From a virus: a stretch of DNA of 31,612 bases. The position numbers and the translations under genes were made by a program. The notes under the pieces were generated by a model. That model had not been told where the DNA came from. It ran no database searches and saw only the letters and a list, made by a program, of their open reading frames with translations. The stretch spans positions 1 through 31,612 of IMG/VR virus record IMGVR_UViG_3300025301_000060; one strand, 5' to 3'. How positions within the stretch are numbered: the stretch's first letter is position 1; every line of letters begins with the position of its first letter. This document shows, piece after piece, positions 1 through 31,612 of this stretch.

Positions 1-522
1 CAAATTAAACATATTGTCTGGGACAGATCTTCCTTCCTCATGCCACTTTCTAAAGGTGGCTTTCAGTGTTGAAGGATGCACTGAAACTTTTACTTCGGGA
101 ATATACCCGAGTGTATCTTTAATATAATCTTGTAATTTTATCGCTTGTTTTCTTTCCCCCATTCCAAAGGCAATCCCTACTTGGTTCTTTATGATGTCAC
201 CAAGTCCGTTGTCCGTGAGCCATTGATAGCAGTCCGATGATTTTTTAGCGTCTTTGGGAATAGAGACATAAATATCTTCAACCACTTGTACTTTTGAACC
301 GTCTAACATTTCAGTAGCCGTTAAGCCGAGTTCCGCCATTTTAGTGGGAATAGTCTCTCCTGATAATTTACGTAAATTTTCTTTTTGTATTTTTACAGTT
401 TCTTCTAGGGACTCTATTAATTCTTCTAGTTTTAATTGCTCTTGTAATAAGTTTGCAACAGATTGCAAACTTTCCTGTTTTATATTGGTAACAGCGTCAC
501 CTTCAAAGTTTATCTTGCTCAT
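1..522 (-). CDS. Conserved phage protein, 3' end cut by window edge
   Basis: Reading the minus strand from the ATG at 520-522 gives an open frame of 174 codons that runs off the left edge. Residues about 15-55 are rich in Leu, Glu and Lys in a coiled-coil pattern. The rest is globular, with a stretch containing WLTDNGLGDIIKNQ and a C-terminal part containing VSVHPSTLKATFRKW. This pattern (coiled-coil start, then a GLGD-type centre and a VHPxTL segment) matches, from memory, a conserved phage protein of unknown function often encoded near DNA-metabolism genes. In that family the protein ends soon after this point, so probably only a few residues are missing. The start overlaps the end of the upstream gene by 20 bases and has a fair Shine-Dalgarno (AGAAAGG). 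No function is claimed. Confidence 0.75.
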   Translation of the reverse strand, partial: MSKINFEGDAVTNIKQESLQSVANLLQEQLKLEELIESLEETVKIQKENLRKLSGETIPTKMAELGLTATEMLDGSKVQVVEDIYVSIPKDAKKSSDCYQWLTDNGLGDIIKNQVGIAFGMGERKQAIKLQDYIKDTLGYIPEVKVSVHPSTLKATFRKWHEEGRSVPDNMFNL

Positions 523-874
523 TAATTTCGCCTTTCTCATTAATGTTAATACTTACGGAATAATATCTCTTTTGTATTTTATCCCATTTTAATATTTTAA
601 ATCTTCCTCTGTTTATATCAGAAGCGATACAGCATGCAATACCCATTGCGGCCGGATCTCCCATCATAAGTAAATGGTCATTATCGTCAAAATCTTTAAG
701 TTTTCTGCGTAATTTCCTTATGGCAGGCTGTGGACTAAACATGATTTGTTGCCCACTCTCAAATAGTAAAACAATGTCGCCATATTCCTGGGCGCTTAAT
801 ACATTTATATAGGGATTTTCTTGAACTAAAAATACCGTGGGCTTTTTTTCTTCTTTATCCTGCTTGAATTCCAT
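503..874 (-). CDS. Conserved phage hypothetical protein, 123 aa
   Basis: Small soluble protein with no signal peptide or membrane segment. Its central part holds a hydrophobic core followed by a basic patch (RKLRRKLKDF, about residues 53-62) and a C-terminal strand-rich segment (GRFKILKWDKIQKRYYSV). I have the impression of a recurrent small phage protein but cannot name its role. It is the first gene of the leftward unit and overlaps the next gene by 20 bases, so the two are probably co-translated. It diverges from the helicase gene across a 70-base gap. The start at 874 is the first ATG after that gap. Confidence 0.7.
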   Translation of the reverse strand: MEFKQDKEEKKPTVFLVQENPYINVLSAQEYGDIVLLFESGQQIMFSPQPAIRKLRRKLKDFDDNDHLLMMGDPAAMGIACCIASDINRGRFKILKWDKIQKRYYSVSININEKGEINEQDKL

Positions 875-896
875 CTTTCTGCGAGTCCTTTATCTC

Positions 897-925
897 TTGT
901 TTTTTCTTTCCGCAAGTATTATATA
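897..925. promoter_or_regulatory. Candidate divergent promoters with overlapping -10 boxes
   Basis: In the 70-base gap between the leftward pair and the helicase gene, the plus strand has TTGTTT (897-902), a 17-base spacer and TATATA (920-925), which would start transcription about 13 bases before the helicase ATG. The minus strand has an exact TATAAT at 918-923 (read leftward), with no good -35. The two -10 boxes overlap, so the two directions could compete. Sigma-70-like matches in AT-rich DNA are common, so this is only a candidate. Confidence 0.35.
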
Positions 926-944
926 GCTATTTTAGAAAGTTATT

Positions 945-2381
945 ATGAACTATAGATTTAAAACGAAGCCTTTTCAACATCAATTAGATGCTTTGGACGA
1001 GAGCTGGAACAAGGAAGTATGGGCCTTATTCATGGAGATGGGTACAGGTAAAACCAAGGTATGCATTGATAATGTAGCTATTTTATATGATAAAGGAAAA
1101 ATTAATGCGGCTTTAATTGTTGTTCCCAACGGAATTAAGCGCAATTGGCGCAATGAATTACATATCCATATGGCGGATCATGTTTCTTACAGAGTGGGAA
1201 TATGGTCTTCCTCACCACGAAAACTAGAGAAAGAGGAACTTGATCAGTTGTCCGTGATCAGTGATGACTTGTCCATCTTGATTATGAACATTGAAGCGTT
1301 TTCCACCAAGAAGGGATATCAGTTCGCTTACAGCTTTCTTTTACGCAACGCCGCTTTATTATGCGTGGATGAATCCACTACCATAAAAAATCATAACGCT
1401 TCCCGTACAAAAAATATTTTAAAATTACGCCATATGGCAAAGTATCGTCGCATCATGACGGGATCTCCTGTCACTAAATCTCCTTTAGATTTATTTAGTC
1501 AGGTGCAGTTTCTTGACCCCTGGTTGATTGATCAGCAAAGTTACTATAGCTTCAGGGCTAGATATGCGGTGGTCGTGCAACGCAGTGTTGGATCTCATTC
1601 CTTTCAGCACGTGGCGAAGTATCAACGACTCGATGAGCTGCAGGAAAAGATAAAAAGCTTTTCCACGCGGATTCTAAAAAGTGAATGCCTTGACCTTCCC
1701 GAAAAGCTCTATACAAAAAGAACAGTGGCGATGACGATGGAACAAATGAAAGCTTATACAGAAATGAAAAAAGCAGCCATGACCTTCCTGGAAAATGAAA
1801 AGATGATGAGTGCTACCACAGTCCTGACGCAATTAATACGACTTCATCAAATAACATGCGGCCACGTTAAGACGGACGAGGGCGATGTTATGGCTATAAA
1901 AAATAATCGTATTCAAGAACTATTAAACATACTGGAGGAAACAAATGGTAAAGTTATTATATGGGCTGTTTATCGCTATGATATACAGGCTATTGAAAAA
2001 GCAATCGGAGATATTTATGGTAAGGGAAGTGTGGCGTCTTATTATGGTGATACCAAGGATGTTGATCGTCAGCATATTGTGGATCGCTTTCAGGACAGCG
2101 ATAGCTCTCTCCGCTTTTTTGTTGGAAATCCAAAAACGGGAGGCTATGGGCTCACTCTTACTGCTTCTCACACTGTCATTTATTATTCTAATGATTACAG
2201 TTTAGAAGTACGCATGCAGTCCGAGGACCGCGCTCATCGCATCAGTCAGACAAGTAAAGTGACGTATGTTGATCTTATTGCGGAGGGAACTGTTGATGAG
2301 AGAATTGTAAAGGCTCTCAATAACAAGATTGATCTGGCCAGTCAGGTTATGGGCGAAGATCCAAAAAAAATATTATTTTAG
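945..2381 (+). CDS. SNF2-type superfamily 2 helicase/ATPase
   Basis: A 478-aa protein with the ordered motifs of SF2 helicases of the SNF2 class. The Walker A is EMGTGKT (residues 31-37), the Walker B-like DExx box is VDEST (141-145), motif III is MTGSP (171-175), and motif VI is QSEDRAHRISQ (425-435), followed by TYVDLIAEGTVDERI as in SNF2 proteins. It should hydrolyse ATP to move along or remodel double-stranded DNA. In phages such proteins are linked to replication, recombination or transcription. The length is right for a compact phage version without accessory domains. It stands alone on the plus strand, with its own candidate promoter and a terminator hairpin 10 bases after the stop. 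No usual strong Shine-Dalgarno precedes the ATG. Confidence 0.95.
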   Translation: MNYRFKTKPFQHQLDALDESWNKEVWALFMEMGTGKTKVCIDNVAILYDKGKINAALIVVPNGIKRNWRNELHIHMADHVSYRVGIWSSSPRKLEKEELDQLSVISDDLSILIMNIEAFSTKKGYQFAYSFLLRNAALLCVDESTTIKNHNASRTKNILKLRHMAKYRRIMTGSPVTKSPLDLFSQVQFLDPWLIDQQSYYSFRARYAVVVQRSVGSHSFQHVAKYQRLDELQEKIKSFSTRILKSECLDLPEKLYTKRTVAMTMEQMKAYTEMKKAAMTFLENEKMMSATTVLTQLIRLHQITCGHVKTDEGDVMAIKNNRIQELLNILEETNGKVIIWAVYRYDIQAIEKAIGDIYGKGSVASYYGDTKDVDRQHIVDRFQDSDSSLRFFVGNPKTGGYGLTLTASHTVIYYSNDYSLEVRMQSEDRAHRISQTSKVTYVDLIAEGTVDERIVKALNNKIDLASQVMGEDPKKILF

Positions 2382-2390
2382 GGGGTATCT

Positions 2391-2427
2391 GCCCTACCAC
2401 TCATGTGCTACAAACGCTCTGTAGGGC
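2391..2427 (+). terminator. Hairpin terminator after the helicase gene
   Basis: A perfect 7-bp stem, GCCCTAC (2391-2397) with GTAGGGC (2421-2427), encloses a 23-base loop. It is followed by TTTATATT. It begins 10 bases after the helicase stop. The T-rich tail is only on the plus-strand side, so it should end the helicase transcript. The loop is longer than usual, which lowers confidence. Confidence 0.6.
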
Positions 2428-2464
2428 TTTATATTGATAAAAATTTTCGCAGTAATCAGTAATT

Positions 2465-2683
2465 TTACCTGTCGATGTCTTTTATCAGTATATCGAGCAT
2501 TACTTCCAATTTTATCACTCGTTCCTTTATTTCTGGAATATCTCGTAGCACTACTTGTTCTATTGTGCGCTGTTGTTCTTCTAATGCTCGCACTTTTTGT
2601 GACAGCATGCCATACACACTGCCAGCACTTATTAGAATCATGGAGATCCAGACGACGTTCCGAAAATTAAAATCTTTTTCCAT
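2465..2683 (-). CDS. Small membrane-anchored coiled-coil protein, 72 aa
   Basis: The N-terminus has one likely transmembrane helix (about residues 9-27, VVWISMILISAGSVYGML). An amphipathic, heptad-like helix rich in Glu, Arg and Leu follows to the end. This layout is seen in small phage lysis-related proteins (holin-like or inner spanin-like) and also in unrelated small virion-module proteins. No lipobox or catalytic motif is present. It is the last gene of the leftward internal-protein unit, and its start overlaps the preceding stop by one base. A lysis role is a guess, and the gene itself is well supported by the coupling. Confidence 0.7.
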   Translation of the reverse strand: MEKDFNFRNVVWISMILISAGSVYGMLSQKVRALEEQQRTIEQVVLRDIPEIKERVIKLEVMLDILIKDIDR

Positions 2684-3240
2684 TATCCGTACCTTCCTCT
2701 TCCTCTTCCTCCGAAAAGAGAACTTAATCCACCAAACATTGAATAAGGATTAAATCCACCGTAAAATGAACGAGGAGGTTGTTGCTGCATTGGTGATGAT
2801 TTATTTAAACCGGCAATTCCTTCTTCTATCTTGCCCAAGCGGTCACTAATGCTACTGAACTGCTCTCCAAATCCACCCATTTGTTCTCCTAGTCCTCCTA
2901 AAGTGGATTCAAATCCACCCAGTCTTTCTCCGTAGCCTCCCATTTGTTCTCCTAGTCCCCCAAGTGTTTCTTCAAATCCTCCTAGTTGCTCACCGTATCC
3001 TCCAAGTGTTTCACCAAATCCTGTTACCTGCTCGCCCATTCCTTTAATTCCCCACGGATCCTGATTCAGTATTTGTGGCGGCTGTTGGTAAGGGTGTTGA
3101 GGTTGTCTTGGCCGTCCTGGATATTGAGTGAATTTTGGTCCCCCCATGAAACCAGCCAGTCCACCAAGTCCAGATATACCAGCTCCCACAGATTGTATTA
3201 AGGGATTAAAAGCTCTTCTTTCGTTAGGATCGAACTGCAT
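2683..3240 (-). CDS. Glycine-rich heptad-repeat protein, 185 aa
   Basis: The first third is Pro/Gln-rich (about residues 38-60). Residues about 67-129 are nine consecutive heptads of the type G-[FYLM]-[GE]-E-x-[LM]-G. The C-terminus ends in a Gly/Arg tail (FGGRGRGRYG). Hydrophobic residues fall at positions 2 and 6 of each heptad, the 4-3 spacing of a coiled coil, yet about three residues in seven are Gly. It is probably a virion-associated fibrous or disordered protein, since it is encoded at the end of a unit of internal virion proteins and coupled to the next gene by a 1-base overlap. The function is unknown. Confidence 0.7.
   Translation of the reverse strand: MQFDPNERRAFNPLIQSVGAGISGLGGLAGFMGGPKFTQYPGRPRQPQHPYQQPPQILNQDPWGIKGMGEQVTGFGETLGGYGEQLGGFEETLGGLGEQMGGYGERLGGFESTLGGLGEQMGGFGEQFSSISDRLGKIEEGIAGLNKSSPMQQQPPRSFYGGFNPYSMFGGLSSLFGGRGRGRYG
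2854..3042 (-). repeat. Nine tandem 21-bp units encoding glycine heptads
   Basis: The DNA of this part of the 185-aa gene repeats every 21 bases (for example the blocks around CCTCCAAGTGTTTC and CCTCCTAGT recur), with one codon-level heptad per unit. The units are diverged but similar enough that slippage could change copy number. Confidence 0.75.
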
Positions 3241-3242
3241 TG

Positions 3243-4934
3243 TTATCCCTCGGCTATGGAATCATTGATCGCTTTTAATTTCTCAAAGGTTGACATGTTG
3301 GCGTAGCCGCCGTCATCATATTGCTTTAAATATCCCCCGTCCGCTTGACCTAAACTATTTAAAATGTCAAAGGCCTCTTTTTCACTGGCAGAAGGTGTAT
3401 TCCCATATGTATTTATTGCGTCGAGTGCAAAACTACGGGGACCTTTTACTTCAGTTCCAAATATGTTCATCGCTGGAAAACTTCCTACGTTAAAATCATT
3501 TGTGGTCTTACCATAATAAGGAGTTCCATCCGTATACTTTTCTTTTGTTTGAGTTAAAGGTTGATCAGCAAATCCTGTAATTATATTGTCTTGGGTAATA
3601 ACATCTTGAGGATCGATGGATTGATCGCCTCCGATATTAAATATATCTTCTTGGGGGGTTAAATCTATCGTTCCCGCTGTTGGCTTCTTTTCAAAGCTTC
3701 CTGTTTCTGGATTCCATACTTCACCTTTCTCTTCATGACTGCGAACCATAATATAGGTGGAATCAATTCGCCCGTCAGAAAATGTAGACATGTCGTGCCC
3801 TGTTGCCCGTTCAATATGGGCTAATTTGTTCGCCCGCTCATCTCTTATTTCTTCAACATTTGCCGATGGTGCATAGAAGAGATCGGGTATGCTCTCAGGG
3901 GGGTTGGTGAGATAATTGTATGGCCAGTGTCTTGATTCCGCTAAAAGATCGTCTAAGTCTGTTGAAATTGTTTCAGCAGATCTGTCAGTTATCAAGGCAT
4001 CGAGTTCGTCTAAAATATCAGGAGGTTGATATTCAATGTCAGTCCGTGGGATAAACCCGATTGACCTTCTTGGATCATAGGCGATGTCTTGAGCTGCATC
4101 AACCGTTTCCGTCCCCACTAGATCTTCCAGTATTGCGTCCTGAGTATCTTCAAGGGTTTTCTCACCTTCTACAAGGTCTGCCTGTGCAGTTGTTTCTTCA
4201 TCCTTGATGATGTCAAGATTGGCTTTTTGTGTTTGATCAAGATTTTGATCAAGTTTTCCAGTCAGCAACGCCTTGCCATGTCTCGCAAAGCCACTAGGGA
4301 CTCCTTTTAACTCCTCCCATATTTTCTGTACACCAGGTCCCATATCCTTTCTTATTTGCTTGGGAACAATGTTCGTCAGTCCTGATTGTGCATACTTGGC
4401 AAGGTCGCCTATTATTTTTAAAGGCGCGGGCGCCAGGGCGTTGAATGCTGCGGGAATTCCCAGATTAAGTGCTCCTCCTATAGGAAAACGGTCAAGATAT
4501 GCGTCGCGGGCTTCAGGGCTTGATTTAATAAACTTGTCAAGATCGCGTTGATAATCGCTTCTGCCGTCCGAGTAGAAATCAAGTACTACTTGCGCCGCTG
4601 AATTAAGCGAGCCGTCTTTTCTTCTATTTCGGTTGATGAAATCCTGTTGTTTTTTTGTCATGCCTCCAATGACTGTGCTCGGAGAGGAGATACCTGATCT
4701 GTAACCTTGATCCTGGTGTCCTTGCGTAACAAGCCTGTCTAAGTCTCCACTTTTTATCATTCGGTTTAATTCTCTTGCTGTTGTCTTTTGGCTTTTTTTA
4801 TCGCCTTTATTTCCAGCGGCTGTTCCCTTTCTGCTGCCTGTTTTATAAGCCGAAGGTCCTGCTACGTAATCTTTATGTTGCGCTGAACCTGAACCTGGTG
4901 GTCCCCCTCCTTGCAATTTCATAATACCGTACAT
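3243..4934 (-). CDS. Phage protein of unknown function, likely virion-associated, 563 aa
   Basis: Hydrophilic protein with a basic, low-complexity N-terminus (Gly/Ser/Lys-rich, residues 1-55) and one more hydrophobic stretch near residues 150-180 (FPIGGALNLGIPAAFNAL). A long acidic middle is rich in Asp, Glu and Thr, and a C-terminus with Gly-Gly repeats (DGGYLKQYDDGG) ends the protein. No enzymatic motif was found. The start overlaps the upstream stop as TAATG. A second ATG lies four codons in. Its position in a row of large internal virion proteins suggests a packaged protein, but it could be an assembly factor. I do not recognise the family with certainty. Confidence 0.7.
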   Translation of the reverse strand: MYGIMKLQGGGPPGSGSAQHKDYVAGPSAYKTGSRKGTAAGNKGDKKSQKTTARELNRMIKSGDLDRLVTQGHQDQGYRSGISSPSTVIGGMTKKQQDFINRNRRKDGSLNSAAQVVLDFYSDGRSDYQRDLDKFIKSSPEARDAYLDRFPIGGALNLGIPAAFNALAPAPLKIIGDLAKYAQSGLTNIVPKQIRKDMGPGVQKIWEELKGVPSGFARHGKALLTGKLDQNLDQTQKANLDIIKDEETTAQADLVEGEKTLEDTQDAILEDLVGTETVDAAQDIAYDPRRSIGFIPRTDIEYQPPDILDELDALITDRSAETISTDLDDLLAESRHWPYNYLTNPPESIPDLFYAPSANVEEIRDERANKLAHIERATGHDMSTFSDGRIDSTYIMVRSHEEKGEVWNPETGSFEKKPTAGTIDLTPQEDIFNIGGDQSIDPQDVITQDNIITGFADQPLTQTKEKYTDGTPYYGKTTNDFNVGSFPAMNIFGTEVKGPRSFALDAINTYGNTPSASEKEAFDILNSLGQADGGYLKQYDDGGYANMSTFEKLKAINDSIAEG

Positions 4935-7843
4935 TATATTCTCCTCTGTGATCCGAGGGCCAAGGCCTCATCAAGGTTGCCCCCGGCCAACGCCACGCGC
5001 TGATCTGGACTTAAGGGTTGTGTCGCCCCTCCCGTTGGAACGGTCTGGGTCATCTCTTCAAAATCCACGTTCAAGAAAGGATCCTTCTCTAACGTTTTAA
5101 AAGGGCCTTTCGTTGCTGGCTGTCTTGGAGCTTTAGCTTGTTCTTGAACCTCATCCACCATAATCTTCTGTCCTGTTTCCTGTCCGTCCTGACTGAAGGT
5201 CGGTTTACTGTCAGCCTTGACAATGTCAAGGCCTGTCGCATAGCCCGCGTCATCAGTCTTAATGATCATTTGCTCGTTTCCAGGGAAGGCGCTTTGGTTT
5301 TCAGAGAAAATAAGATACTTCATAACATCGATTGGATTGCCAGAATCAAAATTATCTCTTACCTCAGGAGGAAGATTTTCATCCCCTCTTACATCATCCC
5401 ATCTCATGCGACCAAGAGTCATTAACGCCTGTCGTTTTGCGAGATCGCTGATAGTTGGGTTCATCACCGTTGTAATATTTTTCAGGAATTTTGGATCAGC
5501 CAGGGTGGTCATCCCATACCGTGCCATCAGCATCAGTCCGAGATTTCCAAAAGGATTGGAGGCCAGCATACCGCCTGTAATCAGGTTGGTAATAGCATTC
5601 GCTCCGCCCAAGAAACCACGACGCTTGACGAAATCGGAAACATCGCCGAAGCTTGTCTGTTGCACCTGTCCCGCCAGATCCAACACGTTTTCCATTTCCT
5701 TGTATACTTTTTCACCAAGAATTTCCTTCATGCCCGCGACCCTGTTTTTCCCTGATTCCCCCATTCCAAATATCGTTTTCATTTGTTCTACGTCTAAAAT
5801 AGGAACATTGAATTGCGCTGTTCCAGTTGTTCCCCACTTCGTTGCTTGTTGGCGGTGCGCCCCAAAGCCTTCCGTTCCTGGAATCCATCGTGTAATTCGT
5901 TCTCCCCATGTTTGTCCGCCTGAAGTCAGTTTTACTTTACCGCTGATGTAGCGGGTGGCAACTCTCATTTTATCATCTAGAACAGACCGTGCTACTGCAT
6001 CAAAAACATTTACATTTGTTTTGACGCCATTAATCATTACATCAGCGTTTCCTAACGCTAATCTCATTTCCTTAATGGCCATAGGTGATGACATGCTTTT
6101 GCTGTCCAATAGTATTTCCGCCAATTGATCGGCTTTCAGCCATCCAGGTTGACCAACAGCTCCTGGCTTTGCCACATTCAAATCGGCAAGTGCCAGAACT
6201 TGCGCCGTTCGGTCTTTTAAACTGTCAATATTATCCGTGAAAAACTTATTCGCCATTGTATAGCGATTGGCAAAAGCGTCCTTGAGAGCGTTTTTTGCGG
6301 GATCATTAAGATCGGCAAAGCCCTTGAAATCATTGATAGCGGTGACCATTGCTTGTGTGAATGGCTCGACACGGTGACTAATGGCGGATCCTGCCGCTCC
6401 AGCCTCACCCGCATGCTGTAGAATGTCATTGAGGCTTGTCTGAAGCATATCAAACTGTCTCGCATTCATATAGTCTCCCTTTATAAACTGAAGGGCTGGA
6501 AGAATTTTTTCAAATGCTCCTTGTGTTTTAAGGGTTGGAATAGTTGCCAGTAATTCTTCAAAATCGATTGCCTGTGCACCATAATCTCCTGGAAGATCAA
6601 GCATGATTTTTCGCTGATCCAGACCAAGACGCTTGGACAACTTAAAGGCCTCCTCTTTTATTTGTGCTGTGGGAATAAACTTATCCCCAATTTCATCGCC
6701 GATGTCTAAAGCGCTCTTATAAAGCGTTTCCTTGGTGGAGGCAAATTTTGCCACGCCTTCTCTAAAATTCTTATCCGCGAGCATTCCTGCGTCATTCAAT
6801 AAACTAATAGGAGAATAATTGTTCAGTGTCCTATTAATTGATTGAGCCATAGCTACTTGTTGCGCGTTTTGGGCCTGTCGTGCCTTGGTCGCCACAAAGG
6901 GGAAAAGACCGATGACTTTTCCTGCCCCTTTAACAATATTGGATTCCGTTACAGAGAACACATTCATGGGAACACCGTACTGCACTCCTTTTTTCATCAT
7001 ATCAATACCTCCCTTGGTCACTCCCACAAGAGGTGCGAATCCTCGTTTAATAAACGGCCACATCTGCGACAGTCCTACAGCCCCTCCCGACCATAAAAGC
7101 TCGTTGCGCATGTCATAGAGATTGCGTAGGGTTTCATCCTTTTCCATCGCCTCTGTCAGATTAGGAATGTCACTTAGGTAACGCGTTATTTGATTAAGCA
7201 TGTCATATGTTTCGTTGGCTGCGCCCCGTGCAAATATGTTCATTGCTGTTAAGGCCGTTGCCGATTTGGCAGGACTGTTCTTCACTGCATTGGAGATTAA
7301 GGCGTTGTCCATCACACGCTTTCCCGCAACTCCTCTGCTCAACAATGACGCGCCCACGACATCGGAAGCAATGACAGCGACGTCTCCCAAGGTTGCCTTG
7401 GGGTCCTTGCTGGTCAGCTTGGTTGCTCCAAAATTAAGAATGCCTTGCAGTAGTTTTCCTGGTTCAAAGGGATCACCTCCTGGTGGAAGATCCAGTAGTT
7501 CCCCCATTCCTTCTATCAGTCCCGGGCCTGTCTTGGCTTTCTCTTGTTGCTGACGCATATAATATCCTATGGGATCTTTTATTTTCGCTTGTCTTTCTTG
7601 AATTTTCTTTTCGTAAGCCTCTAAGTCAGCCATAACGTTTCCTGAAACATTCCCCGCTGCTTTTTGATATGCCGTTACCTTTTTCAGAGCATCAATTAAT
7701 TGTTGCTGTTCAGCCTCATTACGTGGCCAGTCGCTTACAGGTTTTCCTTCTACCTCCCCTGCCTCAATTCCACCAATGGTAACCGGACCTATGCCCTGAA
7801 TTCCGTATTTTGTTAAATCTAATTGTATTGTTGTAGTTGCCAT
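4934..7843 (-). CDS. Large internal virion-type protein, 969 aa
   Basis: The longest protein in the window. It is mostly predicted helical, with several hydrophobic or amphipathic segments: around VAVIASDVVGASLLSRGVAG (about 155-175), WPFIKRGFAPLVGV (about 260-275), IGLFPFVATKARQ (about 312-324) and a C-terminal Gly/Met-rich patch (about 755-785). The C-terminus is hydrophilic and ends with a SPDQRVALAGG-type segment that I associate with large internal or ejection proteins of marine podophages. Size, membrane-active-looking helices and location suit a protein ejected into the cell with the DNA. No lytic transglycosylase motif was seen. It is coupled to both neighbours by 1-base TAATG overlaps. 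Confidence 0.7.
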   Translation of the reverse strand: MATTTIQLDLTKYGIQGIGPVTIGGIEAGEVEGKPVSDWPRNEAEQQQLIDALKKVTAYQKAAGNVSGNVMADLEAYEKKIQERQAKIKDPIGYYMRQQQEKAKTGPGLIEGMGELLDLPPGGDPFEPGKLLQGILNFGATKLTSKDPKATLGDVAVIASDVVGASLLSRGVAGKRVMDNALISNAVKNSPAKSATALTAMNIFARGAANETYDMLNQITRYLSDIPNLTEAMEKDETLRNLYDMRNELLWSGGAVGLSQMWPFIKRGFAPLVGVTKGGIDMMKKGVQYGVPMNVFSVTESNIVKGAGKVIGLFPFVATKARQAQNAQQVAMAQSINRTLNNYSPISLLNDAGMLADKNFREGVAKFASTKETLYKSALDIGDEIGDKFIPTAQIKEEAFKLSKRLGLDQRKIMLDLPGDYGAQAIDFEELLATIPTLKTQGAFEKILPALQFIKGDYMNARQFDMLQTSLNDILQHAGEAGAAGSAISHRVEPFTQAMVTAINDFKGFADLNDPAKNALKDAFANRYTMANKFFTDNIDSLKDRTAQVLALADLNVAKPGAVGQPGWLKADQLAEILLDSKSMSSPMAIKEMRLALGNADVMINGVKTNVNVFDAVARSVLDDKMRVATRYISGKVKLTSGGQTWGERITRWIPGTEGFGAHRQQATKWGTTGTAQFNVPILDVEQMKTIFGMGESGKNRVAGMKEILGEKVYKEMENVLDLAGQVQQTSFGDVSDFVKRRGFLGGANAITNLITGGMLASNPFGNLGLMLMARYGMTTLADPKFLKNITTVMNPTISDLAKRQALMTLGRMRWDDVRGDENLPPEVRDNFDSGNPIDVMKYLIFSENQSAFPGNEQMIIKTDDAGYATGLDIVKADSKPTFSQDGQETGQKIMVDEVQEQAKAPRQPATKGPFKTLEKDPFLNVDFEEMTQTVPTGGATQPLSPDQRVALAGGNLDEALALGSQRRI

Positions 7844-9612
7844 TATTTTATAAGCGTTACGCCACTCCCCTCTGGATTAACTTCAAAATGAAACTCAATT
7901 TTAGGGCCTGCCGCTTCCTCTCCTGTCTGTCCTATTTTACGAATTCTATCCAGATCAATGGTATCATATCCCAGTTCCTTCATTCGGTTAAAGGACTCCT
8001 CGAACGCAGGAATGACAGCCAAATCGCTGTAGGACTGCATACGCGCTCGTCGTAAATCGCTTTCCAAGAATTCAAGTTTCTTGATAACGGAGACAGAGGA
8101 TGTCCAACCAAAAAGGTTCAAGTCCATCGCCGCACGCTCAACGTCATCCAAGTTCAATCGTCCTGATGACTTACGCGCTCTTGCAATTGCATAAATGATC
8201 GCATTGGCACGTGCCTGGTTCAATGGAAGATCTTCATCAAACCATTTAAGCTTGTTCATAATCTTATCCTGCTCGGCCGCGCTTTCAAAAAGATCTCGTC
8301 CCAACGCATCCTGATTTCCATAAACAACATTTCCGCCAGGGGCTGTGAAGTCCGCTCGCATTTCCGCCTGCCCCGCAGCTCCTATCTGGTTGAATGTGCT
8401 TTGAAGACCTCTGAGAGCCGCGATGTCCTCTTCCTGAACAGTACCGTTTGCAATGTCTTTCTGGGTGTCGGGATCCAGTAAGTATTGGTCAATGAAATCA
8501 CTAATGAGAACAAGTTTTGTATTGGGTTGAATTCCCTTTTCATAGCCAACGCCTTGTACATTTGGATTGCCACTCTTGAAAAAGTCATTGAAGGTATAGT
8601 TCATCGTATCCGTCCATATTTGCCCAAAATCCTGTGCACGCATTTGTAGTCCTGCAAGGAAACCAGCACGCCTTGGATTTTCAGCGATTGATGCGCGAAG
8701 ATCACTTAAATACATGATATTTCTGTCATAGGTGTCCAGCTTGTTTTTAATGTCCAGGATCGGTCCGATTCCACGAGAGGTGGCATAATCGGAAGGCGTT
8801 CCTGACATCGCAGTCGTCATTTCCTGTATGCCTGCCACATCGGTCATGAGTTCAAGAACGGGCAAGCCGTCCTCTCCCAGCTGATCCGAGGGGCGATAGA
8901 ATTGAATCTGTTCTCCTGGTTCCTGAACAGTATAGGCAACGAACGGATCAGACCATTCGCCGTTTTCCAACGGAAGCCTGAACTGTCCTTTCTTCGGCTT
9001 AAACGCCTCGATTTCATAATCAAGAGCTTTGAGCTTTGCCGCCTTCATTTGATCGTTATAGGCCGTCATTTTTGCCTTATCAGAAGCGATGTCTTGATCG
9101 TATTTCTTATTTAAAATATTTAGCCTTAGACCTCTATCGGAATCATAAACCGCTTTGGCATCAGCTATCTCTTGCCCTCTTTTTTGTAATTTAGCGGTAA
9201 GGACGCCGCGTTGTCGCTCCTTTTCCTCCGCTCGTTGCAGTTGTTTTATCTTGGAAAGGTTCTGGGTGAAGACTTGTCCCGCCTGACTGATTGCAGGCGC
9301 CATTTTTCCTCCGCGTGTCGGTGCCATCAGGCCAAAGCCGAATTGGGCGAGTGCCAGTCTCTTGTCTCTTGAATAATCAGAAGGCGCGTACATCGCCTCA
9401 ATCTGTTCATCGGTCAGGGTCGGGGTTCCATATTCCTCGAGATAGGACTTATCTAAAAATAAATCTTTGAAGTACTGCTCGGGGTCGGGGTTTTGCAGGA
9501 TAGGGGCATCCGGAAACATGCTCCCTGGCAATGAAGTAGGCATTACTTTTGGAGTTGGTACGGTTACCTCTAGATCTTCATCTTCAAAAATGTCAATATT
9601 TTCGTAAGCCAT
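7843..9612 (-). CDS. Probable internal virion or ejection protein, 589 aa
   Basis: The N-terminal 65 residues are acidic and Pro-rich. A conserved-looking segment LALAQFGFGLMAPTRGGKMA (about 84-103) follows, and then a long Lys/Gln/Glu-rich helical region (about 110-205) with coiled-coil character. The rest is mixed, with no recognisable catalytic site. The FGxGLMAPTRGG-type segment followed by a coiled coil recurs, to my knowledge, in internal virion proteins of marine podophages. It is flanked by TAATG overlaps on both sides. The assignment rests on composition and context. Confidence 0.65.
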   Translation of the reverse strand: MAYENIDIFEDEDLEVTVPTPKVMPTSLPGSMFPDAPILQNPDPEQYFKDLFLDKSYLEEYGTPTLTDEQIEAMYAPSDYSRDKRLALAQFGFGLMAPTRGGKMAPAISQAGQVFTQNLSKIKQLQRAEEKERQRGVLTAKLQKRGQEIADAKAVYDSDRGLRLNILNKKYDQDIASDKAKMTAYNDQMKAAKLKALDYEIEAFKPKKGQFRLPLENGEWSDPFVAYTVQEPGEQIQFYRPSDQLGEDGLPVLELMTDVAGIQEMTTAMSGTPSDYATSRGIGPILDIKNKLDTYDRNIMYLSDLRASIAENPRRAGFLAGLQMRAQDFGQIWTDTMNYTFNDFFKSGNPNVQGVGYEKGIQPNTKLVLISDFIDQYLLDPDTQKDIANGTVQEEDIAALRGLQSTFNQIGAAGQAEMRADFTAPGGNVVYGNQDALGRDLFESAAEQDKIMNKLKWFDEDLPLNQARANAIIYAIARARKSSGRLNLDDVERAAMDLNLFGWTSSVSVIKKLEFLESDLRRARMQSYSDLAVIPAFEESFNRMKELGYDTIDLDRIRKIGQTGEEAAGPKIEFHFEVNPEGSGVTLIK

Positions 9613-10649
9613 TATACTAATCCGAACGCTCCACCAGATCCGCCTTGCCCACTTAGGATGCCGTAGGCACCCAGTCCCATGCCCAGTGCTCCGAGCATCG
9701 GATTAGTGTATGGAAGTGGTTTTTGCGTTAATGTTTGTGAAACGGACGGTACTCCCGCCATCACGTCGCCGAAGTAGCTTAGTCGCCCGTATGGTTCCAT
9801 ACGTTTTGCTTCTGCCATTCTGTATTGTTCGTTAAGTGCCGCTTGTTGTTGTGCTTGTTCTGCCCCTCCGAACTGGAATAGGGTTCCAAGACCTTGTTGT
9901 CCTAGACCATATTGCTGTTGAGCGAGGTTAGCCCCCATCATTCCCATTTGTCCTTGTTGGGCTCCCATTTGTGCTTGTTGGGCTCCTAGTTGCCCAAAAA
10001 TACCAGCCCCTTGGAGTTGCCTTGCCCTTGCAGACTCGGAAGTGCCAATTGCTTTTTGTTGCGCTTGCTCAAAGTTTTGAGCCAGATCCTGGAATATTCT
10101 CCTGGATTTAATGTCTTGTAGATTCTTGTCAAGTTCGGCTGATTCAACGCCAAATCGTGATCCCCCGAAGGCTCCTGCCTGTTGAGCGGTATCTGCTGTA
10201 CGTTTCCGTGCGACAGCTGCCTGCTCATCCATTTGTTTAAGAGCTTCTTGAGTTACATCCCCCTGGTATTGATTGAAAAAATCCGAATAGTTGCTTGTGC
10301 TGGGGTCATACTGCTGTGTTGCCCCTTGAAGTGCTGGAATTCCCATCCCTGTTGTGGCTATTCCTGCTCCTGTCGTGGCTTGTCCCGCACCCAAGGCGTT
10401 GAAAGCCGTGGCGAAAGCCGGATCATATTGAGCACCTGTTCCCGTAGGAAGACCTGTTGTAGGGTCAATCCCCATCATTCCCGCTGCTCCAGCGATGGCT
10501 CCCGTCTGAAGAGGATCAAATCCTGCAATGCCCTGAGGCGTGACAGTGCCTGGCACTTGAGTCACATCAAATGCCCCCTGAAGCAGTTTCCGTCTCCAGT
10601 CCTCTAGATAGGGTGCTTCACGCGTTCCTTGCCAATAAGTTTCGGGCAT
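9612..10649 (-). CDS. Probable DNA-ejection-type internal virion protein, 345 aa
   Basis: An Ala/Gln/Gly-rich protein. The first half carries low-complexity Gly/Thr/Ala stretches. Residues about 155-205 contain the segment AGAFGGSRFGVESAELDKNL followed by a helical Gln/Ala region. A Gln-Met-Gly-Ala repeat follows (about 222-250), and the C-terminus is Gly-rich (ALGMGLGAYGILSGQGGSGG). The GAFGGSR segment is common in podophage proteins annotated as DNA ejection or injection proteins, which is the basis for the call. The start and stop overlap their neighbours as TAATG. Confidence 0.7.
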   Translation of the reverse strand: MPETYWQGTREAPYLEDWRRKLLQGAFDVTQVPGTVTPQGIAGFDPLQTGAIAGAAGMMGIDPTTGLPTGTGAQYDPAFATAFNALGAGQATTGAGIATTGMGIPALQGATQQYDPSTSNYSDFFNQYQGDVTQEALKQMDEQAAVARKRTADTAQQAGAFGGSRFGVESAELDKNLQDIKSRRIFQDLAQNFEQAQQKAIGTSESARARQLQGAGIFGQLGAQQAQMGAQQGQMGMMGANLAQQQYGLGQQGLGTLFQFGGAEQAQQQAALNEQYRMAEAKRMEPYGRLSYFGDVMAGVPSVSQTLTQKPLPYTNPMLGALGMGLGAYGILSGQGGSGGAFGLV

Positions 10650-11809
10650 TATACTATTCCTCTTCCTCGAGATGAGTCAGGATCTAGCCTGTTCATCAGG
10701 TTATACATTGATTTTGGTCCTCCCGCATTGTCAACGGCTTTTGCCGTCATGACGAACTCGCCGTCACTGAGCATCGCCGGTATCTTGTCCTCTTTCGGCC
10801 CTCCCGGTCCTCTGATCGAGCCAAATTTTCTTGGAAAAAATTGGGCAATTCCCGGATTCTCTTCCAGCCTGTCGGCTAAATCTCCAGCGGTTGAACCGCC
10901 ATTTGCGCGTGTGATATAACGGGGATTATACCCCATAATGCTTTCAACAGTGGGATCTTTTCGTCCTGGCATTCCTCCCCCCAATGTTCCTCGGTTAGGA
11001 TCAATGTAAGGTATTCCTCCCCCCTGATAACCTGTAATGCTCCTTGCTGTCGGGTCGGGGGACCGTCCCCTTGGATTCATTCCTCCTCCTAAAGACCCGC
11101 TGATGCGATTTCGATTCATGAAAGGATTTCCTCCCCCTTGCAGTCCTACGATTCCCCCCTCATTAACGCCAAGCGACGGACGACGATCAGGATCAATAAT
11201 AATCCCTTCTTCATCCACCTCGAAATCCTTATATTTATTGCCAGCAACATCATACTCCTTAACATCATAAGACGTGTCGGTGATAGGATCATAATGAAGC
11301 CCCCTGAAACGGTCTGTTGCTCTTTGCGGTCCTCCTGTTATGTCGTTATATTTTAAATCAATCTCGGATAGGCGATCCTCTTTACTCAGAGGTCCTTCTT
11401 TCTCATCCTCAAACTGTTTCTTGGCCAGCATGGACATAATAAGACTCATAAGCCCAGCCCCAGAATCAAATCCTTCTCCCTTTTTTCCTGATCCTCCTAA
11501 TAATGACCCTCCGGCTCCAGCAATATTCTTGAGAATTCCTGCAAGTCCAGATGCGTCTGTTCCTTGTTGATGAGTTAAAGGACCAGTAGATTTTGTACCA
11601 AAAGTCCCCAACATGTTCTTCATGAAATTCCCAAATCCGGATCCGCCAGTTGTCGTACTAGCACCGCCCATCATCGCGGGTATGCCATACATTGCTGCCA
11701 GAGCCATTAACATTTCAGGATTGTTCCTGAAAATATCCTTCCCACCGCTGAAGACATCTCGACCGGCTTTTTTTACCCGATCACGTATTTTTCTAAAAAA
11801 CTTTTGCAT
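10649..11809 (-). CDS. Phage virion-module protein with C-terminal LSDGEFV motif, 386 aa
   Basis: First gene of the leftward virion unit. The N-terminus is basic (FFRKIRDRVKKAGRD). Hydrophobic Ala/Met/Gly-rich segments follow at about 33-50 and 118-132. The middle and C-terminal parts hold repeated GGG stretches (LQGGG, YQGGG, LGGG). The C-terminal segment reads KEDKIPAMLSDGEFVMTAKA and then MYNLMNRLD. This end motif is frequent in marine phage virion-associated proteins of unknown function. A good Shine-Dalgarno (TAGGAG) lies seven bases before the ATG, and a convincing promoter sits further upstream. Confidence 0.75.
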   Translation of the reverse strand: MQKFFRKIRDRVKKAGRDVFSGGKDIFRNNPEMLMALAAMYGIPAMMGGASTTTGGSGFGNFMKNMLGTFGTKSTGPLTHQQGTDASGLAGILKNIAGAGGSLLGGSGKKGEGFDSGAGLMSLIMSMLAKKQFEDEKEGPLSKEDRLSEIDLKYNDITGGPQRATDRFRGLHYDPITDTSYDVKEYDVAGNKYKDFEVDEEGIIIDPDRRPSLGVNEGGIVGLQGGGNPFMNRNRISGSLGGGMNPRGRSPDPTARSITGYQGGGIPYIDPNRGTLGGGMPGRKDPTVESIMGYNPRYITRANGGSTAGDLADRLEENPGIAQFFPRKFGSIRGPGGPKEDKIPAMLSDGEFVMTAKAVDNAGGPKSMYNLMNRLDPDSSRGRGIV

Positions 11810-11860
11810 AATCTCCTAATTCCGCAATTTATGTGATTGTTATTGGCAAGAAGGCTACGC

Positions 11861-11890
11861 TTGTAATTTTAGCCAATTTTATTCTATATT
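11861..11890 (+). promoter_or_regulatory. Candidate promoter for the rightward oxygenase/tail unit
   Basis: TTGTAA (11861-11866), an 18-base spacer and TATATT (11885-11890) resemble a sigma-70 promoter. The predicted start near 11897 would leave a 30-base leader before the ATG at 11927. Its -10 box overlaps that of the opposing promoter. Confidence 0.4.
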
Positions 11891-11917
11891 TATAGTCAAA
11901 TTCTTGGTATATGACAA
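11889..11917 (-). promoter_or_regulatory. Probable promoter for the leftward internal-protein unit
   Basis: Read on the minus strand, TTGTCA (at 11912-11917), a 17-base spacer and TATAAA (at 11889-11894) each match the sigma-70 consensus at five of six bases. Transcription would begin near 11882 and give a leader of about 70 bases before the ATG at 11809. Confidence 0.55.
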
Positions 11918-11926
11918 CAAGTAAAT

Positions 11927-12661
11927 ATGGCAAAGAAAGTTAAGACAGAATCAGCAGCACTTTTCAATCATAAGTTTGAAGCCATTAGGCCATTTGGTCC
12001 TACTGTTATTAAAGGAACAGTTCCCATGGATCTTATTCACTTACTGGATAAGAAAGCATCAAAATTGCTAGGAAGTAAGCAACTTTCCAAAGAATTTAAT
12101 CATGCACCCAATCTGGCGGGAAATGTTCACAAAGAAGTTCGTTATCCTTCATCGTGGATGAGTACCGAAGAATTCAAGCCGATGGTTGAGTTCATTGGAG
12201 AAATGGTAAAAGCTTATATCTCCATTCCCCCTGCAAGTGAAACCATCAGTCCTGAGTTTGTGGGCAAGCTCGTCATTCAATCAATGTGGACCGTGAGCCA
12301 GTGGGCGGGAGACTTTAATCCTTTTCACATTCATGAAGGACAACTGTCAGGAGTTATTTATTTACGCATTCCACCTGGATTAAAAGAAGAATACGAAAAA
12401 GAGGATCATTACCCAACAGTGGGAGATATTGTTTTTTATCACGGTCAAGCGGCGACGTTCAGCGGACATAAGTTGCAGTACACCCCTAAAGTGGGTGATG
12501 TATTCTTATTTCCCAATTGGCTCACACACGGCGTCTATCCTTTTAGAACCAAGAGACAGGAAAGACGATCTGTTTCCTTCAATCTTGAACTTATTAAGAA
12601 GGAGGGTTCAACAAGTGGAAACGCTGAAACATTACGTAACCAACAATTTTATAAAAAATAA
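11927..12661 (+). CDS. Fe(II)/2OG oxygenase-like protein, 244 aa
   Basis: The C-terminal half has the layout of the phage 2OG-Fe(II) oxygenase group with a double-stranded beta-helix. It shows FHIHEG (His134, His136), then LSGVIYLRIP, then FPNWLTHGV (His201) and ERRSVSFN (Arg213/214). In the wider family the first site binds iron with the distal His, and the Arg binds the carboxylate of 2-oxoglutarate. Here the first site is HxH and not the usual HxD, with Glu137 nearby. A 25-residue insert between strands (about 152-180) makes it longer than the others in this window. It is the first gene of the rightward unit and overlaps the next gene by one base (TAATG). No strong Shine-Dalgarno is visible. 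The substrate is unknown. Confidence 0.85.
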   Translation: MAKKVKTESAALFNHKFEAIRPFGPTVIKGTVPMDLIHLLDKKASKLLGSKQLSKEFNHAPNLAGNVHKEVRYPSSWMSTEEFKPMVEFIGEMVKAYISIPPASETISPEFVGKLVIQSMWTVSQWAGDFNPFHIHEGQLSGVIYLRIPPGLKEEYEKEDHYPTVGDIVFYHGQAATFSGHKLQYTPKVGDVFLFPNWLTHGVYPFRTKRQERRSVSFNLELIKKEGSTSGNAETLRNQQFYKK

Positions 12662-12999
12662 TGAAAAAAGTGGCTCTTCCGAAGAAAGTCAATGCGGGAC
12701 CTTTTGAAGTAGAACTTATTCTTATTCCCCATGAGGTGGCTTATGAATCATCGGACTACCAAGGAAGTTTCGTTAGTAAGCCTCCCTTAAAAATTTATCT
12801 GGATGAGGACATAATTAATCTAGGGGGAAAGGATGCCATTAATGTGGTGATGCATGAAATGCTTCATGTGGGTTATTATCAATACCATCTCAAGGACAAG
12901 GAGGAGGAAACTCTGGTAAATTCTGTAGCCAATTTTTTAACGGAACTGCTGTCGCGTTCAGAATTGAAAGAGTGGATAATAGACAACATGAATAAATGA
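12661..12999 (+). CDS. Small HExxH metallopeptidase-like phage protein, 112 aa
   Basis: Contains VMHEMLHVGY with a zinc-binding HExxH (His65, Glu66, His69), followed 12-14 residues later by a Glu cluster (EEET, about 81-84) that could supply the third ligand. The first half looks like strands and contains KPPLKIYLDED before the helix. This arrangement is common in small phage metallopeptidase-like proteins, which have no proven substrate. It is short for a self-sufficient protease. The start overlaps the preceding stop (TAATG), and the end overlaps the glycosyltransferase start (ATGA). Confidence 0.8.
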   Translation: MKKVALPKKVNAGPFEVELILIPHEVAYESSDYQGSFVSKPPLKIYLDEDIINLGGKDAINVVMHEMLHVGYYQYHLKDKEEETLVNSVANFLTELLSRSELKEWIIDNMNK

Positions 13000-13835
13000 A
13001 TAATTCATCCCTTAAAACTAAATCCAATGACAGTATTACTCCCCCCTCTATAAGAGTGTTTGTAGCCACTCCGTGTTATGGAGGGATGATCACCGTCAAT
13101 TATTTTGAAAGTTGCATGAAATTAATGGCCGAGTCCATACGAAAAGGAGTGGGGTTGCAGTTTGCCACCATTGGAAATGAATCATTGGTGACTAGGGCTC
13201 GTAACACACTGGTTCAGTTGTTTATGGATGATAAAAAAGAATACACGCATTTGATGTTTATTGACGCCGATATTGGTTTTGATTACAACACGATCTTTCG
13301 TATGTTGGACATAGACAAGGAAGTGGTGGCTTCCATCTATCCCCGCAAGGCTATTGATTGGAGAAAGGTAAAAAAGAAAGCTCAAGAAAAACCTGATGTC
13401 ACACCCGATGAACTCCACGCTTTTTCATTAGAATATAATTTAAATGTTAAGAATCCCGAACGTGTTGAAATGAAACAAGGTTTTATTGAAGTTATGGATG
13501 CCCCAACAGGCTTTATGCTCATAAAACGAAATGTCTTTAATAAAATGAAAATGGCCTATCCTGATCTCAAGTTCACCAATGACCAGCATTTGGGACAGCC
13601 TCATGAAACCAAGTTCAAGTACCATGACACATCGGACTGGAACTACGCCTTTTTCGACACAATGATTGATCCAGATTCCAAAAGATACTTGTCAGAAGAC
13701 TATGCATTCTGTAGATTATGGCAGAAGATTGGTGGTACCGTTTATGCGGACATAATGAGCGGACTAACGCATTATGGAACCTATGCTTTCAAAGGAAATG
13801 TAGGCACTCAATTCTTGCCACCAGAGAAGAAGTAA
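12996..13835 (+). CDS. Glycosyltransferase, GT-A type, 279 aa
   Basis: After a 17-residue polar N-terminus, the segment IRVFVATPCYGG starts a nucleotide-sugar-binding fold. LMFIDADIGF (Asp90, Asp92) is the DxD-type motif that binds the metal and sugar nucleotide. DAPTGFMLI (about 168-176) and YLSEDYAFCRLW (about 231-242) match the acceptor/catalytic region of GT-A enzymes, and a late His (THYG, His259) could be a metal ligand. Phage enzymes of this kind may modify virion proteins, DNA or host surface glycans, and the target here is unknown. It overlaps the previous gene as ATGA and lies just before a large virion protein gene. Confidence 0.88.
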   Translation: MNNSSLKTKSNDSITPPSIRVFVATPCYGGMITVNYFESCMKLMAESIRKGVGLQFATIGNESLVTRARNTLVQLFMDDKKEYTHLMFIDADIGFDYNTIFRMLDIDKEVVASIYPRKAIDWRKVKKKAQEKPDVTPDELHAFSLEYNLNVKNPERVEMKQGFIEVMDAPTGFMLIKRNVFNKMKMAYPDLKFTNDQHLGQPHETKFKYHDTSDWNYAFFDTMIDPDSKRYLSEDYAFCRLWQKIGGTVYADIMSGLTHYGTYAFKGNVGTQFLPPEKK

Positions 13836-13851
13836 CTTATTATACACTATT

Positions 13852-15699
13852 ATGGAACTGACCGATTTAAAATTTCAACCAGGAATAGACAAGCAGGATT
13901 CACCTTATGCGGCCGGTGATGATCGACGCTATGTGAACTCTGATTTTGTTCGGTTTCATTACGGAAAACCAGAGCGTTGGAACGGATGGGATTATCTTCC
14001 TAATCCTAATACAACAATCGTGGGCGTGGTCCGTGATACGCATGCGTGGCTAAGTCTGGACGGAACAAGGCATCTTGCCTTGGGAACCGACAGGAAACTT
14101 TATGTTTTTACGGGAGGAGTGTTTAATGACATTACCCCCATACGATCAGGACCAGATTCCCTTACCAATCCTTTCACGACCAACGGTACGACGACCGTTT
14201 CCGTAGCTGATGCGGCGCATGGAGCTAGTCAGGGAGATTTTGTGACTTTTGATTCATTCTCCACCCTTGACGGCTTGGACATGAATAATGAATTTGAAAT
14301 CACCACCATCACGGATACGGATAACTACACCGTTACCCATACAGACACAGCCTCGGGATCCACGTCAGGTGGAGGAGGAACAGGAAATGCTAATTATCAA
14401 CTCTCTATTGGAGAATCAACATCCACTTTTGGATATGGATGGGGTACCTCCACATGGGGAGCCAGTACATGGGGAACAGCCCGTTCATCATCTAGTGTGG
14501 TAATTTACGCACGAAACTGGTCACTTGATAATTTTGGGGAGGACTTGATTGCAACGGTCATTAATGGCGGAACTTATAAATGGGATCTTTCAGGAGGTGT
14601 CTCTAACAGAGCGGCAGTTGTTACCAACGCGCCGACAGCGTCTCGGTTTAGTTTAGTATCGGCCGATACAAGACATTTGTTTTGTTTAGGAACAGAGACA
14701 ACGATCGCAAATACAGCCACGCAGGATGACTTATTCTTTAGGTGGTCGGATAGGGAAGACCTTACGGATTGGACTCCCGTGGCGGCCAATGAAGCGGGAT
14801 CTCTTCGTATTGCGGATGGATCAAGAATTATTGGAGCGGTCAAATCAACAGGACAAATACTTGTGTGGACGGATAAATCCTTGCACGGTATCCAATTTGT
14901 TGGAACACCTTATACTTTTGGACAGCGTCAATTAGGTGCTAATTGCGGATTAATCGCTCAGCATGCCTGCATAGATGTAAACGGTAGAGCTTACTGGATG
15001 GGAGAAAATTCCTTTTACATGTATGATGGTGTGGTTAAAAAAATGCCTTGTTCCGTACAGGACTTTGTGTTTGATGACATCAGTTTCACTAATAAAAATG
15101 ACATTGCATGTGGACTAAACACCGAGTTTAATGAAATTTTTTGGTACTATGCTACCGCCAGTGCCACTCAAATTGACGCAGGGGTTGTCTATAATTATTT
15201 GGAAAACACATGGTATACCATCAGCCTTGACCGTACGAGTTGGTTAGCCGCTGAAATATATGAACAGCCTATCGCCACTCAATACAGTACAACTTTAACG
15301 GCTAATTCCGCGACTATTATGGGTTTAACGGCGGGAGCCTCTTATACATATGAACACGAGAAAGGAAATAATCAGGCCGATGGTACGGCGATTAGTGCAA
15401 GCCTGACTACGGGCTCCATTGAAATTGCCTCAGGGGATAATCTCATGTCTGTCAGCAAATTCGTTCCTGACTTTACTAATCTAACAAATAATGTTGCTGT
15501 TACATTGACTCTGGAACAATATCCACAATCAGCATCTAATGTGACAACAACAGGAAACGTCACGTCTTCAACACAGAAAATTGACATACGGGGAAGGGGA
15601 AGGTCCGTGAACCTCGCTTTTGTATCCAATACTGTGGATGATACGAACTGGAGGCTCGGCTCCATGAAACTGCAGCTTAGACCAGACGGGAGGAGATAA
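13852..15699 (+). CDS. Virion protein, tail/DNA-stabilisation (P22 gp10-like) type, 615 aa
   Basis: The N-terminus FQPGIDKQDSPYA followed by YVNSDFVRFHYGKPERWNGW is a signature of a widespread podophage virion protein. Later come repeated beta-propeller-like elements: LDGTRHLALGTDRKLYVF, NPFTTNGTTTVSVADAAHG, and FYMYDGVVKKMPCSVQDFVF. A WG-rich patch sits near residue 200 (WGTSTWGASTWG). Family knowledge points to a structural protein related to P22 gp10, which closes the portal channel and links the tail. That exact equivalence is inferred from recall of similar sequences. The gene stands alone among non-structural genes and is followed by two small genes usual for its neighbourhood. Confidence 0.8.
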   Translation: MELTDLKFQPGIDKQDSPYAAGDDRRYVNSDFVRFHYGKPERWNGWDYLPNPNTTIVGVVRDTHAWLSLDGTRHLALGTDRKLYVFTGGVFNDITPIRSGPDSLTNPFTTNGTTTVSVADAAHGASQGDFVTFDSFSTLDGLDMNNEFEITTITDTDNYTVTHTDTASGSTSGGGGTGNANYQLSIGESTSTFGYGWGTSTWGASTWGTARSSSSVVIYARNWSLDNFGEDLIATVINGGTYKWDLSGGVSNRAAVVTNAPTASRFSLVSADTRHLFCLGTETTIANTATQDDLFFRWSDREDLTDWTPVAANEAGSLRIADGSRIIGAVKSTGQILVWTDKSLHGIQFVGTPYTFGQRQLGANCGLIAQHACIDVNGRAYWMGENSFYMYDGVVKKMPCSVQDFVFDDISFTNKNDIACGLNTEFNEIFWYYATASATQIDAGVVYNYLENTWYTISLDRTSWLAAEIYEQPIATQYSTTLTANSATIMGLTAGASYTYEHEKGNNQADGTAISASLTTGSIEIASGDNLMSVSKFVPDFTNLTNNVAVTLTLEQYPQSASNVTTTGNVTSSTQKIDIRGRGRSVNLAFVSNTVDDTNWRLGSMKLQLRPDGRR

Positions 15700-15866
15700 T
15701 GGCTAAAATTACCATTACACGTTTACCTAACGCGACACCCGAGTATGAAAGTGGTCAGTTTGATCAAATGATCCGTCTTTTGGAGCAAATTATCTTGGTG
15801 CTTAATACTTCCTATGCTCAGGACATAGAAGAACAAAGTAGCGGAAGGAGTTGGTTCCTTGGCTGA
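15699..15866 (+). CDS. Small conserved phage protein, 55 aa
   Basis: The ATG at 15699 overlaps the stop of the tail-protein gene (TAATG) and is preceded by GGGAGGAGA. The protein begins MAKITITRLPNATPEYESGQ and contains a hydrophobic helix (MIRLLEQIILVLNTSYA). Small proteins with this RLPNA start and helix follow the gp10-like gene in other marine phages, in my recollection. The function is unknown. Its last bases overlap the start of the next gene by eight bases, so the three genes form a coupled chain. Confidence 0.85.
   Translation: MAKITITRLPNATPEYESGQFDQMIRLLEQIILVLNTSYAQDIEEQSSGRSWFLG
15843..15861 (+). promoter_or_regulatory. Strong Shine-Dalgarno that fixes a TTG start
   Basis: GGAAGGAG at 15843-15850 is followed by an 8-base spacer and then TTG at 15859-15861, in frame with the 122-aa protein. 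No ATG or GTG lies in a position that would give the protein its usual start (ADTYKNIG). This decides the start codon. Confidence 0.8.
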
Positions 15867-16227
15867 TACATATAAAAATATTGGCCTAGATATGACCACT
15901 ACTGGTCCTACAACCATTTACACTGTTCCAACGGCTAATCCAGGGGCATTACCCCCTGTTTTTCCAACCACAGCCGTAGTTAAATCTATCCTCATATGCA
16001 ATGATTCTGCTAACACCACCGAGTATACCATAGAATGGACTGACAGTAGTGCTTCGGCAACCTATAAAATTACCAACGATAAGACCATTGCTACCGATAC
16101 GACCTATGAAGTTTTATTACAGCCTCTGGTTCTGGAGGAATCGGACTTAATTAAAATAACTGCGAATGCCGCCAATGAGATTCACATTACAATGAGCTTT
16201 TTAGAAACAACAAAAGGAGCACTCTAA
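15859..16227 (+). CDS. Small virion structural protein, 122 aa, TTG start
   Basis: A Thr/Ala/Ile-rich protein with predicted beta-strands. It has the sequence pattern TIYTVPTANPG then VVKSILICNDSANTTEYTIEW and PLVLEESDLIKITAN. This is the pattern of small beta-rich proteins described as virion structural or decoration-type proteins in marine phages. Translation starts at TTG, supported by a strong Shine-Dalgarno and an 8-base overlap with the 55-aa gene. It ends with TAATC, in which the second oxygenase gene appears to begin. Confidence 0.8.
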   Translation: MADTYKNIGLDMTTTGPTTIYTVPTANPGALPPVFPTTAVVKSILICNDSANTTEYTIEWTDSSASATYKITNDKTIATDTTYEVLLQPLVLEESDLIKITANAANEIHITMSFLETTKGAL

Positions 16228-16229
16228 TC
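16214..16229 (+). promoter_or_regulatory. Shine-Dalgarno placed for an ATC start codon
   Basis: AAGGAG (16214-16219) is followed by a 7-base spacer and ATC (16227-16229). The arrangement TAATC mirrors the TAATG overlaps used throughout the window. In the reading frame of the downstream oxygenase there is no ATG, GTG or TTG between here and 16446. Confidence 0.65.
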
Positions 16230-16820
16230 GAACTTCATTCATTATTTATTACCCCTGTTTTTTCAGTAAATTTCACCACTGGCGATTATGGTGACTTAAT
16301 TAAAGCCATCCGAGAGGTTCAAAAAGAAGATCCAAAAGGGATTCAAAAAACAAATCAAGGAGGATGGCATAGTCGTGACGATCTTCAAGAGGACAAGCGT
16401 TTTGGTGTCATTAAAGCGGATATCATTCACTACTGCATAGAAGCATTGGATCATTTAAGGGTAGAGGATCACTGTGAACCTGAGCTTACTGGTATGTGGG
16501 CCATGATCAATGGTCCAGGAACCTATAACAAATTGCATTCTCACCCCCATAATTATCTCTCGGGAGCTTTTTATCTGCAAGTTCCAGAGAACAGCGGAAA
16601 ATTAACTTTTCATAATCCTCGCCCCCAATCTGAAGTTCTTGCCCCTCCTATGAAGACGGATCAATCCATTCATTTAGCCCCACGCGTGGGGTGGCAGCCA
16701 AAAGTTAAGGACTTGCTTATTTTTCCAGCATGGCTTAATCATGAAGTGGAAATTAACAATTCAAAAGAGGATAGAATTATGTTAAGTTTTAATGCTAAAA
16801 TACAAAGGAAATTAAATTAG
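16227..16820 (+). CDS. Fe(II)/2OG oxygenase-like protein, 197 aa, apparent ATC start
   Basis: Read from the ATC at 16227, the protein begins (M)ELHSLFITPVFSVNF, the kind of N-terminus usual for phage 2OG oxygenases of this group. The core has YNKLHSHPHNYLSGAFYL (His104, His106, His108), then FPAWLNHEV (His172) and DRIMLSFN (Arg183). GGWHSRDDL at about 45-53 matches a conserved GGWHS segment also seen in the 208-aa oxygenase at 18566. A start at the in-frame TTG at 16446 would remove 73 residues, including this conserved N-terminal part, so it is unlikely. Either ATC is really used or a G-to-C change or assembly error has altered an ATG. It abuts the next gene. Confidence 0.8.
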   Translation: MELHSLFITPVFSVNFTTGDYGDLIKAIREVQKEDPKGIQKTNQGGWHSRDDLQEDKRFGVIKADIIHYCIEALDHLRVEDHCEPELTGMWAMINGPGTYNKLHSHPHNYLSGAFYLQVPENSGKLTFHNPRPQSEVLAPPMKTDQSIHLAPRVGWQPKVKDLLIFPAWLNHEVEINNSKEDRIMLSFNAKIQRKLN

Positions 16821-17078
16821 ATGGCTAAAATCGTAGAACCAGCAGAACTTCTAGGGCATATGGATACATCGGATGGGAGAAGAATTCCGCGCTATAAGTG
16901 TAAAAGTGAAACTACTCTTACCAATACAGTAACGGGAGAGGAATATGATTCAGAAAACGCCATGCAATCAGATGTTGATAATCCTTCCACAGCGACACAA
17001 GAGGGGCATATTAGACGAGATGTTAAGATTTTTGCACCATCACTGGCGGATATGGTAGGGGAAGTTCCTAAAGATTAG
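16821..17078 (+). CDS. Small conserved phage protein, 85 aa
   Basis: Polar protein beginning MAKIVEPAELLGHMD with a middle segment RYKCKSETTLTNTVTGEEYD and a C-terminal IRRDVKIFAPSL. It contains one Cys and no membrane segment. Its start directly follows the oxygenase stop. Its last four bases overlap the end of the convergent 71-aa gene. It resembles short marine phage proteins encoded close to virion genes, but the role is unknown. Confidence 0.75.
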   Translation: MAKIVEPAELLGHMDTSDGRRIPRYKCKSETTLTNTVTGEEYDSENAMQSDVDNPSTATQEGHIRRDVKIFAPSLADMVGEVPKD

Positions 17079-17290
17079 GCACTACAAGCTTCACATTCAA
17101 TCTCAGTTTCATTGCCGTTAAGCATTACTTTTTCATCAGAAGTATCATGACATCCGCACCCTTTAAGGTGTTTGGACAGTGTCTTTTCTAGTCTTAAATT
17201 ATCTCTCTCCGTAGCTAATAAACGTTCGTGGTAGCGGCTCACCTTGTCAGCGAGGACAGCTATAGCCTTCAATACTTCCTGATTTTCCAT
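17075..17290 (-). CDS. Small coiled-coil protein with C-terminal Cys pairs, 71 aa
   Basis: The start at 17290 is chosen because AGGAG lies seven bases upstream of MENQEVLKAI. A longer frame back to 17338 has no such signal. Residues about 5-42 form a probable coiled coil, followed by GCGCH (Cys45, Cys47, His48) and ECEAC (Cys66, Cys69), which could bind zinc or an iron-sulphur species. It is the only leftward gene between two rightward units and overlaps the convergent gene by four bases. The function is unknown. Because it borders the gap with the FNR-like box, a regulatory or redox role is worth considering, though this is speculative. Confidence 0.65.
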   Translation of the reverse strand: MENQEVLKAIAVLADKVSRYHERLLATERDNLRLEKTLSKHLKGCGCHDTSDEKVMLNGNETEIECEACSA

Positions 17291-17340
17291 TTTTTTCTCC
17301 TGATTTAAATTTTTGGGTGAGAACCAATTTAAACACATCT

Positions 17341-17354
17341 TTGATCTAAATCAA
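17341..17354. promoter_or_regulatory. FNR/CRP-family type operator, perfect palindrome
   Basis: TTGAT-CTAA-ATCAA is an exact match to the FNR-type consensus TTGAT-N4-ATCAA. It lies in the 136-base gap between the 71-aa gene and the oxygenase run. Its centre is at 17347.5, about 40 bases before the start predicted from the -10 element at 17375-17380. That is the class II position for FNR/CRP activators. About 0.03 such sites are expected by chance in 31.6 kb of equal base composition, and somewhat more in AT-rich DNA. Binding is inferred. Confidence 0.55.
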
Positions 17355-17371
17355 GACGATTAATGTCAAAT

Positions 17372-17380
17372 TATGATAAT
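17372..17380 (+). promoter_or_regulatory. Candidate -10 element of the oxygenase-run promoter
   Basis: TATGATAAT contains GATAAT (17375-17380, five of six matches to TATAAT) and no good -35 hexamer 17 bases upstream. That suits a promoter dependent on an activator at the box just upstream. The predicted start is near 17387-17389, and the chosen ATG is at 17427. Confidence 0.45.
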
Positions 17381-17426
17381 AGTTTTCTTGACAAAGAAAT
17401 TATGCTATGGAAGGGGCAGAAATAGG

Positions 17427-17969
17427 ATGACAGAATTAAAGACAATAGACGAATTAATTCTAAAGAAAATAAGTGTATACTATACCTCTTTAGAGAACAT
17501 GCATTTGTTGGAAACAGTGCATTCCTATATTGAGAATAACAAAGATAAGTTTACCGAAAAATCATGGAACTGTAATATTAAAACCTCTAAAACAATATCC
17601 CAAAATATTTTGTATGACATAGAAGAGTTTAATCATTTAGCCACTAGTTTAGAAAATATTATTAAAGAACTTTTATATAAAAATTTTAAAAAATACACCC
17701 CGTTTATGATTTTTGAATCATGGATAAATATTTTAGGGGAGCATGGTTATCAAGAACCCCACCTACATGGCGACTGCGGATCTGCTGTTTTATATCTAAC
17801 AGAGAATAATTCTGAAATTGAATTTATTATTTACCCAGAGGATTTACGAAAAGCAATAGTCCCTAAAAAAGGTGCTGTTTTATTGTTTGACGGAACCACC
17901 TATCATAGAGTTGTAGAATCAAAACACGAAAGAATGTCTCTGGCTTTTAACTTTAATTTATTAAAATGA
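17427..17969 (+). CDS. Fe(II)/2OG oxygenase-like protein, 180 aa
   Basis: The start MTELKTIDEL at 17427 is preferred. An in-frame ATG at 17373 lies inside the predicted -10 element and would add a Cys/Arg-rich tail unlike the family. The core has EPHLHGDCGSAVLYLT (His112, His114, Asp116, so a possible HxD at 114-116), then GAVLLFDGTTYHRV (His160) and ERMSLAFNF (Arg169). The DNA is AT-rich compared with the virion genes. It is the first gene of the oxygenase run, sits behind the FNR-like box and overlaps the next gene as ATGA. The substrate is unknown. Confidence 0.85.
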   Translation: MTELKTIDELILKKISVYYTSLENMHLLETVHSYIENNKDKFTEKSWNCNIKTSKTISQNILYDIEEFNHLATSLENIIKELLYKNFKKYTPFMIFESWINILGEHGYQEPHLHGDCGSAVLYLTENNSEIEFIIYPEDLRKAIVPKKGAVLLFDGTTYHRVVESKHERMSLAFNFNLLK

Positions 17970-18565
17970 AAGCAGAAGTTATTACAGATTCTTTTTTTAT
18001 TGGCCATTATAAAATAGCCAATAAATACATTAAAGATCTTAATAAAAGATATGAAGCTGCGAAGGACGGTTTAAAGAGTTACGGTCCCCGTTTAGCGGGG
18101 AGACTGGATAGTGAATTAGAAATGTTAAACATTATACAATCAACGGATTCTTTTCCTCAAATTGTTAAATGCATGGACAAACATATGAAACAAAGCATTG
18201 AATTTAAATGCCTACCCCGTAAATCTTATGATTTGGATATTATAGGATGCTGGATAAATGATATGAAAGCGGGGGAATATAATCCTCCCCATACTCACCA
18301 TGACGGATCTGGCTGGTCAACAGTTTTATTTTTAAAGGTTCCCGAATTCATTAACGATGCAAAAGATCCCCATAAATTCAAGGATGGGGCGCTGTGTTTT
18401 ATAATGGGAGGAGACACCACTTATTATGTTACCCCTAAAGTTGGGGATTTTTATATCTTTCACGCCCGTCACCAACATTGTGTAATGCCCTTTAAAACCA
18501 AGGGCGCTAAAGCAGTTCGTCGATCCATGTCTTTTAATTTTATTGCAAAGAAGGAGGAGAAATAA
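17966..18565 (+). CDS. Fe(II)/2OG oxygenase-like protein, 199 aa
   Basis: An N-terminal helical half is followed by the oxygenase core: YNPPHTHHDGSGWSTVLFLK (His109, His111, Asp113), VGDFYIFHARHQHCVMPF (distal His171) and VRRSMSFNF (Arg186). Its HHD gives a clear HxD at 111-113, so all expected iron and 2OG contacts can be placed. The C-terminal pattern VTPKVGDFYIF resembles the 244-aa oxygenase at 11927, so the two may be the closest relatives in the window. It is coupled by ATGA to the previous gene, and its stop touches the next start. Confidence 0.87.
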   Translation: MKAEVITDSFFIGHYKIANKYIKDLNKRYEAAKDGLKSYGPRLAGRLDSELEMLNIIQSTDSFPQIVKCMDKHMKQSIEFKCLPRKSYDLDIIGCWINDMKAGEYNPPHTHHDGSGWSTVLFLKVPEFINDAKDPHKFKDGALCFIMGGDTTYYVTPKVGDFYIFHARHQHCVMPFKTKGAKAVRRSMSFNFIAKKEEK

Positions 18566-19192
18566 ATGAAAACAAACAATATTCCTCCCCCTTTCGTGAA
18601 GCAAATGATGTTTGGCACTTTGGTCATGGAGTTTAATTTGAAGATAACATGCCCAGAAGTGAGAGAGCCCTTATTAAAGGAAATAAAGAAATGGATTAAA
18701 AAAGACCCTGGGGTGGTAATTTCAAACATGGGGGGATGGCACTCCCCACTGACGCATACGGGAGTCTTGGGGAAGCTAACTAAAATCATTGCTGATGAAT
18801 ACGCACCAATTTATGGACAGGCGATGGGATGGGATCTTGATAATAGAAAATTTTTTTCAGAAAGCGGGGCGTGGGCCAATGTCAATCCACCGGGAGCATC
18901 AAACAACACCCATGTCCACTGCAACAGCGTTCTCGCGGCAATTTATTACGTGGAAACGCACGGACCTGAACAAGGATCTCTTTTTTTTGAAGATCCTCGG
19001 TCATCCGCTGTACAGAATCTTCCTGCGATAAAGGAGTTTAATTACCTAAATACCCGTAGTATCGAACGCGTTCCCCAAGACCATGACTTACTTCTCTTTC
19101 CCCCTTGGCTTCCTCACAGAGTGGCGCTTAACAAAAGCAAGAAAAGAAGAATATCCGTATCTGTTAATTTTAGCGTGGGGGCACCAGTATGA
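18566..19192 (+). CDS. Fe(II)/2OG oxygenase-like protein, 208 aa
   Basis: The N-terminal third contains NMGGWHSP (about 54-61). The core reads SNNTHVHCNSVLAAIYYVET (His116, His118), GSLFFEDPR, LLLFPPWLPHRV (His184) and KRRISVSVNF (Arg195), as in the common marine phage 2OG oxygenase group (the PF13759-like type, by recall). The first motif is HxH without a nearby Asp. Local GC content is visibly higher than in adjacent genes (29 of 60 bases at 18901-18960), suggesting a separate origin. The upstream AAGGAGGAG is a strong ribosome binding site. Confidence 0.88.
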   Translation: MKTNNIPPPFVKQMMFGTLVMEFNLKITCPEVREPLLKEIKKWIKKDPGVVISNMGGWHSPLTHTGVLGKLTKIIADEYAPIYGQAMGWDLDNRKFFSESGAWANVNPPGASNNTHVHCNSVLAAIYYVETHGPEQGSLFFEDPRSSAVQNLPAIKEFNYLNTRSIERVPQDHDLLLFPPWLPHRVALNKSKKRRISVSVNFSVGAPV

Positions 19193-19224
19193 GATACCCC
19201 CCAAGCAATTTATTGGAGGAGGGA

Positions 19225-19848
19225 ATGAATCTTGAAATAATTAAACATAATATTTTTATTGACGAAGCATGGTCTTTTACAATGCCTAATCACGAAAAGT
19301 GGAGGAAAGAAATTAAAAATATAATACTCGTAGAAAACAATAAAGAAATACATAAGCACACAACAATTCCAGAAGAAGACTGTAACGTTAAAGCTAGAAG
19401 AACCGCATGGGATTCTCATTTTCGATATCCTCAGATACGATCCTTAACTGATGAATTATCAAACATTATAGGGGGTTGGGTTAAGAAAGAAAATTTTGAT
19501 GCTCCTTCGATCTTGATACAAGACTGTTGGATTAATTGGTATAATAAAAATGATCATGCAGTGCCCCACGATCATCCATCCCATTTATCATTAGTCTATT
19601 TTGTAGAGGTGGAAGGTTCAGGAGCAGAGTTTTTATTTCACAAACCTGGTAGATTTGCATTAATAAGAAAAGAAAACAATGAAACATTTTGTAATAATAT
19701 TCAATCCGTGAAAGTAAAAAATGGAACTGTACTCATGTTTAATGGGTCTTTAGCACACGCCGTCACTCCTAATTTATCTAATAGCCCTCGTATAACTTTC
19801 GCTGCCAATTATGAAGTAAGGTATCACGAAAAAAGGGAGGATTATTAA
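19225..19848 (+). CDS. Fe(II)/2OG oxygenase-like protein, 207 aa
   Basis: The ATG at 19225 has GGAGGAGGG just upstream and gives MNLEIIKHNIFIDEAW, a usual N-terminus for this group. An in-frame ATG at 19189 overlaps the previous stop as ATGA and could also be used, adding 12 residues. The core has HAVPHDHPSHLSLVYFVE (His115, Asp116, His117), NGTVLMFNGSLAHAV (His178) and SPRITFAANY (Arg189). The order His-Asp-His is unlike the usual HxD, so which residues hold iron is open. The DNA is AT-rich. Confidence 0.83.
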   Translation: MNLEIIKHNIFIDEAWSFTMPNHEKWRKEIKNIILVENNKEIHKHTTIPEEDCNVKARRTAWDSHFRYPQIRSLTDELSNIIGGWVKKENFDAPSILIQDCWINWYNKNDHAVPHDHPSHLSLVYFVEVEGSGAEFLFHKPGRFALIRKENNETFCNNIQSVKVKNGTVLMFNGSLAHAVTPNLSNSPRITFAANYEVRYHEKREDY

Positions 19849-20532
19849 ATGTTTGAAAAGAAAATAACTTTCATTGCCACTGATAAAGATTATGAAAATA
19901 TATGGCCTCATCCCCGAGCTGCAAATCATTTTATTCCGCAAAATTATAAAAATTTAAAACGTCATGAGGATAAGAATCTTCACAAACCAACGGTTAAGAC
20001 ATGCATCCCTTTTTTAGATGCCTTAACTTTTGGATATATTATTCCTTTTGACCAAGATTATATTGTGGATGCAACGGAGACTGATTTAAGTATTTCATCT
20101 GCCAACAAAGAACCTGAACCTGCGGGATTTCATAGTAAGACCCAACTTCCGTTAGGAGATGACAAGGGAAAAGAAAACGCAGGAAAATTTCATAACAAAT
20201 GGCTAATTAGAACCCCACCAGGATATAGCTGTTTATTTATTCAACCCCTTAATCGGACAGAAGAACGTTTTGAAGTCATATCAGGAGTGGTGGATACGGA
20301 TACGTACATTAATGTAATTAATTTTCCTTTTCATTGGAAAAAATGGACTCAGCAAACCATTTTGAAAAAAGGAGAATCCATGGTTCAAGTAATTCCATTT
20401 AAACGAGAGTCATGGAAAAAATGGTCTGGCTTTGTAATGGAAGTAGCCCATGGTCAAACCCTTCGACTTCTGGAAAGTAAGTTTATGGATCGGTATAAAA
20501 AAATGTTCTGGAATAAAAAAAGTTTTAAATAA
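19849..20532 (+). CDS. Conserved phage protein of unknown function (DUF6065-like?), 227 aa
   Basis: The protein has the segments TVKTCIPFLDALTFGYIIPF (about 48-67), WLIRTPPGYSCLFIQPLNR (about 122-140), ISGVVDTDTYINVINFPFHW (about 148-167) and ILKKGESMVQVIPFKRESW (about 175-193). These alternate strands and turns in a way that suggests a beta-sandwich or cupin-like fold, but I see no HxD metal site with a matching distal His. I recall a domain of unknown function with this pattern (possibly DUF6065) that occurs beside 2OG oxygenases in phages. It sits inside the oxygenase run with no gap on either side, so it is probably part of the same pathway. Confidence 0.75.
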   Translation: MFEKKITFIATDKDYENIWPHPRAANHFIPQNYKNLKRHEDKNLHKPTVKTCIPFLDALTFGYIIPFDQDYIVDATETDLSISSANKEPEPAGFHSKTQLPLGDDKGKENAGKFHNKWLIRTPPGYSCLFIQPLNRTEERFEVISGVVDTDTYINVINFPFHWKKWTQQTILKKGESMVQVIPFKRESWKKWSGFVMEVAHGQTLRLLESKFMDRYKKMFWNKKSFK

Positions 20533-21069
20533 ATGAAAAAATTAAGTGATTTTGTGAGATGCTACGAAAATGTAATTGACAAGAAGTTATGTGAAAAAAT
20601 TGTCAATCAAAAAGATCTTACATTTTCACCCGCTACTACGGGAGGATATGATAAAGTAAATCCTGATTATAGGAGGTGCTATATGAAATACTTAGATAAT
20701 AAATTTGATAAAAATATTTTTAATATAATAGGTAAAATTATTATTAAATATAAAAAGGAAATCCCAGATTTTTACACAGGACTAACGATTACAGACACAG
20801 GGTATGAGCATCTTTTATACAGGGGAAGTGAAAAAGGAGAATATAAAGAACACACTGATAATTCGGATACATCTCCTCGTGTTTTAAGCTGTTCTTTAAT
20901 TTTAAATGATGATTATGAAGGAGGCAATTTTGCGTTTTTCGGAGGAGAATACATAGTTCCCAAGAAAGCTGGTAGTGCTGTTGTTTTTCCGAGTAATTTC
21001 TGTTTTCCCCATGCAGTCACCCCTGTTACAAAAGGAAATCGACACGCCGTCATCACTTGGATTCACTAA
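20533..21069 (+). CDS. Prolyl-4-hydroxylase-like 2OG oxygenase, 178 aa
   Basis: This has the classic catalytic layout of the P4H-like 2OG oxygenases. YKEHTDNSD holds the HxD (His107, Asp109), LSCSLILNDDYEGGNFAFF is the core strand pair, SAVVFPSNFCFPHAVTPV holds the distal His160, and KGNRHAVITW holds the 2OG-binding Arg170. Enzymes of this class hydroxylate proteins (often Pro) or small molecules. The length fits a minimal single-domain version, and the first 30 residues match the usual start (a bend-and-helix YENVIDKKLCEKIV). The DNA is very AT-rich (5 G or C in 60 bases at 20701-20760). The stop overlaps the next start as TAATG. Confidence 0.93.
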   Translation: MKKLSDFVRCYENVIDKKLCEKIVNQKDLTFSPATTGGYDKVNPDYRRCYMKYLDNKFDKNIFNIIGKIIIKYKKEIPDFYTGLTITDTGYEHLLYRGSEKGEYKEHTDNSDTSPRVLSCSLILNDDYEGGNFAFFGGEYIVPKKAGSAVVFPSNFCFPHAVTPVTKGNRHAVITWIH

Positions 21070-21815
21070 TGAATTTTAAAAAACTAATTTATCCTATGGG
21101 ACTCGAAGAGTTTCTTTTAAAATACAACAACAATGAATCCTTTATTATAAAAGGACATAAAGACAAATTTTCTAATTTAATTACTTTGGAGGAAATAGAA
21201 TCTACCATTAATAATGGTTGTAATATTAATTCCCCCATGCAAATTATTAAAGATGGCGTCCGACACTATTATATCCAACAAAATTTAAAATGGAGTCAAG
21301 TGGCGCTTCAGAAGTCTGTTATAAAAAAATTACTTGAAGAAAAACATAGTTTTATGATGATGAATCAAACACAAATCAATAAAAAAGTATCTGAACTCAT
21401 AGACACAATTGAATCTACTTTCACTAATTCTCATGCAGATCTACACTTGTATATTTCACCAAAAACGGCATCAACAGGATATGATGCCCATCGAGATCGT
21501 CCGCAGCATAAAATTTATATGCAAATAATAGGTATGACCCATTGGAAAATATATAAAATAATAAAAGAAATGCTAGAGGAGACAATAGCTTTTGAAGAAA
21601 AAGATGAAAAAGTGTATCTAGAGGAAGAAAAGAATTTTACTCTTGAACCAGGGGATCTGCTCTATATGCCTTCAGGAACATTCCATAAAGTGAGGAATGA
21701 AGAGGGTCCGCGAGTCTCGTTCAGCATTCCTTTCGTAATAGAAGAGAAAAAGAGTGAATATATGGATAGAACATATATTCCCTTTAAAGAACTTTTTGAC
21801 ACCTCTAGGGAATGA
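21069..21815 (+). CDS. JmjC/cupin-type 2OG oxygenase, 248 aa
   Basis: I place the start at the ATG at 21069, which overlaps the preceding stop (TAATG). A TTG four codons upstream is less likely. The protein resembles JmjC-fold protein hydroxylases of the ribosomal-oxygenase type. It has an N-terminal ESFIIKGHKDKFSNLITLEE segment, then DAHRDRPQHKIYMQIIGMTHWK with HxD (His141, Asp143), and TLEPGDLLYMPSGTFHKV with the distal His206. Known bacterial and eukaryotic relatives hydroxylate ribosomal protein residues. Whether this phage protein does so is unknown. It lacks the long C-terminal winged-helix part of the cellular enzymes. Confidence 0.87.
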   Translation: MNFKKLIYPMGLEEFLLKYNNNESFIIKGHKDKFSNLITLEEIESTINNGCNINSPMQIIKDGVRHYYIQQNLKWSQVALQKSVIKKLLEEKHSFMMMNQTQINKKVSELIDTIESTFTNSHADLHLYISPKTASTGYDAHRDRPQHKIYMQIIGMTHWKIYKIIKEMLEETIAFEEKDEKVYLEEEKNFTLEPGDLLYMPSGTFHKVRNEEGPRVSFSIPFVIEEKKSEYMDRTYIPFKELFDTSRE

Positions 21816-22354
21816 AAAATAAATATATATATGTCAAAAACATGCTGTCCATGGATTTGGTAGAATACATCTCTACTTGGCATTTAAAAAACTATGAAAA
21901 AACAGCCAAAGATAGTCAAGTTCCTCTCGCTTTTTCAATTCATTCCAAGGACTCAGAAATTTATTATCATTTACTTCATCATTTACTCCCCATTATGGAA
22001 AAAGAAACTAATTTAAAGTTAAAGCCTATATACAGTTATAGCAGAATTTATTTAGGTGGCGCCGAATTAAAAAAACATACCGACAGACAGGCTTGTGAAA
22101 TAAGCGCTTCTATAACTTTAAAATATTTTTACCATAATAAAGAATATCAATGGCCTCTTTGCATGGAAAATATACCCATAAATATTAAGTCAGGTGACGG
22201 GGTTATTTATAAAGGAGAGGAGATAGAGCATTGGAGGCCTATTTTTCAACAGCCAAAAAAATATTGGCATCATCAAGTTTTCGTGCATTATGTTGATTTA
22301 AATGGTCCTTATTCTGATGAGAAAGAGGAAGTTAATGTCAAAAGTATTTGTTAA
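21812..22354 (+). CDS. 2OG oxygenase-like protein, 180 aa
   Basis: The motifs are LKKHTDRQACEISASITL with HxD (His89, Asp91), KSGDGVIYKGEEIEHWRP with distal His140, and a final strand HHQVFVHYVD. The HTDRxxCEIS and GDxVIYxGxEIEHWR pattern belongs to a phage 2OG oxygenase group I recall from marine and T4-like phages. The usual Arg before the last strand is replaced by the HH-Q stretch, so Arg142 next to the distal His may take its role. It starts inside the previous gene (ATGA), and its last 20 bases overlap the next gene. Confidence 0.85.
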   Translation: MKNKYIYVKNMLSMDLVEYISTWHLKNYEKTAKDSQVPLAFSIHSKDSEIYYHLLHHLLPIMEKETNLKLKPIYSYSRIYLGGAELKKHTDRQACEISASITLKYFYHNKEYQWPLCMENIPINIKSGDGVIYKGEEIEHWRPIFQQPKKYWHHQVFVHYVDLNGPYSDEKEEVNVKSIC

Positions 22355-22853
22355 AGAAAATTTTTTTCCATTAGAGATTTATAATTTTATTGTGAAAGAA
22401 ATACTATCTGTTGAATATAAACCTCCTCCTAAAGAGTCAAGAGAACAGTATCAAGGTAATTACTGGAATACTCATTATTTACCAAAAGGATGCGAGCTGC
22501 AAACAAAAATGAAAGAACTTGTCGCAGAACATTTTTATTTTGATGATTTTAGTTATATAGATTCTTGCTACACAATGGTGGGAGCAGCAGATAAACCTAG
22601 ACCTCACATCGATCAGTCAATAGGAGCAACTCATCAACTTTTAATTTACATGCATGGCGAAGAATCTAGAAACAACGGAACAGGTTTTTATCATGTTACC
22701 GATGATGATCAATTAGAATTAAGTTATCATGTGGGTTTTAAAAAAAACAGAGCAGTTTTTTGGACCTCTGATATATATCATGCTCCTCTTCAATGGGCTG
22801 GAGGTGGTTCTTTTAGATACTCTATTGCTAGTTTTTTAAAAAAATCAAGTTAA
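22335..22853 (+). CDS. 2OG oxygenase-like protein, 172 aa
   Basis: I choose the ATG at 22335, preceded by GAGGAA and giving MSKVFVKENFFPLEIYNFIV, a typical oxygenase start. Upstream in-frame codons are out of family pattern. The motifs are KPRPHIDQSIGATHQLLIYM with HxD (His91, Asp93), RAVFWTSDIYHAPLQW with distal His149, and GSFRYSIASF with the 2OG-binding Arg161. All key residues are present. It is the last gene of the run. Its stop shares TTAA with the stop of the convergent tail gene, leaving no room for a separate terminator. Confidence 0.87.
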   Translation: MSKVFVKENFFPLEIYNFIVKEILSVEYKPPPKESREQYQGNYWNTHYLPKGCELQTKMKELVAEHFYFDDFSYIDSCYTMVGAADKPRPHIDQSIGATHQLLIYMHGEESRNNGTGFYHVTDDDQLELSYHVGFKKNRAVFWTSDIYHAPLQWAGGGSFRYSIASFLKKSS

Positions 22854-23284
22854 GAATAGTTAGGATCGTAATCAATCCAAGTTTTATTCCAATCCCAAGC
22901 CAAAGGCGCTTCAACGTCGTTAAAAGTTTCTATTGAGTTTCCCGCATCCACCCAGGCAATTCCCGCATTTTCAAAAGCATTATCATAGTCCATTACAGCT
23001 TCGAGAATCTGGCTTTTTCTTGTTTCACTCCAAGTTAATAATTCTTGAATTGTTGTGGAGCCCACGGAATCAGAGACATCTGATAACACAATATTCCCCG
23101 CCATTTCAGGGGGGTCACTGTCCGCTACCTTAGTTTGAATTTCCTTCTGTCCTGAAGTCCATAAAATATAATGAACGGTATTCTCTAGTGCAGGCATGGC
23201 GTTTCCCTTATCCGCCCATTTAATAATATAAGAATCATCTATGTTAGTATAGTCGTTATTTGATACTACAATATGAGTGGCCAT
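22850..23284 (-). CDS. Probable tail fibre assembly chaperone-like protein, 144 aa
   Basis: A small soluble protein that begins MATHIVVSNNDYTNID. It has a central Asp/Glu-rich part, the helix LLTWSETRKSQILEAVMDYD (about 84-103) and a Trp-rich C-terminus (PLAWDWNKTWIDYDPNYS). Tail assembly chaperones have a similar R-x-x-IL helix and lie directly after a fibre gene, as here. The sequence match is loose, so it could instead be a small fibre-tip protein. It is the last gene of the leftward unit. Confidence 0.6.
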   Translation of the reverse strand: MATHIVVSNNDYTNIDDSYIIKWADKGNAMPALENTVHYILWTSGQKEIQTKVADSDPPEMAGNIVLSDVSDSVGSTTIQELLTWSETRKSQILEAVMDYDNAFENAGIAWVDAGNSIETFNDVEAPLAWDWNKTWIDYDPNYS

Positions 23285-23293
23285 AAATATTCC

Positions 23294-23950
23294 TTAGTGT
23301 TTTATAATGTAGTTAACCACCACGTAAGGTGAAAAAGTATTGTTTCCCGCTGCCGTTACCGTTCCTGTAAGTGTAGAAGCTACTGCCACAGTACCTGTCA
23401 GTGTTCCCGCCAAGGTGTGAGCATGATTGTGCCCCGTTCCTGAACCTGAATTTTCCGTGTTCCGTGGGCTTTGCGGGTGTACGAAGCCTTCTTGTTGTCC
23501 CCCTTGTCCTGGCCCTCTTCCTGGGTCGACTGTATTTTGGAACCATATTACGTAATCATGATCATGAGAGGCTAGTTGAGCCGTGGTGAGTGATGTATTG
23601 GAAATAGATCCCGTTACCGTTACCGCTTGGTTATTGGTAACAGTATTAGTTGCCGCTTGGTTATTGGTAACAGCCACGGTTACCGTATTAGCACCGCCCG
23701 TTGCCGCTAGGTTATAAGTGTTTCCATCGTATCCTTGTGGAGTTTTACCTTGTAGTTGGGGAACATTAAAAGTTGTTGATCCGTTGCCCGCTCCATAGGT
23801 ATCTCCAAGAACCACATAAAGTTCCGCATAGGTTGTTCGTGATACAGCGGTTCCGTCGCATAATAAATATCCGCTGGGAGCCGTAGTTTTTCCCCAAGGC
23901 TTGATTGTACCTACTTCGCTTCTGTTTGTAAAATCCTGTAGATTAGTCAT
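23294..23950 (-). CDS. Tail fibre protein with phage tail collar domain, 218 aa
   Basis: Residues about 12-75 form a phage tail collar domain (PF07484 type): VGTIKPWGKTTAPSGYLLCD, then SRTTYAELYVVLGDTYGAG and STTFNVPQLQGKTPQGYDG. The rest is Thr/Val/Asn-rich with short repeats (TNNQA twice, LTGTV twice), a central His-rich bend (SHDHDYV, GHNHAH) and the end FSPYVVVNYIIKH, typical of such fibres. Proteins of this kind form trimeric short fibres that contact the host surface. The gene overlaps the upstream fibre gene by eight bases. Confidence 0.9.
   Translation of the reverse strand: MTNLQDFTNRSEVGTIKPWGKTTAPSGYLLCDGTAVSRTTYAELYVVLGDTYGAGNGSTTFNVPQLQGKTPQGYDGNTYNLAATGGANTVTVAVTNNQAATNTVTNNQAVTVTGSISNTSLTTAQLASHDHDYVIWFQNTVDPGRGPGQGGQQEGFVHPQSPRNTENSGSGTGHNHAHTLAGTLTGTVAVASTLTGTVTAAGNNTFSPYVVVNYIIKH
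23623..23673 (-). repeat. 21-bp direct repeat inside the collar-fibre gene
   Basis: CCGCTTGGTTATTGGTAACAG occurs at 23623-23643 and again at 23653-23673, a 30-base period. It encodes the two TNNQA units of the fibre. Exact repeats of this length are a possible site of recombination or slippage. Confidence 0.9.
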
Positions 23951-24680
23951 TGTACTTTAGCCTCCAACCATTTGTTGAATCGTAGTATACCAAAGAAACC
24001 CCTGCACTGTTAGTTGAAATTGTCATATCGGCTGCATCTCCTTGAACTTTTTCAGCTCCTCCATCAATAGTAATATTATTGGTTCCCGCACTTCCTGTAC
24101 CATCAATGACTTTTACTTGCATTCCAATTGTAGGAGAGGCGGGTAATGTTATTGTGACTACGTCACTTGAGCAGTCAACAAAAATATTATCGCCGTCTGA
24201 GGCTGTATAAGGGGAATCACTATCAGTTTTTTCCACCCATGCTTCGCCTAATCCAGCTAAAGAAAAAATATCGTACCAGTTGGTACCATCAGTAGAAACT
24301 AAACGGTACTTACCATTTGCAATACTCATAGTATTGCCTGTAGCTCCTAATCTGGCAGTGATAGTGGCACCACCACTAATATTATTATAAAGTCCGTAAG
24401 TTTTTTGAGTTTCTGGAAATTGAATTGTCTGAGTTGCCGAAACAGTCCCTGAGAAAAGTAATGTATTTTGTCTGGCTTGGTTGTTGGCCGCGGTATCGGG
24501 TCCGTCGGCATTGGTTAATGTTATCCCAGTTCCTGTTGTAAGAGCAGGTACTGCATATACACCAGCAATAGCGAATTCAAAAACCTGGGAAAAGTTATTG
24601 TTGGTAATGGTTCCCCATGTACCTGAATTTTCCCCTGTTACTTGTAATTCCGTTCTAAGACCAGTTGAATACGTTACCAT
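23943..24680 (-). CDS. Virion protein, probably fibre-associated, 245 aa
   Basis: The N-terminus LRTELQVTGENSGTWGTITN is a widespread start of marine phage fibre or virion proteins. A beta-rich middle of Thr, Gly and Asn repeats follows (TTGTGITLTN, TITARLGATG). The segment YRLVSTDGTNWYDIFSL and a C-terminal GTGSAGTNNITIDGGAEKVQ look like strand repeats. It precedes the collar fibre, overlaps it by eight bases, and has a good TTAGGAGATTAA ribosome binding site. It is likely a stalk or base component of the same fibre. Confidence 0.75.
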   Translation of the reverse strand: MVTYSTGLRTELQVTGENSGTWGTITNNNFSQVFEFAIAGVYAVPALTTGTGITLTNADGPDTAANNQARQNTLLFSGTVSATQTIQFPETQKTYGLYNNISGGATITARLGATGNTMSIANGKYRLVSTDGTNWYDIFSLAGLGEAWVEKTDSDSPYTASDGDNIFVDCSSDVVTITLPASPTIGMQVKVIDGTGSAGTNNITIDGGAEKVQGDAADMTISTNSAGVSLVYYDSTNGWRLKYND

Positions 24681-24710
24681 TTAATCTCCTAATACCTTTT
24701 TTTAATGATT

Positions 24711-25829
24711 TTATGCAGCCTTGTCAACTTCTACCCAAACGGCTGTTTGCGAGTCATCCACTTCTTGCCAGAAGGTACCTCGTAATGTTCCTGTACTACT
24801 TGTAGCAGAAACCCCTGTTATTGTAAAGACAACATCTGTTTGAATATTCAAGGTTCCTGGGCTCGAAGTTAATAAATTTCCTGTAGCTGCATAGCTTGAT
24901 TCCTGCCCTGCATCCCCAATATTGGATGTCATGGCTTGGCCAGTAACGGTGATATCAAAATCCGCCGTTCCCGTTGCATCGCCTTCTGATGAAGTTAAAT
25001 CATTACCATCAACGTCCACATCAACATCAATGTTAATGGTTTCTTCCCCTAGAGAGGAAGTCAGTCCCGCCGCTGTGAGAGTAACATTACAGTCTCCCGT
25101 AATGGTGGATGATCCCAATGATCCAGTTGCCACTGTTCCCGTGGGATAAACACCTGGGCTGATGGCAATTAATGGAGCCCCTAAACTTACATCTAATTCT
25201 GGTTCACTAGCAGCTACAACCGTTATTGTTGCATCAGCCGTAATTGAGTATGTTCCAATACTTGTTGCTGCTTGAACACCTGATGGGAAGGCAAAAGGAA
25301 TCATGACTCCCGCGGTAGATGTTGCACCTTGTCCTGTTACTGTAATATCAACATCGGCACTCGCAACAGCGTCACCAGCACTTGCTGTCGCACTGACTCC
25401 CGTTAAAGCGTATTCAGTTGCTAAAGTCCCCCAAAGATTATCCCCCCATCCAATTATTGTTCCCGTATCGGCATTGTAGCCCCGTCCCCAACCAGATTGT
25501 GCCACTCCTCCCGCCGTTTCCTCTCCTAAAATAGCGGTAAGACCATTAGCCGTGGGACTAACATCCGCATTAGCGGTAGTAGTTACATCATTAGTATTGG
25601 AAGTGAGTGTCTGTGATTGTACGACAGTAACATTAGCAATGCCTTCTGCGATGGCATCACCAGCAGTAGACGTACCATAGACGCCAGTAAGCGTGATATT
25701 ACAATCACCCGTAATAGTGGGCGTTGCAGCGCTTGACGTAAGGCCGTCACCTGTCGCGGCAACGGGTGCGTACTCTCCCCACGCGCCACTGCCCCAAGTC
25801 TCTCGGCCCCATCCTTGTAGAGAGGCCAT
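24711..25829 (-). CDS. Beta-repeat virion or fibre-like protein, 372 aa
   Basis: It begins with a Trp-Gly patch (GWGRETWGSGAWGEYAP) and has a similar one near residue 115 (GWGRGYNADTGTIIGWGDNLWG, shortened here). The rest is made of diverged repeats of about 35-45 residues, of the type LTSSxGxxTITGDCNITLTG, rich in Thr, Ser and Val and nearly free of Lys and Arg. Such sequences build extended beta structures in phage fibres and surface proteins. It is likely a virion surface protein. I do not recognise a named family. Confidence 0.7.
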   Translation of the reverse strand: MASLQGWGRETWGSGAWGEYAPVAATGDGLTSSAATPTITGDCNITLTGVYGTSTAGDAIAEGIANVTVVQSQTLTSNTNDVTTTANADVSPTANGLTAILGEETAGGVAQSGWGRGYNADTGTIIGWGDNLWGTLATEYALTGVSATASAGDAVASADVDITVTGQGATSTAGVMIPFAFPSGVQAATSIGTYSITADATITVVAASEPELDVSLGAPLIAISPGVYPTGTVATGSLGSSTITGDCNVTLTAAGLTSSLGEETINIDVDVDVDGNDLTSSEGDATGTADFDITVTGQAMTSNIGDAGQESSYAATGNLLTSSPGTLNIQTDVVFTITGVSATSSTGTLRGTFWQEVDDSQTAVWVEVDKAA

Positions 25830-25840
25830 GATTTATTCTC

Positions 25841-26290
25841 CTATGCGATCCTTAAAATTGCAGCAGTCGCTTCAGCTGCAGGAAACGTAATTGTAAATGT
25901 TCCTGAAGTCGAAGTTTTAACTCCACCAAAATCTAAAACACAAACAGCCGCATTGGTTGTTAAACCAGTTACTGTAGAACTGTTATAAATCACGGCAGCT
26001 TGTGCAGAAATAGTCGCACTTGTGAATGAAAGATCGGGTGAAAAATCACACACAGCCGTATCAGTTGATAACACGGGAGTCACCGATGTTAATGCTCCGC
26101 CACCAGCTGAATAAGTGCCTGAGTTACTTACCTCGTCGGGTGTGTCGTAGATAGTAGTTGATTTACTTAAAGTTGCTTCACTATCAAAAAGCGCCAATTT
26201 AAAAGTGTTCCCTGTCGTTGCCGTAAAATCATGCAAAGCTTTCAGGATCTCCACTTTAAAACTGTTACAAACAGCTTGTACTATAGCCAT
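25841..26290 (-). CDS. Small virion protein, 149 aa
   Basis: It begins MAIVQAVCNSFKVEILKALH and continues with FKLALFDSEATLSKSTTIYD, a Gly/Thr-rich centre and the end VLDFGGVKTSTSGTFTITFP. I recall this pattern (a FK-EIL start, a KLALFDS strand and an LDFGG-K-T end) from a common marine phage virion protein of unknown position. It lies between fibre-like and adaptor-like genes. Confidence 0.75.
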   Translation of the reverse strand: MAIVQAVCNSFKVEILKALHDFTATTGNTFKLALFDSEATLSKSTTIYDTPDEVSNSGTYSAGGGALTSVTPVLSTDTAVCDFSPDLSFTSATISAQAAVIYNSSTVTGLTTNAAVCVLDFGGVKTSTSGTFTITFPAAEATAAILRIA

Positions 26291-26301
26291 AATAACCTCC
26301 T

Positions 26302-26955
26302 TTAGGGGTTCCTTGATTCGAGAGGGACACGAATGACGCCGTCTCTATATTCGTCCCTACGATCACGCCCCATCTCATATGTGGCAAGATTCTGTACAGA
26401 CTGATTATATTTTTTATCATATAGTTGTATCATATCTGTCGGACCTTTCAAGTATCCAAGTCCTTCTAATATACAACCATATAACAGCACGTTGGGAGCA
26501 TTTTGACTGATCCACGTGGAGGTGTTGGACGCCGATAAGTTATCAGGCATCCTTAGATATGCAAGTTCAACAGCTATGTTGGCACTTGGTGTTGGCGCAA
26601 TATAATGCGTGTCTTGATCCCAATCAGCATAATACTTAGGAGTACCCGTTGCTGTTCTATCAGGCCAATACTCTGTCATAAATGAAATATCCTTCTGTAG
26701 CAAGGTTGTTCTTACATCCGAGACAACAATTTGAAGAAATCGAGTAGCCCTCCAGTCTCCTGGAAGGGAAAGAAAAGCGTTATCTACGGTTAAATTAGCC
26801 GTATCATATTTACGGTAATAACTGAGATCCACTTCCTTAAATAATTTATTTTCAACATTCACGATGAATGTATTAATGACAGCATCCGTGAGTACATCAC
26901 TGGATGTCTCCGTGTAATTTCTTACGTTTGTTAATAAATCAGAATAATCGGTCAT
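26302..26955 (-). CDS. Probable head-tail adaptor-type protein, 217 aa
   Basis: The N-terminal helices contain YSDLLTNVRNYTETSSDVL and INTFIVNVENKLFKEVDLSY, followed by FLSLPGDWRATRFLQIVV and ISFMTEYWPDRTATGTPKYY, then IAPTPSANIAVELAYLRMP. This series matches a widespread adaptor-like phage protein (known to me from podophages such as SU10). Its role would be in the connector between portal and tail. The assignment is by recall of pattern. It overlaps the upstream gene by four bases. Confidence 0.75.
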   Translation of the reverse strand: MTDYSDLLTNVRNYTETSSDVLTDAVINTFIVNVENKLFKEVDLSYYRKYDTANLTVDNAFLSLPGDWRATRFLQIVVSDVRTTLLQKDISFMTEYWPDRTATGTPKYYADWDQDTHYIAPTPSANIAVELAYLRMPDNLSASNTSTWISQNAPNVLLYGCILEGLGYLKGPTDMIQLYDKKYNQSVQNLATYEMGRDRRDEYRDGVIRVPLESRNP

Positions 26956-27353
26956 GTTGTAGTCACTGTAACCTTTCCTACAAAACTATGCAACAAAGTT
27001 GGCTTATTGGGTTGTTGAACCCCTAACGGTTGCATACTTCTTACAAAGCCTGGATAAGACACCCCATTGGCGTAGTAGAGAGTGACAGCTTCTTGCAGTG
27101 TTTCAAAACTATTTACGTTTGTGCCAATTCGTCCCACATAGACTGTGGAATTGGCAACTTGAGGCATTGCATGTTGCAACGCTTCAAAATCAGTAGGATG
27201 ATTTTTAGGATCGATCTGAGCGGCTTTTGGCTCAAATTCACTGTAGTGAACCCACACTCCATTCCATTCCTGTACCATTTCAGTGTAAGGATAGGCCATC
27301 CCATCACGATCGGAAATCCTTTGAGCGAACTTACCGGTAGCGTATTTACCCAT
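26952..27353 (-). CDS. Conserved phage virion-module protein, 133 aa
   Basis: The protein reads FAQRISDRDGMAYPYTEMVQ and then WNGVWVHYSEFEPKAAQIDP, a pattern I associate with small proteins in the structural modules of marine phages. The remainder is soluble and of average composition. It lies between two adaptor-like genes and overlaps both by one or four bases, so it is probably made in step with them. The function is unknown. Confidence 0.7.
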   Translation of the reverse strand: MGKYATGKFAQRISDRDGMAYPYTEMVQEWNGVWVHYSEFEPKAAQIDPKNHPTDFEALQHAMPQVANSTVYVGRIGTNVNSFETLQEAVTLYYANGVSYPGFVRSMQPLGVQQPNKPTLLHSFVGKVTVTTT

Positions 27354-28048
27354 TAGTTAATCCATGTTTGCCGCGGAACCACACTATAACTAGCTTTCTC
27401 CACGTCTTCATTGGCCGCGCGCTGGAACTCCTCCTCATAGAGAGGTTTAAGTAAAGCGACACGATCTGGTTGATATTTCAATGCCATATAATAAGCCAAT
27501 CCCGCAACCATGCAGGGAATGAATCGAAATGGAATTTGTGCGTTATTCGTATAGCTGCCAGCATCAAACATACGAATTAAGGCATAATAAATAAAAGTAT
27601 AGTCACTTGAAGGTTCAGGGTACAGATAAACTGTTGGATTTATTGTTCGTTCAAAATAAAACTGTGTAGGACGTCCTGATGTTGATTTTACAGTATAATT
27701 CCAATAAGTGCTTCTGCCAATTCTCGTCATCGCAAAATCATTATTACTGCTGTCGCGCATCACACAATTGGTGATGTCAATAATGGTCTGGGTGTCCCCT
27801 CCCGTGAGCAAAGTCGCTCCTGACAAGGGATTAGTGAATCCTGCTGATGCAACAGCAATTTCTTGTTTTTGAATCGTCCATAGATTAAGGCCTCTATTCG
27901 CCCAATCGGCAAACATGATGTTAAGAGAACGGCGCGCGGTTTTTATTTCATAACCAGTACGGTCTTGCAAACCGCACCGTTCAAAAGCCTCTTCTACAAT
28001 ATCATCGATTGCAAGGTCGAAACTCGCTGTGGAAGCATATGTTGGCAT
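27353..28048 (-). CDS. Probable tail accessory/head-tail adaptor (P22 gp4-like) protein, 231 aa
   Basis: The N-terminus has DIVEEAFERCGLQDRTGYEI and TARRSLNIMFADWANRGLNL followed by LWTIQKQEI, which is the signature I know from podophage connector proteins of the gp4-like type. A central beta part (RPTQFYFERTINPTVYLYPE) and a C-terminal helical part (YQPDRVALLKPLYEEEFQRA) follow. Its size fits the family. With the 217-aa protein it suggests a complete tail connector gene set in this unit. Confidence 0.8.
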   Translation of the reverse strand: MPTYASTASFDLAIDDIVEEAFERCGLQDRTGYEIKTARRSLNIMFADWANRGLNLWTIQKQEIAVASAGFTNPLSGATLLTGGDTQTIIDITNCVMRDSSNNDFAMTRIGRSTYWNYTVKSTSGRPTQFYFERTINPTVYLYPEPSSDYTFIYYALIRMFDAGSYTNNAQIPFRFIPCMVAGLAYYMALKYQPDRVALLKPLYEEEFQRAANEDVEKASYSVVPRQTWIN

Positions 28049-28051
28049 CGA

Positions 28052-28453
28052 TTACTTCGCAATCCCCATACCACGCTTGGCTATTCCGCCTCCGCGACGT
28101 CTAATTGCTCCACCTTTCTTGTAGCCTCTGTTAAGTTCACCGATGACTCGTCTTTTCTCAGCTCTTCGATTAGGGTTCATGCGTTCTGCATCAATACGAC
28201 CTACTTCCTCTAGTAAATTCCTTCTTCCTGATCCACCTGCTTGACGCTTAATTGCGCCACCATCAGCTTTAGCAATGCCTTTTCCTCTTTTAGCGATGCC
28301 TCCACCTCGTTTATTGATAACACCTTTGCCTTTGCCACTACCAAATTTTCCGTAAGATTCATCAGCGCTTGCTTTTAGTTCTTTTGCAGTGCGAGGTTTT
28401 TTAATTCTCTCCGCAACAGACTCGTCTTTACGAGCTTTATATCCTTGTGCCAT
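28052..28453 (-). CDS. Basic Gly/Lys/Arg-rich repeat protein, 133 aa
   Basis: Strongly basic, with repeated GGGIAKRGxGIAK-type units (two pairs, about residues 51-66 and 118-133) and a helical middle (LLEEVGRIDAERMNPNRRAE). There is no metal site or enzyme motif. Such proteins in marine podophages lie next to head-tail connector genes. A role in binding DNA in the particle would suit the charge but is not shown. CAAGGAGGC before the ATG is a strong ribosome binding site inside the upstream 45-aa gene. Confidence 0.75.
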   Translation of the reverse strand: MAQGYKARKDESVAERIKKPRTAKELKASADESYGKFGSGKGKGVINKRGGGIAKRGKGIAKADGGAIKRQAGGSGRRNLLEEVGRIDAERMNPNRRAEKRRVIGELNRGYKKGGAIRRRGGGIAKRGMGIAK

Positions 28454-28454
28454 A

Positions 28455-28592
28455 TTAGCCTCCTTGGCGATTATACTTCTTCCAGGATCGTCGCTTGTGC
28501 TTATTCTTCGGCTTCGACCTAGGAGATCTTCCTATACTAGTCCTTTTTTTGACGGGTGTAAAGTATGATGAACGCGTGAATATTTGAACCAC
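28455..28592 (-). CDS. Small very basic protein with GTG start, 45 aa
   Basis: The reading frame starts at GTG at 28592, where TAG of the cold-shock gene overlaps it (TAGTG), and ends with TAA two bases before the next ATG. The protein reads [20 protein letters not shown] and goes on to SKPKNKHKRRSWKKYNRQGG, with 15 Lys or Arg in 45. A tail like KRSWKKYxxQGx is familiar to me from short proteins in marine phage virion modules. It was found by translating the gap by eye. Without it the 138-base gap would be unexplained. Confidence 0.8.
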   Translation of the reverse strand: MVQIFTRSSYFTPVKKRTSIGRSPRSKPKNKHKRRSWKKYNRQGG

Positions 28593-28795
28593 TAGCCTAC
28601 AATTTTCCTGACGTTAATTGCGTTTTCTTTCCCCTTGTTCTCCCCTATCTCGAATTCTATCTCTTCTCCTTCTGTGAGTGTGTCAATACCCGCTTTTTCC
28701 AAAGCCGATACGTGCAAAAAGACATCCTTGCCTTCTTGTTCAATAAATCCATATCCTTTGGCGGGATTAAACCATTTAATTTTTCCTGTAGTCAT
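28592..28795 (-). CDS. Cold-shock domain protein, 67 aa
   Basis: This is a whole cold-shock domain: [20 protein letters not shown] with RNP1 (KGYGFI, residues 13-18), then DVFLHVSAL with RNP2 (25-29), and the usual C-terminal strands. Cold-shock proteins bind single-stranded RNA or DNA and act as RNA chaperones. This one has the full length of bacterial CspA-type proteins and all aromatic binding positions. It is unusual inside a virion gene unit. It could modify stability or translation of phage mRNA. The upstream gap contains a plausible AGGAAACTAATG start signal. Confidence 0.95.
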
Positions 28796-28809
28796 TAGTT
28801 TCCTTATAG

Positions 28810-29124
28810 TTATTTATTATTCCATTTTTCCTTGGACCTAAGTGTCCATCTCTCAAATGCTTCTTTGCTTATTTCTTTCTTTATCATCTTCGCCCCTTCG
28901 GGGAGATCCGTATGTAATGTCAATATTTCCCCGTCATCACTCAATTCCACGAGTGCTGGTCCGCAGAATGCGTTCTTTGTATAATCTGTTTCCTTTTTCT
29001 TGAGTATTCTTACTTCCTTCATGCACGAAGAGAGTGATTCCATTGGAACATACTGCGTCATTCGATGCTCACTATCATTCATATTCCCGAATATGAACAT
29101 GACGATTACGCTAATTACTTCCAT
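28810..29124 (-). CDS. Small phage protein of unknown function, 104 aa
   Basis: The N-terminal 14 residues are hydrophobic ([13 protein letters not shown]), a short potential membrane or signal segment. A soluble part follows with two Cys ([16 protein letters not shown]) that could pair, and then a Lys/Glu-rich end. The start at 29124 has GGGAGG six bases upstream and overlaps the end of the upstream gene by 14 bases. I do not recognise a family. An exported small protein is possible given the Cys pair. Confidence 0.65.
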
Positions 29125-29521
29125 TATTAGCCTCCCTTAGTTTATCCTTGAGCTTCTCCACGTCCCCCATTAAACGTTCTATGTCCTGCTGCGCTCTCTT
29201 TATATTTACGGAATTACTCATCATTGACTCCATTTCTTCCTGCATATGCTCAAGCTGAGATGCCATAAATTCAATTAATAAATCCTGCTGACTATCCGCG
29301 GGCAGGGAACCTAATTCACCTCGAGGCCATTTTATGCGGAATTCCGTGTTTTTTGTAAGATCTGCCTCTGATAATGTTACACGCGTTTCTAAAGTATTGA
29401 GCCTCTCCTGGATCCCGAAAAACGCGTACACGCCAATTGCTGTGGCCGCCAATATCGAGAGAAGATTTCTCATCGGCATGCTTATTGCCGTTTTATCCGA
29501 TACATCGAGTCTGTCGTTCAT
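29111..29521 (-). CDS. Membrane-anchored coiled-coil protein, 136 aa
   Basis: A 17-residue polar start leads into a transmembrane helix (about 19-36, NLLSILAATAIGVYAFFG). A coiled-coil part, a conserved-looking FRIKWPRGELGSLPADSQQD and a second long helix rich in Glu, Met and Lys follow. This KWPRGELGSLPADS pattern recurs in marine phages in my recollection, with no known role. The ATG overlaps the stop of a 33-aa membrane microprotein (TAATG). Confidence 0.75.
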   Translation of the reverse strand: MNDRLDVSDKTAISMPMRNLLSILAATAIGVYAFFGIQERLNTLETRVTLSEADLTKNTEFRIKWPRGELGSLPADSQQDLLIEFMASQLEHMQEEMESMMSNSVNIKRAQQDIERLMGDVEKLKDKLREANNGSN

Positions 29522-29622
29522 TACAGTTTTCCCACTACAAAAATTACAAAAATTATTACTGCAATACAGCCAATTGTAACCATCGTCCAGTCAAAGTTAT
29601 CCAGTAACCTTACGCGCCGCAT
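29521..29622 (-). CDS. Membrane microprotein, 33 aa
   Basis: The frame begins at the ATG at 29622 and ends with TAA overlapping the next ATG (TAATG). The sequence is MRRVRLLDNFDWTMVTIGCI followed by AVIIFVIFVVGKL. A short positively charged N-terminus and one strongly hydrophobic helix of about 20 residues give a single-pass membrane peptide with the positive end inside. It begins inside the Cys-rich microprotein gene (13-base overlap). Candidate roles are holin-like or membrane-protein partner, and none is proven. Confidence 0.65.
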   Translation of the reverse strand: MRRVRLLDNFDWTMVTIGCIAVIIFVIFVVGKL

Positions 29623-29681
29623 GAATCACAGCCATCGTCGCAGACGCATGGATCTTGGTTGCAGGCTGGGCATTCTATCAT
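29610..29681 (-). CDS. Cysteine-rich microprotein, 23 aa
   Basis: The ATG at 29681 overlaps the upstream stop (TAATG), and the peptide is MIECPACNQDPCVCDDGCDS followed by CGA. Six Cys in 23 residues, arranged C-x2-C-x4-C-x-C-x3-C-x2-C, suggest a metal-binding knuckle. No separate strong ribosome binding site is seen, so translation would depend on coupling. Very short ORFs arise by chance, but the coupling on both sides and the Cys spacing support it. Confidence 0.55.
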   Translation of the reverse strand: MIECPACNQDPCVCDDGCDSCGA

Positions 29682-30229
29682 TACTTAGCTAGAGGATTAT
29701 TAGCTTTCTTTTTTATTTCTTGAATCTGTATGTCTTGCAATTCATTTTCTTTCAACGCAATTGCTACGTCAGTTTCAAGTTTCTTAATGGCACTCAATAA
29801 AGGGTCTAAATTTACAACTTTTGGAATTGTTGCTGTTATTCGTATAAGCTCTTCACTTAGAGCTGCTAGTTTCTTGGATAAGGGCTTAAGATCAATGTCA
29901 TCTGGTATATCCAGCATTGCCATTTCTTCTCTTACCTTTCCAATTTCCTTGAATACCAATGTTAAATCAACAGGTTTAATTTTTTCTTCCACTGCTGCTA
30001 TTCTGTCTATTAAATCCACCTTGTATTCGTTGGCATATAGTAGTACCTCATCAAACTGTTGCGTCAATGCCTTGTCCTTTTCATGCAAAGGCTTTAAATT
30101 CACTGGTTTCTTGTTCTCTATTGCATCAAGGCGTGTATTAAACTGGCCCCAGGTGTAAAAACCTCCGCCTATGGCCCCTATAACGCCAATCAGTGCAGCG
30201 TATGTAGATAATTTCTCTATTATTTTCAT
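29681..30229 (-). CDS. Membrane-anchored coiled-coil protein, 182 aa
   Basis: One N-terminal transmembrane segment (about 9-27, TYAALIGVIGAIGGGFYTWG) is followed by a long helical region with repeated patterns of the type I-x-P-V-[ND]-L-x-x-L (KPVNLKPL, KPVDLTLV, DIDLKPL, VVNLDPL) spaced by 25-45 residues. This looks like a multi-repeat coiled-coil protein facing away from the cytoplasmic membrane. The length is too great for a holin, and a spanin or assembly role cannot be told. It overlaps its neighbours by one and four bases. Confidence 0.75.
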   Translation of the reverse strand: MKIIEKLSTYAALIGVIGAIGGGFYTWGQFNTRLDAIENKKPVNLKPLHEKDKALTQQFDEVLLYANEYKVDLIDRIAAVEEKIKPVDLTLVFKEIGKVREEMAMLDIPDDIDLKPLSKKLAALSEELIRITATIPKVVNLDPLLSAIKKLETDVAIALKENELQDIQIQEIKKKANNPLAK

Positions 30230-30462
30230 TTCTTCTTTCCTTTATAGTAATTAGTTATCCATTCTCTAACTTTTCTAGGATTTTCTCTAATATCGTCTTT
30301 AACTATTCTAGTAAGGTCTTTCTTCATTTGACCAGTTATTCTTTTTCCTGGATTGCTTTTTTTCCAAACATTAATAGCTCGATCAGCCAAACCAGCCCTT
30401 TGTTGTGATCTTGATGGTCCCTTACCTTTTTTAACAGGACCTTTTGGTTTCTTATATGCCAT
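30226..30462 (-). CDS. Small basic phage protein, 78 aa
   Basis: The N-terminal 20 residues are Lys/Pro/Gly-rich (KKPKGPVKKGKGPSRSQQ), then a helical part (DRAINVWKKSNPGKR), and a Lys/Arg-rich C-terminus (REWITNYYKGKKK). The charge suggests nucleic-acid binding. No named fold is recognised. It overlaps the next gene by four bases and follows the acidic protein with one base between. The start is preceded by AGGAGA. Confidence 0.75.
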   Translation of the reverse strand: MAYKKPKGPVKKGKGPSRSQQRAGLADRAINVWKKSNPGKRITGQMKKDLTRIVKDDIRENPRKVREWITNYYKGKKK

Positions 30463-30463
30463 T

Positions 30464-31612
30464 TTATTCTCCTCTCAAGAGTTTCAGTTCTATCATAATG
30501 CCAGCTTTTTGTATAGCCAATTCTTCTAGCTCTTGCCTGTACACTTCCACTGGATCGCCTTGTATATATAGAACAAGCGTTACGCCCTTGTATATTTCCT
30601 TGTTGTATTCGATCATGCTTAATTGCTCAAAAAAGTCATCATTTGTGGCATAATTAAGTCCTTTGTCTGTATAAAAATCCCTATTGGAATAGTCATTCAA
30701 GCTAATCACTTCCTTGAATATATCCCTAGGATTGATGGCTACCTTGATTTCTCCAACGTCAACCTTGCCTACCTTAATTTCCTTTGAGACTGTTATTTTA
30801 TTGTCCTCTACCTCCCCAGCTTCAATATTATCTTCTCCAACTGCTTCTTCCTCATTCGCAGCAACCTCTTGTGGGCCATCTTCAGGTTCTGGCTCTTCTG
30901 CCACTTCTGTTTCAGGTTCGTCATCGCTTCCCTCGGTATCTTCCATAGATTCTTCATCTTCAGCAACCTCCATTTCTTCGGTTTCATCTTCTCCCTCCAT
31001 TTCCACGACATCTTCCTCTTCTTCCATCTCCATGTCAATAGTTTCTTCTTCCTCCATTAAAGGTGGTTCTTCAAATTCTTCAGGTGCATCCATGAATGCT
31101 TCTTCCATGTCCTCAAATTCTTCCATGTACATTTCCTCGAATTCTTCTTCAGGCATGGCAACAGTTTCTTCCTCCATTGGAGGTGGTTCTTCAAATTCTT
31201 CCTCTATCATTAGGGGTGGTTCTTCAAATTCAGTTCCTACATTATAATCCTCCACATCAAATTCTTCCTCGAAGTAGAAATCATCTTCCCAGGTAAATTC
31301 TTCCTCTTCCCATGTCCAGTCCTCTTCCCATTCTATATCTTCTGGTATGTTAAAATCCTCTTCCCAATCAAGTTCATCGCCATCCGATGTATTATAGGTA
31401 ATGCTAAGCTCAACGTTATCCACATCCGGTCCTGCGTGCGATGAGGAGTTGGATGAGTCATCTATGTCTATTCTTGCATTGATATCAAAATCTGTTGATG
31501 TGTTTGCTCCAATCGTGATGGAATCCGTGTATGTCTTGTAGATGTTGTGGTCATCCTCCACTATTCTTATTTGTGTATTTACATCGCCACTGGAATCAGT
31601 GAGCGTTTGTGT
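30464..31612 (-). CDS. Very acidic repeat protein, 5' end cut by window edge
   Basis: The frame stays open to the right edge, so the start is outside. An in-frame GTG at 31561 lacks a ribosome site and lies inside a continuing Thr/Asp/Ser-rich segment, so it is not the start. The visible N-terminal part has a Thr/Asp/Asn beta-type sequence. About 200 residues then consist of Glu/Asp with repeated EEFEEPPLMxEEE-type units. The C-terminal 100 residues are ordinary and include IKVGKVDVGEIKVAINPRDI and YKGVTLVLYIQGDPVEVYRQ. The acidic core could mimic DNA or bind the basic proteins encoded just downstream. This is inferred from charge only. Confidence 0.75.
   Translation of the reverse strand, partial: TQTLTDSSGDVNTQIRIVEDDHNIYKTYTDSITIGANTSTDFDINARIDIDDSSNSSSHAGPDVDNVELSITYNTSDGDELDWEEDFNIPEDIEWEEDWTWEEEEFTWEDDFYFEEEFDVEDYNVGTEFEEPPLMIEEEFEEPPPMEEETVAMPEEEFEEMYMEEFEDMEEAFMDAPEEFEEPPLMEEEETIDMEMEEEEDVVEMEGEDETEEMEVAEDEESMEDTEGSDDEPETEVAEEPEPEDGPQEVAANEEEAVGEDNIEAGEVEDNKITVSKEIKVGKVDVGEIKVAINPRDIFKEVISLNDYSNRDFYTDKGLNYATNDDFFEQLSMIEYNKEIYKGVTLVLYIQGDPVEVYRQELEELAIQKAGIMIELKLLRGE

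Follow-up and report, generated by a model that had tools for sequence, protein, structure and literature searches.

Why would a virus carry eight relatives of iron oxygenases in a single unbroken row of genes? Few auxiliary genes are as common in ocean viruses as those for oxygenases. The stretch analyzed here (the window, 31,612 nucleotides of IMG/VR record IMGVR_UViG_3300025301_000060) holds nine plus-strand genes at 17427 to 22853 that meet at junctions of −4, 0, −4, 0, 0, −1, −4, and −20 bases (Table 1). The tight packing described by a sequence-only reading of this DNA was borne out, as were the eight oxygenases in the row (four by PF13759 profiles, one each by PF13640 and JmjC_2 profiles, C7 by predicted fold, and C8 by profile comparison with C5) and two further members upstream, at 11927 and 16227, both in PF13759. 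The ninth protein (19849), previously called unknown, belongs to DUF6065. In total the window encodes six PF13759 proteins, one PF13640 protein, one JmjC_2 protein, and two oxygenases (21812 and 22335) without a significant Pfam match. An assembly artefact is ruled out, as all nine genes recur, encoding 100% identical proteins, at loci from two other metagenomes (L001 and L002). Promoters and terminators were found about as often as expected from shuffled sequence.

Table 1. Features of the oxygenase island and its surroundings in the window
Feature	Coordinates	Strand	Evidence
A: PF13759 oxygenase, upstream member	11927..12661	+	PF13759 2.2e-19, phrog_81; H-x-H...H...R
Glycosyltransferase-like protein (weak), conserved, upstream of tail gene	12996..13835	+	phrog_1574 2e-43 (unnamed), phrog_34859 glycosyltransferase 1.6e-4; synteny
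Virion structural protein, tail/neck stabilisation-type	13852..15699	+	phrog_3287 6e-79; relatives in HTVC023P, HTVC027P, DSL-LC04
Small conserved protein; TAA overlaps start of B	15859..16227	+	phrog_1276; sequence
B: PF13759 oxygenase, conserved non-AUG (ATC) start	16227..16820	+	PF13759 1.1e-28; start analysis
Conserved 85-aa protein, upstream edge of variable island	16821..17078	+	Synteny
Small conserved divergent gene, C-terminal CEAC	17075..17338	-	ORF; the 77-aa minus-strand ORF kept in relatives
C1: PF13759 oxygenase (variable)	17427..17969	+	PF13759 1.4e-8, phrog_81 3.7e-22
C2: PF13759 oxygenase, constant core gene	17966..18565	+	PF13759 5.7e-13; synteny; dN/dS
C3: PF13759 oxygenase (variable)	18566..19192	+	PF13759 1.9e-18
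C4: PF13759 oxygenase (variable)	19189..19848	+	PF13759 2.6e-14
D: DUF6065 protein, predicted dUTPase-like fold, constant core gene	19849..20532	+	PF19541 1.7e-7, phrog_7084 3.5e-44; AF2 model
C5: P4H-like 2OG oxygenase, common	20533..21069	+	PF13640 5.7e-15, phrog_61 3.9e-37
JmjC_2 oxygenase, rare; ATG 21069, TTG 21057 possible	21069..21815	+	PF08007 9.4e-15
C7: oxygenase with predicted prolyl-hydroxylase fold; family misnamed ferrochelatase	21812..22354	+	AF2 model, structure matches, invariant residues
C8: P4H-like 2OG oxygenase (variable)	22335..22853	+	hhalign to C5 family 92.7%, E 4e-7; invariant residues
First gene of convergent tail operon	22850..23284	-	ORF, synteny
Tail collar/fibre protein	23294..23950	-	phrog_9116 tail protein 6.5e-27
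Ser/Thr/Gly-rich repetitive protein, candidate substrate	24711..25829	-	ORF; conserved position

Identity among the six PF13759 proteins is no more than about 23 to 31% over their longer alignments, and they are hence old paralogues, not recent tandem duplicates; with three Pfam families plus C7 and C8 in the set, the earlier view that it spans several subfamilies stands. A recognizable catalytic layout had been claimed for all eight members of the row. C5, the JmjC_2 protein, C7, and C8 do have the H-x-D...H arrangement, but A, B, and C1 to C4, PF13759 members by profile, do not show the canonical metal triad in their sequences: they carry H-x-H where canonical enzymes have H-x-D/E, without the carboxylate ligand. 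This is the rule in the related loci, where 150 of 160 PF13759-like proteins have H-x-H and 10 have H-x-D, and the distal histidine and the arginine are present in all 160. The basic residue that follows the distal histidine at the 2-oxoglutarate binding position is found in the PF13759 members, C5, and C8. Two solved PF13759 structures from marine alphaproteobacteria (2rg4 and 3bvc) are sequence relatives of B (E of about 5e-15) and share its H-x-H-P-H motif, although they are bacterial proteins. We found no known substrate for phage PF13759 proteins of this kind, and the island draws attention to an unusual motif in a large enzyme family.

In C5, the metal residues H107-x-D109/H160 are 98 to 100% conserved; in the JmjC_2 protein, they are H145-x-D147/H210 (4 sequences only). 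The latter gene, seen only in the window population and at one other locus (L007), most likely starts at ATG 21069 rather than at TTG 21057, one of two corrections to gene starts. C8 is connected to the C5 profile by hhalign (probability 92.7%, E of 4e-7) and has invariant H91-x-D93, H149, and R161. Because hhalign gave no sequence match between C7 and other oxygenase families, we predicted the structure of C7. The AF2 model (pLDDT 93) matches prolyl hydroxylases in Foldseek/VIA comparisons, with matches to 4j25 (E of 2.2e-8) and SnoN (Z of 16.8), and H89-x-D91 and H140 are invariant; by its predicted fold, C7 is a 2OG oxygenase. Pseudomonas putida prolyl hydroxylase (PPHD) and HIF PHD2 (4j25, 4iw3, and 3ouj) share this fold (Z of about 15 to 16) and the H-x-D...H arrangement. 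However, identity is only 10 to 16%, and C7 has no conserved Lys or Arg 9 to 12 positions after the distal histidine and instead has R142, H153, H154, and Q155.

Bacterial PPHD hydroxylates EF-Tu, and YcfD hydroxylates L16. It is therefore conceivable that the oxygenases take over the host by hydroxylating its translation factors or ribosomal proteins: the modeled fold of C7 is among the closest to PPHD and PHD (4j25, and 4iw3 with EF-Tu), and JmjC_2 is a family of ribosomal oxygenases. We consider this very improbable, since eight enzymes that differ between close relatives would be an odd means of reaching conserved host targets and since the genes lie in the tail module.

How stable is the set among related phages? 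The 43 complete islands of relatives contain 1 to 5 oxygenases, compared with 8 in the window, and have 31 different gene contents; the nine-gene combination was seen only in the window population. One of the related loci (L086) sits in a single-cell alphaproteobacterial assembly. The fixed multi-step pathway proposed earlier is not supported, because both the number of oxygenases and the island contents vary. The expectation that the set stays together held only in part: the whole set is not kept and only the pair of C2 (17966) and DUF6065 (19849) is constant, but 64 of 81 loci have C2 immediately before DUF6065, and at least three linked oxygenases occur in 31 of the 43 islands. The metal-site residues are invariant across relatives (of the H-x-H type in PF13759 members), so the two observations named beforehand as fatal to the idea, metal sites missing from most members or relatives with only one or two unlinked members, were not made. 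Any of the substrates suggested earlier (virion protein, glycan, or host factor) may still apply. The core genes are under purifying selection, with dN/dS mostly 0.06 to 0.25 for C2, whereas the variable genes evolve faster (pairwise dN/dS up to 0.8 for C1 and C4; 2.6 for one JmjC pair, on very few changes), and hence some of them could be dispensable.

The same island slots in relatives are occupied by a carbamoyltransferase (PF16861 3e-60, PF02543), a sulfotransferase (PF00685 1e-21), and methyltransferases (PF13578; PF04989 rhamnosyl O-methyltransferase/CmcI), and the island can also hold a weak GT9 (glycosyltransferase-like) match and another JmjC protein. Carbamoyl-, sulfo-, methyl-, and glycosyltransferases are the usual tools of surface glycan or peptide decoration. 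Since relatives swap genes in and out around a constant two-gene core, the island is probably an exchangeable chemical-decoration kit for the phage's own tail or for a cell surface and not one fixed pathway. A literature search found no paper joining phage, carbamoyltransferase, sulfotransferase, and 2OG. The 31 contents in 43 islands and the fast evolution of the variable genes would also fit an insertion hotspot gathering unrelated small auxiliary genes that share no substrate, with C2 and DUF6065 as the only functional unit. We give this a low probability, because most recognized cargo in relatives falls within the narrow range of oxygenases and group-transfer enzymes and because the genes in the window are tightly coupled for translation.

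In the window as in relatives, the island is flanked by a tail structural gene on one side and a convergent tail collar/fibre operon on the other. Our preferred reading, to which we give somewhat less than an even chance, is that a marine podovirus-like phage carries, within its tail module, a polymorphic, exchangeable tailoring island whose likeliest target would be a tail or fibre protein or a glycan on that protein. The constant pair would be accompanied by exchangeable iron oxygenases and, in relatives, by sulfo-, carbamoyl-, glycosyl-, and methyltransferases; each oxygenase would hydroxylate a single site of a common target made late, and the variable gene set would change the surface chemistry of this target from phage strain to strain. 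This reading is supported by the location of the island, its variable contents around a constant core, the group-transfer enzymes of relatives, and the invariant metal sites together with purifying selection on the core genes. Family membership supports it further: three members have prolyl-hydroxylase/P4H relatives and one is JmjC_2, and proteins are frequent substrates of the known enzymes in these families. Moreover, what an island contains covaries with its neighboring convergent gene once core divergence is controlled (partial r of 0.29, p of 0.004), a correlation that physical linkage alone could yield. The possible dispensability of fast-evolving genes argues against it. Alternatively, the oxygenases could hydroxylate sugars or lipids of LPS or another glycan, which the transferases of relatives would decorate, and so remodel the host envelope during infection, for example, for superinfection block or progeny release. 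Genes of the carbamoyl-, sulfo-, rhamnosyl-O-methyl-, and GT9-like types typically serve to decorate envelopes or glycolipids, and the variability would suit an arms race; still, we regard envelope remodeling as unlikely given the position inside the tail module, the lack of a firmly recognized glycan-making or -moving gene in the island, and the mostly protein-directed activity of PHD/P4H and JmjC_2 relatives.

The DUF6065 protein fits tail tailoring less well. Its AF2 model has a dUTPase-like fold (pLDDT 76), with dUTPases as top Foldseek matches (E of 4.6e-4; VIA Z of 10 to 11.2) and only dUTPases or dCTP deaminase among the 50 Foldseek matches listed; our confidence in this fold is moderate because the other four AF2 models scored only pLDDT 59 to 68. 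No PF00692 match and no convincing direct sequence match to dUTPases or solved structures was obtained, and a profile comparison with dUTPases reached only an E of about 0.01, yet in register of motifs 2 to 4. Not all five active-site motifs of dUTPases are present. Segments similar to motif 3 (GVVD-x-D-x-Y) and motif 4 (G-x-x-x-x-Q) are conserved (D149 in 37 of 38 sequences; D151, Y153, and Q180 in 38 of 38), whereas the motif 1 Asp is not conserved (replaced in haloviruses), motif 2 reads P-x-N-R, and the C-terminal motif 5 is absent. Lone DUF6065 copies of haloviruses lie near thymidylate synthase, RNR, and DNA polymerase, and some islands contain a second, weakly related family. In bacteria, DUF6065 occurs in 37 of 289 alphaproteobacterial genomes, with no recurrent neighbor and no functional hint around 16 loci, and no paper with DUF6065 was found in the literature.

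The fold and the halovirus context fit nucleotide chemistry better than tail tailoring. The oxygenases might thus hydroxylate a base or nucleotide that DUF6065 binds or hydrolyzes, making or protecting a modified nucleotide or DNA base. The segments resembling motifs 2, 3, and 4 and the second family in some islands point the same way, as do the DNA hypermodification genes reported in HTVC023P-type phages (PMC9599517). We nevertheless judge this quite unlikely in view of the unconserved motif 1 Asp, the absent motif 5, the missing PF00692 match, the lack of any Pfam match between the oxygenases and families that act on DNA (TET/JBP or AlkB, for instance), and a location outside the replication module. 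There is also a decidedly slim chance that C2 and DUF6065 represent an oxygenase system of a new kind. In it, a catalytically reshaped dUTPase-fold protein would bind a nucleotide-linked or repetitive substrate, and a series of exchangeable oxygenases, most of them with iron sites of three histidines, would act on this substrate.

Multi-oxygenase sets with "ferrochelatase" partners were already published for HTVC023P-type pelagiphages (Wittmers et al. 2022, PMC9599517), whose 2OG-Fe(II) oxygenase genes were described as nearby but not adjacent (PMC9599517). Like the window, these podoviruses have several non-orthologous 2OG oxygenase genes close together, and in isolate HTVC023P three of them (gp65 to gp67) follow one another beside tail genes; the window differs in having eight oxygenases in one row around the constant C2 and DUF6065 core. 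The window's tail protein is 39 to 41% identical to those of HTVC027P and HTVC023P and 44% identical to that of Phage DSL-LC04; hallmark replication genes are absent from the window record. In HTVC023P, the "ferrochelatase" is gp67, which belongs to the C7 family (32% identity, 6e-25), has no ferrochelatase or other Pfam match, and, being homologous to C7 (21812), is predicted to be an oxygenase. The lack of a ferrochelatase profile match and the modeled fold of C7 rule out a ferrochelatase function for both proteins. Our analysis therefore corrects the misleading names ferrochelatase (PHROGs, GenBank, and the literature; in the first two for the C7 family) and DNA endonuclease V (PHROGs). The island offers a handle on such systems: its core of two genes is constant, its natural variants range from one to eight oxygenases, and the companion transferases limit the chemistry to be considered.

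The other correction to a gene start concerns B (16227), which has no ATG, GTG, or TTG start and begins at ATC; a non-AUG start (ATC or ATT) is found in 23 of 32 relatives of this gene.

The window is an entire IMG/VR virus record, 31,612 bases long. The island's nine genes (17427 to 22853, + strand) are packed as the sequence-only reading had claimed, with successive junctions (in bases) of -4, 0, -4, 0, 0, -1, -4, and -20; C8, which ends the row, shares 4 bases with the convergent tail operon. Assembly artefact is ruled out as the source of this run because two contigs from other metagenomes (L001 and L002) carry all nine genes, with proteins 100% identical to those of the window. A small gene (17075 to 17338, - strand) whose product has CEAC at its C terminus is conserved and diverges from the island; in relatives it lies at the island's left side or within it.

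Oxygenase genes and the DUF6065 gene of the window
Gene	Position	Strand	Assignment
A	11927		PF13759; upstream of island
B	16227-16820		PF13759; upstream of island
C1	17427	+	PF13759
C2	17966	+	PF13759
C3	18566	+	PF13759
C4	19189	+	PF13759
D	19849	+	DUF6065
C5	20533	+	PF13640
JmjC	21069 (or TTG 21057) to 21815	+	PF08007
C7	21812	+	2OG oxygenase fold (AlphaFold model)
C8	22335	+	family profile aligns to C5 family

All eight island candidates, as well as A and B, are oxygenase relatives, as had been proposed; this follows from the Pfam matches (all genes but C7 and C8), a profile link for C8, and the fold and residues of C7. C8 had no significant match in the Pfam search, but the profile of its family aligns with that of C5 (92.7% probability, E 4e-7), and H-x-D, H, and R are retained in 31/31 sequences. 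C7 had neither a Pfam match nor a profile link to the other families; its AlphaFold model (pLDDT 93, pTM 0.89) matches 2OG oxygenases, prolyl hydroxylases included (4j25, E 2.2e-8, Z 16.0; SnoN 5ep9, Z 16.8, rmsd 2.9 over 166 residues). The H89-x-D91 motif and H140 do not vary in its family. The PF13759 proteins of the window share only ~23 to 31% pairwise identity in the longer alignments, which argues against simple tandem duplication, as anticipated, and on sequence grounds they are old, separate lineages. The claimed catalytic layout holds for the conserved metal-motif residues but not throughout: in C7, no basic residue is conserved at the distance usual for 2OG binding, and the first motif is H-x-H in 6/6 PF13759 members of the window. 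Among PF13759 proteins of the examined loci, H-x-H occurs in 150/160 and H-x-D in 10/160, and the distal His and an Arg are present in every one. H-x-H is also seen in two solved bacterial relatives, 2rg4 and 3bvc. The second His may either replace the usual carboxylate or be no ligand.

Gene B has no in-frame ATG, GTG, or TTG ahead of codon 73. An ATC occupies its start site, preceded by AAAGGAG and overlapping the stop codon (TAA) of the gene before it. In 32 nonredundant orthologues (window included) the codon at this site is ATC (12), ATT (11), or ATG (9), with a standard in-frame start upstream of this site in 0/32; orthologues (L032, L063, L044, L126, L076, and others) start after AAAGG(A) and overlap the previous stop (TAATC/TGATT). 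In the ATT group, a CTG one codon upstream could serve instead. This pattern suggests conserved non-AUG initiation, with probable coupling to translation of the gene ahead of B.

Does the set stay together in related phages? The IMG/VR search located DUF6065 relatives at 385 stretches, and we examined 80 loci (81 with the window), picked by DUF6065 similarity, so that DUF6065 is present by construction and its neighbours are not. The gene order is A, variable genes, a glycosyltransferase-like gene, a tail gene, the 15859 gene, and B, followed by the 16821 gene, the island, and the convergent tail genes. A C2 relative lies immediately upstream of DUF6065 in 64/81 loci; most of the others have an oxygenase or other gene between the two or in C2's place. 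The 43 islands complete on both sides (window included) contain one (3 islands), two (9), three (12), four (15), or five (3) oxygenases, and eight only in the window. C2 with DUF6065 is constant, but the full set is not kept, with 31 distinct gene contents. The exchangeable companions are mostly oxygenases and group-transfer enzymes, and among the further genes in relatives' islands are those for carbamoyltransferase halves, a sulfotransferase, a GT9-like protein, methyltransferases, and another JmjC protein. The NodU/TobZ-type carbamoyltransferase is divided into two genes in phage islands (L014:1079-2041, L011:117-638), and the phage sulfotransferase (L031:1391-2257; PF00685, 1e-21) immediately follows DUF6065.

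Pairwise dN/dS between window genes and close relatives shows purifying selection on the core genes C2 (mostly 0.06 to 0.25; 0.49 in one 61-codon fragment) and D (0.12 to 0.31). Values for C7 are 0.17 to 0.30, and those for C4 (0.33 to 0.59) and C1 (0.14 to 0.81) are higher. Between the window's JmjC gene and the L007 copy, the differences are mostly nonsynonymous (dN 0.035, dS 0.014, ratio 2.6; one pair, very few changes). A hotspot whose genes share no substrate seems unlikely.

D is a DUF6065 protein (PF19541, 1.7e-7; phrog_7084, 3.5e-44). Its best AlphaFold model, from 38 aligned sequences, has pLDDT 76 and pTM 0.66 (the other four, pLDDT 59 to 68); the top solved matches are dUTPases and one dCTP deaminase (3ecy, E 4.6e-4; in VIA, Z 10 to 11, e.g., 5y5o, rmsd 2.7 over 121 residues), and viral structure models agree. 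The segments P-x-N-R, GVVD-x-D-x-Y, and KGE-x-x-VQV are in register with dUTPase motifs 2, 3, and 4, and D149 (37/38) and D151, Y153, R136, and Q180 (38/38) are conserved. The modeled fold is thus dUTPase-like, but we do not class D as a dUTPase because in the 38 sequences the motif 1 Asp is unconserved and motif 5 is absent, and profile comparison with dUTPases gives an E of only ~0.01. A second protein family, phrog_17480 (L065:69-761, L044:2816-3481, L046:5428-6114), occurs in several islands; its alignment to DUF6065 is weak (E 7e-4), and it may likewise be dUTPase-like. In haloarchaeal tailed viruses, the DUF6065 homologue adjoins the tail operon without oxygenase neighbours, beside thymidylate synthase in HSTV-2 and RNR in HF1. 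About one-eighth of sampled alphaproteobacterial genomes have the gene, with no neighbours recurring around 16 loci. Despite the fold and the halovirus neighbours, we doubt that the island modifies nucleotides or DNA.

What, then, could the island act on? The oxygenases form a packed row within the tail module, C2 and DUF6065 are constant, and the metal residues are invariant. We tentatively favour a single late target shared by all island oxygenases, which would be a tail or fibre protein or a glycan on it, with the exchangeable genes varying the surface chemistry from strain to strain. Island content shows a modest correlation (partial r 0.29, p 0.004) with the first convergent gene; this fits the tail reading, although linkage alone may explain it. 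Remodelling of the host surface is a less probable role for the same enzymes, and host translation factors are quite improbable targets.

For HTVC023P-type pelagiphages, Wittmers et al. (2022; PMC9599517) described a total of eight nonorthologous 2OG oxygenases, near each other but not adjacent and often alongside one or two "ferrochelatases". The tail proteins of HTVC027P, HTVC023P, and Phage DSL-LC04 share 39 to 44% identity with that of the window. New here are the eight contiguous oxygenases, the constant C2-DUF6065 core, the DUF6065 fold, and the companion transferases. HTVC023P gp67 (L083:6295-6915), annotated as a ferrochelatase, is a C7 homologue (32% identity, 6e-25) with no ferrochelatase match in the profile search, which speaks against that identity. 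Hence, the published partnership is, at least in HTVC023P, one of oxygenase with oxygenase. The families phrog_2954, phrog_3531, phrog_274, and phrog_1644 are labelled ferrochelatase, DNA endonuclease V, or minor coat protein and match oxygenases of the set; for its members, the phrog_274 name "DNA endonuclease V" and the phrog_1644 name "minor coat protein" look equally misleading. The island also occurs on the 28-kb contig 11 of AG-910-K03, an uncultured alphaproteobacterial single-cell assembly; the 13.4 kb analysed is phage-like, and the contig provides a lead to the host.
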